This document shows, piece by piece, positions 1-64,000 of a stretch of 64,000 nt of DNA. The DNA comes from Paludibacter sp. (GTDB lineage Bacteria > Bacteroidota > Bacteroidia > Bacteroidales > Paludibacteraceae), in NCBI GenBank assembly GCA_028692715.1, contig JAQUWU010000008.1, forward strand, positions 86,184 through 150,183. The letters are read 5' to 3'. The notes under the pieces are model-generated. The model was not told the DNA's origin. It made no database searches and saw only the letters and a list, made by a program, of their open reading frames with translations. A program made the translations under genes and the position numbers. How positions within the stretch are numbered: position 1 is the stretch's first letter; every line of letters starts with the position of its first letter.

Positions 1-850
1 CAACAGCCTCATTCTCATTATATTTATTTTCCAAATCATCAAGCGCATTAATATACACTTCTGCACTATTTAAGTCATCAGAATTTGTCTTTTCAAAATC
101 AATATAGTTTAGTTCGGTAAAAATAAGTGCAGGAATATTTGCTGCGTTTTTTCTAAATTTTATTAACCGTTCGAATGTAGTTTCAACTTCTTTTTTTAAA
201 TCTAAACTTTCATTATTGTTAATAAAGTTGGATAAAATTTCAATTTTCCGATTGGACAAAAAATCGAAGAGTGTCGGTTTTAAATCCTTACTATCATCTC
301 CCTTATTTAACAATTCTAAAAAAAATATATCTTTAGTATTTTGAAGAAGTGTGTCATTTTTTAAAGAAGCATTTAATAACTCAACAATTTTATCTGTATA
401 ATTATTTTTTGTCCATTCATTAATATCTTTAGGTAAAAAACCATTTACTTGCGTGCGTTTATCAATATTCCAAGCATTGCTTTGATAGTACTTTTGATAC
501 AACTCTGCCGTCATCGAATACAATAATGCTCTGTCAGTAATTCTCTTACATTTTAGGGTATATTTTTCAAATTCCAAAAGTAATTCGGGTGCTTTATCGG
601 GGTTCTTTTCAAGTGTAAAGCGCATTTTGTAAATCAATGTCTTGATAATTTCAACCGTATTCTTTTCATTTTCGGCTTGTTTCTGAATGGCTCCCACTTC
701 TTTCAATGCAGATTCGGGCAATTGTTTTTCAGCCAATTCATTTACTTTTTCCCAACGATTATTAAAGTCAACCTTAGTGGAATTTTGTGCAATTACAACT
801 CCTAAAACGATAGTCAATAAAATGGGAAGAAAAATGATATACTTTTTCAT
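1..850 (-). CDS. Alpha-2-macroglobulin-like protein, N-terminal part (runs off the left edge)
   Basis: An open frame of 283 codons reads leftward from an ATG at 850 to the window edge without a stop. It starts with a clear signal peptide (MKKYIIFLPILLTIVLG, then a run ending IAQ). It continues as an alpha-helical region with a segment around residues 100-125 (LYSMTAELYQKYYQ, NAWNIDKRTQ) that I recall from the N-termini of the very large Bacteroidota alpha-2-macroglobulin family proteins (about 1800-2000 aa, MG2 and A2M domains, periplasmic or outer-membrane protease traps). The diagnostic MG2, bait and thioester regions lie outside the window, so the family call rests on this N-terminus only. 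It follows valS on the same strand, with the valS terminator between them. Confidence 0.55.
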   Translation of the reverse strand, partial: MKKYIIFLPILLTIVLGVVIAQNSTKVDFNNRWEKVNELAEKQLPESALKEVGAIQKQAENEKNTVEIIKTLIYKMRFTLEKNPDKAPELLLEFEKYTLKCKRITDRALLYSMTAELYQKYYQSNAWNIDKRTQVNGFLPKDINEWTKNNYTDKIVELLNASLKNDTLLQNTKDIFFLELLNKGDDSKDLKPTLFDFLSNRKIEILSNFINNNESLDLKKEVETTFERLIKFRKNAANIPALIFTELNYIDFEKTNSDDLNSAEVYINALDDLENKYNENEAV

Positions 851-920
851 ACTGGTGAGTTTATGTGGTAAATGTATTGCTTACAAATATAAACATTAAC
901 ATTGGAGAATTATTATCAAA

Positions 921-956
921 ATCAAAAAAAAATGGAAGCATAAATTATGCCTCCAT
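921..956 (-). terminator. Rho-independent terminator of valS
   Basis: On the minus strand, 27 nt after the valS stop, an 11-bp stem (arms 946-956 and 932-942, one G-T pair) with a 3-nt loop is followed by a run of eight or nine T. It separates valS from the alpha-2-macroglobulin-like gene. Confidence 0.8.
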
Positions 957-983
957 CTTAAATCAAATTTATTTTCAACAAAT

Positions 984-3620
984 TTATTTATTTAACGCTT
1001 CAATACCCTCTTTCAAAGAAGCAATTTTGCTTTCGGCATCGGATTTTTTCTTGCGTTCTGCTTCCACAATTTCAACTTTTGCATTCGCCACAAAGCGCTC
1101 ATTACCAAGCTTTTTCATTACAGATTCAATAAAGCCTTCGAAGTATTTGATTTCAGCTTCCATTTTGGCAATTTCTTCTTCCGCATTTATTAGATTTCCA
1201 AGAACAATAGAATATTCAGTTGTTCCAACAAGGAAGGATACAGAACCGGCTGCCTTTTCATTTGCAATTTCTATCGACTCAAGATTAGCAAGTTTTGAAA
1301 TAACAGCATCAAAAGCCTTGTTGTGATCTCCTACAATCTGTAAATTAAGGACTTCTTTGTTAGGAATATTCTTTTTTAAGCGAACTGCCCGTATTCCGGC
1401 AATAATTTCTTTGGATTTTTCAAAATCAAATATCATTTTTTCATCCACTTCTGTAGCCTTTGGTTGAAGAACAACCATGATACTTTCGTTTTCCTTACGT
1501 TCTTCTATGGCTTGCCACAATTCTTCTGTGATAAATGGCATAAATGGATGAAGAATTTTCAGTAACGAATCGAAGAAACTAAGCGTTGCCTCATAGGTTG
1601 TACAATCAATCGGTTGTTGATAAGCAGGTTTTACCATTTCCAAATACCACGATGAGAATTCATCCCAGAACAATTTGTAAACAGCCATCAAAGCTTCTGA
1701 CAAACGGTATTTTGTAAATAAGTCATCAATTTCAAGAAGGGTTTTATTCAATTGTGCATCAAACCATTTTATTGCCATTCGAGACGATTCAGGTTGCTCA
1801 ATATCTGCTATCTCCCACCCTTTCACCAAACGGAAAGCATTCCAAATCTTATTGTTAAAATTTCGTCCTTGTTCGCAAAGGCTGTCGTCGTAAGGCAAGT
1901 CGTTTCCGGCAGGTGAAGTTAGTAACATTCCTAAACGCACTGCATCAGCTCCATAATGAGCAATTAAATCTAATGGATCAGGTGAGTTACCCAAAGATTT
2001 CGACATTTTGCGTCCTAATTTATCACGGACAATACCCGTTAGATACACATTTTTAAATGGCATCTGACCTTTATATTCATATCCGGCGATAATCATACGG
2101 GCTACCCAGAAAAATAAAATTTCGGGAGCTGTCACCAAATCATTCGTTGGATAATAATAGTTGATTTCTTCGTTTTCAGGATGGTTGATGCCGTCGAAAA
2201 CAGAAATTGGCCACAACCATGAAGAGAACCAAGTATCCAGACAATCTTCGTCCTGACGCAGGTCGTCAATTGAAAGTTCATAGTTGACAGTTAACAACGC
2301 TTTTTGGTACGCTTCTTCTTTTGATAATGCCACTACAAAACCGCCCTGAGGCAAAAAATAAGCAGGAATACGATGTCCCCACCAAAGCTGACGTGAAATA
2401 CACCAATCTTTCACATTTTCCATCCAGTGACGATAGGTATTTTTAAATTTTGCAGGATACAACTGAATGTCATCACTCATAACTGCTTCCAAAGCAGGTT
2501 TTGCCAACTCTTCCATTTTCATGAACCACTGCATAGAAAGTTTTGGTTCAATAACAGCATCTGTACGTTCAGAAAATCCAACTTTGTTGGTATAAGGTTC
2601 TACCTTTTCAAGTAAATCGGCTGCCTCAAGATCTTTCACAATTTGCATACGCACATCAAAACGATCCATGCCGGCATATTGCTCTCCATTAGCATTTAAT
2701 GTTCCATTATCATTGAAAATATCAATGGAAGGTAAATTATATTTTTCACCCAACATATAATCATTTACATCATGCGCCGGAGTTACTTTCAAGCAACCAG
2801 TACCGAATTCAATATCTACATATTCATCCTCAATAACAGGAATAACGCGATTTATTAGTGGCACATAACATTTACGACCTTTCAAGTGTGCTGTCTTTGG
2901 ATCGTTTGGATGAATACAGATGGCAGTATCACCCATAATTGTCTCAGGGCGTGTAGTTGCAACGACTAAAAACTCAGCCTCTTGTTCCCCTTTAGGGGTT
3001 AGTGGTTCTAATTTATATTTTAAATAAAACAACTTTCCTTGTTGTTCCTTGAAAATTACTTCTTCGTCAGATAAAGCTGTCAATGCTTTCGGATCCCAGT
3101 TTACCATTCGTACGCCACGATAAATAAGACCTTTTTCGTATAAGTCAGCAAATACTTTCAAAACACTTTCAGAACGAGGTTCATCCATTGTGAAAGCTGT
3201 ACGATCCCAATCGCAGGATGCACCTAGTTTTTTTAATTGTTCAAGGATAATTCCACCATGTTTATGTGTCCATTCCCAAGCATGACTTAGGAATTCATCA
3301 CGCGTTAAATCAGTTTTTTTAATACCTTCAGCGGCTAATTTCCCAACAACTTTGGCTTCAGTCGCAATAGAAGCATGATCGGTACCGGGAACCCAGCATG
3401 CATTTTTGCCTTGCATGCGTGCACGACGAACCAATACATCCTGAATGGTATTGTTAAGCATGTGTCCCATATGGAGTACACCCGTAACATTTGGCGGGGG
3501 AATGACGATAGTATAAGGTTCACGTCCATCTGGTTTTGAACGAAAAAATCCATTATCTAACCAATACTTATACCATTTCGACTCAATGTCAGTGGGATTA
3601 TACTTACTTGCGAGTTCCAT
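984..3620 (-). CDS. valS: Valine--tRNA ligase
   Basis: 878 aa, full length for a class I ValRS; charges tRNA-Val in the cytosol. Seen: PPPNVTG at 41-47 and the HMGH signature at 50-53, the editing-domain entry [12 protein letters not shown], the KMSKS loop near residue 535 ([10 protein letters not shown]), an anticodon-binding domain, and a C-terminal charged coiled coil (last ~70 residues, rich in E and K). The ATG at 3620 begins the usual MELASKYNP. Odd feature: residues ~205-212 (PLTPKGEQ), just before the editing domain, are encoded by a copy of the C-rich repeat that is otherwise intergenic here (2985-3006). A -7 box (TATCTTTG, 3733-3726) lies 106 nt upstream. Confidence 0.98.
2985..3006 (-). 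repeat. C-rich palindromic repeat, copy inside valS
   Basis: The minus strand reads CTAACCCCTAAAGGGGAAC, the core consensus of the dispersed repeat, here in frame inside valS and translated as about LTPKGEQ. Confidence 0.75.
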
Positions 3621-3846
3621 TTTAAATTTATTTACTTTTTATACATTTACAATTAAATTTCAAAGTATTCAATAGATTATTTTTCAACAGAATAATAGAA
3701 ATTTTCAGAGATATTTTCAAGAGTGCAAAGATAACTAAAAAAGATGTTTAGAAAAAGGAATGCTTTAAATTGATTCAAATAAGAGTTCAAAGTTAATTTT
3801 CAAATATAATTTATTACTTTAAGAACCATTAATGCGGTACTTTTTG

Positions 3847-3854
3847 TAACTTTG
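3847..3854 (+). promoter_or_regulatory. -7 box (TAACTTTG) of the lipoprotein gene
   Basis: TAACTTTG matches the Bacteroidota TAnnTTTG element and lies 11 nt before the ATG at 3866, implying a very short leader. No convincing TTTG -33 element is seen. Confidence 0.45.
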
Positions 3855-3865
3855 TAATCAAATAA

Positions 3866-4390
3866 ATGAAAATGAAAAAATACTTCTACTCTATTTTAGG
3901 CATAATAATTCTTTCTGCCTCTTCTTGTGATTTCACTCCAGAAACGAATTATCAACCGGATATTTTTTTTCTACAAAAGCCTATATCAAATAATGATGAC
4001 ACTCTAAGTATTTACAATACTTTTGAAGCTAATACTTTGAGTCTAGACACCCTACATGTAGGTGATACAGTAAGCTTTTTTATGTATTTAGAAGGATATA
4101 CAAATAATTTGACTGAATTTTATTTAAAGTTGTCAGCTGACAGTGCAGCCGGCATTTTATTACCAAACAAAGCATCACTTGATTCAATCTTCCTATCTAC
4201 TTCAAATTATAATCAGGGAAAATTTTTATTTGATTTATCGTCAACAGAACTTTACTTCCCTTTTAAATATATAGCTAAAAAAGCAAGTCTAGATGCTAAA
4301 TTGACTTTTAATGTAATTTCCGATGCTAATTTTGAATACAATCAAAATTATATTATTCTGGAAACACCAATCCTTTCAGCAACAGAATAA
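3866..4390 (+). CDS. Putative lipoprotein of unknown function
   Basis: 174 aa. A hydrophobic signal (residues 5-17) is followed by SASSC with Cys21, a lipobox, so it is probably lipid-anchored in the cell envelope. The mature part has no family I recognise; it is rich in D, S, T, L and looks beta-rich (alternating segments such as DTLHVGDTVSFFMYLEG). ATG at 3866 or at 3872 (MKK) could both serve; the upstream -7 box at 3847-3854 fits either. It stands alone, diverging from valS and converging on the exb operon, with a long shared terminator at its 3' end. Function not assignable. Confidence 0.75.
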   Translation: MKMKKYFYSILGIIILSASSCDFTPETNYQPDIFFLQKPISNNDDTLSIYNTFEANTLSLDTLHVGDTVSFFMYLEGYTNNLTEFYLKLSADSAAGILLPNKASLDSIFLSTSNYNQGKFLFDLSSTELYFPFKYIAKKASLDAKLTFNVISDANFEYNQNYIILETPILSATE

Positions 4391-4494
4391 AGCTTAAATA
4401 TTTGCTTATTGATTCCTAAGTCTCCATTTAGGGATTTGAGAATCGTAACTGAATATAACTTTCTAATTTAAAATCATTTACATTTCGCCAAAAG

Positions 4495-4553
4495 GTCTAT
4501 TAAACAAAAAAAACCATTTGAAATATTTCAAATGGTTTTTTTGTTTAATAGAC
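4495..4553. terminator. Bidirectional terminator, near-perfect 59-bp palindrome
   Basis: Arms 4495-4524 and 4525-4553 are complementary over 29 bp with no loop and only one unpaired A. The sequence contains A8 on one side and T7 on the other, so it can terminate both the lipoprotein gene (+) and the exb operon (-), whose stop codon lies 2 nt away. Confidence 0.85.
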
Positions 4554-4555
4554 TA

Positions 4556-5026
4556 TCAATAAGAAGTTCGTTGAACAGCAGCATAGTTTATTTTTAATGC
4601 ATAAGACCTTCTTAAAGCTTGTTTTATATCAGTGACAATTCCCATATGAGTATCTCTGTCAGCTTTAATGGAAACTACCATAACATTTTGATCTTCTTCT
4701 TTCATAGCACTTCTCTCACGGATTATATACTCCTCAATTTCAGAGACATCTGCAAAAGCGTCACCTAACTGAATTCGAGTACTTGTACCATAAGATTTTT
4801 TATATTCATCGGTTGGTTTACCAATATAAATATAACGAACCAATGATTTATTCTCAAGTTTTTGCAGTTCTGTAGCTTCAGGCGATCTAACTGCAACTTT
4901 GAAGGTTACTTCTTTCATAGTCGTAACAGCCATAAAGAAGAACAGCAACATAAAGATAATATCAGGTAAAGAAGATGTACTTAATGCAGGTGCTTCTCTT
5001 TTTTCTTCTTTTCTAATTTGTGCCAT
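4556..5026 (-). CDS. exbD: ExbD/TolR-type biopolymer transport protein (second ExbD)
   Basis: 156 aa. One N-terminal membrane segment (about 18-38) containing LPDIIFMLLFFFMAVTT; the Asp in PDIIF corresponds to the proton-carrying Asp of ExbD/TolR. The rest is a periplasmic domain. It is the last gene of the operon and overlaps the preceding exbD by 14 bp, so the two are translationally coupled. Paired ExbD paralogues beside one ExbB are usual in Bacteroidota and are taken to energise TonB-dependent outer-membrane transport. The residue between L and D is P rather than the common I/L-I-D arrangement, but the Asp is kept. Confidence 0.9.
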   Translation of the reverse strand: MAQIRKEEKREAPALSTSSLPDIIFMLLFFFMAVTTMKEVTFKVAVRSPEATELQKLENKSLVRYIYIGKPTDEYKKSYGTSTRIQLGDAFADVSEIEEYIIRERSAMKEEDQNVMVVSIKADRDTHMGIVTDIKQALRRSYALKINYAAVQRTSY

Positions 5027-5612
5027 TTGTCACCCCTCCATAATTTTTAGGTTCAGCTTCAGAAATTTTCTGAGGATAAACATCTTGTATTGCTTTTTGT
5101 AAATCCGGACTGAGTTCATCATATTTTTTACCGAATCGATCCTGAGCAAATTCATTTCTCAATTCATTGTAAGCTGCAGCCAGCTCATTTTGAACTTCGA
5201 TATAAGCTTGGTATTGAGTATCAACATCATTCTGAAGCGAAATTACATGATCTTTAGTAATTTCGACATTTCCCAATGATGGTATATCTACTGTGAACTT
5301 TACCGGAAGATTCGGATCATTCGCTTCATTTTTGATGAATTCTTTAGCCTTATCTTTCAACTCTCTTACGCTCAATTCCTTACCCTGCACTAACAATTGA
5401 TTCATGCTGTTAATCTTAACCGCAAAAAGATTTCGTTTCTTAATATCGAGATCTTCAGGCTTTTGATCCGGTGGAAGAGGCTCTGGTAAGCGCCTTGACA
5501 AACCGGTACTAACATTCATTGAAGTTGTCACAAGGAAGAAAATCAAGAGTAAAAAGGAGATATCCGCCATCGAACTGGAATTAATCTCTTTTAATTTTCT
5601 TTTCTTTCCCAT
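5013..5612 (-). CDS. exbD: ExbD/TolR-type biopolymer transport protein (first ExbD)
   Basis: 199 aa. Short basic N-terminus (MGKKRKLKEINSSS) followed by MADISFLLLIFFLVTT, the ExbD membrane helix with its essential Asp. The periplasmic part is longer than in E. coli ExbD (141 aa) and carries an extra helical, charged tail (about 120-199, with EVQNELAAAYNELRNEF). Sits between the four-TM protein and the second exbD; with ExbB it forms the proton-driven motor that works with TonB. No tonB gene is present in the window. Confidence 0.9.
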   Translation of the reverse strand: MGKKRKLKEINSSSMADISFLLLIFFLVTTSMNVSTGLSRRLPEPLPPDQKPEDLDIKKRNLFAVKINSMNQLLVQGKELSVRELKDKAKEFIKNEANDPNLPVKFTVDIPSLGNVEITKDHVISLQNDVDTQYQAYIEVQNELAAAYNELRNEFAQDRFGKKYDELSPDLQKAIQDVYPQKISEAEPKNYGGVTNGTN

Positions 5613-5673
5613 AATAATTTTATTCAGACTATTTGAGTTTTACAAAAGCAAAACTCATATTATTATATTTCGC

Positions 5674-6153
5674 TTATTTTAATCTGGTATAAACACTACT
5701 TCCTACAATTGTCAATAGAATTGCAGCAAACAAAGCGTAAATAGAATAGATTACCATATCGGTAAACTGAGCCCAGTTTCCTTCATTACCATTACCATCA
5801 TACCCAATAATAGTCATTTTTTCTCCACTACCAAAGCTCCATGCTACAACAAAGAGTATAACAAATAAAGCAATAGGAATAAGTGATTTTAATGCTGAAA
5901 TCGGACTGCTAATAAGATTTCTAATAAATCCAAAACTTGCCATAAACAAAGTAATGAATATAACTGCACCAACAAGTGCATACGTCCAAAATAACAATGC
6001 ATCAGTAAATTTAGGCACTGTTAATTCTTCGCCGGCACTATCTTTAATAGCATCTGTATTACCTCCTACGTAAATCAATAATACGAGTACGATAGATACA
6101 AAAACTAAAATTAAAGCTGCAATCCCAGGAATTTTTTCTGTTAATTTTGACAT
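5674..6153 (-). CDS. Four-helix integral membrane protein of the exb operon
   Basis: 159 aa with four predicted membrane segments: about 10-31, 48-74, 84-107 and 131-155. No catalytic motif seen and no named family that I can state with confidence. It lies 24 nt after exbB and 61 nt before exbD in the same direction, and a protein of this size and topology between ExbB and ExbD is a recurring arrangement in Bacteroidota. By position I infer an accessory part of the ExbB/ExbD motor; this is not shown by the sequence itself. Confidence 0.75.
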   Translation of the reverse strand: MSKLTEKIPGIAALILVFVSIVLVLLIYVGGNTDAIKDSAGEELTVPKFTDALLFWTYALVGAVIFITLFMASFGFIRNLISSPISALKSLIPIALFVILFVVAWSFGSGEKMTIIGYDGNGNEGNWAQFTDMVIYSIYALFAAILLTIVGSSVYTRLK

Positions 6154-6177
6154 ATCTAATAACTATTTTAAATCAAA

Positions 6178-7002
6178 TTATTTTTTTCCGTGTTTCACAA
6201 TGATATCAAGCAATGAGATAGAAGAATCTTCCATATCATTTGTCATTGATTCAATTAATGTAAGGATGTAGTTAAAGAATACCTGAAGGATCATTGCTAC
6301 AATAAGACCAAATACTGTTGTTAAAAGAGCAACCTTGATACCACCGGCAACTACAGTTGCAGAAATATCACCAACTTGTTGAATTTTATCGAAAGCAGCG
6401 ATCATACCAATTACAGTACCCAAGAATCCTAAACTTGGAGCTAATGCAATAAATAAACCAATCCAGCTCAGATTTTTTTCTAATAAACCAAGTTGAACAC
6501 CACCATAAGATGCTACCGTTTTTTCAACTACTTCAATGCCTTCATCGTAACGTGAAAGTCCCTGATAAAAAATTGAAGCAACCGGTCCACGAGTATCACG
6601 ACATACATCCTTTGCAGCATCTACACCACCTTTTTCCCAAGCGTCTTCAATATTAGTTAATAATTTTTTTGTGTTTGTAGCTGACAAACTTAAGAAAATA
6701 ATACGTTCGATACATAAAGCTAAACCGATAATTAAACACAGAGCGATTGGAGCCATCCATCCAGCACCACCTTCGATGAATTTTTGTTTCAATGCTTTGT
6801 GCATTCCACCTTCCTCTGCAGGTGCAGCAGCCTGAGTTGACTCAGTTTGTTGTGTTGAATCAGCAACTGCTGTTGATGCTGAATCTGTAGCCGATACTTG
6901 TTCGGTTTGAGCAGTAGCATCTTGCGCTACAACATTCACAGGGTTTCCAAAATTGAAAATCGCTACGATTGATAAGATTGCAAATACCTTTTTCATTTTC
7001 AT
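6178..7002 (-). CDS. exbB: MotA/TolQ/ExbB proton channel family protein
   Basis: 274 aa. N-terminal signal-like helix (1-27), then a low-complexity linker rich in A, Q, T, S and E (about 28-66), then three membrane segments (about 78-100, 178-203, 220-246). The MotA/TolQ/ExbB signature region LGFLGTVIGMIAAFDKI is clear. The N-terminal extension with its own signal is typical of Bacteroidota ExbB. First gene of the operon exbB - four-TM protein - exbD - exbD. Start at 7002 or, two codons later, 6996 (MKK). The tRNA-Ser gene lies 77 nt upstream on the same strand and I see no promoter in that gap. Confidence 0.92.
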   Translation of the reverse strand: MKMKKVFAILSIVAIFNFGNPVNVVAQDATAQTEQVSATDSASTAVADSTQQTESTQAAAPAEEGGMHKALKQKFIEGGAGWMAPIALCLIIGLALCIERIIFLSLSATNTKKLLTNIEDAWEKGGVDAAKDVCRDTRGPVASIFYQGLSRYDEGIEVVEKTVASYGGVQLGLLEKNLSWIGLFIALAPSLGFLGTVIGMIAAFDKIQQVGDISATVVAGGIKVALLTTVFGLIVAMILQVFFNYILTLIESMTNDMEDSSISLLDIIVKHGKK

Positions 7003-7079
7003 TTCTTTTTTTTAGATTTCTAATTTTTTTTGTTGACTTATTTTCTTTTTTTATTAATTCCTTCATTATAAACACGTTG

Positions 7080-7169
7080 CGGAGAGGAAGAGATTCGAAC
7101 TCTCGATACGATTCCACACCGTATATACGCTTTCCAGGCGTACCTCTTCAACCACTCGAGCACCTCTCC
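7080..7169 (-). tRNA. tRNA-Ser (anticodon GGA)
   Basis: Cloverleaf read on the minus strand: acceptor GGAGAGG pairs with CCTCTCC, D stem CTC/GAG, anticodon stem TACGC/GCGTA around loop CTGGAAA (anticodon GGA), a long class II variable arm, and T arm GAGAG-TTCGAAT-CTCTT. Discriminator base is G, as expected for tRNA-Ser, and CCA is not encoded. It is upstream of exbB on the same strand. Confidence 0.97.
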
Positions 7170-7180
7170 GTTTCGGGGCG

Positions 7181-7208
7181 CAAGTTAAGAAAAAAATATG
7201 AATTACAA
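7181..7208 (-). promoter_or_regulatory. Putative promoter of tRNA-Ser
   Basis: Minus strand: TTG (7208-7206), 18 nt, then TAACTTG (7187-7181), ending 11 nt before the tRNA 5' end. The -7 box lacks one T of the TAnnTTTG consensus. Confidence 0.4.
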
Positions 7209-7279
7209 TATAATTATTTATTTTGTAAATCATAAATATTCTTTCTGAGTGTAAAAATAATGATATCTAGTTATTTAAA

Positions 7280-8044
7280 TTAAATTTCGAACAAATCTAG
7301 GGCGTTTTGAGTCGTAATTTCATCGACTTTTGATACGTTTAAGTTGTAAATATCAGCTAATTTTTCACAAACATACTGAACATACGCACTTTCATTTCGC
7401 TTACCTCTATAGGGTGCTGGTGTAAGGTATGGCGAATCGGTCTCTAAAATTATGTTTTCCAAGTCAATACTTTTAAGTGTTTCTGACAAACCTGAATTTT
7501 TAAAAGTCACTATCCCATTTATACCCAATTTAAATCCACCATAACTCAGGATTTCATTCGCTTCATTCTGACTTCCGGTAAAACTATGAAAAACGCCCTT
7601 GAGTTCTGAACCTTTTAAAGGCTCTAAAACTTCCATTGTTTCTTTAAACGAATTTCTAACATGTATAATAACGGGGAAATCGTATTTTAGTGCCCAACTG
7701 AGTTGTTTTTGAAAAACTTTTATTTGTTCTTTCAAAAATGTTTTATCCCAATATAAATCAATTCCGATTTCACCAATAGCAACATATTTTCTTTTTCCCA
7801 GTTCTGATTCTACTATTTTTAATTCTGATTCGTAATCTGATTTTACGCTGGTTGGATGAAGTCCTATAGCTGCATGACAAAAATCAGGATATTCCGCTTC
7901 TAATGCCAACATTCGTGGCATCGACTCACTATCAATGTTTGGCAGAATAATCTGTGTAATACCGGCATCTTTCGCCCGTTGAATTACCTCAGCTCTATCT
8001 GCGTCAAATTCTTCAGAATAAATATGTGAATGAGTATCTATCAA
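7280..8044 (-). CDS. tatD: TatD family metal-dependent hydrolase
   Basis: 254 aa, the usual size for TatD/YcfH nucleases (amidohydrolase fold). Metal-binding landmarks are all visible: DTHSHIY at 3-9, EIGIDLYWD near 97-105, HVRNS, FHSFTGS, and ETDSPYLTP near 205-213. Family members are 3'-5' DNA exonucleases or D-aminoacyl-tRNA deacylase-like; the exact substrate cannot be read from the sequence. It follows guaA on the same strand, separated by an AT-rich array with 7-nt periodicity, and is followed by the tRNA-Ser gene. Confidence 0.92.
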   Translation of the reverse strand: MIDTHSHIYSEEFDADRAEVIQRAKDAGITQIILPNIDSESMPRMLALEAEYPDFCHAAIGLHPTSVKSDYESELKIVESELGKRKYVAIGEIGIDLYWDKTFLKEQIKVFQKQLSWALKYDFPVIIHVRNSFKETMEVLEPLKGSELKGVFHSFTGSQNEANEILSYGGFKLGINGIVTFKNSGLSETLKSIDLENIILETDSPYLTPAPYRGKRNESAYVQYVCEKLADIYNLNVSKVDEITTQNALDLFEI

Positions 8045-8091
8045 TTTTAGATATTATACTTTAGACTCTAGATTTTAGATTTTAGATAAAT
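8045..8091. repeat. AT-rich array with 7-nt units (GATTTTA-like)
   Basis: Degenerate tandem heptamers of the type GATTTTA fill the tatD-guaA spacer; two adjacent units are exact and the others are imperfect. Confidence 0.45.
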
Positions 8092-8145
8092 TGAAATAAC
8101 TTGTAAATTCAATAGTAAATCTAAAATCGTAAATTATACATCGTT

Positions 8146-9666
8146 TTATTCCCACTCAATAGTAGCAGGTGGTTTTGAACTAATATCATAAACAACACGA
8201 TTCACGCCTTTTACCTTGTTAATTATCTCGTTCGACATTTTAGCCAAAAATTCATAGGGTAATTGAGCCCAATCGGCTGTCATAGCATCTGTTGAAGTTA
8301 CTGCACGTAATGCCACTGCATTTTCATAGGTTCTTTCATCGCCCATCACTCCTACTGATTGTACCGGCAATAAAATTACGCCTGCCTGCCAAACTTTATC
8401 GTATAAATTCCATTCACGCAAACCATTGATAAAAATATCATCAGCATCCTGCAAAATTCGAACTTTTTCGGCGGTAATATCTCCTAATATACGTACAGCC
8501 AATCCAGGACCCGGAAAAGGTTGGCGTTTTATTAATTGGTGCATCATGCCCAATTCAGTTCCCACTTTGCGAACTTCATCTTTAAAAAGCAAACGCAAAG
8601 GTTCGCATAATTTCAAATTCATTTTTTCAGGTAGACCGCCAACATTGTGATGCGATTTAATTACCGTACCTGTAATTGAGAGCGATTCAATAATGTCTGG
8701 ATAAATGGTTCCCTGAGCCAACCATTTTACATTTTTTATTTTATGTGCTTCTTCATCAAAAACATCAATAAATCCGCTCCCTATAATCTTACGTTTTTGT
8801 TCAGGATCTGAAACCCCTGCCAATGCTATATAAAATTTATCTTTCACATTAACACCTATTACATTTAATCCTAGATGTTCATAATCTTTCATTACGTTCT
8901 GAAACTCATTCTTACGTAACAAACCATGATCAACAAAGATACAAGTGAGGTTTTTGCCAATTGCTTTGTTTAATAATACTGCAGCCACCGATGAATCAAC
9001 TCCCCCAGACAACCCTAGGACTACCTTATCATTACCTAACTGTTTTTTTAATTCTGCAACCGTGCTTTCTACAAACGATGCAGGAGACCAGTCACGTTTA
9101 CATTCGCATATATTAAGGAAGTTTTCTAATATTTGCATTCCATCCAGCGTATGGAAAACTTCAGGATGAAACTGAACGCCCCATGTTTTTTCACCTTCCA
9201 CTTTAAAAGCGGCTAGTTCAACATTATTGGTACTGGCAATCTTTTTAAAATTTGTTGGTATCTTTGTGATACTGTCACCATGCGACATCCAAATTTGGGA
9301 ACCTGGTTTTATATCTTTTAATAAAGCGTCTTTATTATCAATATAGGAAAGATTAGCACGGCCATATTCTCTGGATCCGGCTGATTCTACTGTTCCATTA
9401 GAAGTATACACCGTATATTGTGCTCCATAGCATATCCCTAACAGAGGAAATTTTCCGCGTATCTGATTTAAGTCGGCTTTAAAAGCGACCGGATCATAAA
9501 CAGAATAAGGACTACCAGATAAAATTACACCTTTAATATCATCTGTATTTTCAGGGAATTTATTGTACGGTAAAATTTCACAGTATTCATTTAATTCACG
9601 CAAACGGCGACCAATTAATTGAGTGGTTTGTGAACCGAAATCAAGAATAATTATTTTTTCCAACAT
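8146..9666 (-). CDS. guaA: GMP synthase (glutamine-hydrolysing)
   Basis: 506 aa, full length. Converts XMP to GMP with glutamine and ATP in purine synthesis. Class I amidotransferase domain at ~1-190 with nucleophile Cys79 in LGICYGAQ and the HPEV triad element near 167; ATP pyrophosphatase domain with the [10 protein letters not shown]-loop near 219-227; dimerisation domain ending PPATIEWE, the normal C-terminus. A near-consensus promoter (TTTG, 20 nt, TACTTTTG) lies 53 nt upstream of the ATG, so it is transcribed separately from the gene before it. Confidence 0.98.
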
Positions 9667-9718
9667 CTTAAATTTTAAACTGTTTTATGAATGATACAAT
9701 GCGGATTAAAAAGAAGCA

Positions 9719-9750
9719 CAAAAGTACAAAAAATGTATGCGTTATACAAA
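9719..9750 (-). promoter_or_regulatory. guaA promoter
   Basis: Minus strand: TTTG at 9750-9747, a 20-nt spacer, and TACTTTTG at 9726-9719. This matches the Bacteroidota housekeeping sigma consensus at both boxes. Confidence 0.7.
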
Positions 9751-9825
9751 TTCAAAATTCTTAGATTAAATTTGGAAGATGAGTTACTGAAGGAAAATAC
9801 TAAATAATCGATTTCTGACAGTATG

Positions 9826-9860
9826 CAAAAAAAAATAGAGACGTTTTTAAATCGTCTCTG
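9826..9860 (-). terminator. Terminator after the carboxynorspermidine dehydrogenase gene
   Basis: Minus strand: AGAGACG (9859-9853), a 9-nt loop, CGTCTCT (9843-9837), then A and a run of nine T. Lies 15 nt past the stop codon at 9875. Confidence 0.85.
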
Positions 9861-9874
9861 TTTTTTTTAGTCAA

Positions 9875-11077
9875 TTAAAATTCCAAATCAATATTATGTA
9901 ATTCGTGCCAAGGCAAACCTTGCTTGTTCAATTGCTCCATAAACGGATCAGGATTAAATTCTTCCACATTGTAAACACCTGCTTTGCGCCATTCGCCTTT
10001 AAAGAACATGAGAGCTCCAATCATGGCAGGGACTCCAGTAGTGTAACTAACACCCTGAGCGCCGGTTTCTTTATAAGCTTCTTCGTGACTACAGTTGTTA
10101 TAAATATAATAAGTCACTTCTTTTCCGTCTTTCAACCCTTTAATACGACAACCAATGGAAGTTTGTCCGGTATAATTTTCGCCTAAATCTCCCGGATTTG
10201 GAAGAACAGCTTTTAAAAACTGAATGGGAACAATTTTTTGTCCGTTGTATTCCACTTCATCTATACGAGCCATACCAATATTCTGAATTACACGTAAATG
10301 TGTCAGGTACTCCTGTCCGAATGTCATCCAAAAGCGCGCACGTTTGATAGTTGGATAATTTTTCACCAACGATTCCAACTCTTCGTGATAAATAACATAG
10401 GATTCTTTTGGTCCTATTTCGGGATAACTGAGCGGTTTGTGAATTTCGTGCGGTTCCGTTTCAATCCACTGACCATTTTCCCAGTATTTTCCTCGCTGAG
10501 TTACTTCGCGTATATTTATTTCAGGATTGAAATTGGTTGCAAATGCTTTATGATGGTCACCTGCGTTACAATCTACAATATCCAGGTATTGAATTTCATC
10601 AAAATGATGTTTGGCAGCATAAGCCGTATATATACTGGTTACACCGGGATCGAATCCGCAACCTAGAATAGCCGTTAATCCAGCTTTTTCAAAACGTTCT
10701 TTGTATGCCCATTGCCAGCTGTATTCAAAATGAGCTTCGTCTTTTGGTTCATAATTTGCTGTGTCCAAATAATTCACTCCAGCTTCCAAACAAGCATCCA
10801 TTATAGTCAAATCCTGATAAGGAAGTGCCACGTTAATAAGTAATTCCGGTTTATATTCATTGAGTAATTTTACGAGTTCAGGCACATTATCAGCATCTAC
10901 CTGAGCCGTTTTCACCTCTACTCCAAAACGTTTTTTTATGTCTGCTGCAATTATATCGCATTTTGATTTAGTACGACTTGCTAACATGATATCGGTAAAC
11001 ACATCGGCATTTTGAGCTACTTTGTTTACCACAACTGTTCCCACGCCTCCGGCGCCGATAATCAATACTTTTCCCAT
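9875..11077 (-). CDS. Carboxynorspermidine dehydrogenase (saccharopine dehydrogenase family)
   Basis: 400 aa, the length of this family. N-terminal Rossmann motif LIIGAGGVGTVV (4-15), then the saccharopine dehydrogenase-like fold with GCGFDPGVTSIY and DYL-type segments. In this subfamily the enzyme condenses putrescine with aspartate semialdehyde to carboxyspermidine, the alternative bacterial route to spermidine. The assignment to polyamines rather than lysine is supported by agmatine deiminase and N-carbamoylputrescine amidase genes just beyond queC. The decarboxylase partner (nspC) and arginine decarboxylase are not in the window. -7 box TATTTTTG at 11128-11121, 44 nt upstream. Confidence 0.85.
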   Translation of the reverse strand: MGKVLIIGAGGVGTVVVNKVAQNADVFTDIMLASRTKSKCDIIAADIKKRFGVEVKTAQVDADNVPELVKLLNEYKPELLINVALPYQDLTIMDACLEAGVNYLDTANYEPKDEAHFEYSWQWAYKERFEKAGLTAILGCGFDPGVTSIYTAYAAKHHFDEIQYLDIVDCNAGDHHKAFATNFNPEINIREVTQRGKYWENGQWIETEPHEIHKPLSYPEIGPKESYVIYHEELESLVKNYPTIKRARFWMTFGQEYLTHLRVIQNIGMARIDEVEYNGQKIVPIQFLKAVLPNPGDLGENYTGQTSIGCRIKGLKDGKEVTYYIYNNCSHEEAYKETGAQGVSYTTGVPAMIGALMFFKGEWRKAGVYNVEEFNPDPFMEQLNKQGLPWHELHNIDLEF

Positions 11078-11188
11078 CTTCTTTAGAATTATTGAACTTC
11101 CAATTTTAAATTTCTGTCTACAAAAATAGTTTATTTTTGTGGAATCAGAAAAATGTATAATTATTTATTTCTATGTAAATTTTAAACA

Positions 11189-11857
11189 TTATTCCATTTT
11201 GAACCCGAGTATTAATCTTAAATAAACAGTCGGATCAAATCCTTCCAACGCTTCTTTCCTCTCGGTACAGGTGCCACAAGTGCCACAATGCATTTTTCCT
11301 CCATTATAGCATGAATAGGTCTTTTCAAAAGAAACATTCAATTTTCTCCCTAATAATGCAATTTCACGTTTTGAAAAATTTGTGAATGGAGCCAAAATCT
11401 CAACATTATTATAAGTTCCAAAACGAATTGCATCATTCATACTTTGAATAAAATCCGGCCTACAATCAGGATAAATAGCATGGTCACCGGCATGATTGGA
11501 TATCAGGAGTTTTTTGCAATCCATACTTTCTGCAATCCCCGCAGCAATGCTGAGCATAATTCCATTGCGAAACGGAACTACTGTTTTTTTCATTGTTGAA
11601 TCTTCATAATGTCCGTCAGGAATATCACCTCCAGATTGCAATAAATCGGAAACGAATCCCATTTTGTTCATATCTATTTCAATAACACGATGTTCAATGC
11701 CTAATGCTTTACAATTTATTAAGGCATATTCAATTTCGCGTGCATTATGTTTTGATCCATAATTAAACGAAACAGCTAATCTGATTCGATCAGCGTGTTG
11801 ATACAATGCCACTGAACTATCCATCCCACCCGAATATAAAATTACAATATCTTTCAT
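11189..11857 (-). CDS. queC: 7-cyano-7-deazaguanine synthase
   Basis: 222 aa. Makes preQ0 from 7-carboxy-7-deazaguanine, ATP and ammonia in queuosine biosynthesis. Seen: pyrophosphatase P-loop LYSGGMDSSVAL (7-18) and the zinc site made of Cys183, Cys191, Cys194 and Cys197 (CYNGGKMHCGTCGTC). It lies between polyamine genes, with a -7 box TAACTTTG at 11911-11904, 47 nt upstream, so it probably has its own promoter. The window also holds the 5' part of tgt, the enzyme that inserts the queuosine precursor into tRNA, but 52 kb away and interrupted. Confidence 0.96.
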   Translation of the reverse strand: MKDIVILYSGGMDSSVALYQHADRIRLAVSFNYGSKHNAREIEYALINCKALGIEHRVIEIDMNKMGFVSDLLQSGGDIPDGHYEDSTMKKTVVPFRNGIMLSIAAGIAESMDCKKLLISNHAGDHAIYPDCRPDFIQSMNDAIRFGTYNNVEILAPFTNFSKREIALLGRKLNVSFEKTYSCYNGGKMHCGTCGTCTERKEALEGFDPTVYLRLILGFKME

Positions 11858-11950
11858 TATTCATCACATTCCTCAAGGGGAACTTCTATTAGTTTATTTT
11901 AGGCAAAGTTAGTGATAAACTATGAAATAGGATAGAATAACTATTTTTTG

Positions 11951-11958
11951 TATTTTTG
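11951..11958 (+). promoter_or_regulatory. -7 box (TATTTTTG) of agmatine deiminase
   Basis: TATTTTTG fits TAnnTTTG and sits 61 nt before the chosen ATG (12020). It also shows that a start at 11948, the 5' limit of the frame, cannot be transcribed from this promoter. No clear -33 box. Confidence 0.4.
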
Positions 11959-12019
11959 TCGAACAAATAAAAAATCGAAATTTAAAAAAAATCCTCCAGT
12001 GGGGATTTATTGGCAAAAA

Positions 12020-13060
12020 ATGAAAAAAAAATTACCTGCCGAATGGGCAGAACAACAATTTGTTCAACTTACATGGCCACACACAAATACCGATTGGGCG
12101 TATATGCTCAATGAGGTAACTGAATGCTTTGTCAATATCGCCAAAGAAATTTTGAAACGAGAGAATTTATTAATTATCTGTGCAAACACAGATGAAGTTG
12201 AGACATTTTTCAGTGAAGAAGAATTGGCAAATATCACCTTTGCCGAAATGGAGACAAACGATACCTGGGCGCGTGATCATGGAGGAATAACAGTAATTGA
12301 AGATGGTGAACCAGTAATTTATGATTTCACATTCAATGGTTGGGGAATGAAATTCGCTGCAAATCATGATAATTTAATTACAAGAAAGCTCTATGCTGCA
12401 GGTCTTTTTGGCGAAGCCAAACATAAAAATTGTTTTGATTTTATTTTAGAAGGCGGGAGTATTGAGTCGGATGGTGAAGGGACTGTTTTGACAACTGCAG
12501 AATGTCTGCTTTCGGAAAATCGCAATAATTTATCTGAAGATGATATAGAAGCCAAACTGAAAGAATATTTTGGATTGAAACAGGTATTATGGTTAAACTA
12601 TGGCTATCTGACCGGAGATGACACTGATAGTCATGTTGACACATTAGCCCGACTTTGCGACCGAAGTACAATTGCCTATGTAAAATGTGATGACCCTGAG
12701 GATGAACATTTTGAGGAACTGAGGAAAATGAAAAAAGAGCTTCGTAGCTTCAAAACTTCAGCCGGTGGATATTTCAGACTTATCGCATTGCCAATGGCCG
12801 ATGAAGTATATGAAAATGGAGAACGATTGCCGGCTACTTACGCTAACTTTTTGATTATCAACGGAGCTGTTTTAGTACCAACTTACAATTCACCGAAAGA
12901 TGAAATTGCAAAAGCTCAATTGCAAAAAGCATTTCCAGACAGAGAAATTGTTGGAATAAATTGTTTAGCATTAATTAAACAACATGGTTCACTTCATTGT
13001 GTAACAATGCAATATCCTACCTCAACCCAACCATCTCCAGAAGAGAGGGAGCATAAATAA
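12020..13060 (+). CDS. aguA: Agmatine deiminase
   Basis: 346 aa from the ATG at 12020 (the frame opens at 11948, but the first 24 codons are unlike the family and include the promoter). Hydrolyses agmatine to N-carbamoylputrescine. Guanidino-modifying-enzyme landmarks: W-P-H near residue 20, DTWARDHGG, EGGSIESDG, DDTDSHVDTLAR, and the nucleophile Cys327 in GSLHCVTMQYP, where homologues usually end. The last ~14 residues (PTSTQPSPEEREHK) are encoded by a degenerate copy of the C-rich repeat, so the C-terminus has been replaced or extended. Next gene, N-carbamoylputrescine amidase, is the following step. Confidence 0.93.
   Translation: MKKKLPAEWAEQQFVQLTWPHTNTDWAYMLNEVTECFVNIAKEILKRENLLIICANTDEVETFFSEEELANITFAEMETNDTWARDHGGITVIEDGEPVIYDFTFNGWGMKFAANHDNLITRKLYAAGLFGEAKHKNCFDFILEGGSIESDGEGTVLTTAECLLSENRNNLSEDDIEAKLKEYFGLKQVLWLNYGYLTGDDTDSHVDTLARLCDRSTIAYVKCDDPEDEHFEELRKMKKELRSFKTSAGGYFRLIALPMADEVYENGERLPATYANFLIINGAVLVPTYNSPKDEIAKAQLQKAFPDREIVGINCLALIKQHGSLHCVTMQYPTSTQPSPEEREHK
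13016..13055 (+). repeat. C-rich repeat, degenerate copy translated as the agmatine deiminase C-terminus
   Basis: Closely resembles the reverse complement of the copy at 33729-33780 (shared blocks: CAACCC, TCTCC, AGAGGGAGCAT). Here it lies in frame and codes for the last residues before the stop. Confidence 0.6.
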
Positions 13061-13136
13061 AAAATGTGAAGTTTCTCAAATGAGATATTATCTCAATAAG
13101 ACTTTTAAACAAAAATAAACTATAATATAAAACGCA

Positions 13137-13174
13137 CTTTCCCCCTCCTTGGAGGGGGTTAGGGGGAGGGGTAA
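13137..13174 (+). repeat. C-rich palindromic repeat upstream of N-carbamoylputrescine amidase
   Basis: CCCCCTCC-TT-GGAGGGGG stem followed by TTAGGGGGAGGGG, ending 2 nt before the ATG at 13176. It would place a stable hairpin directly before the start codon. Confidence 0.8.
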
Positions 13175-13175
13175 T

Positions 13176-14054
13176 ATGAAAATAGCTTTAATACAACAAT
13201 CCAACACTGCTAATCGCACCGAAAACGTAGCAAATCTCGAAAATAATATTCGCTCTTGTTCATCTGAAGGAGCGGAACTGATTGTTTTGCAAGAACTTCA
13301 CAATGGTTTGTATTTTTGTCAGACGGAAGATCCTGAACAGTTTGAACTAGCCGAAACTATTCCCGGACCTTCAACAATTTCTTTTGGTAAATTGGCTAAA
13401 GAATTAAACCTTGTTATTGTACTTTCTCTTTTTGAAAAAAGAGCTGCCGGATTGTATCATAATACTGCTGTGGTGTTGGAAAAAGATGGAACTATTGCCG
13501 GAAAATATCGCAAAATGCATATTCCTGATGATCCTGCTTATTACGAAAAATTTTATTTCACTCCAGGTGATTTAGGTTTTGAGCCCATTCAAACTTCAGT
13601 TGGAAAACTCGGCGTATTGGTTTGTTGGGATCAATGGTATCCCGAAGCAGCCCGATTAATGGCAATGGCCGGAGCTGAATTATTGATTTATCCAACGGCT
13701 ATTGGTTGGGAAAGCACTGATACTGAAGATGAAAAATTGCGTCAAAGGAATGCATGGATGACTGTTCAACGGGGACATGCTGTTGCCAATGGACTGCATG
13801 TACTAACTTGTAATCGTACCGGATACGAACCTGATCCTTCGGGAATTACGAACGGAATTCAGTTTTGGGGAAATAGCTTCGTAGCTGGGCCTCAAGGCGA
13901 AATAATTTCGCAAGCTTCATACGATGAAGAAGAAAATATCGTTATTGATATTGATTTAAAACGTTCTGAAACTATTCGTCGGATGTGGCCATTTTTCAGA
14001 GACAGACGAATTGATGCTTTCGATGATTTAACAAAACGTTGGAGAGAAAAATAA
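13176..14054 (+). CDS. aguB: N-carbamoylputrescine amidase
   Basis: 292 aa from the ATG at 13176; the frame extends 9 codons further, but those (MEGVRGRGN) are repeat sequence. Nitrilase-superfamily C-N hydrolase: catalytic Glu40 (VLQELHN), Lys113 (KYRKMHIPD) and Cys150 (VLVCWDQWYPE) are in place. The WYPEAARLMAMAGAELL stretch and length match the AguB subgroup. Converts N-carbamoylputrescine to putrescine, CO2 and ammonia, directly after agmatine deiminase; with the carboxynorspermidine dehydrogenase nearby this gives most of an arginine-to-spermidine route. The repeat-derived hairpin in front of the start may affect translation. Confidence 0.95.
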   Translation: MKIALIQQSNTANRTENVANLENNIRSCSSEGAELIVLQELHNGLYFCQTEDPEQFELAETIPGPSTISFGKLAKELNLVIVLSLFEKRAAGLYHNTAVVLEKDGTIAGKYRKMHIPDDPAYYEKFYFTPGDLGFEPIQTSVGKLGVLVCWDQWYPEAARLMAMAGAELLIYPTAIGWESTDTEDEKLRQRNAWMTVQRGHAVANGLHVLTCNRTGYEPDPSGITNGIQFWGNSFVAGPQGEIISQASYDEEENIVIDIDLKRSETIRRMWPFFRDRRIDAFDDLTKRWREK

Positions 14055-14071
14055 ATACAAAATTACTATCA

Positions 14072-14980
14072 ATGAAAAATCTATTCATTATTTTCTGCTC
14101 TGTAGCTTTAATTTCCTGTAATCAAAACTCAAAAAAAGGTATTCAAAGTCAAGATATGGAATCAAAGGCTTCATCTAAAACAGATACATCAAGAACAACT
14201 GAGATGGTTTATTTCGAAGGAGGAACTTTTACAATGGGTTCCTCAGCAAGAACGGATTTCGAAAAACCGGCGCATCAAGTTACAGTAGATGCTTTTAAAA
14301 TAGATAAAAGTCCGATAACAGTTGCTGAATTTGCAAAATTTATTGAGGCAACAGCTTACATTACTGATGCTGAGAAATATGGGGATGCCGGAGTTTACAA
14401 TTTCAATATTCAAAACTGGGAATTAAAAAAAGGAGCTTATTGGTTATACCCTTTGGGTCGAGAATTTGCAAAAGCAGAAATGACACATCCTGTAACTCAG
14501 GTAAGTTGGAACGATGCCCAAGCATATTGTAAATGGGCAAACAAGCGATTGCCTACCGAAGCAGAATGGGAATTTGCAGCAACAAATGGGGGTAAATCTG
14601 ATTTACTTTATAGTTGGGGAAACACATTGATACAGAATGACAAATATATGGCAAATGTATGGCAAGGCAATAGTATTTCGGCAAGTCAAGGTGAAGATGG
14701 CTTTATATATACCTCACCTATAGGTTATTTTGGAACAACAGAATCAGGTTTAACTGACATGGGTGGAAACGTTTGGAACTGGTGTAATGATGTTTTTCAA
14801 CTTTATCCGGGAAACAATATGGACTATACTGTTGATGAACTTACAAAATCGATGCGTGGAGGTTCATTTTTCTTTGATCAAAGTTTAGAGAAGAGTTTTA
14901 CCGTTACATTCAGAGCACCAAATACTTCAGAGACATCACTCTTCAACATTGGGTTTCGTTGCGCTTCGGATATTGATTAG
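14072..14980 (+). CDS. FGE-sulfatase (SUMF1/EgtB-like) domain lipoprotein
   Basis: 302 aa from the ATG at 14072, chosen because it starts a lipoprotein signal (MKNLFIIFCSVALISC, Cys16); an earlier ATG at 14039 overlaps the amidase gene. After a Ser/Lys linker, the formylglycine-generating-enzyme-like domain fills ~45-300: YFEGGTFTMGSS, VTVDAFKIDKSPIT, HPVTQVSWNDAQAYCKWANKRLPTEAEWE split over the domain, GGNVWNWCND, MRGGSFFF and IGFRCA. Cell-surface or periplasmic members of this family are often not sulfatase activators (GldJ/GldK type are related), and no sulfatase gene is nearby, so the substrate is unknown. Tail-to-tail with ogt, 10 nt apart. Confidence 0.85.
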   Translation: MKNLFIIFCSVALISCNQNSKKGIQSQDMESKASSKTDTSRTTEMVYFEGGTFTMGSSARTDFEKPAHQVTVDAFKIDKSPITVAEFAKFIEATAYITDAEKYGDAGVYNFNIQNWELKKGAYWLYPLGREFAKAEMTHPVTQVSWNDAQAYCKWANKRLPTEAEWEFAATNGGKSDLLYSWGNTLIQNDKYMANVWQGNSISASQGEDGFIYTSPIGYFGTTESGLTDMGGNVWNWCNDVFQLYPGNNMDYTVDELTKSMRGGSFFFDQSLEKSFTVTFRAPNTSETSLFNIGFRCASDID

Positions 14981-14990
14981 TAATTAAACG

Positions 14991-15488
14991 CTATTTTTTT
15001 TCCCAATCCAAAATCTTTTTTTTGCATTCGAGTCCCCATCGAAAACCGCCGATACCACCATCAGATTTTGTAACACGATGACAAGGAATCAAATATGCAA
15101 TTGGATTTGCGCCTATAGCTGTACCAACTGCACGAACAGCTTTGGGTCGTCCAATAGCTTCAGCTATTTGAGCATAAGTGGTTGTTTTTCCTTTCGGAAT
15201 TTGTTGTAATGCACGCCATATAGATTGCTGAAATTCAGTCCCAATCGGATTTAATTCTGGGATTTTTCCGCCTTCAAAAATTTGTCTGATAATCCTAGTG
15301 ACTCTTTTATCATCCCGTTTAAAATCAGTTTCCGGGAAACGATGTTCCAAATCGATAAAAGCCCCTTCTCTGCTTTCGGGAAAAGTAAGCGCACAAATAC
15401 CATCGTTTGAGAAAGCCAAACAACATTCACCGAATGGTGAATCAGAAAATCCAAAAGTTGGATTTGATTGAGGCGGTAATTGTCTCAT
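14991..15488 (-). CDS. ogt: Methylated-DNA--[protein]-cysteine S-methyltransferase
   Basis: 165 aa, normal length for Ogt. Repairs O6-alkylguanine by irreversible transfer to its own cysteine: the IPCHRV active site is present (Cys136), with the DNA-binding helix region KTTTYAQIAEAIGRPKAVRAV before it. No AdaA-type metal or AraC domain, so it is a stand-alone repair protein. Convergent with the FGE-like gene; no partner genes. A -7-like TAACTTTG lies at 15619-15612 on the minus strand, about 125 nt upstream. Confidence 0.95.
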   Translation of the reverse strand: MRQLPPQSNPTFGFSDSPFGECCLAFSNDGICALTFPESREGAFIDLEHRFPETDFKRDDKRVTRIIRQIFEGGKIPELNPIGTEFQQSIWRALQQIPKGKTTTYAQIAEAIGRPKAVRAVGTAIGANPIAYLIPCHRVTKSDGGIGGFRWGLECKKKILDWEKK

Positions 15489-15699
15489 AATTATTAAAAA
15501 TTTTAGTTTAGAAAAATAAAATGCAACTTGCTTTTGGCAGAATTAACTAAAAGTAAAGTAATTAAAGTCTCATTTTTAAGAATGCTCTTAAAATGTCAAT
15601 TACATTTGTGGCAAAGTTAACGATTAAATTCATTCGTTGTTAGCTTAGAATAAAAAATTATCTACTATCTCTAACCCCTTTTACGAAACTGATTTTAAA

Positions 15700-16647
15700 A
15701 TGAAAAGATTCTTTCAATTAACTTTGTTGGGAATTATGACCATTTTTACATGTGCTATTGCTCAGGTAAGTTCTTCTAAATGGCAATCACATCCAATTGC
15801 CATTGATGGTGATGCTGAAGATTGGGAAACATCTCCACGGTTCTTTAACTCCGATTCGAAGATTCAATATGAATTCCGAAACGATGACATGAACTTGTAT
15901 TTAATTCTGAAAACAACAGATGATGTTATGCAAAAACAACTAATGCTTGCAGGATTTAATCTTCGGTTCAAGGTAAAAACTAAGCAGAAAATCACGGCAA
16001 GTATTGTTTTTCCGGGTAAAGAAGGTGGCATTGAGTCTCAAAAAGGTAAAAGATCAAACAAATCGGATTTTAGCCAAAATGATAGACCATCTATTGAATT
16101 AGTTGAGAGATTGGATACTGATGAAAGAATGAGGCCTAGAGAAATTGCATTACTCGATGGTTTTTTATTTAGTAAAGATACTATTACTTCGAATGCAGAT
16201 ACTGAAAACAATATTCGTTTTACTAACAGAGGAGGTAAAGAAAGTTCTATTTATGAATTCTCTATTCCGTTACGCGAATTCTTTGGTGCTGATTACAGTT
16301 TGGAAAACATTAGCACTATTCCTATCCTGCTTCAGGTAGTCATCAATGGCAAAACAGAAAGCGGAAGAAATAGCAGTTCACAAGGAGGTTCACGCAGTAG
16401 TGGAATGGGTGGAGGTTCAGGTGGTGGCCCAGGCGGTGGCTCTGGCGGAGGCTCTGGCGGAGGTCCTGGTGGGGGTTCCGGTGGTGGGCCTGGTGGAGGT
16501 TCAGGTGGTGGACCTAATGGAGGTTCAGGTGGTGGTGGCGATGAGATGGGGGGAACTCCACCATCAGGTAGCAATATGCCGGATGCCATGTCGATGGAAA
16601 AAAAATCTTTCAAAATATCGTTCTACTTGTTCGCAAACAAAAAATAG
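15700..16647 (+). CDS. Exported protein with Gly/Ser/Pro-rich C-terminal tract
   Basis: 315 aa. Signal peptide about 1-21 (ending CAIAQ). Residues ~25-215 look like a DOMON/CBM9-like beta-sandwich of the type used by periplasmic or surface sugar/haem binding proteins (IAIDGDAEDW, IQYEFRNDDMNLYLILKTTDD); this is a tentative reading. Residues ~225-290 are almost only Gly, Ser and Pro in imperfect GGGSGGGP repeats (coding DNA 16376-16570), a flexible linker or stalk, followed by a short tail ending KKSFKISFYLFANKK. Stands alone between ogt and the menaquinone cluster. A possible -7 box TACATTTG is at 15601-15608. Function unknown. Confidence 0.8.
   Translation: MKRFFQLTLLGIMTIFTCAIAQVSSSKWQSHPIAIDGDAEDWETSPRFFNSDSKIQYEFRNDDMNLYLILKTTDDVMQKQLMLAGFNLRFKVKTKQKITASIVFPGKEGGIESQKGKRSNKSDFSQNDRPSIELVERLDTDERMRPREIALLDGFLFSKDTITSNADTENNIRFTNRGGKESSIYEFSIPLREFFGADYSLENISTIPILLQVVINGKTESGRNSSSQGGSRSSGMGGGSGGGPGGGSGGGSGGGPGGGSGGGPGGGSGGGPNGGSGGGGDEMGGTPPSGSNMPDAMSMEKKSFKISFYLFANKK
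16376..16570 (+). repeat. GGT-rich minisatellite-like coding repeat
   Basis: Imperfect GGAGGTTCAGGTGGTGGCCC-type units, about 24 bp long and in frame, encode the Gly/Ser/Pro tract of the gene at 15700. The purine skew is far above that of the neighbours. Confidence 0.8.
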
Positions 16648-16674
16648 TCAAGTTATACAGCTCAACAACTAATA

Positions 16675-16717
16675 AAAACAAAGTCACATTTCATAAATTG
16701 AAATGTGACTTTGTTTT
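16675..16717. terminator. Bidirectional terminator
   Basis: A perfect 19-bp inverted repeat (16675-16693 and 16699-16717) with a 5-nt loop lies between two convergent genes. The arms start with AAAAC and end with GTTTT, so T-rich tails exist both ways. Confidence 0.85.
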
Positions 16718-16882
16718 GGATTGAAAGGTTAGATTCAAAACATAACATATTGTTTTATAGATATTCATTATGACAAGAACTATTAAACGAAAGTTAAAGG
16801 AATAGGAGAATGTCCAGAAATAAAATGAATAATGAATCTTCGTTTTACAAAAAAAGGATTTAATGTCAAATATAAATTAGCC

Positions 16883-17956
16883 TCAATTAAATAAAATTTT
16901 ATCGAGAGTTTCTTTTCTTAAAATTTTATTGCCTGCTGTATAAACAAAATTTTCTGTAGAATAAACAGCTTTAGGAATTTCAAATTTACTAAGTATTCGT
17001 TCAAATTCCATTTTCAAATTTTGTTCAATTAATTCGGTATAAAGATTTGTCTCCAATATTAATATAACTTTATTCTCCAAAATTTCGTCAGGCACAGAAC
17101 TAATAAAAAAGTTGGTAAGAATAATTCCCTCCAGTTTTTTTTCTATTTGTTCAGGGTGAACTTTCACTCCTCCAGTATTAATTGTAGTATCTATACGTCC
17201 CAACCAACGGAAAGAATTTTTATCAATAATTTCGACAAAATCATTGGTTGTAATTTCATTTTCGAGCAAATGCGAGACACTAATTGCAAGGCAATTCCGT
17301 TCATCTAATCGAATAGAAATATCTTTTAATACCGTAAAACAATCCTGTTTATTTTTACCGTTAAACTGCCGCAATGCTATATGCGAACAGGTTTCGGTCA
17401 TACCATAGGTTTCGTAAAGCTCTGAAGATAAGTCTTTCGAAAGTTGTTCTAACTTACCGGTTACCGGGCTTCCACCCACAATTATTTTCTGAATATGCTT
17501 TGTTTGCAAACTCCCTACCGAATGAAAAAGTTGATAAGGCGTAATAGCAGCAAAATCAATTTCAATATTTATTTCTTCAAAAGGATTCGCCTTGGGTTCT
17601 ACACAAATAAGATTAAAACCACCTACAATAGCACGAACCAACATCATTTTTCCTGCAATGTAAGTTGCCGGTAGGCAAAGTAAAGCAGTCGATGTTGAAT
17701 TTAGTCCAAAAAACTGATTTGTCATTTCGGCAGAATTACGCATAGCAGTTTTAGTAAGCTTAATTTCTTTGGGTTTTCCGGTTGAGCCCGAAGTGTGAGC
17801 AAGAATAAAATTTGTTTCATCAAACCAATTCAGAAGAAAATCATACATTACGTTATGCCACGAGTCTTTCAATTCATTTGAATAGAACAATTTATCGAGA
17901 TCTTCTTTATCAAAAACTTTTCCGTTAATTTGTATAGTTTGAACTGAATTATTCAT
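16883..17956 (-). CDS. menE: o-Succinylbenzoate--CoA ligase
   Basis: 357 aa, short compared with E. coli MenE (451) but usual for Bacteroidota. ANL superfamily: AMP-binding motif AHTSGSTGKPKEI at 53-65, ETYGMTETCSHIA near the middle, the hinge WLGRIDTTINTGGVKV, and a C-terminal domain ending with the catalytic Lys region (AGNKILRKE). Activates o-succinylbenzoate with CoA for naphthoquinone ring closure in menaquinone synthesis. Overlaps the upstream Bro-N gene by 8 bp; menC and menA lie further upstream on the same strand. Confidence 0.93.
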   Translation of the reverse strand: MNNSVQTIQINGKVFDKEDLDKLFYSNELKDSWHNVMYDFLLNWFDETNFILAHTSGSTGKPKEIKLTKTAMRNSAEMTNQFFGLNSTSTALLCLPATYIAGKMMLVRAIVGGFNLICVEPKANPFEEINIEIDFAAITPYQLFHSVGSLQTKHIQKIIVGGSPVTGKLEQLSKDLSSELYETYGMTETCSHIALRQFNGKNKQDCFTVLKDISIRLDERNCLAISVSHLLENEITTNDFVEIIDKNSFRWLGRIDTTINTGGVKVHPEQIEKKLEGIILTNFFISSVPDEILENKVILILETNLYTELIEQNLKMEFERILSKFEIPKAVYSTENFVYTAGNKILRKETLDKILFN

Positions 17957-18776
17957 TTTTATTCTTCAAAACATTTTTAGCATTTAATGGCGAAATAACT
18001 TTTTTCCCAGTTCTGGATTCTAATTCTTCACGGGCAACACGTGCAACATTTCCTCCTTGCTTTGCAACTTTTATGTTATCTTCAAAAGTATCGGGTTCAA
18101 CTACCTGAGAAATATCTTTGGTTGAAGCTTCTGCTAACATATTTAGAATCAATTCTGTATTCGTCATATTATCACGAAGATTTTCTTTTTTCAATCCCTT
18201 AAATTGTTTGTATTCCTTTGTGCTCCTATCTGCCCAAGCCCTTGTAATTATATCGGTCAAAGTTGCAAATTGTTGCCCCTCCTGCATTCCTCGTTTCTTC
18301 CACTCATCAGTTAATTCTTTACGTACTTCGAGACTTTTAAGTCGTTGATTAATCCAATTTTCAGAATAGCCCAACTGCATATATTGCTCCATAGCCCTAT
18401 CGATAGTAAGTTCAGGATCTTGCATTTCGTCAAGTCTTTCCGAAGCAATTTGTGCCAGCCAACCTTTAAAAGGCTCTGCTTTAGGTGAAGGAATGGATTG
18501 AATTAAACGAAAAAGTTGTTCTGTATCAGCTACATCTGTCATTCTCATTTTTCCATCAATTGCTTGCATTTTCAAACCGTTACAATTTGTAACGGTTTGA
18601 TTTCCTTCTGATAACAGCCTCTTTTTCAGCACTCTCCAGTAAACCTGTGGGTTTTCACTATCAGTTAACACAGCAATAACATCAACAATAGATATATACC
18701 ATTTTTCTAATTCGTCGTCCCAAACAGTTCGAATTTTTTTATCTTCAAAAATTTTCAATGCATCTTTTTTTGTCAT
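17949..18776 (-). CDS. Bro-N domain protein (BRO/DinD-like), passenger in the men cluster
   Basis: 275 aa from the ATG at 18776 (MTKKDALKIFEDKKIR); the frame extends 24 codons upstream into sequence unlike the family. Bro-N DNA-binding domain about 1-110 (WYISIVDVIAVLTDS, MRMTDVADTEQLFRLIQSIPSPKAEPFKGWLA split over it), then a helical region, ending with ARVAREELESRTGKKVISPLNAKN as in DinD-like proteins. Such proteins are phage antirepressor relatives and occur as orphan genes in Bacteroidota. It sits between menC and menE, unrelated to menaquinone. Codons 60-68 form a perfect 27-bp palindrome (18573-18599). Function unknown; a DNA-binding role is inferred from the domain. Confidence 0.85.
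   Translation of the reverse strand: MTKKDALKIFEDKKIRTVWDDELEKWYISIVDVIAVLTDSENPQVYWRVLKKRLLSEGNQTVTNCNGLKMQAIDGKMRMTDVADTEQLFRLIQSIPSPKAEPFKGWLAQIASERLDEMQDPELTIDRAMEQYMQLGYSENWINQRLKSLEVRKELTDEWKKRGMQEGQQFATLTDIITRAWADRSTKEYKQFKGLKKENLRDNMTNTELILNMLAEASTKDISQVVEPDTFEDNIKVAKQGGNVARVAREELESRTGKKVISPLNAKNVLKNKNE
18573..18599. repeat. 27-bp perfect palindrome inside the Bro-N gene
   Basis: Two 13-bp arms around one central base (half-site CAAACCGTTACAA). In the coding strand it is exactly nine codons, QTVTNCNGL, residues 60-68, just before the IDGK segment. Confidence 0.9.
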
Positions 18777-18874
18777 AATTATAGAATTTAGAGTCAGATT
18801 GTCAACAACAAATATAGTGAAAATTAAGACTATAGATGAAAACAACAAGCAGAATTTATCAACAAAATATCAAA

Positions 18875-19912
18875 TTACAATATTGAGCTTACATCCCAGT
18901 TATTCTGAGTATTATAAAATAATTTTGCATCCCTAATTTCAAGTGGTGATGGAATATTATTGTGATATAATTGCCCTGTTCCTAGCCCTTGAGGCATATC
19001 AGAATTAAGCGTGTAAGTCCATTGTGCAATGGCATTCAGTCCTATATTTGATTCTAAGGCAGAAGTAACCCACCAATTTATATTATGCTTGTTTGCCTGT
19101 AAAATCCATTCTTCAGAAGCTTCAAAACCACCCAGCAAACTTGGTTTTAATATAATATATGCCGGTTTTATTTTTTCTAAGATAAATTCTTTTTCAGTAG
19201 ATTTTACGCCAATCAATTCTTCATCCAACACAATGGGAATAGGCGAATGCTGACAAAGCTCAGCCATAGCATCAAACTGTCGGGGTTTAATGGGTTGTTC
19301 TATAGAATGAATCTCTAATTTTGAAAGTCGTTCGAGTTTTTCCAATGCATTTTCAGTAGAAAATCCTCCATTTGCATCCAATCGAATTTCAATATCATCT
19401 GCCGAAAATTGTTTTCGAATGTTTGAAATAATTTTCAGTTCAGTTTCAAAATCAATAGCTCCTACTTTCAGCTTTATGCAATGATAGCCGATTTCAATCT
19501 TTTCACGGATTTGCTTTTGCATAAAATCCTTATCGCCCATCCACACCAAACCGTTGATGGGAATTCCGGCTTTTCCCTCAGAAAACTGACTTTGGAATAA
19601 TCGTTTTGAACCATTCACTTTTACATCGAGTAAAGCTGTTTCCAAGCCAAATGCAATGGATGGATATTCAGAAAAATCGAAGGAATCAGGCGCAATACCT
19701 TCATTCAATAATAGACAAACCTCCTCTAACTTTTGATCATAAGTCTCTTGAGGATCAATACTTAAATTAGGAATCGTAGAACACTCACCAATTCCTTTCA
19801 CTCCATCTTGTTCCAGAATGATAAACGAAGATGGTTTCTGTAACAAAACCCCACGCGAAGTTCCGGCAGGGAATTTGAAATTAAGATTGTAATTTAAATA
19901 ATTTGCTTTCAT
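18875..19912 (-). CDS. menC: o-Succinylbenzoate synthase
   Basis: 345 aa, enolase superfamily. Dehydrates SHCHC to o-succinylbenzoate. Seen: catalytic Lys in CIKLKVGAIDFE, metal ligands in IRLDANGGFS (Asp), SIEQPI (Glu) and IVLDEELIG (Asp), and the second Lys in IILKPSLLGGF. This is the full set for the OSBS/MLE group. The ATG at 19912 overlaps (ATGA) the stop codon that the upstream RhuM-Fic gene would use if its frameshift were restored. Part of menA - menC - menE on the minus strand with two foreign genes interposed. Confidence 0.95.
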   Translation of the reverse strand: MKANYLNYNLNFKFPAGTSRGVLLQKPSSFIILEQDGVKGIGECSTIPNLSIDPQETYDQKLEEVCLLLNEGIAPDSFDFSEYPSIAFGLETALLDVKVNGSKRLFQSQFSEGKAGIPINGLVWMGDKDFMQKQIREKIEIGYHCIKLKVGAIDFETELKIISNIRKQFSADDIEIRLDANGGFSTENALEKLERLSKLEIHSIEQPIKPRQFDAMAELCQHSPIPIVLDEELIGVKSTEKEFILEKIKPAYIILKPSLLGGFEASEEWILQANKHNINWWVTSALESNIGLNAIAQWTYTLNSDMPQGLGTGQLYHNNIPSPLEIRDAKLFYNTQNNWDVSSIL

Positions 19913-20055
19913 TTACTTCTATTTAAAATACTTATTATCAAATTAACAATCACATTCATTTCTTCTGTTTGACTAGTTGCAACAAATAAAGTAAGGGCTG
20001 CTAAGGCTTCATTACTTATAACTGGCTTGTCATCAGTGTAAAGTAAATTATTTTA
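19909..20055 (-). pseudogene. Out-of-frame C-terminal part of the RhuM-Fic gene
   Basis: The minus strand reads NNLLYTDDKPVISNEALAAL, then a further helical stretch ending NLIISILNRSK and TGA at 19911-19909. This is the expected end of RhuM-Fic proteins, shifted by one base from the upstream part. The TGA overlaps the menC ATG as ATGA, which suggests that the unshifted gene was translationally coupled to menC. Confidence 0.8.
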
Positions 20056-20867
20056 TTTAAAAAGAGGAGGAAACAAGCAGCACCAATCCGCTTGTTTCCA
20101 TCAACAAATGAATGATTCTTTACGATTAAATACAAAAGAACGGCTGTTTTTCGTTCTATACTAGGATATAATTCTTTTCCATCAAAGCTTTGTTGGATTT
20201 GATTAATTGGACTATCAAATGTTTCATCTTTTGGTAATGCAAAAACATCAAAATTGAAGTCTGAGCGCATTTTTTTTATTAATTCAAGATATTCATTACT
20301 GGTTGGATATTCAACAATTCGAATTGTATTTCCATTTTTATCAAGCATTTGATGGTCAAAGTCATCAAGTAAATCAAGTCCTTTTGCAAAAACTTTCAAC
20401 ATTTCACTTTCTTCGTCAGTAGCTTGTTGATTAATAGCACGACTTAAGATTCGGATTCCTGTTTTCAGATATTCTACTTCTTGTTGCTTTTCTTTTAATC
20501 GATTTTCATTAATGGCGTATCCCTGAACCAGATAATCCTTTAATCGTTGTGTTGCCCATTGACGGAATTGAGTTGCTTGTTTAGAATTCACTCTATAACC
20601 TACAGATAGAATCACATCCAGATTATATAAGTTCATCTTGCGATTCTTTCCATCTGCAGCAACCTGTTCCAAAATGGAACAGGTTGAAATCTCATCCAAT
20701 TCTTCAGATTGATATATGTTCTGAATGTGTTTTACAATTGCAGGTCGATTAACATTATAAAGCGAAGCTAAAGTATGTGCATTAAGCCATACAGTCTCAT
20801 TTTCAAATTTAACCTGAATTTCTGAACCATATTTAGTTTTATAAACCTGAATCTCTCCTTTGTTCAT
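20016..20867 (-). CDS. RhuM-type N-terminal domain fused to Fic/Doc domain, 3' end frameshifted
   Basis: 283 aa as read. Residues ~10-110 are RhuM/KilA-N-like (VWLNAHTLASLYNV, MNLYNLDVILSVGYRVNS, ATQFRQWATQRLKDYL), then a helical linker and a Fic/Doc domain with HSFVDGNKR at 252-260, the AMP/phospho-transfer motif. After LLFL the frame ends with an unrelated tail. In the next frame the family C-terminus continues (NNLLYTDD ... NLIISILNRSK) to a stop at 19909, so one A appears missing from an A run near 20050. Restored length would be about 319 aa. It is a passenger between menA and menC. Codons 61-69 contain a 27-bp palindrome. Could be a pseudogene, a sequencing error or phase-variable. Confidence 0.85.
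   Translation of the reverse strand: MNKGEIQVYKTKYGSEIQVKFENETVWLNAHTLASLYNVNRPAIVKHIQNIYQSEELDEISTCSILEQVAADGKNRKMNLYNLDVILSVGYRVNSKQATQFRQWATQRLKDYLVQGYAINENRLKEKQQEVEYLKTGIRILSRAINQQATDEESEMLKVFAKGLDLLDDFDHQMLDKNGNTIRIVEYPTSNEYLELIKKMRSDFNFDVFALPKDETFDSPINQIQQSFDGKELYPSIERKTAVLLYLIVKNHSFVDGNKRIGAACFLLFLNKIIYFTLMTSQL
20660..20686. repeat. 27-bp palindrome inside the RhuM-Fic gene
   Basis: 12-bp perfect arms (half-site CAACCTGTTCCA) around a 3-nt centre. It spans codons 61-69 (STCSILEQV), just before ADGK, the same place as the palindrome in the Bro-N gene, with a different sequence. Confidence 0.9.
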
Positions 20868-20924
20868 AGCATCAAAAACTTTAAATCTATTGTTTTACTT
20901 CATAAATTTCAGTTTCTGTTCAAT

Positions 20925-21818
20925 CTAAATCAAAAGTCCTATTCCAAATGTCAACGCAAATACTAAACTTGCTATGGATAAACGTGCTAATTCAGGATAA
21001 AGTTCCAACGCATTTTTATACGTAAATACTTTTTTTAGGTTCAAAAATAACAGAGGGAATGAAAATACAAATAACCATTGCCAGTCTGAATGATAATTCA
21101 TAAGTGTATAAATTATTGTCAGAAAAACAGCTCCAAGCACCAAAATCAAATGATAAAAAGCCGCTTTTTTTGTTCCAATTGCAACAACAATCGTTATTTT
21201 TCCAGCATTCTTATCCGCTTCATAATCGCGCATATTATTCATATTCAGCACTCCCGTGCTTAACAGACCAATTGCAGAAGCCGGCAATAACAAATCCCAA
21301 CGAAACGATTGGGTTTGTAAAAAATAGCTACCGATTACGCCGACCAAGCCAAAGAAAATAAACACAAAAATATCACCCAAGCCACGATAACCATACGGAT
21401 TTTTACCCACTGTATATTTTATGGCTGCTGCAATCGCCAATATACCCAATATGCCAAATATCAAAAGGTTAGTTATATCCATTCCCTGAGTTCCGATTAA
21501 AATAAGTAAACCGCCGGAAATAATACAGGATATTCCAATCACAATAATTCCATGCAGCATAGTTTTTGGCGTAATTTCGCCCGACTGAACCATGCGTTTT
21601 GGTCCAATGCGTTCGACAGTATCTTTCCCATTTACAAAATCACCATAATCATTTGCCATGTTCGAGAGTACTTGGAGCAGAATAGTTGTTAGAGCTGTCA
21701 AAGCAAACACCAACCAGCGAAATTTATCGTCAGCTAGTGCCAATAAAGTTCCCAATATAGTATTTGAGAGTGCCAAAGGCAACGTTTTCAATCGAAAAGC
21801 AGCAATCCAATTTTTCAT
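20925..21818 (-). CDS. menA: 1,4-Dihydroxy-2-naphthoate polyprenyltransferase
   Basis: 297 aa, UbiA superfamily, eight to nine membrane helices. First Asp-rich motif NDYGDFVNGKD near 55-65 followed by the RIGPKRMVQSGEI segment typical of MenA, and a second motif NNMRDYEADKNAGK near 190-205. Attaches the prenyl chain to DHNA in the inner membrane to give demethylmenaquinone. First gene of the men cluster in this window with its own promoter (21841-21869). menF/D/H/B are not here. Confidence 0.95.
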   Translation of the reverse strand: MKNWIAAFRLKTLPLALSNTILGTLLALADDKFRWLVFALTALTTILLQVLSNMANDYGDFVNGKDTVERIGPKRMVQSGEITPKTMLHGIIVIGISCIISGGLLILIGTQGMDITNLLIFGILGILAIAAAIKYTVGKNPYGYRGLGDIFVFIFFGLVGVIGSYFLQTQSFRWDLLLPASAIGLLSTGVLNMNNMRDYEADKNAGKITIVVAIGTKKAAFYHLILVLGAVFLTIIYTLMNYHSDWQWLFVFSFPLLFLNLKKVFTYKNALELYPELARLSIASLVFALTFGIGLLI

Positions 21819-21840
21819 ATCAACAATTCATTTATAAAGA

Positions 21841-21869
21841 CAAAGATAATGGATAAAATTAAAATTCAA
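21841..21869 (-). promoter_or_regulatory. menA promoter
   Basis: Minus strand: TTG (21869-21867), 18 nt, TATCTTTG (21848-21841), ending 22 nt before the menA ATG. Confidence 0.55.
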
Positions 21870-21997
21870 CCTAAATGAAATGGTCACAAGTATAAACTTT
21901 TGTATATTTGCATGTTTACAGCCATGAAAATCACAACGATTTTTGAAATATACAGATCTGTATAATGAGTATAATAAATCGATTAAAAGCTAAAATG

Positions 21998-22990
21998 ATG
22001 AATGAGAAAATTAAATTTGTAATAATCGGAAGCGGAAATATTGCTTATACCTATAGTAAAGCAATTCAGAATATTGAGAATGCCGAAGTAATTGGGATTG
22101 TTTCAACGAAAAAAAACAAATCTCCAAATTTCAGCGATCTTCCAATATATCAAAACTTACAAGAAATTGACATCGATTTTGATGCAGTAGTTGTGTGTAC
22201 CCCAAATGGGTATCATCATATAAGCGCCATTGAAGCAGCCAAATTGGGGAAACATGTACTTTGTGAAAAGCCGATAGATATTACTTTAGAAGCAATAGAT
22301 GAGATGATTAGTACTTGCAAAGAACACAATGTTAAGTTGGGAGTTGCTTATCAAAGAAGATTTAGTTCCGATAATCCGATTGTAAAGCAAATGATTGATG
22401 AAAATAAAATTGGGAAGATATTTTCAGTAGATCTTTCTGTGAAAAACTATCGGGATGATAATTATTATAATTCTTCAGCTTATAGGGGAACCTATAAAAT
22501 TGATGGTGGTGGTCCATTTATACAACAAGCTTCACATTATATCGATTTATATTATTGGTATTTCGGGAAACCAAGCAAATTGGTCAGCAAGCTGGCAACT
22601 TTTGTTCATGATATAGAGGTTGAAGATCATGGAGCAGTTATTTGTCTACATAAATCGGGAATGATTGGAACAATTACTGCTTCTACAGCCACAAAACCGG
22701 GCTTCCCTGCAAAATTGGAAGTCTATTCTGACAAAGGATACTTCATCCTTGAAAATGATGTAATTACTCATTGGGACATAGAAGGGATGGAAAATCCATC
22801 ATCACAACAATCAATTACCAACTCTCATACCGGAGCAGCAACTGCTTCAGTTGAAGACACAACAAATCATGAGCTTATTTTAAAGAATTTCATTGAGTCA
22901 ATTAAAACAGGTAATGATCCCTTAATTACTGGAGAGTCAGCCAGAAATGCCACAGAAATAATCTTGGATATTTATAAAAATCAATTCTAA
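21998..22990 (+). CDS. Gfo/Idh/MocA family oxidoreductase
   Basis: 330 aa from the ATG at 21998 (MNEKIKFVIIGSGNIA), which places the Rossmann beta strand at the N-terminus as in the family; ATGs at 21965 and 21995 are in frame. NAD(P)-binding motif IIGSGNIAYTYS, then the family signature CEKPID with the conserved Lys, and a C-terminal beta-sheet domain with GGGPFIQQASHYIDLYYW (His of the active site). Substrate is probably a sugar or sugar-derived acid, not assignable further. -7 box TATATTTG at 21903-21910. It faces the lolC-like gene tail to tail. Confidence 0.9.
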   Translation: MNEKIKFVIIGSGNIAYTYSKAIQNIENAEVIGIVSTKKNKSPNFSDLPIYQNLQEIDIDFDAVVVCTPNGYHHISAIEAAKLGKHVLCEKPIDITLEAIDEMISTCKEHNVKLGVAYQRRFSSDNPIVKQMIDENKIGKIFSVDLSVKNYRDDNYYNSSAYRGTYKIDGGGPFIQQASHYIDLYYWYFGKPSKLVSKLATFVHDIEVEDHGAVICLHKSGMIGTITASTATKPGFPAKLEVYSDKGYFILENDVITHWDIEGMENPSSQQSITNSHTGAATASVEDTTNHELILKNFIESIKTGNDPLITGESARNATEIILDIYKNQF

Positions 22991-23017
22991 AAGAAAATTT
23001 AAATTGGTAATTTAGCT

Positions 23018-24259
23018 TTATTCGTAACGAATAATTTTGGCGGGATTAATTTTTGTAATGAGATACGATGGACCAATCATCATTAATAATGAAGCGATTA
23101 AAGTTCCTACATTGAGTAAAAGGATAAACAACCAATTGAAATTTATCGGGACGGTTGCTACATAATATGATTCGGGATCGAGAGGTATTAAGTGAGTGTA
23201 ATATTGAATTGCACATAATGAAAGTCCGATAATATTACCCCACAACATCCCTTTACCAATTAGAAATGCTGAATGATAAAGAAATATTTTTCTAATCGAC
23301 CAATTTTCAGCCCCTAATGATTTTAAAATGCCAATCATATTCGTTCGTTCAAGAATCAGGATAAGTAAGCCGGAAATCATATTAAAACCTGCAACGGCAA
23401 GCATTAGAAATAAAATTACCCACACATTCATATCCAGTAAATCGAGCCAGCTAAAAATTTGTGGGTTTAACTGCTTAATTGTCTGAACGTAATAGGTATC
23501 ACCATTTTTATCGAACTTATTTGAAACCAAATCGGACACCTCATACCCAACTTTATCTATATCATCAAAGTCATTAATTAATACTTCAATTCCACTATAT
23601 GATGATTCATCCCAATCATTCAACTGCTGAACGTGACGCAAATCTGTAAGGATAAAAAGTTTATCGTATTCAATAAAGTTTGTGGAATAAATGCCCACAA
23701 TTTTAAACTTGCGGGCTCTGACTTGTTCCTGAATAAAATAGGTAAAAAAGCTATCACCAAGTTTCAAACCTAACAAATTAGCCAGATATTTTGAAATAAT
23801 CACTTCATTTTTAGTCGTTTTACCCTTAAGGTTTAAAACTTCTCCTTCTACAAGATTCGATTTAAAAAAGTTCCAGTCAAAACCTGACTCAACTCCCTTA
23901 ATAACAATCCCTTGAAATTCAGCATCCGTCTTAATTATTCCGGGTTTAGTAACAAAACGCTGAACCTGTTTTACTCCGTCGAGCGAAGATATTTTAGTCA
24001 TCAAGGTTTTATCAGCCTTGATGGGATTCATTTCGTAAGTATTGTTATTGTCAAAGTTAGTTATCTGAACGTGTCCGCCAAAACCAATAGTTTTATTACG
24101 AATTTCATTTTTGAATCCGATAACAACTGCAACAGAAACAATCATAACAGCCAATCCCAAAGCAATGCCGATGGTGGCAATACGAACAGCAGGGCGAGAT
24201 ATATTTTTCTTACCCTGCTGAAAATGAATGCGTTTTGCTATAAAATATTCTAATGACAT
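23018..24259 (-). CDS. FtsX-like ABC permease, LolC/LolE type
   Basis: 413 aa with the LolCDE topology: one N-terminal membrane helix (about 25-50, IATIGIALGLAVMIVSVAVVIGFKNEI), a large periplasmic MacB-core-like domain, and three C-terminal helices (about 275-300, 320-350, 375-405) in the FtsX domain. N-terminus MSLEYFIAKR is typical. By family it would move lipoproteins from the inner membrane to LolA, together with an ATPase (LolD) encoded elsewhere. A copy of the C-rich repeat lies just before the start codon, and another at the stop of the upstream aminotransferase gene. Confidence 0.88.
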   Translation of the reverse strand: MSLEYFIAKRIHFQQGKKNISRPAVRIATIGIALGLAVMIVSVAVVIGFKNEIRNKTIGFGGHVQITNFDNNNTYEMNPIKADKTLMTKISSLDGVKQVQRFVTKPGIIKTDAEFQGIVIKGVESGFDWNFFKSNLVEGEVLNLKGKTTKNEVIISKYLANLLGLKLGDSFFTYFIQEQVRARKFKIVGIYSTNFIEYDKLFILTDLRHVQQLNDWDESSYSGIEVLINDFDDIDKVGYEVSDLVSNKFDKNGDTYYVQTIKQLNPQIFSWLDLLDMNVWVILFLMLAVAGFNMISGLLILILERTNMIGILKSLGAENWSIRKIFLYHSAFLIGKGMLWGNIIGLSLCAIQYYTHLIPLDPESYYVATVPINFNWLFILLLNVGTLIASLLMMIGPSYLITKINPAKIIRYE

Positions 24260-24267
24260 AATTTTAG

Positions 24268-24301
24268 ACCTCCCCCTAACCCCCTCCGAAAGAGGGGGAA
24301 T
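24268..24301. repeat. C-rich palindromic repeat between aminotransferase and lolC-like gene
   Basis: CCTCCCCCTAACCCCCTCCGAAAGAGGGGG: hairpin CCCCCTC/GAGGGGG preceded by the conserved CCCCCTAA block, 9 nt upstream of the lolC-like ATG. Confidence 0.8.
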
Positions 24302-24347
24302 GAAGAGGATTATATATTCTTTTCAATATTAAATATTGTTTTTGGTA

Positions 24348-24380
24348 ATTCCCCTCCCTTGGAGGGGTTAAGGAAGGTCA
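24348..24380. repeat. C-rich repeat at the aminotransferase stop codon
   Basis: CCCCTCC-CTT-GGAGGGG hairpin then TTAAGGAAGGTCA; read on the minus strand the element begins TGACC, and this TGA is the stop codon of the aminotransferase gene. Confidence 0.8.
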
Positions 24381-25577
24381 TATAGTTTTTCCCGGATATG
24401 CCTGCAATGCTTTTCCCAACACAATTAAGGCATGTTTTAAAGCCTCTTTATCAAGAACATAAGCAATTCTAACTTCATCTTTTCCGTAACCTTCAATGGT
24501 GTAAAACCCTGAAGCCGGAGCCATCATTACAGTGTAACCTTCAAATTCAAAATCGGACAACAACCAGGCACAAAATTTATCGGCGTTATCAACCGGCAAA
24601 CGTGCAACTGTATAAAATGCACCCATTGGAATCGGAGAATAAACACCGGGAATACGATTTAATCCATCTATCAAAAATTTTCTGCGCTCCACATATTCAT
24701 TGTACATTTCCAACATATATTCTGCCGGAGTATTCATAGCGGCTTCCGAAGCAATTTGTCCCAACAAAGGCGGGCTCAACCTTGCCTGACAGAATTTCAT
24801 AACATTCTGACGAACTTCTTTGTTTTTTGTTACAAGAGCACCAATACGAACACCTGTCATGCTATAACGTTTTGATACTGAATCAATCAACACTACATTA
24901 TCTTCAATACCATCCAAATGAAAAGCCGAAATATAGGGGGCGCCAGTATAACAGAATTCACGATACACTTCATCCGAAAAAAGATACAAATCATATTTTT
25001 TGACGATATCACGAATCTTATTCATTTCTGCTCTTGTGTACAAATATCCCGTTGGGTTATTTGGGTTACAAATCAGAATTCCTTTTGTTTTTGGAGTGAT
25101 AAGTTCTTCGAATTTTTCAACGGATGGCAATGCAAACCCCTCTTCGATAGAAGAAACTACAGGACGAACAATAGCTCCGGCTGCAATAGCAAATGCTGTA
25201 TAATTAGCATAAGCCGGTTCAGGGACAATAATTTCGTCACCCGGATCAAGACAACTCATAAAAGCAAAATTTACTGCTTCAGAGCCGCCGGTTGTAATAA
25301 TTATATCGTCTACCGTGACATCTATATTGAACGTTCTATAATATTCCGCTAATTTAATTCTTAGGCTTTTAATACCATCACTGGGACTATATTCCAATAT
25401 TGTTCTGTCAATGCTACGAATGGCATCCATAGCAACGGCAGGAGTTTTTAAATCAGGTTGTCCAATATTTAAATGATAAACTTTTATTCCGCGAGCTTTG
25501 GCTTTATCTGCCAATGGAACTAATTTGCGAATGGGAGATTCAGGCATTGCCTTTCCCCGTTGTGATGTGTGTGGCAT
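24378..25577 (-). CDS. Pyridoxal-phosphate-dependent aminotransferase (class I/II, aspartate aminotransferase-like)
   Basis: 399 aa. Fold-type I aminotransferase: IGQPDLKTP, GGSEAVNFAF, ICNPNNPTGYLYT (PLP-ring Asn), SDEVYREFCY, and the Schiff-base Lys in DSVSKRYSMTGVRIGALV; the C-terminal substrate Arg is in DEVRIAYV. N-terminus MPHTSQRGKAMPESPIRKL is the typical start of the Bacteroidota members, often annotated as aspartate or aromatic aminotransferase; the exact amino acid cannot be told. Its stop codon TGA is part of a C-rich repeat. Just upstream of the ATG are CAGTTTT heptamers. Confidence 0.92.
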   Translation of the reverse strand: MPHTSQRGKAMPESPIRKLVPLADKAKARGIKVYHLNIGQPDLKTPAVAMDAIRSIDRTILEYSPSDGIKSLRIKLAEYYRTFNIDVTVDDIIITTGGSEAVNFAFMSCLDPGDEIIVPEPAYANYTAFAIAAGAIVRPVVSSIEEGFALPSVEKFEELITPKTKGILICNPNNPTGYLYTRAEMNKIRDIVKKYDLYLFSDEVYREFCYTGAPYISAFHLDGIEDNVVLIDSVSKRYSMTGVRIGALVTKNKEVRQNVMKFCQARLSPPLLGQIASEAAMNTPAEYMLEMYNEYVERRKFLIDGLNRIPGVYSPIPMGAFYTVARLPVDNADKFCAWLLSDFEFEGYTVMMAPASGFYTIEGYGKDEVRIAYVLDKEALKHALIVLGKALQAYPGKTI

Positions 25578-25579
25578 TT

Positions 25580-25616
25580 TATCAGTTTTCAGTTTTCAGT
25601 TTTCAGATATCAGTTT
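25580..25616. repeat. Tandem heptamer array (CAGTTTT)
   Basis: Three exact CAGTTTT units, CAG-ATAT, then another unit, directly upstream of the aminotransferase start codon. Confidence 0.8.
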
Positions 25617-25716
25617 TGGCTGAATGCTTATAACCTTTTTCATTTTGTAAATTTGGGTGCAAAAATAATGAAATAAACCCGATAAATAAAGTTATTTAGT
25701 TACAAGTTGAAAGCAC

Positions 25717-25758
25717 GTTGATGGTTGATAGTTGATAATTGATAATTTACAGTTAATC
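25717..25758. repeat. Tandem heptamer array (GTTGATA-like)
   Basis: Six consecutive 7-nt units: GTTGATG, GTTGATA, GTTGATA, ATTGATA, ATTTACA, GTTAATC. It is related, in opposite orientation, to the array at 25794. Confidence 0.8.
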
Positions 25759-25793
25759 ACTAATAATCTACAGCATTAATTCAACAAAGAAAA

Positions 25794-25830
25794 TGTCAAT
25801 TGTCAACTATCAATTGTCAACTATCAACTA
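25794..25830. repeat. Tandem heptamer array at the TonB receptor stop codon
   Basis: Units TGTCAAT, TGTCAAC, TATCAAT, TGTCAAC, TATCAAC. On the minus strand the first bases of the array give the TAG stop of the receptor gene. Confidence 0.8.
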
Positions 25831-28320
25831 TTTCAAGTCCACCATCAACTTCACATTTAACTGTCGTCCGGTAAGATAATTTGGAGTTGCTAATTGTTGT
25901 CCGGAAATATCGGTTACCCAATAGTAGGAGTTTACATTTTTAAAATCGAGCAAATTAAACACTTCAAGGTTCAACCAAATACTTTCCACATGCTTTAACC
26001 AAGTTTTGTTCATTATTTCATCTTTACCATTTACCAAAACACGTGAGGCACCAATGTCTACTCTTCTGTAAGGTGGCGTTCTATAATCAGCTACTCTGAA
26101 TGCCGTAGAGTATTGCGAATTACTTGGTGCAGCAATAGGCAATCCATCCGACCATATAAATTTCAAATGCATTTTATATTTTGGATTGTTGGGTAAATAA
26201 TCCTGAAACAACATCGAAAAAGTATAACGTTGCTCACTTGGACGTGACAACCAACCCGGATAAATTGTTTCTGAAGAAACTATATCTCCATTATCGTCAT
26301 AACTATTTTTGACATACGAATCACCTATAATATCTTCTTTTGAATTCATTAAAGATAAATTAATCCACGAATCGGCTCCGGGAACTAATTCTCCGAAAAG
26401 TTTGAAATCAACTCCGGCAGTATAGGCTTTCGCATCATTCTCTCCTGAATATCGAATTCGCACATTATCAATAGAATAAGATTCAACCCTATCGGCCAAT
26501 TTCAGATAGGCTTCAGTTGTAAATTTAAAAGGTCGTCCCCAAGCACGGAAATAATGATCGCCACCCAACACAAATTGCAAAGAGCGTTGCGCTTGAATAT
26601 TTGAGTTTAATTTAACCTCTAAATTTCCTAATGCATCAGATATCGTATCACGAATTTCTTTGTAAAAAGGTGATTGATAATAAACACCCGTAGCAAATCG
26701 GAAACTATAATCTTGCTTCCAATGTGGTAGTATTGCAACAGAAAATCTAGGACTTAATAATAATTCATTATTAAAATTCCAATAACCGGCACGTAAACCA
26801 CCTGTTAATAACATGGTTCCACTTTCTCCTTCTACTTTATATGTGTCCTGAAAAAATGCAGAGGAGCGCCAAGTGTTCAGGTCTGTTTTTGCTTTAAGAT
26901 TGTAATATAAATTCACCTGTTGATCGCTGTATGGCAATGAATAACCCACTGAATCACGCCATTGCCATTCACTAATTTTATCCGATATAATTTCTGCCTG
27001 AAGAGTCAATCCCCAATTCAACTTATGATTATTAAATTCATATTCACCTAAATGCCCAACATTAGCAACTGTTGCGTTTAGTTCGTTTCGTCCATGTTCC
27101 TGATATTTACCAATTCCCAGTGTACCACCATCTTTATTTTCTGCATCTAATTCCATTTTTACTTCACTCAGAACGTATTCACCCAAGATATCGTAGGTTT
27201 CATTTTCATTGGTATTAAACGCTGAGGCAAGCAAACTCAACTTCATTCCGGCTTTGGGTTTATAATTCAAAGTTAACGCTCCAAAAGCAGTTTGAAATAA
27301 ATCTTTTTCCTGACCTTCGAAATAGATGGTAAGTTTTCGTCCGGTATTATAGGTTCCAAATTCCGTTACGCTGCTATCAGGTATAAAAATATAAGAATTT
27401 TGAGAGAAATTTCCCAAAAATGTGAGTTCTAATTTCGGATTCAATTGATAGGTCATGTATGTTTGATAATCGATAAAGGATGGTTTATAAACTCCTTTTG
27501 TATCTAAAGTTCCGAGCAATGATTGTGACGTTTTATACCTAATCCCATGCATTTGCGTAAACTTTTTATTAGCAGTTCCCACATAAGCTGATGCGCCCAA
27601 CAAACTCAGGGAAAAAGTGCCTTCAAATTCAGTTGGTTTTTTATAATCAATATCTAATACCGATGACATTTTATCCCCATATTTGGCATCAAATCCACCG
27701 GAAGAAAATTTTACGTTTTTTACCATGTCAGGGTTTATAAAACTCAAGCCTTCCTGTTGTCCTGCTTTTACTAACAATGGACGATACACCTCAATTCCAT
27801 TGACATAAACGGCATTTTCATCGAAGTTACCACCGCGCACATTATACTGTGAACTTAATTCGTTACTCGAACTCACTCCTGTAAACGTGATAAGTAATGA
27901 CTCAATTCCTCCGGCTGAATTTGGAATAACCCTATACTTAGAAGGATCTAGCATATCCACTGTAGATGTTTGCCTACGTTGTCCAACAACATTCAATTCA
28001 GACATTTCTTTTGACAAAGCGGGTAATTCTACCGAAATCTGAATAACTTGTTGATGCGGTTTAATGGTGTGTTTAATGGTTTTATAACCCACCATTGAAT
28101 ATACAATAGTGGCCGAATCTTTGATATCCATGATCAATTCGTAATAACCATTATTATTGGTAGATGTGCCTGTTGAGGTGTTTTCAAAATACACGCTGGC
28201 CAATTCAATTCCCCGATTATTGGTATCAATAATATAACCATAAACACGAACTTTGTTTTGAGCAGAAACGATAGTTATAAAAAGTAGAAAGAAAAATATG
28301 CTGAGAATTTTATTTTTCAT
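25828..28320 (-). CDS. TonB-dependent outer-membrane receptor
   Basis: 830 aa. Signal peptide 1-20 (ending VSAQ), CarboxypepD_reg-like beta-sandwich at ~22-110 (VYGYIIDTNNRGIELASVYFENT split by strands), plug at ~120-230 with YNVRGGNFDENAVYVNGIEVYRP, then a 22-strand-type barrel ending in an aromatic-rich last strand (RQLNVKLMVDLK). Spelled next to a FecCD/BtuCDF-type ABC system on the same strand, so it probably imports a metal chelate or corrinoid across the outer membrane using TonB/ExbBD. No B12-box-like riboswitch in the leader. A good promoter lies 91 nt upstream (28411-28442). The stop codon is within a heptamer array. Confidence 0.93.
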   Translation of the reverse strand: MKNKILSIFFFLLFITIVSAQNKVRVYGYIIDTNNRGIELASVYFENTSTGTSTNNNGYYELIMDIKDSATIVYSMVGYKTIKHTIKPHQQVIQISVELPALSKEMSELNVVGQRRQTSTVDMLDPSKYRVIPNSAGGIESLLITFTGVSSSNELSSQYNVRGGNFDENAVYVNGIEVYRPLLVKAGQQEGLSFINPDMVKNVKFSSGGFDAKYGDKMSSVLDIDYKKPTEFEGTFSLSLLGASAYVGTANKKFTQMHGIRYKTSQSLLGTLDTKGVYKPSFIDYQTYMTYQLNPKLELTFLGNFSQNSYIFIPDSSVTEFGTYNTGRKLTIYFEGQEKDLFQTAFGALTLNYKPKAGMKLSLLASAFNTNENETYDILGEYVLSEVKMELDAENKDGGTLGIGKYQEHGRNELNATVANVGHLGEYEFNNHKLNWGLTLQAEIISDKISEWQWRDSVGYSLPYSDQQVNLYYNLKAKTDLNTWRSSAFFQDTYKVEGESGTMLLTGGLRAGYWNFNNELLLSPRFSVAILPHWKQDYSFRFATGVYYQSPFYKEIRDTISDALGNLEVKLNSNIQAQRSLQFVLGGDHYFRAWGRPFKFTTEAYLKLADRVESYSIDNVRIRYSGENDAKAYTAGVDFKLFGELVPGADSWINLSLMNSKEDIIGDSYVKNSYDDNGDIVSSETIYPGWLSRPSEQRYTFSMLFQDYLPNNPKYKMHLKFIWSDGLPIAAPSNSQYSTAFRVADYRTPPYRRVDIGASRVLVNGKDEIMNKTWLKHVESIWLNLEVFNLLDFKNVNSYYWVTDISGQQLATPNYLTGRQLNVKLMVDLK

Positions 28321-28410
28321 AAAAAGTACTGGAATCTTATAAATTGAGCATTAATTCAATTTTAACGCAATTTTTGAGATTTTATTTTGTTGTATTTTGA
28401 CAATTGCTGA

Positions 28411-28442
28411 CAAAGATACGATTTATAGCGAAAGCTTACAAT
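28411..28442 (-). promoter_or_regulatory. Promoter of the TonB receptor gene
   Basis: Minus strand: ATTG (28442-28439), 20 nt, TATCTTTG (28418-28411). Predicted leader about 84 nt. Confidence 0.6.
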
Positions 28443-28493
28443 TATCTCGTGTGTGAAACCGAGTAATTAAAATAAATTCAAATCAATAACTTT

Positions 28494-29486
28494 TTAAACG
28501 GTTTTCTCATTCAATTTGATATTTAGTTCATCAAGCAATATCTCAATAGTAGGAATTTTCATATTTTCGATTTGGTATTCATTTTCATGTACCAAAATCT
28601 TTATTTCAGCATCTTCCACCACCATAAAACCAGCTCGGGCTAATGCGCGCAATGTCCAGTACATTCGTGTTTTGTCACCCGAAACTGACACTTTCTTCGT
28701 CATGGGGTAATTCATGGAAAAATTACCATTCGACGCATTGAAAAAGTATGATTTACTTTCAAAAGCGCGGTTAAAACTACCATTGAAAACCAAATCTTCC
28801 GGAACTCCGCATTCAATACCTTTATTTCCACTACTCATAAGCCATATTCGGTCAGCAGCCTGAAGTGCTAAATCAAGTTCATGAGTCGAAAGTAAAACTG
28901 CTTTACCAGTTTTGTGAGCCAATTTATGGAGTAAAAGCATAATTTCAACCCTGTTAGGCAAATCAAGATGAGCTGTTGGTTCATCCAACATTATGATTGT
29001 TGTTTCCTGTGCCAATGCTTTGGCAATCATAACCCGCTGTCGCTCACCATCCGATAGTTCATTTATATAATGATCTCTTTTGTGTCCCAAATGAACCATT
29101 TCAATTGCCTCATTCACAATATCATCATCTTCATCAGATGTATTTCCCCACCAACTACTATAAGGATGGCGACCAAATGAAACAATATCTTTCACTGTTG
29201 CATTTTCAATTTCGACTCTGTCCGTTAAAACCAGTGAAATTAATTGTGCTTTATCCAGCAAAGATATATTATCAATATTTTTATTATTAATGTATGTTTT
29301 TCCGAATAATGCTTTTTGCAAACCGGCAAGTGTTCTCATTAAAGTTGATTTACCGCAACCATTCGGTCCAATCAGACACACCAATTCTCCTGTCCGTAAC
29401 TCCAGATTGAGTTCGGACTGAATACTATCAGTTTTTCCTTTTTTGGAATAACCGATTGTTAGAGTTTGTGCGGTTAGAATTGACAT
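28494..29486 (-). CDS. ABC transporter ATP-binding protein (FecE/BtuD type)
   Basis: 330 aa. Walker A GPNGCGKS at 40-47, signature LSDGERQRVMIAKAL near 143-157, Walker B IIMLDEP near 164-170, H-loop STHELDLAL. Energises the FecCD permease encoded upstream. The ABC domain normally ends near residue 250; this one has an extra ~80-residue C-terminal domain (YWTLRALARAGFMVVEDAEIKILVHENE split) of unknown role, seen in several Bacteroidota homologues. Between it and the permease gene lie 131 bp of tandem heptamers. Confidence 0.93.
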   Translation of the reverse strand: MSILTAQTLTIGYSKKGKTDSIQSELNLELRTGELVCLIGPNGCGKSTLMRTLAGLQKALFGKTYINNKNIDNISLLDKAQLISLVLTDRVEIENATVKDIVSFGRHPYSSWWGNTSDEDDDIVNEAIEMVHLGHKRDHYINELSDGERQRVMIAKALAQETTIIMLDEPTAHLDLPNRVEIMLLLHKLAHKTGKAVLLSTHELDLALQAADRIWLMSSGNKGIECGVPEDLVFNGSFNRAFESKSYFFNASNGNFSMNYPMTKKVSVSGDKTRMYWTLRALARAGFMVVEDAEIKILVHENEYQIENMKIPTIEILLDELNIKLNEKTV

Positions 29487-29492
29487 TTTTTC

Positions 29493-29623
29493 AGTTAGCA
29501 GTTAGCAGTTAGCAGTTAGCAGTTAGCAGTTAGCAGTTAGCAGTTAGCAGTTAGCAGTTAGCAGTTAGCAACTGTTCACTGTTCACTATTCACTGTTCAC
29601 TGTTCACTGTTCACTGTTCACTG
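29493..29623. repeat. Two abutting tandem heptamer arrays: 11 x AGTTAGC and 7 x ACTGTTC
   Basis: 29493-29569 holds eleven exact AGTTAGC units. After one A, 29571-29619 holds seven ACTGTTC units (one with A for G) plus a partial unit. They fill nearly the whole spacer between the permease and ATPase genes of an ABC operon. Confidence 0.97.
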
Positions 29624-29626
29624 AAT

Positions 29627-30622
29627 TTATCTTCTTTTCATTATTATCCAGATGATTATCGGTGCTCCAAACAATGCACTTACCGTGTTTATGGGTAATG
29701 TATAGGTTGGAATTTGGGTAATTATATCACAAATCAACAAAAGCGATCCGCCACATAACAATGTTGCCGGCAACAGAATTTTATGACTAGATGTTTTAAA
29801 AATTCCACGGGCAATATGAGGAATCGCCACTCCAACAAAAGCAATAGGACCTGTAAAAGCGGTTATTCCACCTGCCAACAATCCTGTTGCAATAACTATC
29901 ATAAAACGGGTTTCGGCAATTGAGATTCCCAACCCTCGTGCATAATTTTCACCTAATAACAACCCATCTAGCCTTTTTTGCAGAAAAAATGCCATTCCAA
30001 CTCCAATCAATACCACCGGCAATAAAACCTGCATATAATTCCAGTTTACAGCGCTCAAACTTCCAAAAGTCCACATAATAAATAATTTAATGGCATCCGG
30101 ATTGCTAAAATTCTGTAAAACACTAACAATGGAACCTGCAATAGTTCCAAACATAATACCTACAATCAGCAACGAAACAGCATTTTTCACCCGAAACGAT
30201 ACAGCAACAACCAATATTAACACCAACGCCGCACCAATGACAGCAGCCAAAATCATCGCCCAACCGCTATTTACGAGAAAAGCCGGCAATATTGCGGAAG
30301 CCATAGTTATTAATGCCACACCAAGACTTGCACCCGAACTGACCCCTAAAATATATGGATCGGCTAAGGGATTTCGGAATAAAGTCTGCATCATCAAACC
30401 TGCTACAGACAAAGATGCGCCAGCCAATATAGCAGTAATAGCTTTCGGCAAACGGAAATTTAGTAATATCTCAGAATTAATTATATTCGTTCTGTTACCA
30501 CCAAAAACCGACAACACATCACTTATGGGAATACGAATACTTCCCCATGCCAAATCGGCAAGAAAAAGTGCCAGCATTAAAATAGTCAGCGATAGAAATA
30601 ATATAGTATTATGTGATTTCAT
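29627..30622 (-). CDS. FecCD-family ABC transporter permease
   Basis: 331 aa, nine to ten membrane helices. Typical BtuC/FecCD segments: FRLPKAITAILAGASLSVAG near 52-71, FRNPLADPYILGVSSGASLG near 82-101, and GPIAFVGVAIPHIAR near 255-270 (coupling region to the ATPase). Imports iron chelates, haem or cobalamin across the inner membrane. Stands between the substrate-binding protein (upstream) and ATPase (downstream), 70 nt from the former. Substrate not decidable from the sequence. Confidence 0.94.
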   Translation of the reverse strand: MKSHNTILFLSLTILMLALFLADLAWGSIRIPISDVLSVFGGNRTNIINSEILLNFRLPKAITAILAGASLSVAGLMMQTLFRNPLADPYILGVSSGASLGVALITMASAILPAFLVNSGWAMILAAVIGAALVLILVVAVSFRVKNAVSLLIVGIMFGTIAGSIVSVLQNFSNPDAIKLFIMWTFGSLSAVNWNYMQVLLPVVLIGVGMAFFLQKRLDGLLLGENYARGLGISIAETRFMIVIATGLLAGGITAFTGPIAFVGVAIPHIARGIFKTSSHKILLPATLLCGGSLLLICDIITQIPTYTLPINTVSALFGAPIIIWIIMKRR

Positions 30623-30650
30623 TAAAAAAAATTAATGTCTTGTTTTTTTA

Positions 30651-30700
30651 AGTCCCTCTCCATTTGGAAAGGGACTTAAAGTGAGATGTGATTTAGGGTG
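30651..30700. repeat. C-rich repeat variant at the binding-protein stop codon
   Basis: AGTCCCTCTCCATTTGGAAAGGGACTT hairpin followed by AAAGTGAG and TTAGGGTG. On the minus strand ACCCTAA supplies the last codons and the TAA stop of the upstream gene. Confidence 0.65.
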
Positions 30701-31820
30701 CTAACTTCTCAGCATATACCAACTCATATCCGGGCAACAATTCTGGATGCAAAATAGCAATTACATCCGAAAGCAACAAATCAGGCCTCGCTACAGCGCT
30801 TTCCCAAAAATCATTGGCAGTACTTGGCAATAAACGTTTATTGAAATTATAAACTTGTTTCAGTTTTACGGGACGAAAAAGACCATGTTTTGAATCAGCC
30901 TTTAAAAGTTCATCTAATGAATTGAAACTGCAATTCAACCAAACATCAGTCTTTGAAAAATCATTCAACACTTTTTCCACATTTAATGGTAAACTTCCAG
31001 TTGTCGTATCGTTCGAATACAAATAAATTCCACCAGCGTCTGCAAACAAACGTCCCATAAAACTATGTCCGGCAGGCATATACCAAGTTCCTCTAAAATT
31101 AGAACCGGCCATAATATTTGGTTTCGTTTTTACAGTTTCAGCTTTTTGTTTTATATCATTGTAATGGTTGGTAATGTCGGTAAAAATGCTGTCAGCTAAT
31201 TTCCCTTTATTATAAAAGGCAGCCACAAATTTTATCCATTCAGCACGAGCCATTAACGAAGTTTCCATCCATTCGTTATTGAATAAAACCGGAATTCCAG
31301 CTTGTGAAACCCGTTGTGCATAGGGATCGTCCTGATTGTACCCACTCATCATTACTGCATCAGGATGAAGTTGTAACGTTTTTTCTATATTAATATTAAA
31401 TGCATCACCCAAATCGGTTATTTTCCCCTCTCCTATTCGTTTGTTGATCTCTTTGTTATATATAATTTTTGGTGAACATACCCCGGTAATCGTTTCTATT
31501 TCACCTAATAAATTCAGAAATTCAAAATGTGTAACGGATGTGGCAGCGAGTGTTTTCAGCGGAATCAGCACTTTATTACCGTCGGATGGAGTATTTATTT
31601 TAGCATCAGTCACCAGATAGTATCGGGCATAAACAGAACCTTTCACCCAAGGACTAAATACAATAACCTCTTTATAATCCGAAAAATATTTAATTGAAAA
31701 ACCTTTGGCGTATTTTAATAAAAGAGAATCTGTAGCTACTTTATTATCAGTTTTCGTAGTCTTGTTTGTACACGAAACCAATAGAAAAATACTAATTACA
31801 ATTAAAAAATAATTCTTCAT
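30693..31820 (-). CDS. ABC transporter substrate-binding lipoprotein (FepB/BtuF type)
   Basis: 375 aa. Lipoprotein signal MKNYFLIVISIFLLVSC with Cys17. Cluster A-type (helical-backbone, TroA/BtuF fold) binding protein: LAATSVTHFEFLNLLGE, LHPDAVMMSGYNQDDPYAQRV split regions, WIKFVAAFYN and a C-terminal lobe. First gene of the uptake operon binding protein - permease - ATPase, with the TonB receptor downstream. Family use is for iron-siderophore, haem or corrinoid. Its last residues (LAP) and stop come from a repeat. -7 box TATCTTTG at 31915-31908, 88 nt upstream. Confidence 0.9.
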   Translation of the reverse strand: MKNYFLIVISIFLLVSCTNKTTKTDNKVATDSLLLKYAKGFSIKYFSDYKEVIVFSPWVKGSVYARYYLVTDAKINTPSDGNKVLIPLKTLAATSVTHFEFLNLLGEIETITGVCSPKIIYNKEINKRIGEGKITDLGDAFNINIEKTLQLHPDAVMMSGYNQDDPYAQRVSQAGIPVLFNNEWMETSLMARAEWIKFVAAFYNKGKLADSIFTDITNHYNDIKQKAETVKTKPNIMAGSNFRGTWYMPAGHSFMGRLFADAGGIYLYSNDTTTGSLPLNVEKVLNDFSKTDVWLNCSFNSLDELLKADSKHGLFRPVKLKQVYNFNKRLLPSTANDFWESAVARPDLLLSDVIAILHPELLPGYELVYAEKLAP

Positions 31821-31831
31821 TTCTGTTTTAT

Positions 31832-31896
31832 AACGCAGAGAACCGCAGAGTTAAAATTTCCGCGGTTCTCAAATATTTCTATGCGATCTCTACGGT
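31832..31896. repeat. Imperfect inverted repeat with CGCAGAG/CGGTTCTC units
   Basis: ACGCAGAGAACCGCAGAG is mirrored by CCGCGGTTCTC and GCGATCTCTACGG across an AT-rich centre, in the leader region of the binding-protein gene. Its GC content exceeds its surroundings. Confidence 0.5.
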
Positions 31897-31956
31897 TTTT
31901 ATTTCCGCAAAGATAACATTAAAATAGTAAATTGTAAATGAAATAATTGTAAATTA

Positions 31957-33459
31957 TCAATGTCCTTTCGGCACTTGAATTGTTGTATCTGACGATTCCG
32001 GTTCTTTTACAAACATCCAAAATATTACTGAAGTTGTTATGAGTAAACCGCAGAAGATGTATAATAATTGATGATTGCCTGTTTCTTTTATCACATTGGC
32101 AACTCCATTACTCATCATTTGAGGAAGCACTACTGCCAAATTGAAAACGCCCATATATAAACCCATTTTTGCAGGATTCACACGCTCACTCATTATGGCA
32201 AACACAATGGATATCACTGCCGACCAACCGATACCTACGAGGAACATTCCGATATAAAAATCAATTTCTACATGACTGAAAAAAGCGATATAAAAATAAC
32301 CGATGGCAGAAAATGTCAATGCTGAAATGTAGGTTTTTACGCGTCCGATACGTTTTGCGATAGATTGAAGAATTAATGGAAAAATAGCTCCAATCAAGTT
32401 CAAAATAAAGAATCCGAGCGAAACAATATTCCCCACCGACGAACCTGTTGTTTGAGCAACACCTGTCAGTCTTTCGGCAAACCAGTTTGCGGCGATATCA
32501 GATATATTTACATTCGGAAGTATTTGATTTTCAATAAAAAAGCCAGAAAGAATAAACATACTCTGAAAGGCCACCCAGGTAAAAGAATGCGCCAGCATGA
32601 TTTTTTGAAATTCATTTCTATTAGAGCTTTTTTTCAAGCCACTTATAATAATTAAAATTCCAATGACAACAGAATAAACCAATGACGAAATCAACATCGG
32701 ATTATGCCACACCCCCAGGGTTTCAGGAAAAAAGTGATAAAACAAACTAAAGATACCAAACACCAAAAATCCATACAAGGGAAAAATTTCTTTGAAAATC
32801 TGCAATACTCCAAACTTTTCTTGATTTTCAAGACTTTCTTGTGCAACATCTTTTTTCTCCTGAATAAAAAGAACCGGAAAAACAGCCGTTAAAAATACGA
32901 TTACTGCTGCAATGTAAAGCAATAATTCATTCCCAAAAACCATGGAAAGAAAATAGGCAAAAACGCCAAAGAAGCCGGACATAATTTGCATCCACACATA
33001 TCCCGAAGTTCTGACTTTGCCTTCGGGAGTAAGGTCGGCAATAATAGAACGGGCAGGATTGAATGTGACATTTACCGACAAATCCAAAAACAAAGCGATA
33101 ACAGATGCAATAAGAATTATATCAGTAATGCCTGTTACATGTGATATTCTGCTGATATTGGGTAATGCCAGAAATGCAATGGAACTAACTAATCCGCCTA
33201 AAATGATAAAGGGTCGACGGCGACCTCCCATAAACCACACATTATCACTCAGTAAACCAACAATCACTTGTCCAAAAATTCCGGCAATCGGTCCAGCCAG
33301 CCAAACAAATGCCACTTCATGAATGTCTAGATGATATTTATTGGAAAGGATCCAACTTAATGCGGCAATTTGAGTGGAAAGAGCAAAACCTACTGCCGTA
33401 GCAGGCAAACCAAGCAATGCCAAAAAGGGATTGCTCATTTTCTTTTGAATATTCAACAT
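31957..33459 (-). CDS. MFS sugar transporter (MalT/SLC45-like)
   Basis: 500 aa with about 12 membrane helices. Loop 2-3 motif GRRRPFIILGG near 78-88 and the N-terminal WLAGPIAGIFGQVIVGLLSD stretch match the glycoside-pentoside-hexuronide/SLC45-like group that includes bacterial maltose and sucrose carriers. Start at 33459; an alternative ATG is at 33438 (MSNPFLALLG). Upstream at 33590-33601 is the palindrome GCAAACGTTTGC, which resembles a LacI-family operator, consistent with a sugar-responsive gene. No glycoside hydrolase or LacI gene is in the window. Confidence 0.85.
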   Translation of the reverse strand: MLNIQKKMSNPFLALLGLPATAVGFALSTQIAALSWILSNKYHLDIHEVAFVWLAGPIAGIFGQVIVGLLSDNVWFMGGRRRPFIILGGLVSSIAFLALPNISRISHVTGITDIILIASVIALFLDLSVNVTFNPARSIIADLTPEGKVRTSGYVWMQIMSGFFGVFAYFLSMVFGNELLLYIAAVIVFLTAVFPVLFIQEKKDVAQESLENQEKFGVLQIFKEIFPLYGFLVFGIFSLFYHFFPETLGVWHNPMLISSLVYSVVIGILIIISGLKKSSNRNEFQKIMLAHSFTWVAFQSMFILSGFFIENQILPNVNISDIAANWFAERLTGVAQTTGSSVGNIVSLGFFILNLIGAIFPLILQSIAKRIGRVKTYISALTFSAIGYFYIAFFSHVEIDFYIGMFLVGIGWSAVISIVFAIMSERVNPAKMGLYMGVFNLAVVLPQMMSNGVANVIKETGNHQLLYIFCGLLITTSVIFWMFVKEPESSDTTIQVPKGH

Positions 33460-33589
33460 AGTAACTTCGTGATTTGTTGATTGGTTAATTGGTTAACTGA
33501 TTTGTCAGTTAAATCATTTTCGGTTACAATGATATTAAATTCCTATAAAATAGTCAGAAGTTTTAAAATAAGAATGAGGAAATAAGTCT

Positions 33590-33601
33590 GCAAACGTTTG
33601 C
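33590..33601. promoter_or_regulatory. Possible LacI-family operator
   Basis: Perfect 12-bp palindrome GCAAACGTTTGC with the central CG typical of LacI/CcpA-family sites, 131 nt upstream of the MFS sugar transporter start. Confidence 0.45.
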
Positions 33602-33617
33602 TGAAATAGAAAACAAA

Positions 33618-33642
33618 TGACCCCTAACCCCTAAAGGGGAAT
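33618..33642. repeat. C-rich palindromic repeat, consensus copy
   Basis: TGACCCCTAACCCCTAAAGGGG: TGA, ACCCCTA twice, then the CCCCTAAAGGGG hairpin. Best match to the consensus among the copies. Confidence 0.85.
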
Positions 33643-33728
33643 TTATATCTTGTACCTCAACAGGTATTGAGCATATTTTTTTTAGCCTCTTTAGGGATAA
33701 CCTAACTTTTGGAAAAGTTTGCGATTCT

Positions 33729-33780
33729 CATGCTCCCTCTACTTTGGAGAGGGTTGGGGTAAGGTCAGGCTTTGGGGTCA
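33729..33780. repeat. C-rich repeat at the ysxC stop codon
   Basis: CTCCCTCTACTTTGGAGAGGG hairpin followed by TTGGGGTAAGGTCAGGC and TTGGGGTCA. Read on the minus strand it starts TGACCCC, whose TGA is the ysxC stop. Confidence 0.8.
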
Positions 33781-34374
33781 CAAACTCTTATTAATCCCCT
33801 CAATGTAATTCAACAATTCATCCCTTCCCACGTGCTTTTCCGACGAAGTGGCAAAAATCGGAGGTAATTCCTCCCAGGATTCATGCAATTTATCCTGATA
33901 TGCTTTCAGACTTTCTTTCGCTCTAACAGCCGACATTTTATCCGTTTTTGTGAACACAATGGAAAAAGGAACCTCATTTTCGCCCAACCATTCCATAAAT
34001 TCCATATCAATTTTTTGTGGTTCGAGCCGGCTATCAATCAACAAGAAAAGGCAGGTTAATTGTTCACGAAGAAGAATGTAATTTTCAATAATGCTTTGAA
34101 GTTGTTCGCGCATTTTCTTTCCGGCAGTTGCATAACCATATCCGGGCAAATCCACCAAATGCCAATTGTTATTGATCAGGAAGTGATTAATCAACAAGGT
34201 TTTTCCGGGCTTCGATGAAGTCATTGCCAATCCTTTTTTGTTTGTCAACATATTGATTAATGACGATTTACCTACATTCGAACGTCCGATAAATGCATAT
34301 TCGGGCAATTTGCTGTCCGGGCATTTCTTATAATCTACGTTGCTTATTACAAATTCAGCTGATTTAATATCCAT
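33778..34374 (-). CDS. ysxC: Ribosome biogenesis GTP-binding protein YsxC/EngB
   Basis: 198 aa from the ATG at 34374 ([12 protein letters not shown]); the frame runs on upstream but the family begins here. GTPase motifs: G1 [12 protein letters not shown] near 30-41, G2 Thr in SSKPGKT, G3 DLPGYGYA, G4 FTKTDKM, G5 ATSSEK. Needed for assembly of the 50S subunit. Its TGA stop is the first codon of a C-rich repeat. The symporter gene lies 58 nt upstream on the same strand. Confidence 0.97.
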
Positions 34375-34431
34375 AATTATTCGAGTTAATAGTTTAAAAG
34401 TTTTTAATGTATAAAAGTGAGAATAAAATAT

Positions 34432-34459
34432 TTCAATTGTCAACTGTCAATTGTACATT
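34432..34459. repeat. Heptamer-phased repeat translated as the symporter C-terminus
   Basis: Units of CAATTGT and CAACTGT type (compare 25794-25830). On the minus strand they code for VQLTVDN and the TGA stop of the symporter. Confidence 0.7.
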
Positions 34460-35890
34460 TGAAAACATAAACATCCCGGCAAAGGTAATCAATCCATTTA
34501 TCATCAACAATTCATATCCAAACGAAAATCCCCAAAAGTGTGAACTCATATAATCCAACGAACCGCAAATTAGTGGAGAGGCAATGGCAATAAATGGAAT
34601 TGCTTTATCCACCGTCTTTAATTTTGTAAAAAGGCCAAAGCTATACATCCCCAGCAATGGACCGTAGGTGTAAGAGGCAATAATATAAATAGCATCGATC
34701 ACGCTTTTATTATTTACAGCCCTAAAAAGTAAAATTATAACCACAAACAAAACGGATATTGCAATATGAATAATTTTTCGACTTTTTTCGGCTTTTTCTT
34801 TGGATTGTTTTTGAACGCCCAAAATATCAACTGAAAACGAAGTGGTTAAAGCTGCTAATGCCGAATCGGCACTCGAGAAAGCCGCTGCAATAATACCTAC
34901 AACAAAAAGGACTAAAACAGATTTTCCTAAATAACTAGTTGCAAACATCGGCAAAATATTATCCGACAGAACAGGTAGTGCAATATTATTCTGAGATGCA
35001 AGCATTAACAACATTGCTCCCAGTATTAAAAACAAAAGATTTACCGGCACAAAAGAAATTCCATACCAATACATGTTTTTCTGCGCATCTTTCAGGTTTC
35101 GACACGAAAGATTTTTTTGCATCATATCCTGATCTAGTCCTGTCATGACAATAGCAATAAAAATACCGCTGAAAAACTGTTTAAAAAAGTTCTGTTTGCT
35201 GTGCCAATCGTCAAGAACAAAAATACGGGTTTTATCACTATCAACCAACGTACTGAACAATTGCTGAAAATTCATATTCAATTGCCCCGAAACTTCAACC
35301 ACCAGCAGCACCAATGCTAATATCATTATCAAAGTTTGTAAGGTGTCGGTCCAAACAATAGTTTTTATGCCACTTCGAAAAGTATAAAGCCATATCAGTA
35401 AAATCGTTCCGCAAACCGTTACCCAGAAAGGGACATTCCATGCATCAAAAACAACCGTTTGTAAAATTAATGCAACAACATATAAACGTGCAGCAGCCCC
35501 AATAATTTTCGACAACAGAAAAAAGGATGCTCCGGTTTTATAGGCATTTTTACCAAAGCGTTCTTCAAGATAACTATAAATAGTGGTCAGGTTCAACCTA
35601 TAATACAGTGGTAAAAGTACATTTGCAATGACAACATAACCAAAAAAGAAACCAAAAACAGTTTGCAAATACGTAAAATCAATTCCTCGAACCATTCCCG
35701 GAACAGAAACAAAACTGACCCCCGAAATGGAAGAACCAACCATTCCAATAGCTACTATCCACCAGGGAGATTTTTTATTTCCCAGAAAAAAAGCTTCATT
35801 ATCAGTGCTTTTCCTTCCAACTAAGTAAGAAATAGTCAGTAGAACAGAAAAGTAAATTACAATTATCAGCAAGACAGACAATCCGGACAT
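34433..35890 (-). CDS. Sodium:solute symporter (SSS family)
   Basis: 485 aa, 13 membrane helices in the LeuT-like SSS arrangement. Seen: [22 protein letters not shown] split over TM1, [11 protein letters not shown], the [22 protein letters not shown] region of the SSS signature, and [18 protein letters not shown] (Na+ site Ser/Thr). Substrate not readable. The last residues and stop are encoded by a repeat. Two overlapping -7 boxes (TAATTTTG at 35983-35976 and TATTTTTG at 35992-35985) lie about 90-100 nt upstream; between them and the gene is a 9-nt periodic array. Confidence 0.9.
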
Positions 35891-35892
35891 AA

Positions 35893-35938
35893 GTTAGTTT
35901 GTAAGGTTTGAAAGTTTGTAAAGTTTAAAAAGTCAAAG
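35893..35938. repeat. Nonamer-phased array (GTTTGTAAA-like)
   Basis: Imperfect 9-nt units of the GTTTGTAAG, GTTTGTAAA, GTTTAAAAA type directly upstream of the symporter start codon; one unit is 8 nt. Confidence 0.6.
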
Positions 35939-36128
35939 AACGACTTTGATACTTTTCATCAATTTTTAATTTGCACAAAATTAGCAAAAATAGACCGTTA
36001 TAAAATGCTTCATTTTAAAAATAGTTTTTGAACGGATTTTTTTATATTTTTGTAACTTGTGATAAAAGAATTTATTGGAACTAAAAAATTGAATAAACTC
36101 TTATGACAACAGCATATTTTTTCATTAT

Positions 36129-36752
36129 ATGAGCATACAACAATTTTCATCTGCTTTACTCGAAAATGCAGTCAACGAGTTTGCCAAACTGCCGGGAATA
36201 GGTCGAAAAACGGCTTTGAGATTAGTATTACATTTGCTTAAACAGTCTGAAAAAGAGGTGGATGATTTTGGAAATTCCATGATTCAGTTACGAAAGGAAA
36301 TTCAATATTGCAATGTATGCCATAATATTTCGGACACTGAAATCTGTAATATTTGCAGTAATCAGTCGCGCGACAAAGAAACCGTTTGTGTAGTGGAGAA
36401 TATAAAGGATGTAATGTCTATTGAAAACACGCAACAATTCAGAGGATTATATCATGTATTGGGGGGAATTATTTCGCCGATGGATGGCATAGGGCCTTCT
36501 GATTTAGAAATTGAAAGTCTTGTAAAGCGAGCAGAAAAGGAAGGCGTGAAAGAAGTAATTATGGCTTTGAGCACTACCATGGAAGGCGACACGACCAACT
36601 TCTATATTTTCCGAAAGCTCGCTCCATTGAACATTAAAATAACCACTATTGCCCGTGGAATTGCTATTGGTGACGAGCTGGAATATGCCGATGAAGTTAC
36701 ATTAGGACGATCAATATTAAACAGAGTAGAATTTACAAATTCCTTTAAATAA
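36129..36752 (+). CDS. recR: Recombination protein RecR
   Basis: 207 aa, normal length. Helix-hairpin-helix [12 protein letters not shown] at 21-32, zinc finger from Cys61, Cys64, Cys73 and Cys76, Toprim domain with [14 protein letters not shown] near 85-98, and a C-terminal Walker-B-like region ending with the conserved [19 protein letters not shown] segment. Works with RecO/RecF in loading RecA at gaps. A -7 box TATTTTTG is at 36045-36052. Followed 21 nt later by a small membrane protein gene, probably co-transcribed. Confidence 0.96.
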
Positions 36753-36773
36753 TTAATAAAATAAACAAAAAAA

Positions 36774-37235
36774 ATGGATAATCAATTGATTGACAGAACA
36801 CAAAAAACACTTTCCGGCATATATTATATAGTTTACACTATGGCCGTTTTATTCGCAGTGGCAGGATATTACCTGACAGTAAAAGGAAATTTATTTGTCA
36901 ACCCACAAAGTGAATTAGGAATTACACTAACATCAATTTTTATAATTTATATCATTGGCTCTATCCCTTTGACCTTGGGTGGATTTCATTATATGACAAA
37001 AAAATGGATTGCCCTTGAAAATGAAGTTGAAAAAATTGAGAAATATAAAAACGGAGCTATTTTACGGTTAATTATTGTTGGTATAAGCATTGGCATTGGT
37101 GTATTTTTATTTTATGTTACACGCTCACAATCAATGATTTTTTGTGCCGGCATTGCAGCTATAGCATTGTTTTTTTGTAAACCTATGAGGGCAAAAATTA
37201 TTTCGGAACTTAAACTTGAAGAAGAAGAATTATAA
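36774..37235 (+). CDS. Small integral membrane protein of unknown function
   Basis: 153 aa with four membrane helices: about 14-32, 48-70, 94-116 and 118-134, arranged as two hairpins with a short charged loop (WIALENEVEKIEKYKN) between. No catalytic residues or known domain seen. It follows recR by 21 nt and precedes a HAD-like gene, so it is probably part of one transcript. The topology resembles other uncharacterised small Bacteroidota membrane proteins; I assign no function. Confidence 0.75.
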   Translation: MDNQLIDRTQKTLSGIYYIVYTMAVLFAVAGYYLTVKGNLFVNPQSELGITLTSIFIIYIIGSIPLTLGGFHYMTKKWIALENEVEKIEKYKNGAILRLIIVGISIGIGVFLFYVTRSQSMIFCAGIAAIALFFCKPMRAKIISELKLEEEEL

Positions 37236-37250
37236 CCATTTTCTCTCGTG

Positions 37251-37290
37251 TAACTTTATAACCTTTCAAACTTTATAACTTTATAAACCC
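37251..37290. repeat. Nonamer-phased array (AACTTTATA-like)
   Basis: Imperfect 9-nt units AACTTTATA, ACCTTTCAA, ACTTTATAA, CTTTATAAA between the membrane-protein gene and the HAD-like gene. Confidence 0.6.
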
Positions 37291-37295
37291 TAAAT

Positions 37296-37724
37296 ATGAT
37301 AATAGCAGTAGATTTTGATGGAACCATTGTAACACATGAATATCCCAGAATTGGGAAAGAAATTCCATTTGCTATTGACACACTGAAACGGTTACAACAA
37401 AACTATGAAAACCAAATAGTGCTTTGGACAGTTCGCGAAGGTAAAGAATTAGATGAAGCTGTTGAATATTGTCATAATCGTGGTCTTGTGTTTTATGCAA
37501 TAAATTCAAACTATCCCGAAGAAAATAAAAAAAATCAGGAACCCAGAAAACTGAAAGCCGATTTGTTTATCGACGACCGAAATCTGGGAGGCTTGCCTGA
37601 TTGGGGAGTTATCTATCGTGTTATAATGTCGAAAAAGTATTACGAGCCAATATCAAATGAAATTCATCAGGAATATCAACTCTCTAAGAAAAAAGGCTTT
37701 TTAAATAATTTATTTGGAAAATAA
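37296..37724 (+). CDS. HAD-like hydrolase (small, BT0820-like)
   Basis: 142 aa. Starts MIIAVDFDGTIVTH with the HAD motif I Asp pair (D6xD8), Thr in ITLW-type segment (IVLWTVREGKELDEAVEYC split), and motif IV DLFIDDRNLGG near 90-98. No cap domain, so it may act on large or protein substrates, or be a scaffold-like small HAD. Members of this type are common and uncharacterised in Bacteroidota. Downstream GNAT gene starts 5 nt after its stop. Confidence 0.8.
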   Translation: MIIAVDFDGTIVTHEYPRIGKEIPFAIDTLKRLQQNYENQIVLWTVREGKELDEAVEYCHNRGLVFYAINSNYPEENKKNQEPRKLKADLFIDDRNLGGLPDWGVIYRVIMSKKYYEPISNEIHQEYQLSKKKGFLNNLFGK

Positions 37725-37729
37725 TTGCT

Positions 37730-38275
37730 TTGTTAGAAAACGAAATCATACAGCTTCGAGCTATAGAACCGGAAGATCTGGACCTTCTATATAAATGGGA
37801 AAACAACTCCCGTTGGTGGGATGTGGGAAATACCCGACAACCTTACTCCCGCTACACGCTGAAACAATACATACTAAATTCGGATAAGGATATTTACGAA
37901 ACTCATCAGCTCCGCTTGATGATGGTTAGTACTGCAACCGCTGAGATTGTTGGGACCGTTGATTTATTTGATTTTGACCTGCACCACAGTCGTATTGCAC
38001 TTGGGCTTTTTGTTGACGAAAGTTATCAGGGAAAGGGTTTCGCCAAAGCCAGTTTGCAATTAGTAGAAGAATATGTATTTGATTTTCTGAAAATAAACCA
38101 GCTTTATTGTCATATTGCCGAATCGAATGTTCCCAGCCGAAAAATGTTTGAACAGGAAAAATACGAAACAAATGGTATGCTAAAGAGCTGGATCAAAACT
38201 ATCAATGGTTTTGAAAACATCATTGTATTTCAACAATTTAAGGATGTATATTTGAATAAAAAACAATTTTTATAA
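37730..38275 (+). CDS. GNAT family N-acetyltransferase (RimJ/RimL-like)
   Basis: 181 aa using a TTG start at 37730; no ATG is available near the N-terminus (LENEIIQLRAIEPEDLDLLY is a typical RimJ/RimL beginning). Acetyl-CoA binding segment ALGLFVDESYQGKGFAKASL with the GxG/A motif near 87-106 and the LYCHIAESNVPSRKMFEQE stretch near 123-141. In this group, homologues acetylate diamines or N-terminal residues, but the substrate cannot be assigned. Follows the HAD gene closely. Confidence 0.85.
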   Translation: MLENEIIQLRAIEPEDLDLLYKWENNSRWWDVGNTRQPYSRYTLKQYILNSDKDIYETHQLRLMMVSTATAEIVGTVDLFDFDLHHSRIALGLFVDESYQGKGFAKASLQLVEEYVFDFLKINQLYCHIAESNVPSRKMFEQEKYETNGMLKSWIKTINGFENIIVFQQFKDVYLNKKQFL

Positions 38276-38463
38276 TTATTAGAGTTTAAAAAAGTTTTAA
38301 TCCGCATTTGAGAATTATCCTGATCTCAAAGATCGTTAAGGTGCTAAATTTCGAAGAAAAACTTTGATTCTTTGATTACTTGTTTTTTGCACCTGCCTAA
38401 TATCAGGCCTTTGAAAAATTTACTCTCAATATTCAATAAGATTCTAATTTAGACTATCTCAAT

Positions 38464-38499
38464 ACAAAAAAACGCGAATCAGTCTTCACTAATTCGCGT
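38464..38499 (-). terminator. thrS terminator
   Basis: Minus strand: ACGCGAAT (38499-38492), 12-nt loop, ATTCGCGT (38479-38472), then a run of seven T. Lies past the C-rich repeat that directly follows the thrS stop codon. Confidence 0.75.
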
Positions 38500-38506
38500 C
38501 TTTACG

Positions 38507-38531
38507 GTCCCCTTTAGGGGATTAGGGGTTT
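38507..38531. repeat. C-rich palindromic repeat directly after thrS
   Basis: GGTCCCCTTTAGGGGATTAGGGG: hairpin CCCCTTTAGGGG plus the ATTAGGGG arm, immediately downstream of the thrS stop codon. Confidence 0.8.
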
Positions 38532-40472
38532 TTAATATTTACTTGTCAACGCATCAACTTCATCATTCACCATTTTAACGAATTCAGCTACTTTCATAGT
38601 GCCTTTATCTCCTTCGCCTTGTCGACGAACGGAAACTTCGGCATTTTCAGCTTCTTTTTCACCAACAATCAACATATAAGGAATTCGTTTTAATTCATTA
38701 TCACGTATTTTACGACCGATTTTTTCATTACGATCATCCACCTGAACACGAATATCCTGAGAATTCATTTCTTTTGCAATCTGAAAAGCATATTCATTAA
38801 ATTTCTCGCTAATTGGAAGTATAACAACCTGATCAGGTGTTAACCACAATGGGAATTTACCAGCTGTATGTTCAATCAATACTGCCACAAAACGTTCCAT
38901 AGAACCAAACGGCGCACGGTGAATCATTACCGGACGATGTTTTTGGTTATCATCACCAGTATATTCCAGTTCAAAACGTTCAGGCAGATTGTAATCAACC
39001 TGAATAGTTCCCAACTGCCAACGACGACCAATAGCGTCTTTTACCATAAAGTCAAGTTTTGGACCATAGAAAGCAGCTTCTCCAGTTACAATTTTGGCGT
39101 TCAATCCTTTAGCTGCACAGGCTTCAATAATAGCACTTTCGGATTTTTCCCAATTTTCGTCAGAACCAATATACTTTTCAGTATTTTTTGGGTCACGTAA
39201 CGAAATCTGCGCTTCGAAATTTTCAAAGTCTAATGCTTTAAAAATAATGAAGATAATATCCATTACTTTTAAAAACTCTTCTTTCAATTGATCTGGGCGA
39301 CAGAAAATATGTGCGTCATCTTGTGTAAAACTACGTACACGTGTTAATCCATGCAATTCCCCACTTTGTTCATAACGATAAACTGTACCAAACTCAGCCA
39401 AACGAACTGGGAGATCTTTGTAAGAGCGTGGTTTAAATTTATATATTTCGCAGTGGTGAGGGCAATTCATCGGTTTTAACAAATATTCTTCTCCTTCTTC
39501 GGGCGTGTGAATAGGTTGAAACGAATCTTTACCGTATTTTTCATAGTGACCAGAGGTAACATACAATTGTTTGTTACCAATGTGCGGAGTCATTACCTGA
39601 TCGTAATCAAAACGACGTTGGATTTTTTTCAAAAAATCTTCCAGACGCAAACGTAATGCAGTTCCACGTGGCAACCACATTGGAAGTCCTTTACCCACTT
39701 TATCGGAAAACATGAATAACTCTAATTCTCTACCAATTTTACGGTGATCACGTTTTTTAGCTTCTTCTAAAAGAACTAAATACTCATCGAGCATTTTCTT
39801 TTTAGGAAATGAAATACCATAAATACGAGTCAACATTTTACGTTTCTCGTCACCACGCCAATATGCACCGGCAACACTTAAAATTTTTATTGCTTTAATA
39901 GCACCCGTATTAGGCAAGTGTGGTCCACGACAAAGATCAGTGAAATTTCCTTGAGAATATAAAGTAATGGTTCCATCAGTCAAGTCACTGATCAATTCCA
40001 CTTTGTATTCGTCACCTTTATCTTCGAATTTTTTGATTGCTTCGGCTTTAGTGATGTCCGTGCGAACAATTGCTTCTTTGCGAGCAGCCAATTCCATCAT
40101 TTTAGCTTCGATGGCAGGCAAATCACCTTCTTTAATCACTGCCGTTCCCGGATCTACATCATAATAGAAACCGTTTTCGATAGCCGGTCCAATTCCGAAT
40201 TTCATTCCAGGATACAATTCCTGAAGAGCTTCTGCCATTAAATGAGCAGACGAATGCCAATATGCATGTTTGGCTTCTTCATCTTCCCACTTGTGCAATT
40301 TAATAGCAGCATCGGTTTCAATTGGACGCGTCAAGTCCCATATTTCATTATTTACTGTGATGGCAAGCACCTCTTGTGCAAGTCGTGAGCTGATACTTTC
40401 AGCTAATTGAAGTCCGGTTATGCCTTTGGCAAATTCTCTTACCGAACCATCGGGAAATGTTACTTTAATCAT
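38532..40472 (-). CDS. thrS: Threonine--tRNA ligase
   Basis: 646 aa, full length: TGS domain (1-60), editing domain with the H-x3-H site (HSSAHL, His73 and His77) and a second Cys/His site, class II catalytic core with [11 protein letters not shown] (zinc Cys) and the [28 protein letters not shown] motif 2 region, motif 3 [11 protein letters not shown], and an anticodon domain. Charges tRNA-Thr. -7 box TACCTTTG at 40520-40513, 41 nt upstream. rplT/infC, which often follow thrS, are not downstream here. Confidence 0.98.
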
Positions 40473-40943
40473 ACGTTTTGAACCTTACAAATGGTTTTTA
40501 AATTTTGAACTGCAAAGGTAAGAAATAATGTTGAAATGTGGTAATTAAGAATTATCGTTTTAGGATAAATCAACTTTACAGGCTATTTCCTACTTTTGTG
40601 TCTTGAATCTTGTTTCTTTATCCTCAAAAGATAATAAATATATCAAACTTGATTTGCGAACTCAAAACAAATAAAACTTTTTCAACCACGAATCTCACGA
40701 ATTTACACGAATCATTATCATGTGTTTTCGTGCGAATTCGTGCAATTTGTGGGTTGTAATCTTTAATTAATTGTGAACATTCGGGTTTAAAGTCAAGATT
40801 TGTATCAATAAATGTTTGAACTTTAAATTAAGGTGTTTTGCTGAAAATATTATTAAATTGTTTATCCTTAAAAAATCTTCATTAAACCATTACAAAAAGT
40901 ACGATTCTACGTCATACTAATTCAAACTGGTAATAAACAAGCA
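40473..40943. other. Intergenic region between divergent thrS and the sugar-acid operon
   Basis: No gene. It holds the thrS -7 box (40513-40520) and an imperfect inverted repeat with CACGAAT units (40683-40757). The rest is AT-rich sequence in which I see nothing specific; no clear TAnnTTTG box precedes the operon start at 40944. Confidence 0.6.
40683..40757. repeat. Imperfect inverted repeat with CACGAAT units
   Basis: CAACCACGAAT, CACGAATTTA, CACGAATCA on the left are mirrored by TCGTGCGAATTCGTGCA and TTGTGGGTTG on the right, giving a possible 75-nt fold-back with roughly 10-nt spacing of units. Confidence 0.65.
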
Positions 40944-41831
40944 ATGCAAAAACGTTTTTCGGGTGTGGTAGTACCCATGATAACTCCACTGAATAAAGAT
41001 TTCACAGTTGACATTGAAGCTATTGAAAGAATCATTCGATTGTTTAATAAAAATGAAATACATCCATTGGTCCTCGGCACTACCGGCGAATCGAGTTCTA
41101 TAAGTGAAGTTGAAAGTTATAAGTTGGTGGAAGCAGCTGTGCGGGTTAAGGGTAAAAACCAGTGTATTTATGCAGGTTTGGTTGGGAATCAGGTTCAACA
41201 ATTGATTGAACGTGGAAACAAGTATATTCAAATTGGTGCCGACTGCATAGTAGCCACTTTGCCTTCCTATTATATTCTTACTCCATCTCAAATGATCACA
41301 TTTTACACCCGTCTTGCCGATGAAATTGCCGGACCTGTAATGATGTACAATATCAAAGCTACGACGCAAATGACTATTCCACTGGATGTTGTTGAGCATT
41401 TATCAAATCATCCCAGTATCTACGGTTTAAAAGATTCTGAACGCGATGAAGATCGTCTGAAAAACTGTATTGAAACCTACAAAAATCGGGAAGATTTCTC
41501 GTACTTTTGTGGTTGGGGAGCACAAAGCGCTGGAAGCCTTGAACTGGGTGCCGACGGAATAGTTCCAAGTACCGGCAACATTGTTCCGGAAATGTATGGA
41601 AAACTTTATTCGGCAGCCTCGAATAAAGACTGGAATGAATGCATGAAGTGGCAGTATGAAACGAACAAAGTGGCCGTAATGTATCAAAAGGACAGAACAC
41701 TGGGTGAGTCGCTGGCAGCATTGAAAGTAATGATGCATTCAAAAGAAATTTGCAATACGATTATGATGCCACCTTTAACGGAATTATGTGCAGATGATGT
41801 GAAATTGATACTTAATTCATTTCAATCATGA
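40944..41831 (+). CDS. Dihydrodipicolinate synthase/N-acetylneuraminate lyase family aldolase
   Basis: 295 aa, class I aldolase TIM barrel. Catalytic Tyr135 (MMYNIKA) and Schiff-base Lys163 (YGLKDSERD) are present, as is the pyruvate-binding GTTGESSS at 45-52. The last helix region differs from true DapA, and the context is catabolic: it overlaps (ATGA) a Na+ symporter gene and precedes an Fe-ADH, a PdxA-like dehydrogenase and a four-carbon-acid kinase. So it is probably a pyruvate-dependent 2-oxo-acid aldolase in the breakdown of a sugar acid rather than a lysine biosynthesis enzyme. Confidence 0.88.
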   Translation: MQKRFSGVVVPMITPLNKDFTVDIEAIERIIRLFNKNEIHPLVLGTTGESSSISEVESYKLVEAAVRVKGKNQCIYAGLVGNQVQQLIERGNKYIQIGADCIVATLPSYYILTPSQMITFYTRLADEIAGPVMMYNIKATTQMTIPLDVVEHLSNHPSIYGLKDSERDEDRLKNCIETYKNREDFSYFCGWGAQSAGSLELGADGIVPSTGNIVPEMYGKLYSAASNKDWNECMKWQYETNKVAVMYQKDRTLGESLAALKVMMHSKEICNTIMMPPLTELCADDVKLILNSFQS

Positions 41832-43375
41832 GCAATTCAATTCATTGGGTAGACATTCTCATTGTCATTATTTCGGTTTTCTTTACTTTAGGAGCCGGAT
41901 TTTATTTTGCCCGCAGGCAAAAGAGTTCGGATCAGTATTTTGCAGGAAGTAAAACCATACCCGCCTGGGCCATAGGAATATCCATTTTTGCAACCCTAAT
42001 AAGTAGTGTTACCTTTTTAGCTTATCCGGCGGCGGCTTATAAATCGAACTGGATTTTATTGGTGCAGGGATTAATGGTTCCTATAGTTCTTCTCGGGTTA
42101 ATTTGGGTGATTGTACCACTCTTCCGAAAAGTAATCCGACTAAGTACTTATGAGTATTTCGAACGTAGATTTGGTGTTTTTGCACGGATGTATAGCTCGG
42201 TGGCTTTTATATTGACACATTTCTCCAAGATGGGAACCGTACTTTATCTGGTCAGTCTGGCTTTATCGAGTTTAACAGGAGTTCCCGTTGTCGTTTATAT
42301 TTTGTCACTCAGTGGAATTATAATTTTACTAACATATTTAGGTGGTATAGAGGCGGTTATTTGGATGGATGTTGTGCAGGGTTTTTTGTTAATAGGCGGC
42401 GGATTGCTTTGTGCCGGATTACTTCTGTTTCGTTTCGAAGGCGGACCTGGTTTAATGATGTCCGAAGCCGTTTCGATGCATAAAATAGATTTCGGTCCTT
42501 ATAATTTTAGTCTGGCTCAACTTACTTTCTGGGTTATGGTTATCAATGGTGCTTTTTATGCTTTGCAAAAATATGGAACGGATCAAACGATTGTTCAACG
42601 TTATCTGACCGCCAAAACCGATAAAGATGCTAAAAAAGCAGCATATATTGGTGTCTTGGCTAGTGTTCCGGTTTGGGCATTATTTATGTTGATTGGTTCA
42701 TTATTGTTTGTATTTTATAATTCAGGTAGTGCAACCTTACCCGAAGGAATGAAAGCTGATCAGGTTTTCCCTTATTTTATCGGAACACAACTACCGGTTG
42801 GTGCTGTGGGGTTGGTATTGGCGGCACTTGTTGCGGCTGCTATTTCCAGTCTCGACTCGGATATGAATTGTTTAGCTGCTATAGGCGTTGAAGATTATTA
42901 TCAACGATTTAAACCAAACTGTACAGATAAGCAACGATTTAACATGGGAAGATGGCTAGTGTTGTTTTCTGGTATCGCAATGACTGGTGTTGCACTTTTA
43001 TATGCCGCCTGGGATGGTGAAGGCGTGTTGGGTGTGGTGTTTGAATTGTATGCCATATTCTCTGCCGGCATTGTTGGTATATTCTTATTAGGACTTTTTT
43101 CAAGTAGAGCTAATAAGAAGGGATTACATATTGGAATAGCCGTTTGTGTGCTCTTTACAGCTTATGCTGTGGCAACAACCACAAAAATAGGTGATTACCT
43201 GATACTTGATTTGGGAAAATATAATTTTCCACATCATAAATATATGTTGGGTGTATACAGTCATCTCATTGTTTTAGTTGTGGGATATGTTGCCAGTTTG
43301 TTCTTTAAATCGGAAAAAGTCGATAAGAGCCTGACCATTTACGGATATTTAAAATCAAATGAAAAATTGAAATAA
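41828..43375 (+). CDS. Sodium:solute symporter (SSS family) of the sugar-acid operon
   Basis: 515 aa, 13 membrane helices. SSS features: SDQYFAGSKTIPAWAIGIS at TM1, ISSVTFLAYPAAAY, the YGTDQTIVQRYLTAKTDKDAKKA signature region near 238-260, and AAAISSLDSDMNCLAA with the Na+ site residues. Overlaps the aldolase gene by 4 bp and precedes the Fe-ADH gene by 4 nt, so it is almost certainly the importer for the substrate of this operon. SSS relatives of this kind carry sialic acid or sugar acids. Confidence 0.92.
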   Translation: MSNSIHWVDILIVIISVFFTLGAGFYFARRQKSSDQYFAGSKTIPAWAIGISIFATLISSVTFLAYPAAAYKSNWILLVQGLMVPIVLLGLIWVIVPLFRKVIRLSTYEYFERRFGVFARMYSSVAFILTHFSKMGTVLYLVSLALSSLTGVPVVVYILSLSGIIILLTYLGGIEAVIWMDVVQGFLLIGGGLLCAGLLLFRFEGGPGLMMSEAVSMHKIDFGPYNFSLAQLTFWVMVINGAFYALQKYGTDQTIVQRYLTAKTDKDAKKAAYIGVLASVPVWALFMLIGSLLFVFYNSGSATLPEGMKADQVFPYFIGTQLPVGAVGLVLAALVAAAISSLDSDMNCLAAIGVEDYYQRFKPNCTDKQRFNMGRWLVLFSGIAMTGVALLYAAWDGEGVLGVVFELYAIFSAGIVGIFLLGLFSSRANKKGLHIGIAVCVLFTAYAVATTTKIGDYLILDLGKYNFPHHKYMLGVYSHLIVLVVGYVASLFFKSEKVDKSLTIYGYLKSNEKLK

Positions 43376-43379
43376 AAAA

Positions 43380-44528
43380 ATGAATTCTATTACATTATTA
43401 CAACCTGCCAAAATAGTTTTTGGTCTAAATGTTATTGATAAATTAGTTGAAGATGATTTAATTTTATCTTCTGATAAAATACTGTTTTTAGTAGCTACAC
43501 CATTACTAACTACATTTCAACCAATTTCCGAAAGTATTTCATCTTTAGGGAAAAAAGTTGTTCTTATTGAATATAATTTTCCCGGTGAACCTACTTTTTC
43601 TCAATTTGATATGTTGTTGAATAAATCGGGATATTTTAATCCCGATTGTGTGGTTGGAGTAGGAGGTGGAAGTGTTCTCGATTGTGCCAAACTGATTGCT
43701 GCAATGACAGGAAATGAACAGGTTTATCCTGATGTAGTCGGTATTGGACTTTTGAAGAAACGAATGAAAAAACTCATTTGTATCTCAACTACTTCGGGAA
43801 CAGGAAGTGAAGTTTCACCCATTGCTATTCTGCTGAATGAAAAAACAGAAGCTAAAAGTGGTATAGTAAGTCCTGTTTTGCTGGCCGATGTGGCTTATAT
43901 TGATCCGTCATTAACTGTTGGTTTACCTGCCAAAATTACTGCTGAAACAGGAATGGATGCTTTATGTCATTGCATTGAAGCTTATACCAATAAGTTTGCA
44001 CATCCCACTGTAGATATTTATGCCTTAAATGGTATAAAATTGATTGCAGAAAATTTAGAAAAAGCCTATAAAAACGGTAATGATTTAGATGCCCGTTCGG
44101 CACTTTCGTTGGGTTCTATGTATGGTGGATTGTGTCTTGGCCCGGTCAATACTCATGGAGTTCATTGTTTATCATACGGTTTGGGTGGAAAATATCATAT
44201 TTCGCACGGACTGGCCAATGCAATTTTATTACCAGGAGTACTTCGTTTTAATATGGAAGCTTCACCCGAAAGACATGCTGAAGTGTCGATTGCTCTTGGT
44301 ATAAAAAGAAAAGAAAATGATTTGGCGACAGCTTTAGCCGGTATTGAATTTATAGAACATTTATCAAAAAGATGTGGAATTCCCGGGAGCTTATCAGAAT
44401 TAGGAATCTCTGAAAATGACTTGTCCGAATTGGCAGATATAGCTATGAATGTAAAACGATTGTTGGTAAACAATCCGAGGGTAATTACAAAGGAAGATGC
44501 TGTTGAGATTTATAAGAAACTCTTATGA
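43380..44528 (+). CDS. Iron-containing alcohol dehydrogenase
   Basis: 382 aa, group III Fe-ADH. NAD-binding GVGGGSVLDCAK near 97-108, STTSGTGSEVSP near 138-149, and metal ligands in AETGMDALCHCIEAYT and THGVHCLSYGLGGKYHISHGLANA split over two His-rich segments. Reduces or oxidises an alcohol/aldehyde made in the pathway of this operon; the true substrate is unknown. The stop codon TGA is the first codon of a C-rich repeat copy (44526-44568). Confidence 0.9.
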   Translation: MNSITLLQPAKIVFGLNVIDKLVEDDLILSSDKILFLVATPLLTTFQPISESISSLGKKVVLIEYNFPGEPTFSQFDMLLNKSGYFNPDCVVGVGGGSVLDCAKLIAAMTGNEQVYPDVVGIGLLKKRMKKLICISTTSGTGSEVSPIAILLNEKTEAKSGIVSPVLLADVAYIDPSLTVGLPAKITAETGMDALCHCIEAYTNKFAHPTVDIYALNGIKLIAENLEKAYKNGNDLDARSALSLGSMYGGLCLGPVNTHGVHCLSYGLGGKYHISHGLANAILLPGVLRFNMEASPERHAEVSIALGIKRKENDLATALAGIEFIEHLSKRCGIPGSLSELGISENDLSELADIAMNVKRLLVNNPRVITKEDAVEIYKKLL

Positions 44529-44568
44529 CCCCCAACCCCTATCCCGATAGCTATCGTGGAGGGAGTAA
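44526..44568. repeat. C-rich repeat at the Fe-ADH stop codon, with CCCGATAGCTATCG insert
   Basis: TGACCCCCAACCCCTATCCCGATAGCTATCGTGGAGGGA begins with the ADH stop codon. The loop carries the palindrome CGATAGCTATCG, so this is a composite copy. Confidence 0.75.
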
Positions 44569-44602
44569 GAAATATTACAACCGACTATTAAAAATTTGAA
44601 TT

Positions 44603-45718
44603 ATGAGTAATATAAAAGATATAACAGACGAAACTAACTCAGTTCCCCTTCAGGGGTTAGGGGCAAACTCCCCTTTAGGGGTTGGGGGTCATCTTCCAAA
44701 AATAGGAATATCTATGGGTGATCCGGCAGGAATCGGACCCGAAATTTGTATTAAAGCATTATCGCAACAAGATGTATATGTCCGTTGTCATCCAATAGTG
44801 GTTGGCGATGCAAATGTGATGAAAAAAGCAGTTGAATTGCTGAAATCAAATTTGAAAATCAATCCAATTCAAAATGTTACAGAGGCAAAATTTGAGTTTG
44901 GAACAGTAGATGTTTTTGATTTAAAGAATGTAACTGCTGCTGAACTAGAACCCGGAGTGGTTTCAGCAATGGCAGGAAATGCTGCTTTTGAAGCAGTGAA
45001 GAAAGTTATTGATTTGGCTTTGGCTGATGAAATTGATGCTACTGTTACTGCTCCAATCAACAAAGAATCGATTCATAAAGCCGGACACAATTACTCAGGA
45101 CATACTGAGATTTATGCCCATTTTACCAATACTAAAAAATTTGCCATGTTGTTGGCTGACGAAAACTTACGCGTTATTCATGCTACTACTCATGTTTCAC
45201 TCCGACAAGCCTGTGATTTATGTAAGAAAGACCGTGTATTGGAAGTAATCTCGTTGTTGAACGATGCTTGTATTCAGTTTGGAATTCCACAGCCCAGAAT
45301 TGCTGTTGCAGGTTTAAATCCTCATGCAGGAGAAAATGGCTTGTTTGGTGATGAAGAAATAAATGAAATTATTCCCGCAATAGATGAAGCCAATCGGTTG
45401 GGATTTAAAGTTGAAGGGCCAATTCCTCCTGATACCATATTCGTAAAAGCCGTTCAGGGGAAATACGATGGTTGTGTGGCAATGTATCACGATCAGGGTC
45501 ATATTCCATTTAAATTGGAAGGCTTTCAGTGGGACAACGAAAAACAAACCATGAAGAGTGTAAAAGGGGTAAATTTAACACTTGGATTACCTATTATTCG
45601 TACATCGGTGGATCACGGAACAGCCTTTGAAATTGCAGGAAAAGGAATTGCTTCGCCTGATGCAATGTTAATTGCTATAGATTATGCGATTATAATGGCA
45701 AAACATAGAAAAAAATGA
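44603..45718 (+). CDS. pdxA: PdxA family dehydrogenase (PdxA2-like)
   Basis: 371 aa. PdxA core from residue ~33: KIGISMGDPAGIGPEI, SGHTEIYA, MYHDQGHIPFKL, and RTSVDHGTAFEIAG, with metal-binding His residues in the last three. It oxidatively decarboxylates 4-phosphohydroxy acids. Overlap (ATGA) with a four-carbon-acid sugar kinase gene is the arrangement of PdxA2/DtnK-type threonate or erythronate degradation, so a catabolic PdxA2 role is more likely than B6 synthesis. Odd: residues 14-30 are encoded by two tandem C-rich repeats (44643-44692), an in-frame N-terminal insertion. An ATG at 44714 (inside SMGDP) would be too late to serve as start. Confidence 0.9.
   Translation: MSNIKDITDETNSVPLQGLGANSPLGVGGHLPKIGISMGDPAGIGPEICIKALSQQDVYVRCHPIVVGDANVMKKAVELLKSNLKINPIQNVTEAKFEFGTVDVFDLKNVTAAELEPGVVSAMAGNAAFEAVKKVIDLALADEIDATVTAPINKESIHKAGHNYSGHTEIYAHFTNTKKFAMLLADENLRVIHATTHVSLRQACDLCKKDRVLEVISLLNDACIQFGIPQPRIAVAGLNPHAGENGLFGDEEINEIIPAIDEANRLGFKVEGPIPPDTIFVKAVQGKYDGCVAMYHDQGHIPFKLEGFQWDNEKQTMKSVKGVNLTLGLPIIRTSVDHGTAFEIAGKGIASPDAMLIAIDYAIIMAKHRKK
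44643..44692 (+). repeat. Two tandem C-rich repeats inside the pdxA coding region
   Basis: TTCCCCTTCAGGGGTTAGGGG and CTCCCCTTTAGGGGTTGGGGG, about 26 bp apart, then GTCA. Together they encode residues 14-30 without a stop or frameshift. Confidence 0.9.
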
Positions 45719-46890
45719 TTACGGTAATAGCCGATGATATCACAGGTGCAGCCGAGATTGCCGGAGTTTGTTTACGCTACGGTTTAAAAGTAGCATTCGG
45801 AATCGATTCAGTTCCTACTGAATCGGCAGATGTAATTATTATTTCAACCGACAGCCGCTCCAACACTGAAATTGAGGCTTTTAACACCCATCTTAAATTA
45901 GCCACAGAAATCTTTGACGATTCAGATTCAATAGTTTTTAAAAAATGTGATTCGGCATTGAGAGGTTTTGTTTTAACGGAATTATCTGCCATGCTTCAAG
46001 TCAGTAAATTTCGTAATATATTACTTCAACCTGCAAATCCTGTTACGGGACGTCGTATTCAAGGTGGAATTTATACTATTGATAACGAGCCAATAGAATA
46101 TTCCGGTTTTGCAACAGATCCTGATTTTCCCGCAGATAATTCACAAGTTCAGAATTTACTCTTGCAGCGTTCTACAAATCATGAAAATATAACCGAAATT
46201 CATACAGGAAAAATTACACAACTCAAAGAGATAGGACTATCTGTCCCTGATTGTACTTCGGTTGCTGATCTTCAAAATTGTTGTAAATTATTAAATGATA
46301 ATACTCTGTTGTGTGGGAGTGCGGCATTTTTTGAACAGATACTGATTTTCACTAAAACAGGAATACCAAAAGGAACTCAGACTCAATTTAATGTAAAGTC
46401 CAATTTTTTAATGATTTGTGGAAGTACACATCCTCAAAGCCAGCAATACCTTGAAGAATTGAGCTTATCGGGTTTACCTGTATATGGTTTTCCGGATTCA
46501 TTATTACAGGAAAATACCAGACAGGAAAGTATTGCACTTTGGATTCAGGAATTAATTACTAGCTGGGAAAAACACAGGAAACTGATTTTATATGTTTCAT
46601 TTGAAAAGGTACTATTTCCGGACAGTTCAAAAATATTAAAATCTAGAATGGATCAAATTGTTTCCGGAATTCTTAGTAACTGTGAAATAAACGAGCTATT
46701 AATTGAAGGAGGAGCAACGGCTTATGGAATTCTGAATTTAATAAATTGGAAAACGTTAAATCCGGTTCAGGAGCTTGCACCGGGTGTTTTGAGGATGCAG
46801 GTTGCATCCACTCCTTCAGTTCATTTAACCATAAAGCCCGGTAGTTATTTGTGGCCTGAAAATTTAATTGTTATGGGAGATTTAATATAA
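45715..46890 (+). CDS. Four-carbon acid sugar kinase family protein (DUF1537)
   Basis: 391 aa. N-terminal substrate domain starts MITVIADDITGAAEIAG (ADDxTGA motif) with KKCDSALRGFV near 79-89 and QPANPVTGRR near 106-115; the C-terminal nucleotide domain has MICGSTHPQSQQYLEE and LLIEGGATAYGILN. By family it phosphorylates C4 acids such as D-threonate, D-erythronate or L-threonate at O4, giving the substrate of the PdxA-like enzyme encoded just upstream, with which it overlaps by 4 bp. Followed by a terminator (46948-46985), so it ends the operon. Confidence 0.9.
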   Translation: MITVIADDITGAAEIAGVCLRYGLKVAFGIDSVPTESADVIIISTDSRSNTEIEAFNTHLKLATEIFDDSDSIVFKKCDSALRGFVLTELSAMLQVSKFRNILLQPANPVTGRRIQGGIYTIDNEPIEYSGFATDPDFPADNSQVQNLLLQRSTNHENITEIHTGKITQLKEIGLSVPDCTSVADLQNCCKLLNDNTLLCGSAAFFEQILIFTKTGIPKGTQTQFNVKSNFLMICGSTHPQSQQYLEELSLSGLPVYGFPDSLLQENTRQESIALWIQELITSWEKHRKLILYVSFEKVLFPDSSKILKSRMDQIVSGILSNCEINELLIEGGATAYGILNLINWKTLNPVQELAPGVLRMQVASTPSVHLTIKPGSYLWPENLIVMGDLI

Positions 46891-46947
46891 ACTTTCCAAT
46901 GTTTCATTGATTATTAAACTGCTAAATAAGATATATTTACATATTAT

Positions 46948-46985
46948 ACGTTTGCATTTCTTCATGGAATTGCAAACGTTTTTTA
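46948..46985 (+). terminator. Terminator of the sugar-acid operon
   Basis: Stem ACGTTTGCA (46948-46956) / TGCAAACGT (46971-46979), 14-nt loop, followed by TTTTTATTTT. Confidence 0.8.
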
Positions 46986-47108
46986 TTTTCTTTTTATTCT
47001 GTAATGAATTCTTATTTGTTTTATACCGATCGCACAAACAATACAGTCCAATTTCGACTTTGTCTCATTGCCCTATTTGTTTGTATGCATCGGCATTAAC
47101 CACAGTAG

Positions 47109-47141
47109 ACATATAAAATAGCTTTGGGCTATTTTATATGT
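47109..47141. repeat. Perfect 14-bp inverted repeat of unknown role
   Basis: ACATATAAAATAGC (47109-47122) and its exact complement (47128-47141) around a 5-nt centre. No T-run follows in either direction, so it is not a standard terminator. Confidence 0.75.
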
Positions 47142-47207
47142 ACAGATGGTATTAATTACAGAGATGCAACGTTAAATATATATAAACATAATAATTACAT
47201 TCACTAA

Positions 47208-47245
47208 ATAGTTATACTTTTGTAACCATTTTTGAAAATAACTAT
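47208..47245. promoter_or_regulatory. marR promoter with a possible operator pair
   Basis: -7 box TACTTTTG at 47215-47222. ATAGTTAT (47208-47215) and ATAACTAT (47238-47245) form an inverted pair 30 bp apart centre to centre and flank the predicted start of transcription, as expected for MarR autoregulation. Confidence 0.45.
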
Positions 47246-47260
47246 ATATTACACTATAAA

Positions 47261-47752
47261 ATGAAAGAAAAAAACAAGATTTCAATTGATTTGACCATTG
47301 AAAATTTAATTTCAATTCAACCTTTGCTATCTAAGACTTTTACACGATCTCTTCGTGCCAAAACAAATTTGAATCCGGGTTCTCTTTATGTATTAGGTGT
47401 TTTGACCCGTCACGAAACCTTGTCAATGTCTGAAATCGGATGCAAGTTATCAATGCCAAAACCGCATGTCACGATTTTGGTAGATAAATTAATTGCGGAG
47501 GAAATGGTTGAACGTCTTTACGACCCGAATGATCGCCGGATTATAAATATACGTATAACTGAAAAAGGATTGGCAGATTTTAATGATATAAAATTTGAAA
47601 TTAGTCAGGAACTACGCCAAGATCTTGCATCGCTGGCTAAAGAGGAAATTGAAATTCTTTCACTTGCCTCAAAGCAGGTAAAAGACATCTTATTGAAAAT
47701 AATTGTTGAAAAATCTACTTGTGCAAATTCAAATTGTTGTAAAGAGGAATGA
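47261..47752 (+). CDS. MarR family transcriptional regulator
   Basis: 163 aa. Winged helix in the middle: TLSMSEIGCKLSMPKPHVTILVDKL (helix-turn-helix, split here) and the wing RLYDPNDRRIINIRITEKG near 86-104. MarR proteins bind palindromes as dimers and are released by small ligands. It stands at the head of an EmrA/EmrB/TolC-type efflux operon in the same direction (83 nt gap), so it most likely represses the pump and itself. The C-terminus has a CxxxxCC group (TCANSNCCKEE) that could bind metal or respond to thiol oxidation. Confidence 0.92.
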   Translation: MKEKNKISIDLTIENLISIQPLLSKTFTRSLRAKTNLNPGSLYVLGVLTRHETLSMSEIGCKLSMPKPHVTILVDKLIAEEMVERLYDPNDRRIINIRITEKGLADFNDIKFEISQELRQDLASLAKEEIEILSLASKQVKDILLKIIVEKSTCANSNCCKEE

Positions 47753-47835
47753 TTATTTGATTTTTAATTGAAAATCAAAGCAATACCTAATTAAAAAAGC
47801 AGATAAAAAATAATATAAAAAGAAAAAAGTGGTTT

Positions 47836-48837
47836 ATGAAAAAAGAAAAAAGAGATTGGAAAATTTACATTCCATTAGGCTTGGTTGTTTTATTGGTACT
47901 TATTGGTGGAATTTATTGGTACAAGGATTATTCGAGTTATATTAAAACAGATGATGCGGTACTTGCATCGGATATTGTTTCGGTAAGTCCTAAAATAATG
48001 GGAAGAGTTAGCAAAGTATATGTAGAAGAAGGTGATTCGGTAAAAAAGGGACAATTGTTAGCTGAATTGGACAGTGTCGATTTATTGGCACAAAAACATC
48101 AGGCTTTAGCTGCAAAAGATCAGACAGTTGTAAACAAAGCACAAACCGAAGCCAACTATCAACTGGCAGAAAAAAATATAGTTGTACTACAAATAGGTCT
48201 GGACAAGTCGAAGGATGATTTTGACAGGGCAAATCTTCAATACAAGGGTGGCGTTATTACCAAAGAACAGTTTGATCATTTAAAGAAAGCATTGGAAATT
48301 TCACAAGCTCAGTTAAATGTGGCAAAAGCCCAGTTGCTAGTTTCAAAATCTTTGATAAAAAGTGCAGAATCAGCGATTAATAGTTCAGTTGCTCAGATAG
48401 GAATAATAAATTCACAGTTGAATAACACAAAATTATACGCACCTATTGATGGAGTTGTTGCCAAACGTTGGTTACTTCCCGGAGATATTGCTCAACCAGG
48501 ACAATCGGTTTATACCATTAATGAGAATACCCGGTTTTGGGTACAGGTTTTTTTGGAAGAAACCAAATTGGAAAATTTGCAAATAGGTGAAAAGGCAATA
48601 TTTACACTTGACACGTATCCGGATGTAGTTTTTACCGGACAAATATTCACTATGGGTTCAACAACAGCGTCGCAGTTTTCATTAATTCCTCCAAGTAATG
48701 CTTCAGGAAATTTTACTAAAGTTACACAACGCGTTGCATTGAAAATATCAATTGATGGGACTGAAGATGGTCAGAAATTATCATCGTTCAAATTTTTAAC
48801 AGGGATGTCGGCCGTTGTCAAAATTATTAAGAAATAA
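47836..48837 (+). CDS. emrA: HlyD/EmrA-type membrane fusion protein
   Basis: 333 aa. One N-terminal membrane helix (about 11-30), first lipoyl half-motif with ILSVSPKIMGRVSKVYVEEGDSVKKG-like sequence near 52-75, a long coiled-coil hairpin (about 85-200), second lipoyl half ending LYAPIDGVVAKRWLLPGDIAQPG split, and a beta-barrel domain. Links the inner-membrane EmrB-like pump to TolC. Its stop overlaps the next start by one base (TAATG). Confidence 0.94.
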   Translation: MKKEKRDWKIYIPLGLVVLLVLIGGIYWYKDYSSYIKTDDAVLASDIVSVSPKIMGRVSKVYVEEGDSVKKGQLLAELDSVDLLAQKHQALAAKDQTVVNKAQTEANYQLAEKNIVVLQIGLDKSKDDFDRANLQYKGGVITKEQFDHLKKALEISQAQLNVAKAQLLVSKSLIKSAESAINSSVAQIGIINSQLNNTKLYAPIDGVVAKRWLLPGDIAQPGQSVYTINENTRFWVQVFLEETKLENLQIGEKAIFTLDTYPDVVFTGQIFTMGSTTASQFSLIPPSNASGNFTKVTQRVALKISIDGTEDGQKLSSFKFLTGMSAVVKIIKK

Positions 48838-50474
48838 TGCGTAAAGTTTCTAATACACACAAACTACGACGCAAACTACGTAATAATGATTCGGTTTATC
48901 ATCCGAAAAATCCATTATATAAATGGTTTGTGTTAGCAAATGTCATGCTGGGTACTTTTATGGCAGTTCTCGACAGTACCATTGTCAATGTGAGCTTGCC
49001 AAAGATTATGTCATCGTTTGGCGTCGGACTTTCAACCATACAATGGGTAATAACTGCCTATATGCTTGCAATGGCTGCCATGTTGCCAACTTCGGGTTGG
49101 CTTGCCGACAAATTCGGTTATAAAAAGGTTTATTTTTGGGGTTTATTTCTTTTTACCCTTGGATCCTTATTATGTTGCATGTCAAATGATGAAACAACCC
49201 TGATTATGTCACGTATTCTTCAAGGATTAGGTGCAGGAATGATTCAACCCCTTGGTATGGCAATTATCACAAGAGAATTTCCACCGCATCAACGTGGTAT
49301 TGCCCTTGGATTTTGGTCAATTGCAGCTGCTGCATCGGTTTCGTTTGGACCACTAATTGGCGGATATTTGGTAGATAATTTCTCCTGGCAATTAATATTT
49401 GATGTAAACGTTCCAATTGGAATTTTGGCTATGATATTTACGGTTGTTATTCAACGTGAATTTATCAGTCCGAACATTAAAAAGTTTGATTATGTAGGAT
49501 TTATTTCAGTAATCGTTTTTCTTCCCGTATTGCTTTACGCACTGTCTGAAGGTAATGCGCAAACAAATTCTGCGGGTTGGTCGGCTCCTTATATTTTAGT
49601 TTGTTTTGCAATTTCGGCAATAGCTTTTGCTGTATTTCTAACTCAGGAATTAACCAGTAAAAATCCTCTTATTGATTTACGTTTGCTAGGCAATTATAAT
49701 TTTGGAATGACTAATATCGTCATGCTGGTATTTAGTATGGGGATGTTTGGTAGTACTTTCTTATTGCCACTTTATTTGCAAAACTCAATGGGTTATACAG
49801 CCTTACAGTCTGGAGCCGTATTTTTGCCTGTTGGTATTATTCAAGGTTCTATTGCTCCACTTTCGGGTTGGTTTTCGGATAAAGTGAGTGCAAAAATTCC
49901 AATTATAATTGGAATTGGGCTGATGATATTAAGTTTCTACTTAAATTCTCAATTGTCATTTCTCACCGAACGTCCTTTTGTTATGACTTCTTTATACATT
50001 AGAGGTTTGGGAATGGGATTAATGTTCACGCCGTTAAATACGCTCGGACTGTTGACAATTCCGCGTGATAAAATGGCGCAGGCTTCAGGTATTTCCAATA
50101 CCATACGTCAGATTGGCGGAAGTCTTGGAGTAGCCGTTTTAAGCACTGTTTTAACGGCTAGAGTAAACTTTCATGCTCAAATGTTTGGAGGTACCGTTCA
50201 ATCCGGTTCACAAATTTTTCAGCAGGTAAGTCATAATATGGCTTTTTTCATTCAACAACATGCGGGCGGGTCATTGTCAACGGCTTTGAAACAAAGTCAA
50301 AGTTTGATTATGTCGAATATTAGTGCTCAGGCTTTTATTCAGGGAGTTGATGATGATTTTTTAATTGCTGCACTGATTACGACGCTAGGTTTTATTCCTG
50401 TATTAATGATGCAGTCGAAAAAGAAAAAACCACCAACGGAGAAATTGTTAAATGAAACTATTAGCAAAAAATAA
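48837..50474 (+). CDS. emrB: DHA2-family multidrug MFS transporter (EmrB/QacA type)
   Basis: 545 aa, 14 membrane helices. Motif LDSTIVNVSLPKI near 41-53 (DHA2 motif D1), GWLADKFGYKKVY near 91-103 (motif A), RILQGLGAGMIQPLG near 127-141, and motif C near FGPLIGGYLVD. Drug/H+ antiporter working with the EmrA-like fusion protein and the TolC-like protein encoded downstream. Start overlaps the emrA stop (TAATG). Confidence 0.95.
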   Translation: MRKVSNTHKLRRKLRNNDSVYHPKNPLYKWFVLANVMLGTFMAVLDSTIVNVSLPKIMSSFGVGLSTIQWVITAYMLAMAAMLPTSGWLADKFGYKKVYFWGLFLFTLGSLLCCMSNDETTLIMSRILQGLGAGMIQPLGMAIITREFPPHQRGIALGFWSIAAAASVSFGPLIGGYLVDNFSWQLIFDVNVPIGILAMIFTVVIQREFISPNIKKFDYVGFISVIVFLPVLLYALSEGNAQTNSAGWSAPYILVCFAISAIAFAVFLTQELTSKNPLIDLRLLGNYNFGMTNIVMLVFSMGMFGSTFLLPLYLQNSMGYTALQSGAVFLPVGIIQGSIAPLSGWFSDKVSAKIPIIIGIGLMILSFYLNSQLSFLTERPFVMTSLYIRGLGMGLMFTPLNTLGLLTIPRDKMAQASGISNTIRQIGGSLGVAVLSTVLTARVNFHAQMFGGTVQSGSQIFQQVSHNMAFFIQQHAGGSLSTALKQSQSLIMSNISAQAFIQGVDDDFLIAALITTLGFIPVLMMQSKKKKPPTEKLLNETISKK

Positions 50475-50530
50475 TTTTTACTTTACCGTTTATTTTAAAA
50501 CTAAAAATAAATAAATAATTAAACAACTAA

Positions 50531-51832
50531 ATGAAATCAATTTATAAAATTACAATACTTTTTCTGTCAGCGTTTATTGCAACAATAAGTGCACAGAATA
50601 CCGATTCATTAAGTCTGAAAGCTATACTTAATAACGTTCTTGTAAAATATCCAACTATTATTAAAGCCGAAAAAGAACTTGATGCAGCAAATGCTCGAAT
50701 AGGTTTTGCTAATTCGGCATATTTGCCAGATATAAATATAAGTTCGGCTTATACACATATTGGACCTACTTCATCCATTACGATTCCTGAAATGGGGACT
50801 TTTCAGCTCTTCCCAGCCGATAATTACAATGCAACACTCAATGTAAATCAGTCTATTTACGATTTTGGGAAAACAGCAAAAAATATAGCTTTCGAAAAAA
50901 TGGGCAAAGACTTGACTAATCTGTCGATAGAGCAGGCAAAACAAGGACTGTCTCAACGAGTTATGGGAAACTATTATGCCATCGTTTTTCTTCAGGAGGC
51001 TGTAAAAATAAAAAATGAAGAACTTACAACTTTGAATGAACATTTAAATTATGTAGAAAAAAAAGCAGAAACAGGTTCAGCAACTCAATACGAGATACTA
51101 TCAACAAAAGTAAGGATTTCGAGTATTGAAAACCAGAAAACGGATATATTAAGCTCTTTAAAAGTTCAAAGTTCACAATTGAATTCATTTATGGGAAATA
51201 CTCCGGATACAAAACTAAATGTACGTGAGAACCTGCTGAATACCGAAATTATTGCTCCAACTGATTCTTTGTTTTCAATGGCATTTGAGCAGCGCGATGA
51301 AATGAAAATTGCACTTCAGAAAACAAATATGGCTAAAACAAAGTTGGAATTGACAAAAGCTCAAAATAACCCAGCTTTTAATGTTTTTGCAAATGCTGGT
51401 GTAAAAAATGGTTATTTACCCGATATGGCTAAGTTGACACCAAATTATGCAGTAGGTGTGGGCGTAAAAATTCCAATTTTTGATGCGAACCGATCAAAAT
51501 ACAATCAGCAACAAGTAAAGGCAAATATGGAAGGCAATGACCAAGATACAGAATTAGTAAAACGTGCCATTGTAAACGAAGTCGTTGAAAGCAGATCAAA
51601 TGCCATTGCTTCACACAAAAAAGTGTTACAATCAGGACTACAACTTCATCAAGCACAACAAGCTCATGCTCTTGCCGAAATAAACTTTAAAGCAGGCGCA
51701 ATTACAAATCTGGATTTATTGGAAAGTTATACGGCTGTGGCGGAAAGCAAACTAGCCTTACTGAAAACAAAAATTGACTATACAGTAAGTTTATTGAAAC
51801 TAAAAATAGCTCTAGGAGAAAGAATTTATTAA
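50531..51832 (+). CDS. tolC: TolC-family outer-membrane efflux protein
   Basis: 433 aa. Signal peptide 1-21 (ending TISAQ), then the two homologous OEP halves made of long helices (LDAANARIGFANSAYLPDIN; NLNVNQSIYDFGKTAKN in strand 1, GVGVKIPIFDANRSKYNQQQ in the second half, IFD/PIFD as the typical turns). Forms the trimeric exit duct for the pump. Last gene of the marR-emrA-emrB-tolC operon; no clear terminator follows. Confidence 0.94.
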   Translation: MKSIYKITILFLSAFIATISAQNTDSLSLKAILNNVLVKYPTIIKAEKELDAANARIGFANSAYLPDINISSAYTHIGPTSSITIPEMGTFQLFPADNYNATLNVNQSIYDFGKTAKNIAFEKMGKDLTNLSIEQAKQGLSQRVMGNYYAIVFLQEAVKIKNEELTTLNEHLNYVEKKAETGSATQYEILSTKVRISSIENQKTDILSSLKVQSSQLNSFMGNTPDTKLNVRENLLNTEIIAPTDSLFSMAFEQRDEMKIALQKTNMAKTKLELTKAQNNPAFNVFANAGVKNGYLPDMAKLTPNYAVGVGVKIPIFDANRSKYNQQQVKANMEGNDQDTELVKRAIVNEVVESRSNAIASHKKVLQSGLQLHQAQQAHALAEINFKAGAITNLDLLESYTAVAESKLALLKTKIDYTVSLLKLKIALGERIY

Positions 51833-52132
51833 AACATAACACTACAAAAAGGTTATTAAGTATTTACCATTAAACAATGTACCATTTACCATTTAATAAA
51901 AAGAAGATAAAACAGCATATTACGAGTTTATTAATGAGACTTTATATTATTCTTATTACTTCTATAATTAAAAAGACCTGTTTATTTCAAGCAAAATAAA
52001 TATTTTATTTTCGAAAGAGTTAATATCTTATTTTATTTGTTGTGATACTTTTATAGATAAGTTTTTTGGGTGAAAACAATATAAACCTATACGTGTTATA
52101 AAAAAACGTATACTAAAATAAAAAACAAGAAT
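51833..52132. other. Intergenic region between tolC-like gene and yceI
   Basis: No gene seen. It has a short TACCATT heptamer array (51865-51893) and otherwise AT-rich sequence; I see no clear promoter box for the yceI-like gene. Confidence 0.55.
51865..51893. repeat. TACCATT heptamers
   Basis: Three exact TACCATT units, two adjacent and one 8 nt away, downstream of the tolC-like gene. Confidence 0.65.
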
Positions 52133-52702
52133 ATGAATAAAATAAACTATGTAATTACATTGATATTAATGCTTTCGTACAATATGATATTTGCTCAAAA
52201 GTTTACAGTTGACACTCAAAAATCGAATATTGAATGGACAGGCAAAAATATTGTCAGCCAACACATTGGCAACATAAAACTTAAAAGTGGAAGCTTTGAA
52301 TTAAAAGGAAATAAGCTTATTTCCGGAAGCTTTGTGGTGGATATGACATCAATTATTGACACCGACCTTAAAGACGAAAGTATGAACCAAAAATTAGTTG
52401 GTCATCTAAAATCCGATGATTTTTTTGGGGTGGAAAAATATCCCACAGCTACCTTTGTAGTGACAAACGTATCAAAACTCAGTGAAGGTAAATCTTTAAT
52501 AACCGGCAATATAACTATAAAAGCAAAAACCGAAACAATTTCATTCAAGGCTGAAAACATCGGGAAAGTATATACAGCCGATATTGATATAGACCGCTCC
52601 AAATTTGATGTCAGATACGGTTCTAATACCTTTTTCGACAACCTGGGCAATAAAGCTATCGATAATATTTTTACGCTTAATATAAAATTGGTGTTGAATT
52701 AA
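52133..52702 (+). CDS. YceI family protein
   Basis: 189 aa. Signal peptide about 1-21 (MIFAQ), then the lipocalin-like YceI domain: FTVDTQKSNIEWTGKNI, the SGSFVVDMTSI strand, LKSDDFFGVEKYPTATF (the typical H/SxxFFDVxKYPxATF motif) and ITGNITIKAKTETISF. Family members bind polyisoprenoid or similar lipids in the periplasm. Stands alone, ending at a strong terminator shared with the convergent FISUMP gene. Confidence 0.93.
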   Translation: MNKINYVITLILMLSYNMIFAQKFTVDTQKSNIEWTGKNIVSQHIGNIKLKSGSFELKGNKLISGSFVVDMTSIIDTDLKDESMNQKLVGHLKSDDFFGVEKYPTATFVVTNVSKLSEGKSLITGNITIKAKTETISFKAENIGKVYTADIDIDRSKFDVRYGSNTFFDNLGNKAIDNIFTLNIKLVLN

Positions 52703-52721
52703 AAATACCACAACAAAAGAT

Positions 52722-52760
52722 AACTCCCCGATACGTTAATGCATATCGGGGAGTTTTAAT
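52722..52760. terminator. Terminator of yceI (and convergent gene)
   Basis: 12-bp stem AACTCCCCGATA / TATCGGGGAGTT (52722-52733, 52744-52755) followed by TTTAATAATTTTT. The same stem occurs at 54884-54922. Confidence 0.85.
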
Positions 52761-52767
52761 AATTTTT

Positions 52768-52803
52768 AGTGGGAGTACGACTTAAAGTCGTATCCTCCAC
52801 TTT
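52768..52803. repeat. Imperfect hairpin around ACGACTTAAAGTCGT
   Basis: AGTGGGAGTACGACTT and its near complement AAGTCGTATCCTCCACT form a long stem just beyond the yceI terminator, 32 nt from the stop codon of the FISUMP gene; it may serve that gene as terminator. Confidence 0.6.
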
Positions 52804-52834
52804 ATGACAAAAAGCATAAAACGAAGTTATCGTT

Positions 52835-54712
52835 TTAATCTTTAATACAACGAACAGAATAACCATAATTTCTAGTGCTGTTACTTTTGTATATAGTATA
52901 TTTTATATAGTTGAAATTTCGGTATGTAATAGGCGAAGTACCTGTAGAAGTCCAAAAATAACAGTCTGTTCCACCTTTGTCAAAAACGCCTGCAACATCT
53001 CTAACACCGCCCGGCATAACGCTAAAACCTGAACTATTATTTATTGATAAATTGTTACCAATTGCACCGGGAGAAGTTGAGATTGACCAATCGGTAGTTG
53101 AAGACAAAGCTTTTGTTACACTTCCCGATTTACCCGCATTAACGCTTATGTAATTTTCTAGTGTAGTCCATTCTGCATCAGTTGCAATATGCCATCCTTC
53201 AGGTGCTAACTTGCCTGTATTTATAACATAGCCATTATATAATGCACCATACTTATTTTTATTCGAAGCATCATTAACACACCAACAGTATGCTGGACTC
53301 GTCAAAATAGACCATTGATAATTATCTGTAACCAAAGGTATGGAAGTTCCATCGTTATACTTAGTCGTTTTAAGATTTTCAACCATCCAGGTTTGAGTTC
53401 CAATCGTAATTGTATTATAATAGTTTCCATCAACATCGGAAACCACAGTTGAAGTATTAAAACTTAATTCATTTCCATAAAATAATCCCGCACCATTTAT
53501 TGCATAAGCACGATAAAAATAAGTAGAATTAGGCGTTAAACCACTTAGCTGCAAAAAATATGATCCAATTCCACCACCACTCATTAACTTGCTATCATTT
53601 ACAGTTGGATTAGCTGAAATACTCCAACAAATTCCATTCTCTATTAAAGAAGATCCACCGGTTGATGATATATATCCACCAACTTGAGCAGTAGTTCCGC
53701 TAATATTGGATGGTGCAATAGAAGAAATAGCCACAATTCCACTTATAGTTTTAAAACTAACTTCATTTCCATAATATGTAGTATCAATATTAGCTGCGTA
53801 TGCTCGAATGTAATATGTAGTATTGTTTTTTAATCCTGTGAAAGATAATGTAAATGATCCAATACCACTGCCTTCAATTGATTTTGAATCATTAATGACG
53901 GGATTAGTTGTTGTACTCCAACAAATCCCTCGTTCAGTTACGGAATTCCCGCCGATTTCGGTTACACTACCTCCCGATGTGGCTGAATTTAAAGTTATAT
54001 TAGTAACAGAAGCTGTTGAAACACTTACAATCCCAATTTTAGTTTTAAAACTAATTTCGTCACCATAATATGTCGCTTTACTAGTTGAAGCGTACACACG
54101 AACATAATAGGTTGTATTTGCTGTTAAATCGGATAACACACTGCTAAATTCTCCTACACCATTACCATTAGATTTTTTGAAGTCCTGAATGGTTGGTGAA
54201 GGTTGTGTATTCCAACAAAGTCCACGATCAATGATACTAGAGCTATCACCAGGAACTTCAACACTCCCACCAGACATTGCAGAATTCATTGTTATATCAG
54301 TTATTTTCAAGGTTGTGAGTCCTATAGATTTAGTTGTAAAAGTTTCTTGAAGACCATAAGCAGTTCCATTCTTATTTGTAGCATATGCTCTTAAATAATA
54401 AGTTGTATTTGGAATTAAACTATATATTTGGCTTACATATCGACCAGTACCAGCTGCATCTTTTGTTACGCTGTCAGCTATAGTAGGATTTGGCTTTGTA
54501 CTCCAACAAACACCTCTTGAGCTTATTTCATTTTCAGCATCGGACGTAATAAATCCACCACTTTGAACAGAACTTTCCGTTACATTTGAAACCTCAGTTG
54601 TAGTTAATTCAGGTAAAAGAATAATTTCTTCGGATTGTTTACAACTAAAACTAATTATTAGCAAAAGTAACATTGAAACTGAAACTCTGTATATTGAACT
54701 AAACTTTTTCAT
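52835..54712 (-). CDS. Lipoprotein with four Fn3-like repeats and a FISUMP domain
   Basis: 625 aa. Lipobox SFSC with Cys24. Residues ~37-420 are four repeats of about 95 aa, each with the pattern GGxxxxxxxxxxxxRGxCWS, NPT, G-G-F and L-NTTYYxRAYA, YGxExxFKT, that is, immunoglobulin/Fn3-like units. Residues ~425-625 match the Fibrobacter-type major paralogous domain (FISUMP, TIGR02145): DVDGNYYNTITIG, TWMVENLKTTKYNDG, YNGYVINTGKLAPEGWHIATDAEW split, and a C-terminal RNFNYIKYT...YGYSVRCIKD. Probably surface-exposed. Convergent with yceI; function unknown, adhesion or binding inferred only from architecture. Confidence 0.88.
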   Translation of the reverse strand: MKKFSSIYRVSVSMLLLLIISFSCKQSEEIILLPELTTTEVSNVTESSVQSGGFITSDAENEISSRGVCWSTKPNPTIADSVTKDAAGTGRYVSQIYSLIPNTTYYLRAYATNKNGTAYGLQETFTTKSIGLTTLKITDITMNSAMSGGSVEVPGDSSSIIDRGLCWNTQPSPTIQDFKKSNGNGVGEFSSVLSDLTANTTYYVRVYASTSKATYYGDEISFKTKIGIVSVSTASVTNITLNSATSGGSVTEIGGNSVTERGICWSTTTNPVINDSKSIEGSGIGSFTLSFTGLKNNTTYYIRAYAANIDTTYYGNEVSFKTISGIVAISSIAPSNISGTTAQVGGYISSTGGSSLIENGICWSISANPTVNDSKLMSGGGIGSYFLQLSGLTPNSTYFYRAYAINGAGLFYGNELSFNTSTVVSDVDGNYYNTITIGTQTWMVENLKTTKYNDGTSIPLVTDNYQWSILTSPAYCWCVNDASNKNKYGALYNGYVINTGKLAPEGWHIATDAEWTTLENYISVNAGKSGSVTKALSSTTDWSISTSPGAIGNNLSINNSSGFSVMPGGVRDVAGVFDKGGTDCYFWTSTGTSPITYRNFNYIKYTIYKSNSTRNYGYSVRCIKD

Positions 54713-54883
54713 GTAAAATTAATTATTGTTACTAAGATGGTTACTAAGAAGCATTTTTTATAGATCAAAATTATGCTTCAATTATCAAAATAAAAACTGC
54801 CCAATGTACATAATATTTTTAAACAATTAACTTATTAAATGTGTTTTTTTTTATGATATCATTAAAAATAATGTTTTCAAAAC

Positions 54884-54922
54884 AAACTCCCCGATACGCA
54901 ATTGCCTATCGGGGAGTTTTTA
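54884..54922 (-). terminator. Terminator of the GGGtGRT gene
   Basis: Stem with AACTCCCCGATA and TATCGGGGAGTT, loop CGCAATTGCC, T-rich flanks on both sides. Same stem as the yceI terminator 2.1 kb away. Confidence 0.8.
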
Positions 54923-54928
54923 TTTTAA

Positions 54929-54951
54929 GCCCCTTTAGGGGTTTGGGGTCA
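54929..54951. repeat. C-rich palindromic repeat directly after the GGGtGRT gene
   Basis: CCCCTTTAGGGGTTTGGGGTCA; read on the minus strand it starts TGACCCC directly behind the TAA stop (TAATGACCCC). Confidence 0.8.
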
Positions 54952-55947
54952 TTATTTCGCCATTTCAATAGCCACAGCCACTTGTACAGTAGCTCCAACC
55001 ATTGGATTATTACCCATTCCAATAAATCCCATCATTTCCACGTGAGCTGGAACTGAAGAAGAACCTGCGAACTGAGCATCACCGTGCATACGTCCCATAG
55101 TATCAGTCATACCATAAGAAGCAGGACCGGCACCCATATTGTCAGGGTGAAGCGTACGTCCGGTACCTCCACCTGATGCCACCGAAAAATATTTTTTACC
55201 TTGTTCAACACATTCTTTTTTATAAGTACCTGCAACAGGATGTTGAAAACGGGTTGGGTTAGTAGAGTTACCGGTGATTGATACATCAACACCTTCGGAG
55301 CGCATAATAGCAACACCTTCACGAACATCATCAGCACCGTAACACTTTACAGCAGCACGAGGTCCGTCAGAATATGCTTTTTCGCGAACTACTTTCAATT
55401 CACTTGTATAGTAATCAAATTCGGTTTGTACATAAGTAAAACCATTGACACGTGATATGATCATAGCTGCATCTTTCCCTAATCCATTAAGGATAACGCG
55501 CAAAGGTTCCTTACGGACTTTGTTGGCAGATAAAGCGATACCAATTGCACCTTCGGCAGCAGCAAACGATTCGTGTCCTGCAAGGAAAGCAAAACATTTA
55601 GTTTCGTTGCGAAGCAACATGGCTGCAAGGTTACCATGACCTAAACCAACTTTGCGGTCTTCGGCTACTGAACCGGGGATACAGAAAGATTGTAAACCAA
55701 TTCCGATTGCTTCAGCAGCAGAAGCCGCATCTTTACAACCTTTTTTGATGGCGATGGCAGAACCTACCACATAAGCCCATTTTGCGTTTTCGAACGCGAT
55801 GTTTTGAATTCCTTCACAAATTTTGTAAGGATCTATATTTTTAGCGTCGCAAATTGCTTTCGCTTCGTCGATATCTTTGATACCGTATGTATTAAGAGCC
55901 GCATTGACTTTGTCTATACGACGGTCGTAACTTTCAAATAGTGGCAT
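54952..55947 (-). CDS. GGGtGRT protein
   Basis: 331 aa. Contains SGGGTGRTLHPDNMGAG with GGGTGRT at 259-265, the defining motif of the GGGtGRT family (known to me as a conserved, uncharacterised family of anaerobic bacteria). Seven cysteines (33, 44, 71, 89, 118, 202, 246), many glycines, and conserved stretches such as GLGHGNLAAMLLRNETKCFAF split and SITGNSTNPTRFQHPVAGTYK. Soluble, no signal peptide. Upstream on the same strand, beyond an inserted S23 gene, is a NifU/IscU-like protein; the two are probably functional partners in Fe-S or sulfur chemistry. Biochemical role unknown. Confidence 0.88.
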   Translation of the reverse strand: MPLFESYDRRIDKVNAALNTYGIKDIDEAKAICDAKNIDPYKICEGIQNIAFENAKWAYVVGSAIAIKKGCKDAASAAEAIGIGLQSFCIPGSVAEDRKVGLGHGNLAAMLLRNETKCFAFLAGHESFAAAEGAIGIALSANKVRKEPLRVILNGLGKDAAMIISRVNGFTYVQTEFDYYTSELKVVREKAYSDGPRAAVKCYGADDVREGVAIMRSEGVDVSITGNSTNPTRFQHPVAGTYKKECVEQGKKYFSVASGGGTGRTLHPDNMGAGPASYGMTDTMGRMHGDAQFAGSSSVPAHVEMMGFIGMGNNPMVGATVQVAVAIEMAK

Positions 55948-55964
55948 AATATTTTCTTTTAATT

Positions 55965-56029
55965 GATAATTAATAATTCATAATGCATAATTAACACAGT
56001 TCATAATGTATAATGCATAATTCATAATA
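55965..56029. repeat. Heptamer array (CATAATT/CATAATG), left flank of the S23 gene
   Basis: Units GATAATT, AATAATT, CATAATG, CATAATT, a 9-nt interruption, CATAATG, TATAATG, CATAATT, CATAATA. Confidence 0.85.
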
Positions 56030-56036
56030 AAAAGTT

Positions 56037-56402
56037 TTATTCAAAATCATTGTCGTCTTTACTTGAATTTAATATTGCAGTTAGAATTTTGATTAATTCA
56101 ATGCAATCTTCATTCATACTTTGAAATTGTTTTTCAGAAATATATTCTGTTTCAAAAAGCAATTCGAGCCTATATTCTGATTCACTTGCTTCTTTAAGCG
56201 CAATGCCCAACTTAAAACGGAAATCTTTTTTACTAAATCCTCTAATTGCTTCTTTTACATTAGCCCCAATACTGGTTCCACTACGAAGAAGTTGTTTGGA
56301 TAAAGTATATTCTTTCTTTTCGCTTTGAAGGAACTGATACAAACGAATAACTCTTATAGCAAACGCTTTGCTTTTTAAAACTATCGTATTGTCTTGTCCC
56401 AT
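56037..56402 (-). CDS. Four-helix bundle protein (S23 / 23S rRNA intervening-sequence protein family)
   Basis: 121 aa, all helical: KSKAFAIRVIRLYQFL, LSKQLLRSGTSIGANVKEA, FRFKLGIALKEASESEYRLELL and a last helix, the four helices of the S23 family (TIGR02436); the LLRSGTSIGANVKEA stretch is its signature. These proteins occur inside 23S rRNA intervening sequences of spirochaetes and as orphan genes in Bacteroidota. Here it splits the NifU-like and GGGtGRT genes and is bracketed by AT-rich heptamer arrays of the same unit in opposite orientation, suggesting a mobile or passenger gene. Function unknown. Confidence 0.9.
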   Translation of the reverse strand: MGQDNTIVLKSKAFAIRVIRLYQFLQSEKKEYTLSKQLLRSGTSIGANVKEAIRGFSKKDFRFKLGIALKEASESEYRLELLFETEYISEKQFQSMNEDCIELIKILTAILNSSKDDNDFE

Positions 56403-56403
56403 A

Positions 56404-56434
56404 ATTATGAATTATGAATTGTGAATTATGAATT
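56404..56434. repeat. Heptamer array (ATTATGA), right flank of the S23 gene
   Basis: Units ATTATGA, ATTATGA, ATTGTGA, ATTATGA: the reverse complement (up to rotation) of the CATAATT unit on the other side of the S23 gene. Confidence 0.85.
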
Positions 56435-56439
56435 TGACA

Positions 56440-57132
56440 CTATTCGTGTCTTGGGTCAATATATTTTGCTGCATTAGCAAAACGACCGTAAGTACTGGTA
56501 GATTTTTTCAATGCTTCGTTGGCATCTACTCCTTTTTTCACTAAGTCCAACATAGGTCCTACACGTACAAATTCGTATCCACAAGCTTCACCATCTTCGT
56601 CCAATGCCATGCGGCTGATATAACCTTCGGCCAATTCCAGATAACGAACACCCTTAATTTTTGTACCGTATGTCGTTCCTACTTGCGAGCGCAAGCCTTT
56701 ACCCAAATCTTCCAAACCGGCACCGATAGGTAAGCCACCTTCAGAAAAAGCGGATTGAGTACGACCATAAACAATTTGAAGAAACAATTCACGCATGGCT
56801 ACATTGATAGCATCACAAACTAAGTCAGTGTTCAACGCTTCTAATAAAGTTTTTCCTGGTAGAATTTCTGCAGCCATAGCAGCTGAGTGAGTCATACCTG
56901 AGCATCCGATTGTTTCAACCAATGCTTCTTCAATAATACCTTCTTTTACATTCAAAGTCAGTTTACATGCGCCTTGTTGTGGAGCACACCAACCCACACC
57001 GTGAGTCAAACCGGAAATGTCGGTAATTTGTTTCGATTTTACCCATTTTCCTTCTTCAGGTATGGGGGCAGGACCATGATCAGGTCCCTTTTTTACAACA
57101 CACATGTGTTCTACTTCGTGCGAATAAATCAT
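56440..57132 (-). CDS. NifU/IscU-like iron-sulfur scaffold-type protein, partner of GGGtGRT
   Basis: 230 aa. An IscU/NifU_N-like core is visible: WCAPQQGACKLTLNVKEG followed by IGCSGMTHSAAMAAEILPGKTL, in which Cys77 and the following helix match the second cluster Cys of IscU; other Cys at 11, 49, 56 and 106. Longer than IscU (about 128 aa), with an extra C-terminal domain (about 120-230). No iscS, sufBCD or nifS nearby. A near-consensus promoter sits 62 nt upstream. In anaerobes this type of protein is found beside GGGtGRT; their joint function is unknown, and the scaffold role is inferred. Confidence 0.82.
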   Translation of the reverse strand: MIYSHEVEHMCVVKKGPDHGPAPIPEEGKWVKSKQITDISGLTHGVGWCAPQQGACKLTLNVKEGIIEEALVETIGCSGMTHSAAMAAEILPGKTLLEALNTDLVCDAINVAMRELFLQIVYGRTQSAFSEGGLPIGAGLEDLGKGLRSQVGTTYGTKIKGVRYLELAEGYISRMALDEDGEACGYEFVRVGPMLDLVKKGVDANEALKKSTSTYGRFANAAKYIDPRHE

Positions 57133-57193
57133 ACTTTTGTTATTTAGTTAGTATAAAAAATTGTATTGAATTTTCGTTACTTGAATTTGAGCG

Positions 57194-57224
57194 CAAAAGT
57201 ACTCATTTTTTATCGTTTATCAAA
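57194..57224 (-). promoter_or_regulatory. Promoter of the NifU-like/GGGtGRT operon
   Basis: Minus strand: TTTG (57224-57221), 19 nt, TACTTTTG (57201-57194). Full match to the Bacteroidota consensus; leader about 55 nt. Confidence 0.7.
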
Positions 57225-57324
57225 GTACATCTCTTAATAAACTATCCTGAATTTCGAACATTTTTTCATTCTAGATGTTAATGATATAAAGGTCGCTCAA
57301 ATTCAGTTTTTGACTTCTAAATAA

Positions 57325-57894
57325 ATGAAAATTATGATTGAATTTCATCGAATTGAAAATACAGATAATCCATATTTCACTCATTTATATGACTTATATA
57401 CAGGAGTTTTCCCTAAATACGAAAGAAGAAGTTGGGCAGGACTTGACATGGAATTGAACAAAGAAAAACAATTTTGTGCGAATGCACTTATTGAGAATCA
57501 TGAGTTTATCGGATTATTTAACTACTGGGTTTTTGAAAAGTTTTATTACATTGAACACCTTGCTCTTGCACCGAAGTTTCGTGGTAAGCGAAAAGGAACA
57601 ATTGCATTAGAAATATTTAAGGAACTTGCGTCAATACCAATTGTATTGGAAGTGGAAATGCCCAATAATTCAGAAGCAATTCGTCGTATTAAATTTTACG
57701 AGAAATCTGAATATAAAGTTATATCGCATTATTATGCTCAACCCCCTTACGAAGGGGACGGATTCTTAATTCCAATGATAATAATGAGTAATGATATTCA
57801 TTTTACAAATACACATTTTGAACAAATAAAGGATACTTTATATAAAAAGGTATATCGTTTTATTGAGCCAAATGATCGGGGGTTAGATGATTAA
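57325..57894 (+). CDS. GNAT family N-acetyltransferase
   Basis: 189 aa. GNAT fold with the acetyl-CoA pyrophosphate loop region YIEHLALAPKFRGKRKGTIAL near 84-104 (RxxGxG/A type) and the C-terminal motif AQPPYEGDGFLIPMIIMS near 138-155, typical of a small Bacteroidota GNAT subgroup. ATG at 57325; another at 57334 is possible. Substrate unknown. It is isolated: divergent from the NifU-like gene and convergent with manA, whose stop codon lies 3 nt away. Confidence 0.85.
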   Translation: MKIMIEFHRIENTDNPYFTHLYDLYTGVFPKYERRSWAGLDMELNKEKQFCANALIENHEFIGLFNYWVFEKFYYIEHLALAPKFRGKRKGTIALEIFKELASIPIVLEVEMPNNSEAIRRIKFYEKSEYKVISHYYAQPPYEGDGFLIPMIIMSNDIHFTNTHFEQIKDTLYKKVYRFIEPNDRGLDD

Positions 57895-57897
57895 AGA

Positions 57898-58872
57898 TTA
57901 GTTTTTTATATAAATTTCCAACAAAGTAACTTTATTCTCTGGGATTAGCACGAGTTCATTTAAAGAAGCAGGAATCAGAATTGTATCACCTTTTGATACT
58001 TTTAGCTTTTCGCCCTCTGAGATTATCAACATATCCCCTTCCATACACATATATACTACAAATGAATCTAATGTTGCGTAATTTAAATTTATAGGTTTGT
58101 CAATTTGAATTATATTGGTTGTAAAATAATCACAGCTGATTAAGTTAGTTGATTCATTAACCTTGGCTTGATATTTTGTCTTCGGATCTTTTGATGCAGA
58201 AAAATCTATAACATCCAACGCTTCTTCGGTATGAAGATCACGCTCATTTCCATTATCATCAGTCCGTTTATAATCATAAATCCGATATGTAATATCGCTG
58301 CTTTGTTGGATTTCAGCCACTAATACACCTCTACCTATAGCGTGAACTAATCCAGCAGGAATAAAAAACACGTCTCCTTTTTTTACTTTTACTTTTTGGA
58401 GTAAATCTTCTACCTTATCCTTACTCAAGGCATCAAGATATTCTTCCTGAGTACAATCTTTATTAAATCCTATTATTAATTCTGCACCGTCTTCAGCAGC
58501 AACTACGTACCACATTTCTGTTTTCCCATATGAATTATGTCTTTCGGCTGCGACCTCATCTCCCGGATGAACCTGAATGGATAGATTATCATTTGCATCA
58601 ATCAATTTAAAAAGCAAGGGAAAAGACAAACCGAATTCATCAAAAATCTTATCCCCAACTAATTCACCCATATAAATTTCAATCAGTTCGGTAAGATTAT
58701 TCCCTGCGAGAAAACCGTTTGTCACAACAGATTCATCGCCTTCATACCCTGAAAGCTCCCATGTTTCACCAAGTTTATCGGTTACTGCCGGTTTGTTGAA
58801 AATTGATTTTAACCTTGTTCCGCCCCAAATTTTATCTTTGAGAATAGAATTGAATTTTAAAGGATATAGCAT
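57898..58872 (-). CDS. manA: Mannose-6-phosphate isomerase, class I
   Basis: 324 aa, the short bacterial (Bacillus-type) form. Cupin metal site: SIQVHPGDEVAAERH with Gln and His ligands near 99-112, KTEMWYVV with Glu, and VFFIPAGLVHAIGRG with His near 168-182; EIQQSSDITYRIYDY follows as in the family. Interconverts mannose-6-P and fructose-6-P, feeding GDP-mannose and envelope polysaccharide. Single gene, followed on the same strand by nothing, with the DUF4270 gene upstream. Confidence 0.95.
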   Translation of the reverse strand: MLYPLKFNSILKDKIWGGTRLKSIFNKPAVTDKLGETWELSGYEGDESVVTNGFLAGNNLTELIEIYMGELVGDKIFDEFGLSFPLLFKLIDANDNLSIQVHPGDEVAAERHNSYGKTEMWYVVAAEDGAELIIGFNKDCTQEEYLDALSKDKVEDLLQKVKVKKGDVFFIPAGLVHAIGRGVLVAEIQQSSDITYRIYDYKRTDDNGNERDLHTEEALDVIDFSASKDPKTKYQAKVNESTNLISCDYFTTNIIQIDKPINLNYATLDSFVVYMCMEGDMLIISEGEKLKVSKGDTILIPASLNELVLIPENKVTLLEIYIKN

Positions 58873-59023
58873 AGTCTTCTATTTTTATTTTGTCTAAATC
58901 TGATATAAAAAAATGAACAATTAAAAACTCTCATTACTGATTATTTATAATTGTTCATCAATGGCATATATTTGATTTATCCGATTAAGTTCGGTACTTT
59001 AATTTTACTTTTAATATTTCATC

Positions 59024-60370
59024 TTAAAAACCGGTAAACACTGCATTAATTCTCATGGGGGAATTAGGATTTATACCACTTTTAATAGTAACACCAGACA
59101 TTAAAAACTGTTGTTTAATCTCAGTCACAGAATAATAAGAATCCGTTGTTATACGTACCGGCACAAGTAACATATTTAGATTTTCATCAGGCACCTCATT
59201 GTTTTTTATCTCGTTAGCAATTAATGTAGCAGTATCAAAACTATAAGAATATCCATATACACCACTCGTACCTATCTGAGCATAGCTATATTGACTTACA
59301 ATTGCATAGGTATCATCAGGTAGTTTATTCTTTTTAAAGAAATTATCAATCGAATCTTCTTTTATTAAAAGTAAATACGATGTAACAGGCATTGCTATAG
59401 TGGCTGTCTCGAAATCTGTTATTTCAACATTCAACAGAGCGCTATTCATTGTAAGCGTCTTATTGCCAGTTTTTGCTTTCATTCGCTCCGCCATCCTTTT
59501 TAATGGAATTTTAACCCGCGTATTAATATTTGCAGGTGAAGCTATATAATTAACACTATCTTTCTGTTTCACCAGAACATCTCTGTCGTTATGAACAAAA
59601 CGGTTAACCTGACGAACTTCTTTATTGGCAGGAAATGTTTTCACATCAGTTATAACAGTATCTCTTCCATTTTTCTGAGCTGTATAATGATAGTGCATTT
59701 CCATATCAATTTGACTGACATTTAATATAGTAGAAGCACCAAAATTTGCAGTAATATATAATCCTTTGAAAAATTTATTTTGAAATTCGGTTTCACTTGC
59801 ATAATAACTATCATCAAAAAAACGATTTACGAAAGCAGCATCCATTTTAAAGCTAATATATGTAGAATAGGTGCGTGTACCTGAAGTATCTTGTGCCGTA
59901 AAAATACGTCGTCCAAGATTGATCGATTTATCGGTATATTCTAACGGATCAATATTCGTTGGATAATGGGTAGTATAGTTGAAAGTATTTAAATTCATTT
60001 CGTAAATATTCACATCAATTGGTGAATAACTGTCACCAAACCATGTATCATAATACAAAACAACAAGTACTGAATCAGGGATCGATTGTGGTGGATATAA
60101 AAAACCGACCGGACAATTTACCTGAGCCAGAATATCAGCCTGTGTCGAACCATATTTTTCATTATAAAACGTACCTAACAGAAATGAATCCTGACGGGTA
60201 TAAATAGATTCAACAAATACATTTTCTGTACTAACATGAAAAGTATCCGTTCCTATTAAGATTTCATCGGAACCCGGTTGTATACTTTCTCCGATGTTTG
60301 TTAAATCATCAGCGCAGGAAAAAGAAAAGATTGCTACCAATATGAGCAAAACGAATGATTGAAATTTCAT
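59024..60370 (-). CDS. DUF4270 lipoprotein
   Basis: 448 aa. Lipobox FSFSC with Cys19. Rich in beta strands; recognised as DUF4270 by the N-terminal pattern (DLTNIGESIQPGSDEI, DTFHVSTENVFVES, LLGTFYNEKYGSTQADILAQ) and the C-terminal LLVPVRITTD. A conserved Bacteroidota envelope lipoprotein with no known activity, regularly found next to the single-domain glycogen-synthase-like gene and panC, as here. It lies 58 nt after that gene on the same strand, so the two are probably co-transcribed. Confidence 0.9.
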   Translation of the reverse strand: MKFQSFVLLILVAIFSFSCADDLTNIGESIQPGSDEILIGTDTFHVSTENVFVESIYTRQDSFLLGTFYNEKYGSTQADILAQVNCPVGFLYPPQSIPDSVLVVLYYDTWFGDSYSPIDVNIYEMNLNTFNYTTHYPTNIDPLEYTDKSINLGRRIFTAQDTSGTRTYSTYISFKMDAAFVNRFFDDSYYASETEFQNKFFKGLYITANFGASTILNVSQIDMEMHYHYTAQKNGRDTVITDVKTFPANKEVRQVNRFVHNDRDVLVKQKDSVNYIASPANINTRVKIPLKRMAERMKAKTGNKTLTMNSALLNVEITDFETATIAMPVTSYLLLIKEDSIDNFFKKNKLPDDTYAIVSQYSYAQIGTSGVYGYSYSFDTATLIANEIKNNEVPDENLNMLLVPVRITTDSYYSVTEIKQQFLMSGVTIKSGINPNSPMRINAVFTGF

Positions 60371-60428
60371 ACAAAAAATTATGAAAAATATATGACTAAT
60401 GAATTATTTAAACTGAAAATTTTCAATA

Positions 60429-61241
60429 TTATTTTATGCTATCATAAAATTGCACATAGGCATCTGCATAATCATCTACGCTTTGGTATGGTAAGAATTT
60501 TATTTTATTTTCCTGAATATAATTCAGTACGTCCTGATTAACAGTGGCACTCGATTGTATTACAGCATCGGAATAATCGATAGCTAGTTTTGAAAGAGCT
60601 ACAAAGTCAATCACTTTATCCTTTACCTGAACAACATGCTTTTTCTCTATTCCTTCAAGCAACAGTCGCTCAGCAAATAAGCTTCTGAAAGGCTTCTTAA
60701 ATTCATCGTTAAAAACAGAATATACTACTTTCGAATGTTTAAAAAACGGATCGTCATTGTAAGCTTTCTTGATATACAAAGGTGCCAAAGCAGTCATCCA
60801 CCCTTGACAGTGAATTACATCAGGAGTCCATCGAAGTTTTTTTACCGTTTCCATTACTCCTCTTACAAAGAAAATCGTACGCTCATCATTATCTTCGAAT
60901 TCCTCTCCATTTTCGTCTGCAATCGTTTCTTTTCGGTGAAAATAATCTTCATTATCAATAAAATAAACCTGCATACGTGCCGATTGAATAGAAGCTACTT
61001 TAATAATTAACGGGTGATCCGTATCATCAATAATCAAATTCATCCCTGAAAGGCGAATAACTTCGTGTAGTTGATTTCGGCGTTCATTTACGGCTCCAAA
61101 CTTGGGCATAAATGTGCGCGTTTCGCGCCCCCTGTCTTGTACTGCTTGTGGAAGGTATCTACCCATGTTCGCTAACTCGGATTCCGGTAAATAAGGAAAT
61201 ATTTCTTGCGAAATATATAAAACTTTTGTAACTTTTTTCAT
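60429..61241 (-). CDS. Single-domain glycogen/starch synthase-like protein (GT5 N-terminal domain)
   Basis: 270 aa, while true GlgA is about 480. Only the N-terminal Rossmann domain of GT-B glycosyltransferases is present (VLYISQEIFPYLPESELANMGRYLP split, DVIHCQGWMTAL near 155-166). The ADP-glucose-binding KTGGL motif is replaced by ESELANM (20-26), and the whole C-terminal nucleotide-sugar domain is missing, so glycogen synthase activity is unlikely. Its link to DUF4270 and panC is conserved, to my knowledge, in Bacteroidales. Promoter at 61283-61315. A regulatory or structural role is possible; unknown. Confidence 0.85.
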   Translation of the reverse strand: MKKVTKVLYISQEIFPYLPESELANMGRYLPQAVQDRGRETRTFMPKFGAVNERRNQLHEVIRLSGMNLIIDDTDHPLIIKVASIQSARMQVYFIDNEDYFHRKETIADENGEEFEDNDERTIFFVRGVMETVKKLRWTPDVIHCQGWMTALAPLYIKKAYNDDPFFKHSKVVYSVFNDEFKKPFRSLFAERLLLEGIEKKHVVQVKDKVIDFVALSKLAIDYSDAVIQSSATVNQDVLNYIQENKIKFLPYQSVDDYADAYVQFYDSIK

Positions 61242-61282
61242 GTTGTTTTTAAACCGACACTTGTGTAATCAATTTCGGTATG

Positions 61283-61315
61283 CAAAGATATATAAAAAAA
61301 ATCGGATATAAACAA
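61283..61315 (-). promoter_or_regulatory. Promoter of the glgA-like/DUF4270 unit
   Basis: Minus strand: TTG (61315-61313), 22 nt, TATCTTTG (61290-61283). The spacer is slightly long. Confidence 0.5.
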
Positions 61316-61600
61316 GACTTAAATCTTAAAATGTTAAGTACACTTATCAAAAAAAATATTTAAATAAAAACAATCCCGTTTTTTACATCTGTTAGATCAC
61401 AATATATCAGCCAATTACAAAACTCACTAAAATCAAGTCCGACAAATCATGAATTTAGAATTTATAAAAGTTTAACCATGCCAAATATTAAAGTTCTAAA
61501 CCTTGTGTTATAATGACATATGGAATTATTTTTTATCAATTAACGCAATCAACTGAATAAATCTGTAAATATTTCGAATGATTATACAAATAAGTTTTAG

Positions 61601-61608
61601 TAATTTTG
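61601..61608 (+). promoter_or_regulatory. panC -7 box (TAATTTTG)
   Basis: Match to TAnnTTTG, 61 nt upstream of the panC ATG. No good -33 box found. Confidence 0.45.
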
Positions 61609-61669
61609 CAGCCAATTTAGAAAAACATGTTAACAAACACCATTTTCTTAGAATTATACAAATAAAAGG

Positions 61670-62518
61670 ATGAAAACAGCTAGTACAAAAAAAGAGCTAT
61701 CACTTCTTATCGAAGAGTTAAAATCAACGGGAAAATCGATAGGGTTTGTTCCTACTATGGGTGCTTTACACAGGGGACATTTTCAATTAGTTAGTCGGTG
61801 TGTAAACGAAAATGACATTTGCGTTGTTAGTATTTTTGTAAACCCTACACAGTTTAATAATGCTGAAGATTTAAAAAAATACCCTCGTGATGTTGAAAGT
61901 GACTTAGAATTACTAAGGGGAGCGGGCTGTCAGATTGTTTTTATACCTAATGCTTCAGAAATATATAACGATAATGAATTAAAAAATCGCTTCGAATTTG
62001 ATTTCGGAGGCCTCGATAAAGTGATGGAAGGCAAGTTTCGTCCGGGGCATTTCAATGGTGTAGTTCAGATTGTAGAAAAGCTTTTTCGTTATGTTCAACC
62101 CAATAGAGCATACTTTGGCGAAAAAGATTTTCAGCAACTTTCAATTATTCACCGAATGGTTAAAGTGTTGAATTTTGATATCGAAATTGTGGATTGTCCG
62201 ATTGTTCGAGGACCAAACGGATTGGCATTGAGTAGCCGAAATGAGCGATTGACTACGGAAGAGCGGAAAAAAGCGGTAGAAATATCGAAAGTTCTGTTTG
62301 AAAGTCGTAACTTTGTGCCGGATATGAATCCCGAAAATTTAAAATGTCGGGTCATCGAAGAAATAAATAAAATTGATGTGTTGGAAGTAGAATACTTCGA
62401 CATTGTTAATACTGAAACTTTACAAACTGTTGAAAACTGGGAAAGCCCTACTGTTGGCTGTATAGCTGTTTTCTGTGGCAAAGTAAGGTTGATTGATAAT
62501 ATCAGATACAATTCATAA
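61670..62518 (+). CDS. panC: Pantothenate synthetase (pantoate--beta-alanine ligase)
   Basis: 282 aa, normal length. Nucleotide-binding PTMGALHRGH at 28-37 (HIGH-like), FVNPTQFN near 60-67, GKFRPGHFNGVVQIV near 118-132 and the KMSKS-like ALSSRNERL near 185-193. Joins pantoate and beta-alanine with ATP. panD, which makes beta-alanine, follows 37 nt downstream, so this is a small pantothenate operon; panB is not in the window. The last codons and TAA stop lie in a 7-nt periodic array. Confidence 0.97.
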   Translation: MKTASTKKELSLLIEELKSTGKSIGFVPTMGALHRGHFQLVSRCVNENDICVVSIFVNPTQFNNAEDLKKYPRDVESDLELLRGAGCQIVFIPNASEIYNDNELKNRFEFDFGGLDKVMEGKFRPGHFNGVVQIVEKLFRYVQPNRAYFGEKDFQQLSIIHRMVKVLNFDIEIVDCPIVRGPNGLALSSRNERLTTEERKKAVEISKVLFESRNFVPDMNPENLKCRVIEEINKIDVLEVEYFDIVNTETLQTVENWESPTVGCIAVFCGKVRLIDNIRYNS

Positions 62519-62555
62519 TTCAAAATTAAGAATTGAAAATTGAAAATTAAATATT
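62511..62555. repeat. Heptamer array at the panC stop codon
   Basis: Units ATTCATA, ATTCAAA, ATTAAGA, ATTGAAA, ATTGAAA, ATTAAAT; the panC TAA is inside the first unit boundary. Confidence 0.75.
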
Positions 62556-62906
62556 ATGTTAGTCCACGTTTTAAAATCAAAGATTCATAGAGTAAGCATT
62601 ACCGAAGCCAACTTAAATTACATTGGAAGCGTAACCATTGATATGGATTTAATTGATGCTGCAAACATGATTCCAAACGAAAGAGTGAGTATCGTTAACA
62701 ATAATAATGGCGAACGATTTGACACTTATATAATTCCGGGTGAGCGTGGCACTGGTGTTATTTGTATGAATGGTGCAGCCGCCCGCAAAGTTCAACCGGG
62801 AGATGTCATTATTATTCTTTCTTATGCAATGATGGAAATGGAAGAGGCTAAAACGTTTAAACCAACCATTATTTTCCCTGACACCGCTACAAACAAGTTA
62901 GTTTAA
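62556..62906 (+). CDS. panD: Aspartate 1-decarboxylase
   Basis: 116 aa. Pyruvoyl enzyme made as a proenzyme: the self-cleavage site Gly24-Ser25 ([13 protein letters not shown]) is present, as are the Tyr/Arg residues of the active site ([21 protein letters not shown] split). Decarboxylates aspartate to beta-alanine for PanC. The ATG follows directly on the heptamer array. Its TAA stop is in the first unit of a nonamer array (GTTTAAGGA). Confidence 0.97.
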
Positions 62907-62945
62907 GGAGTTTATAAAGTTCATAAAGTAAAAAGTTTATAAAGA
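62901..62945. repeat. Nonamer array (GTTTATAAA) at the panD stop codon
   Basis: Units GTTTAAGGA, GTTTATAAA, GTTCATAAA, GTAAAAA, GTTTATAAA; the panD TAA is in the first unit. Confidence 0.75.
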
Positions 62946-62986
62946 ACTTAATCCGAATTTAAATCGTTTCAACCAATTAAATTTCC

Positions 62987-63022
62987 AACACTTTAAAAAC
63001 TTTATTAACTTTAAAAACATTC
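62987..63022. repeat. Nonamer array (AACTTTAAA-like) upstream of hisH
   Basis: Units AACACTTTA, AAAACTTTA, TTAACTTTA, AAAACATTC: inverse orientation of the array at 62901. Confidence 0.65.
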
Positions 63023-63034
63023 CACTAAAAATCT

Positions 63035-63622
63035 ATGAAAGTAGTAATTATAAAATACAATGCAGGGAATATTCGTTCAGTGCTTTTTGCGTTGGAACGA
63101 ATTGGTGTTGAGGCTATTGTAACCGAAAACCATGATGAAATTCGTGCTGCTGACAGAGTGATTTTTCCCGGAGTTGGCGAAGCATCTTCAGCCATGAAAT
63201 ACTTGAAAGAAAAAGGATTAGATGAATTAATACGGTCGCTAAAACAACCTGTTTTGGGTATTTGCTTGGGAATGCAGCTAATGTGTAAACATTCCGAAGA
63301 AAACGATACTGAATGTCTGGGTATTTTTGATCAGAAAGTCAAACGCTTTTCTTCAGCAGGCTTGAAAATTCCTCAAATAGGGTGGAACAATATTTCTGCA
63401 CTAAAAACAGACCTGTTTAAAAACGTTCCCGAAAATTCCTATATGTATTTTGTACACAGTTATTATGTAGAAAATTGCGAAAATGCAATAGCAACAACTG
63501 ATTACGTTCAAGTTTATAGTTCGGCAGTTCATAAGGACAACTTTTACGCTGTACAGTTTCATCCTGAAAAATCAGGCGAAGTAGGTCAACTAATTCTTGA
63601 AAATTTCATAAAAGGAATTTAA
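63035..63622 (+). CDS. hisH: Imidazole glycerol phosphate synthase subunit HisH
   Basis: 195 aa. Class I glutamine amidotransferase: YNAGNIRSV at 8-16 (HisH substrate-channel region), nucleophile Cys77 in LGICLGMQLM, and the His-Glu pair in VQFHPEKSGE near 175-184. Supplies ammonia to HisF in histidine synthesis. hisA and hisF, usual neighbours, are not found downstream: the next gene is tgt. So the his operon is split here or the neighbouring genes are elsewhere. Confidence 0.96.
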   Translation: MKVVIIKYNAGNIRSVLFALERIGVEAIVTENHDEIRAADRVIFPGVGEASSAMKYLKEKGLDELIRSLKQPVLGICLGMQLMCKHSEENDTECLGIFDQKVKRFSSAGLKIPQIGWNNISALKTDLFKNVPENSYMYFVHSYYVENCENAIATTDYVQVYSSAVHKDNFYAVQFHPEKSGEVGQLILENFIKGI

Positions 63623-63625
63623 TTC

Positions 63626-63683
63626 CACTTTACAAACTGTCAAACTTTACGAACATTATAAACTTTAGCAACTTTCAAACTTA
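63626..63683. repeat. Nonamer array between hisH and tgt
   Basis: Units of type ACTTTACAA, ACTTTACGA, ACATTATAA, ACTTTAGCA, ACTTTCAAA fill the hisH-tgt spacer; some spacings vary by one base. Confidence 0.65.
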
Positions 63684-63998
63684 ATGACTTTTGAAATCCA
63701 GCATACTGATCCGAATTCAAATGCACGGGCAGGAAAAATAACTACAGATCACGGCGTTATCGAAACGCCGATTTTTATGCCGGTAGGTACTGTAGCATCT
63801 GTAAAAACAGTACATCAAAGGGAATTGAAGGAAGATATTAAAGCTCAAATCATACTCGGCAACACCTACCATTTGTACCTTCGTCCCGGGATTGACACTT
63901 TAGAAAGAGCTGGTGGATTGCACAAATTCAATGGTTGGGATGGAGTTCTACGTGAAATATTCATATTTTTCTCACCTAACATAGAACTTATTATTTGA
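63684..63998 (+). CDS. tgt: tRNA-guanine transglycosylase, 5' part, interrupted near 63945
   Basis: Frame of 104 codons. Residues 1-87 are clearly Tgt: [48 protein letters not shown], and [10 protein letters not shown] normal Tgt goes on with a xILTDSGGxQV segment holding the catalytic Asp, but here from about 63945 the sequence becomes unrelated ([10 protein letters not shown]...) and stops at 63998. The protein is therefore truncated before the active site. The foreign tail may be the edge of an inserted element or an assembly junction; the window ends 2 nt later. queC, of the same pathway, is intact at 11189. Confidence 0.85.
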
Positions 63999-64000
63999 TC

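Follow-up and report, generated by a model that had tools for sequence, protein, structure and literature searches.

Two genes within the men cluster of a Paludibacter sp. contig each carry a perfect palindrome inside their coding sequence, at nearly the same codons, which raises the question of what a palindrome does at that place. We followed it through the window (the whole 64,000-nucleotide stretch of DNA analyzed; Table 1) and through homologues of both genes. We propose, at a probability of roughly 60%, that each gene encodes a winged-helix protein and holds that protein's own palindromic operator in its coding sequence, most likely for promoter-independent autorepression. Judging from sequence covariation and predicted models, the encoded protein very probably binds its own site, while autorepression as the main role of that binding is an even bet.

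The sequence-only reading had placed the Bro-N palindrome at 18573-18599, around codons 60-68. It is real and lies there, but extends one base further on each side. The RhuM-Fic palindrome has the position and arms described and spans codons 61-69 plus the first base of codon 70 (codons counted from the ATG at 18776 for Bro-N and at 20867 for RhuM-Fic). Both indeed stand just before an (A/I)DGK motif (AIDGK and AADGK), and chance is the poor explanation it was said to be, as order-3 Markov shuffles of the 64 kb (n=20) gave arms of at most 11 at loops of up to 3. Five perfect palindromes with arms of at least 12 and loops of at most 8 occur in the window, these two included. Within its own genome assembly the Bro-N site has a single match within 3 mismatches of 18, in its own gene, and the RhuM-Fic site has one exact copy, likewise in its own gene, with the next best place at 3 mismatches of 18. 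A dispersed palindromic repeat of the REP or Rickettsia RPE type was rejected on this basis, with one copy each in 4.85 Mb and, for the RhuM pattern, one further place at 3 mismatches.

Table 1 Features of the window discussed in the text.
Feature	Position	Strand	Description
men cluster holding both genes	16883..21818	-	menA 20925-21818, menC 18875-19912, menE 16883-17956
Bro-N-type gene	17949..18776	-	275 aa; predicted N-terminal winged helix, DdrC-like C-terminal half
Bro-N predicted recognition helix	18609..18650	-	codons 43-56; aa 44, 45, 48, 49, 53 = family columns 42, 43, 46, 47, 51
Bro-N intragenic palindrome	18572..18600	.	proposed operator of encoded protein; 14-bp arms, 1-nt centre
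Bro-N predicted wing hairpin	18525..18581	-	codons 66-84, strands 66-71 and 77-84
RhuM-Fic gene	20016..20867	-	283-aa open frame; PF13310 + Fic
RhuM predicted recognition helix	20709..20747	-	codons 41-53; aa 41, 42, 43, 46 = family columns 40, 41, 42, 45
RhuM-Fic intragenic palindrome	20660..20686	.	proposed operator of encoded protein; 12-bp arms, 3-nt centre
RhuM predicted wing hairpin	20625..20681	-	codons 63-81, strands 63-69 and 75-81
Fic/DOC domain of RhuM-Fic	20058..20231	-	aa 213-270; Fic profile 1e-10
Other perfect palindrome	16675-16717		between listed ORFs
Other perfect palindromes	4507-4542 and 47109-47141		

The Bro-N gene matches Pfam Bro-N (PF02498; 1.5e-10, 42 bits, cut-off 25.6) and PADLOC PDC-S13, and reaches NCBIfam DdrC at 3.7e-5, far under the curated cut-off. 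Searching solved structures by sequence with an E threshold of 0.01 gave no match for this protein; in a fold search with its predicted model, DdrC chains took all six top places among the PDB matches, the best at E 1e-6, with TM scores of 0.31-0.41 normalized by query length. The RhuM-Fic gene matches Virulence_RhuM (PF13310; 2.7e-26, 92.8 bits, cut-off 33.7) over profile positions 1-79 of 252 only, followed by the Fic domain, and its open frame compares with about 330 aa in the best full-length homologues among the matches listed. For the RhuM-Fic protein the same sequence search (E 0.01) returned one Fic-type match, and the fold search of the PDB with its model found nothing at E <0.001 and no convincing match. 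Both predicted models follow the winged-HTH order of helix, turn, recognition helix and beta hairpin (Bro-N: H30-38, H43-56, E66-71, E77-84, whole-chain pTM only 0.55; RhuM: H30-37, H41-53, E63-69, E75-81, whole-chain pTM only 0.50), and the predicted first wing strand of RhuM is encoded by the palindrome. PADLOC anti-phage profiles matched were PDC-S13, PDC-S23 and PDC-S05 (1.9e-135, 1.2e-98, 5.4e-64), which makes the window genes defence candidates by profile match. The surrounding genes we take to be menA, menC and menE, names given in the sequence-only reading and not drawn from a family search. Five loci of the same genus (L502, L503, L505-L507) have menA-menC-menE without a Bro-N or RhuM-Fic gene, and a sixth, L514, has Bro-N between menC and menE.

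The palindrome is a property of the families. After counting identical N-terminal DNA once, 292 RhuM-type genes became 284 and the 101 Bro-N-type genes were unchanged; leaving out those with a gap at the centre column (5/284 and 4/101) gave n=279 and n=97. At one fixed centre, at least 7 of 10 positions were paired in 247/279 RhuM-type and 90/97 Bro-N-type genes, and all but three of the other 39 genes had a shifted palindrome. Mean paired fraction over 12 pairs was 0.815 at that centre in RhuM (0.265, sd 0.064, over all centres) and 0.854 in Bro-N (0.254, sd 0.069). The same position-locked pairing recurred in DinD (0.711, n=104), KilA-N (0.926, n=30) and ORF6N (0.912, n=34), whereas the control families MarR and LacI had no such palindrome (peak paired fraction 0.382 and 0.423). 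A free-register search found at least 7/10 in 274/276 RhuM genes, an inflated figure since random sequence reaches 7 an estimated one quarter of the time over about 80 centres; our conclusions rest on the fixed-centre counts. Sites were diverse, with 167 distinct 25-mers in 247 RhuM genes and 59 in 90 Bro-N genes, and many perfect ones leave a 1-nt centre. Variable peptides at this place, named in the sequence-only reading as likely to be palindromic in DNA, thus proved a good lead. Relatives were also present on viral contigs by alignment-based search; a scan with single proteins as query confirmed none.

Synonymous codon shuffling, the control suggested by the sequence-only reading, bore out the excess: pairing was perfect over 10 pairs in 53% of RhuM (n=279) and 42% of Bro-N genes (n=97), against 0.6% and 0.4% of shuffles. 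The peptide alone already yields 6.1-6.2 of 10 pairs. Only 54/279 RhuM and 27/97 Bro-N genes exceeded all 200 of their own shuffles, while 247 and 91 reached the 95th percentile.

Of the three roles raised in the sequence-only reading (own binding site, hairpin or targeting tag), the first, with protein and site changing together, is the one that finds support in the homologues. Covariation was computed for in-register genes only (247 RhuM, 90 Bro-N) within identity strata, which reduce shared ancestry but do not remove it. RhuM columns 40/41/42/45 covary with half-site positions k=7-8/3-6/3,5/3-5, and Bro-N columns 42/43/46/47/51 with k=8-9/6,8-9/6-10/3-5/2-4; all of them belong to the predicted HTH's second helix. 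At the top of the RhuM ranking stand two wing columns, 74 and 76, with 71 and 78 also high. In Bro-N, column 42 is outranked by column 40, which immediately precedes the helix, and by wing column 76 (aa 78), which tracks the outer bases k=10-11. Wing columns were not counted because their codons adjoin the palindrome, and for RhuM columns 74 and 76 coupling at the protein level may contribute. Among RhuM pairs less than 45% identical elsewhere, arm identity was 0.924 when all four helix residues were equal (49 pairs) and 0.335 when none were (2899 pairs). Across reading frames, pairs with at least 3/4 helix residues equal had arm identity of 0.805 and peptide identity of 0.045 (19 non-independent pairs), so what is matched is the DNA and not the peptide. 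The L514 Bro-N gene, with the same neighbours as that of the window, has helix VYWRVLKKRL where the window gene has NYWKVLKNRL; at k=8-11 four pairs differ, each change being compensated, and the palindrome is still perfect. In DinD the two top columns (107, 23) are nearly invariant and meaningless, and third-ranked column 35, which holds R or D/E, tracks t=5; for KilA-N and ORF6N (30 and 34 genes; one leading ORF6N column nearly invariant) no inference is drawn. The aligned genes thus establish a palindrome that is family-wide, position-locked, sequence-diverse, and covarying at the DNA level with residues of the predicted recognition helix. A specific palindrome at the gene itself that matches the recognition helix, the mark of an autoregulator, is what this covariation points to.

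We hypothesize that a dimer binds the palindrome, a symmetric dimer-type site of about 25-29 bp in the codons that would link recognition helix to wing. Less surely, binding about 190 bp into the gene would block RNA polymerase and limit the gene's own expression behind any promoter, and that block may be lifted when damage or phage is sensed by the effector half, which is of Fic, DdrC-like or DinD type. Such promoter-independent control would suit genes that take up residence in foreign operons like men, and specificity and target, lying within about 90 bp, would be inherited together. Own sites were not enriched near promoters in a search covering flanks up to about 1.5 kb: at 14/18 or better they occurred elsewhere in the locus for 8/337 genes (2.4%), against 3.3% of control sites, and the two exact copies recorded, both in L263, represent a single tandem duplicate recorded once from each side. 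Because no site copy was found near promoters, repression would have to be exerted from within the coding sequence, which is less common. Other points count against the own-operator reading as well: many genes have imperfect pairing at k=8-10; the nearest relative with a solved structure, DdrC, reportedly binds DNA without strong sequence preference; covariation is unclear in DinD, as described above; and in E. coli dinD the commoner of two N-terminal cassettes (2782/5426 genomes, against 1880/5426 at 80% coverage or more, 2092 with any match) keeps the centre with only 10/17 scored positions paired, compared with 14/17 in K-12.

Those two cassettes, the diversity of sites and the relatives on viral contigs would also fit an exclusion system, in which a resident protein silences or marks incoming copies of the same specificity (phage, plasmid or mobile gene) in the manner of phage immunity or plasmid incompatibility. 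We regard this as unlikely, because paralogues of one genome do not avoid each other's half-sites: RhuM paralogues share one in 4/95 pairs (4.8 expected; the four may be overlapping loci) and Bro-N paralogues in 1/28 (1.8 expected), the one being a single gene in two overlapping loci. Selection for different sites within a genome was accordingly not seen in these 95 and 28 pairs.

One bound dimer might instead seed a DNA-bridging or silencing complex over the element, by DdrC-like compaction or ParB/parS-like loading. The single place of each window site in its own genome, the long helical region (H96-148) that the RhuM model has beyond its winged helix and the resemblance of the Bro-N model to DdrC are in keeping with this. 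The same site logic nevertheless recurs across very different C-terminal halves (Fic, DdrC-like, DinD-type and short N-terminal-only ORFs), and spreading is invisible in sequence; we consider nucleation improbable.

The palindrome could also be a point at which the N-terminal DNA-binding domain is exchanged, through a recombinase or gene conversion. Between the two types of dinD allele, identity is 55-72% in each of the first four 60-nt windows, the divergent part being about nt 1-246, and 90-100% from there on; in addition, full genes can be preceded in tandem by N-terminal-only copies (e.g., L020/L275 and L019). The allele switch, however, lies after the palindrome (nt 174-205) and not in it, a profile search found no recombinase domain in the two window proteins, and exchange leaves the covariation with helix residues unexplained, making it highly improbable.

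An RNA hairpin in the mRNA, for translation control or as an RNase site, had been among the options raised earlier and is scarcely credible now. A perfect 12-14-bp stem in the coding strand would fold, but the mismatched cells counted over distinct sites indicate no special tolerance of G.U: of the 109 in RhuM, 24 were G.T (read on the coding strand) against 39 A.C, with 46 other, and of the 52 in Bro-N, 14 were G.T against 13 A.C, with 25 other. In addition, many perfect sites have a 1-nt centre, and the half-site covaries with helix residues. A functionless palindrome, from coding constraint or from quasi-palindrome repair (template-switch correction can perfect near-palindromes, and the peptide supplies part of the pairing), has a negligible chance given the shuffles, the fixed position in five families and not in MarR or LacI, and the link to helix residues.

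Returning to the own-operator reading, it seems fairly probable that self-gene recognition is a founding property of a whole superfamily of KilA-N, Bro-N, ORF6N, RhuM and DinD, often mobile genes that would police their own expression and copies, the domain's coding sequence doubling as its chief genomic target and the helix-to-site code being readable from databases. If so, one rule would serve five families, the palindrome in a gene telling what its protein binds; the DNA specificity of very many uncharacterized proteins could be predicted from their own genes, and a winged-helix group would come with a ready recognition code. It would suggest a general device for mobile single genes, whose control travels with them and needs no promoter of their own, and a protein stretch with a sequence moulded by the function of its DNA. 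The K-12 dinD gene would make the idea directly testable; DinD is an SOS protein whose job is reportedly not well understood.

We found no report of a gene carrying its own protein's operator in this way in a non-exhaustive search of the open-access literature. DdrC of Deinococcus (PDB 8u0g, 7qvb, 7udi) is the best match of the Bro-N predicted model and E. coli DinD has the same kind of palindrome in its gene; the portions of the literature available mention no own-gene site for either. The phage lambda O protein likewise has its target inside its own coding sequence, ori reportedly lying within gene O and relatives differing jointly in N-terminal specificity and in target. Lambda, however, has several iterons and an AT-rich unwinding region for replication, where we find a single palindrome per gene and C-terminal halves of Fic, DdrC-like or DinD type. 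An O-type initiator with internal iterons was rejected, with no second own-site copy in the locus beyond chance and one place in the own genome. The parS site within spo0J/parB, likewise palindromic, also lies inside the gene of the protein that binds it, but is said to be nearly invariant and to have further copies, whereas here the sequence varies greatly from gene to gene and each of the two window sites has a single place in its genome. Like the proposed operators, lac O2 and gal OI lie inside coding sequence; they are reportedly auxiliary and bound by the repressor of another gene, whereas the palindromes described here lie in codons for the DNA-binding domain itself, and the search nearby gave no second one. 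In recognition-code studies of the LacI and GntR families the sites are said to lie at regulated genes, whereas here each is read from the gene's own coding sequence. The logic is otherwise alike, as those studies, in the parts available, used amino acid-base correlations to infer protein-DNA contacts (PMC2978694, PMC4494728).

Each of two genes in the window's men cluster carries a palindrome inside its coding sequence, and we propose that each palindrome is an operator for the protein encoded by the same gene. Both palindromes lie where the sequence-only reading had placed them, the Bro-N one extending one base further on each side. That reading had also judged chance a poor explanation, and 20 order-3 Markov shuffles of the window yielded no palindrome with arms of at least 12 and a loop of at most 3. 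Pfam assigns Bro-N to one protein and Virulence_RhuM plus Fic to the other; both match PADLOC profiles built for candidate defence proteins. In RhuM-Fic the open frame is short (283 aa versus about 330 aa in most full-length homologues) and homologue matches stop at aa 271–276, which suggests a break or a misread at the 3' end of its Fic part (window 20016–20060 region). Three more strong palindromes in the window are perhaps terminators.

Palindromes and associated features of the window
Feature	Coordinates	Arms (bp)	Central bases
Bro-N gene (-)	17949-18776		
Bro-N palindrome	18572-18600	14	1
RhuM-Fic gene (-)	20016-20867		
RhuM-Fic palindrome	20660-20686	12	3
Overlap of Bro-N gene end with menE start (8 nt)	17949-17956		
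Further strong palindrome	4507-4542	18	
Further strong palindrome	16675-16717	19	
Further strong palindrome	47109-47141	14	
ORF containing a long Gly/Ser/Pro-rich repeat tract	15700-16647		

Homologues were collected at 363 loci by genome and viral searches; once identical N-terminal DNA had been merged, they comprised 284 distinct RhuM-type and 101 distinct Bro-N-type ORFs. Record titles place one set of the RhuM loci in, among others, Bacteroidota, Planctomycetota, Spirochaetota, Pseudomonadota, Clostridia, and Patescibacteria. Complementarity was scored along the aligned N-terminal domains with each position taken in turn as centre. A single centre stood out per family, with 0.815 of 12 pairs in RhuM (n = 279; all-centre mean 0.265, s.d. 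0.064) and 0.854 of 12 in Bro-N (n = 97; mean 0.254, s.d. 0.069). At least seven of ten pairs (k = 3–12, higher k being further out in the arm) were complementary in 247 of 279 RhuM and 90 of 97 Bro-N genes, and all ten in 147 and 41. Recoding each peptide with random synonymous codons gave 6.1–6.2 pairs of ten on average. The earlier suggestion that homologues carry palindromes here was borne out by this shuffled-codon check, with a perfect ten in 53% of RhuM and 42% of Bro-N genes versus 0.6% and 0.4% of synonymous shuffles. Palindromes were diverse (167 distinct 25-mers in 247 RhuM genes, 59 in 90 Bro-N genes). The 32 RhuM and seven Bro-N exceptions have shifted palindromes, two with arms of just 7 (L119_3, L128_1), save three ORFs (L149_8, L232_3, L356_10) with no noteworthy palindrome in the region. 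A Bro-N subgroup (loci L340, L235, L236, L346, L351, L232) has the helix start YI[KH][KR] and G-rich palindromes whose register is shifted; in L340 the arms are perfect over 17 bp. Tandem arrangements occur in L020/L275, L019, L008, L029, L244, and L307, where copies of the DNA-binding module that are broken or reduced to the N-terminal part precede a longer family gene (in L020, ORFs of 136 and 148 aa, then one of 334 aa).

The RhuM, Bro-N, DinD, KilA-N, and ORF6N Pfam families are described in the literature as related to one another. DinD-type genes (104 distinct ORFs) paired at the same centre, with 0.711 of 16 pairs versus 0.256 (s.d. 0.049) and at least six of nine outer pairs in 85 of 104; dinD of E. 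coli K-12 has a near-perfect 32-bp palindrome at nt 174–205 (14 pairs and a single mismatch around two central bases). Among the best ~30 matches per family, peaks reached 0.926 in KilA-N (scored at the centre in 30 of 33 ORFs) and 0.912 in ORF6N (34 ORFs). The controls MarR and LacI, likewise helix-turn-helix families, showed no outstanding centre by the same procedure among their best ~30 matches (maxima 0.382 over 30 ORFs and 0.423 over 28). Because DinD, KilA-N, and ORF6N share the feature and MarR and LacI do not, the intragenic palindrome is, on these alignments, a property of the five-family group that does not extend to helix-turn-helix genes generally.

Ten E. coli dinD alleles (L364–L373) comprise two N-terminal cassettes, three of K-12 type and seven of the other, which diverge across about nt 1–246, the remainder being 90–100% alike (one allele, with a shorter frame, was not windowed). 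Across 5426 E. coli genomes, matches over at least 80% of cassette length numbered 2782 for one and 1880 for the other. In the commoner cassette the centre and outer arms are preserved but inner pairing is weaker (10 of 17 versus 14 of 17), a point against a strict rule. Two frequent cassettes on a nearly invariant C-terminal part would fit selection keeping both DNA specificities.

Within strata of overall identity, alignment columns outside the site were tested for their power to predict the half-site. The top two RhuM columns, 74 and 76, belong to the wing adjoining the palindrome and were set aside; columns 41 (tied to k = 3–6) and 45 (k = 3–5) ranked next, with 40 (k = 7–8) and 42 (k = 3 and 5) among those after. 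The top Bro-N columns were 47 (k = 3–5), 46 (k = 6–10), 51 (k = 2–4), and 43 (k = 6, 8–9), with 42 (k = 8–9) below columns 40 and 76. Order along the helix thus broadly follows order along the DNA. In predicted structures, the covarying residues (RhuM aa 41, 42, 43, 46; Bro-N aa 44, 45, 48, 49, 53) lie in helices 41–53 and 43–56, each the predicted second member of a helix-turn-helix pair; in these models the palindrome encodes the stretch that leads to the wing, plus the wing's first strand (63–69) in RhuM. The resulting code reads like chemistry: written as helix residues/half-site, the RhuM associations are K-S-T-I-S-R-H/TGTTGCA, R-[ST]-V-I-x-[KR]-H/TGTGCA, I-S-E-H/CGG, and Q-N-I-x-[LIM]-H/AAG, and the Bro-N associations are R-V/CGTTAC, R-K/CGTGAC, N-D (also some S-D)/TGTCCGA, and N-A/TGTCCCA.

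The men cluster offers a natural comparison. At five same-genus loci (L502, L503, L505–L507) the menA-menC-menE series lacks both genes, which makes the two look like passengers. L505 carries a different gene (340-aa open frame, 475–1500) between menA and menC, which suggests that passengers may enter here repeatedly. On another same-genus contig, L514, a Bro-N gene lies between menC and menE, its protein 80% identical to the window's, with helix NYWKVLKNRL versus VYWRVLKKRL. The two palindromes differ by eight substitutions forming four compensated pairs at k = 8–11, the inner part being the same, in line with what the helix-to-site code predicts. The site (72% identity) is not more diverged than the whole gene (73%).

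Searching the window genome's 4.85-Mb assembly for each 18-position site with up to three mismatches found each once, inside its own gene, and one further place for the RhuM pattern at 3 mismatches of 18. Around 337 genes, the flanking DNA contained own sites no more often than other genes' sites. One place per site and no flank excess leave each window gene itself as its sole evident target in this assembly. Because the site is symmetric and the domain helix-turn-helix, we infer a dimer bound at the palindrome. Its likeliest use would be restraint of the protein's own transcription from inside the gene. Such repression would be independent of promoter type and suit genes settling in foreign operons; since both fit into about 90 bp, specificity and target would travel together. 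Given the Bro-N/menE overlap, a block within Bro-N would hit menE too. Exclusion of incoming copies, if it occurs, would rely on the same binding act; RhuM paralogues do not avoid shared sites (4 of 95 pairs versus 4.8 expected), which is neutral for exclusion. Alternatively, the site may nucleate a larger complex, in keeping with a predicted likeness to DdrC.

Whether DNA or peptide is matched can be judged from RhuM, in which one and the same half-site is found in either of two frames. A helix merely packing against the peptide would predict a peptide match, but cross-frame pairs with at least three of four helix residues equal and <45% identity elsewhere agree in arm (0.805) and not in peptide (0.045; 19 non-independent pairs). 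Arm identity was 0.234 in the 762 cross-frame pairs that share none of the helix residues; within frames it was 0.924 for helix-identical pairs (49) versus 0.335 for those sharing none (2899 pairs). Among disjoint sister pairs with differing sites (106 RhuM, 40 Bro-N), two-sided changes that remained paired outnumbered other changes (182 versus 86 and 59 versus 41). The helix code differed in 36 of 53 RhuM pairs with at least two compensated positions versus 15 of 45 with none, and in 12 of 14 versus 2 of 21 Bro-N pairs; protein and site thus change together in both families, as the sequence-only reading had supposed. Its RNA hairpin option fares poorly, as palindrome mismatches show no G·U bias. 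Because cross-frame arms agree, compensated changes track the helix, and G·U bias is lacking, the matched entity is, on this comparative evidence, DNA in duplex form.

Among the titles and abstract openings listed in searches of an open-access library, none reports a self-site of this kind. Binding of a protein within its own gene has precedents, as with lambda O and its origin or parS in spo0J. What seems new is a self-site locked in position within the codons of the DNA-binding domain, across five families, and diversified together with its reader.
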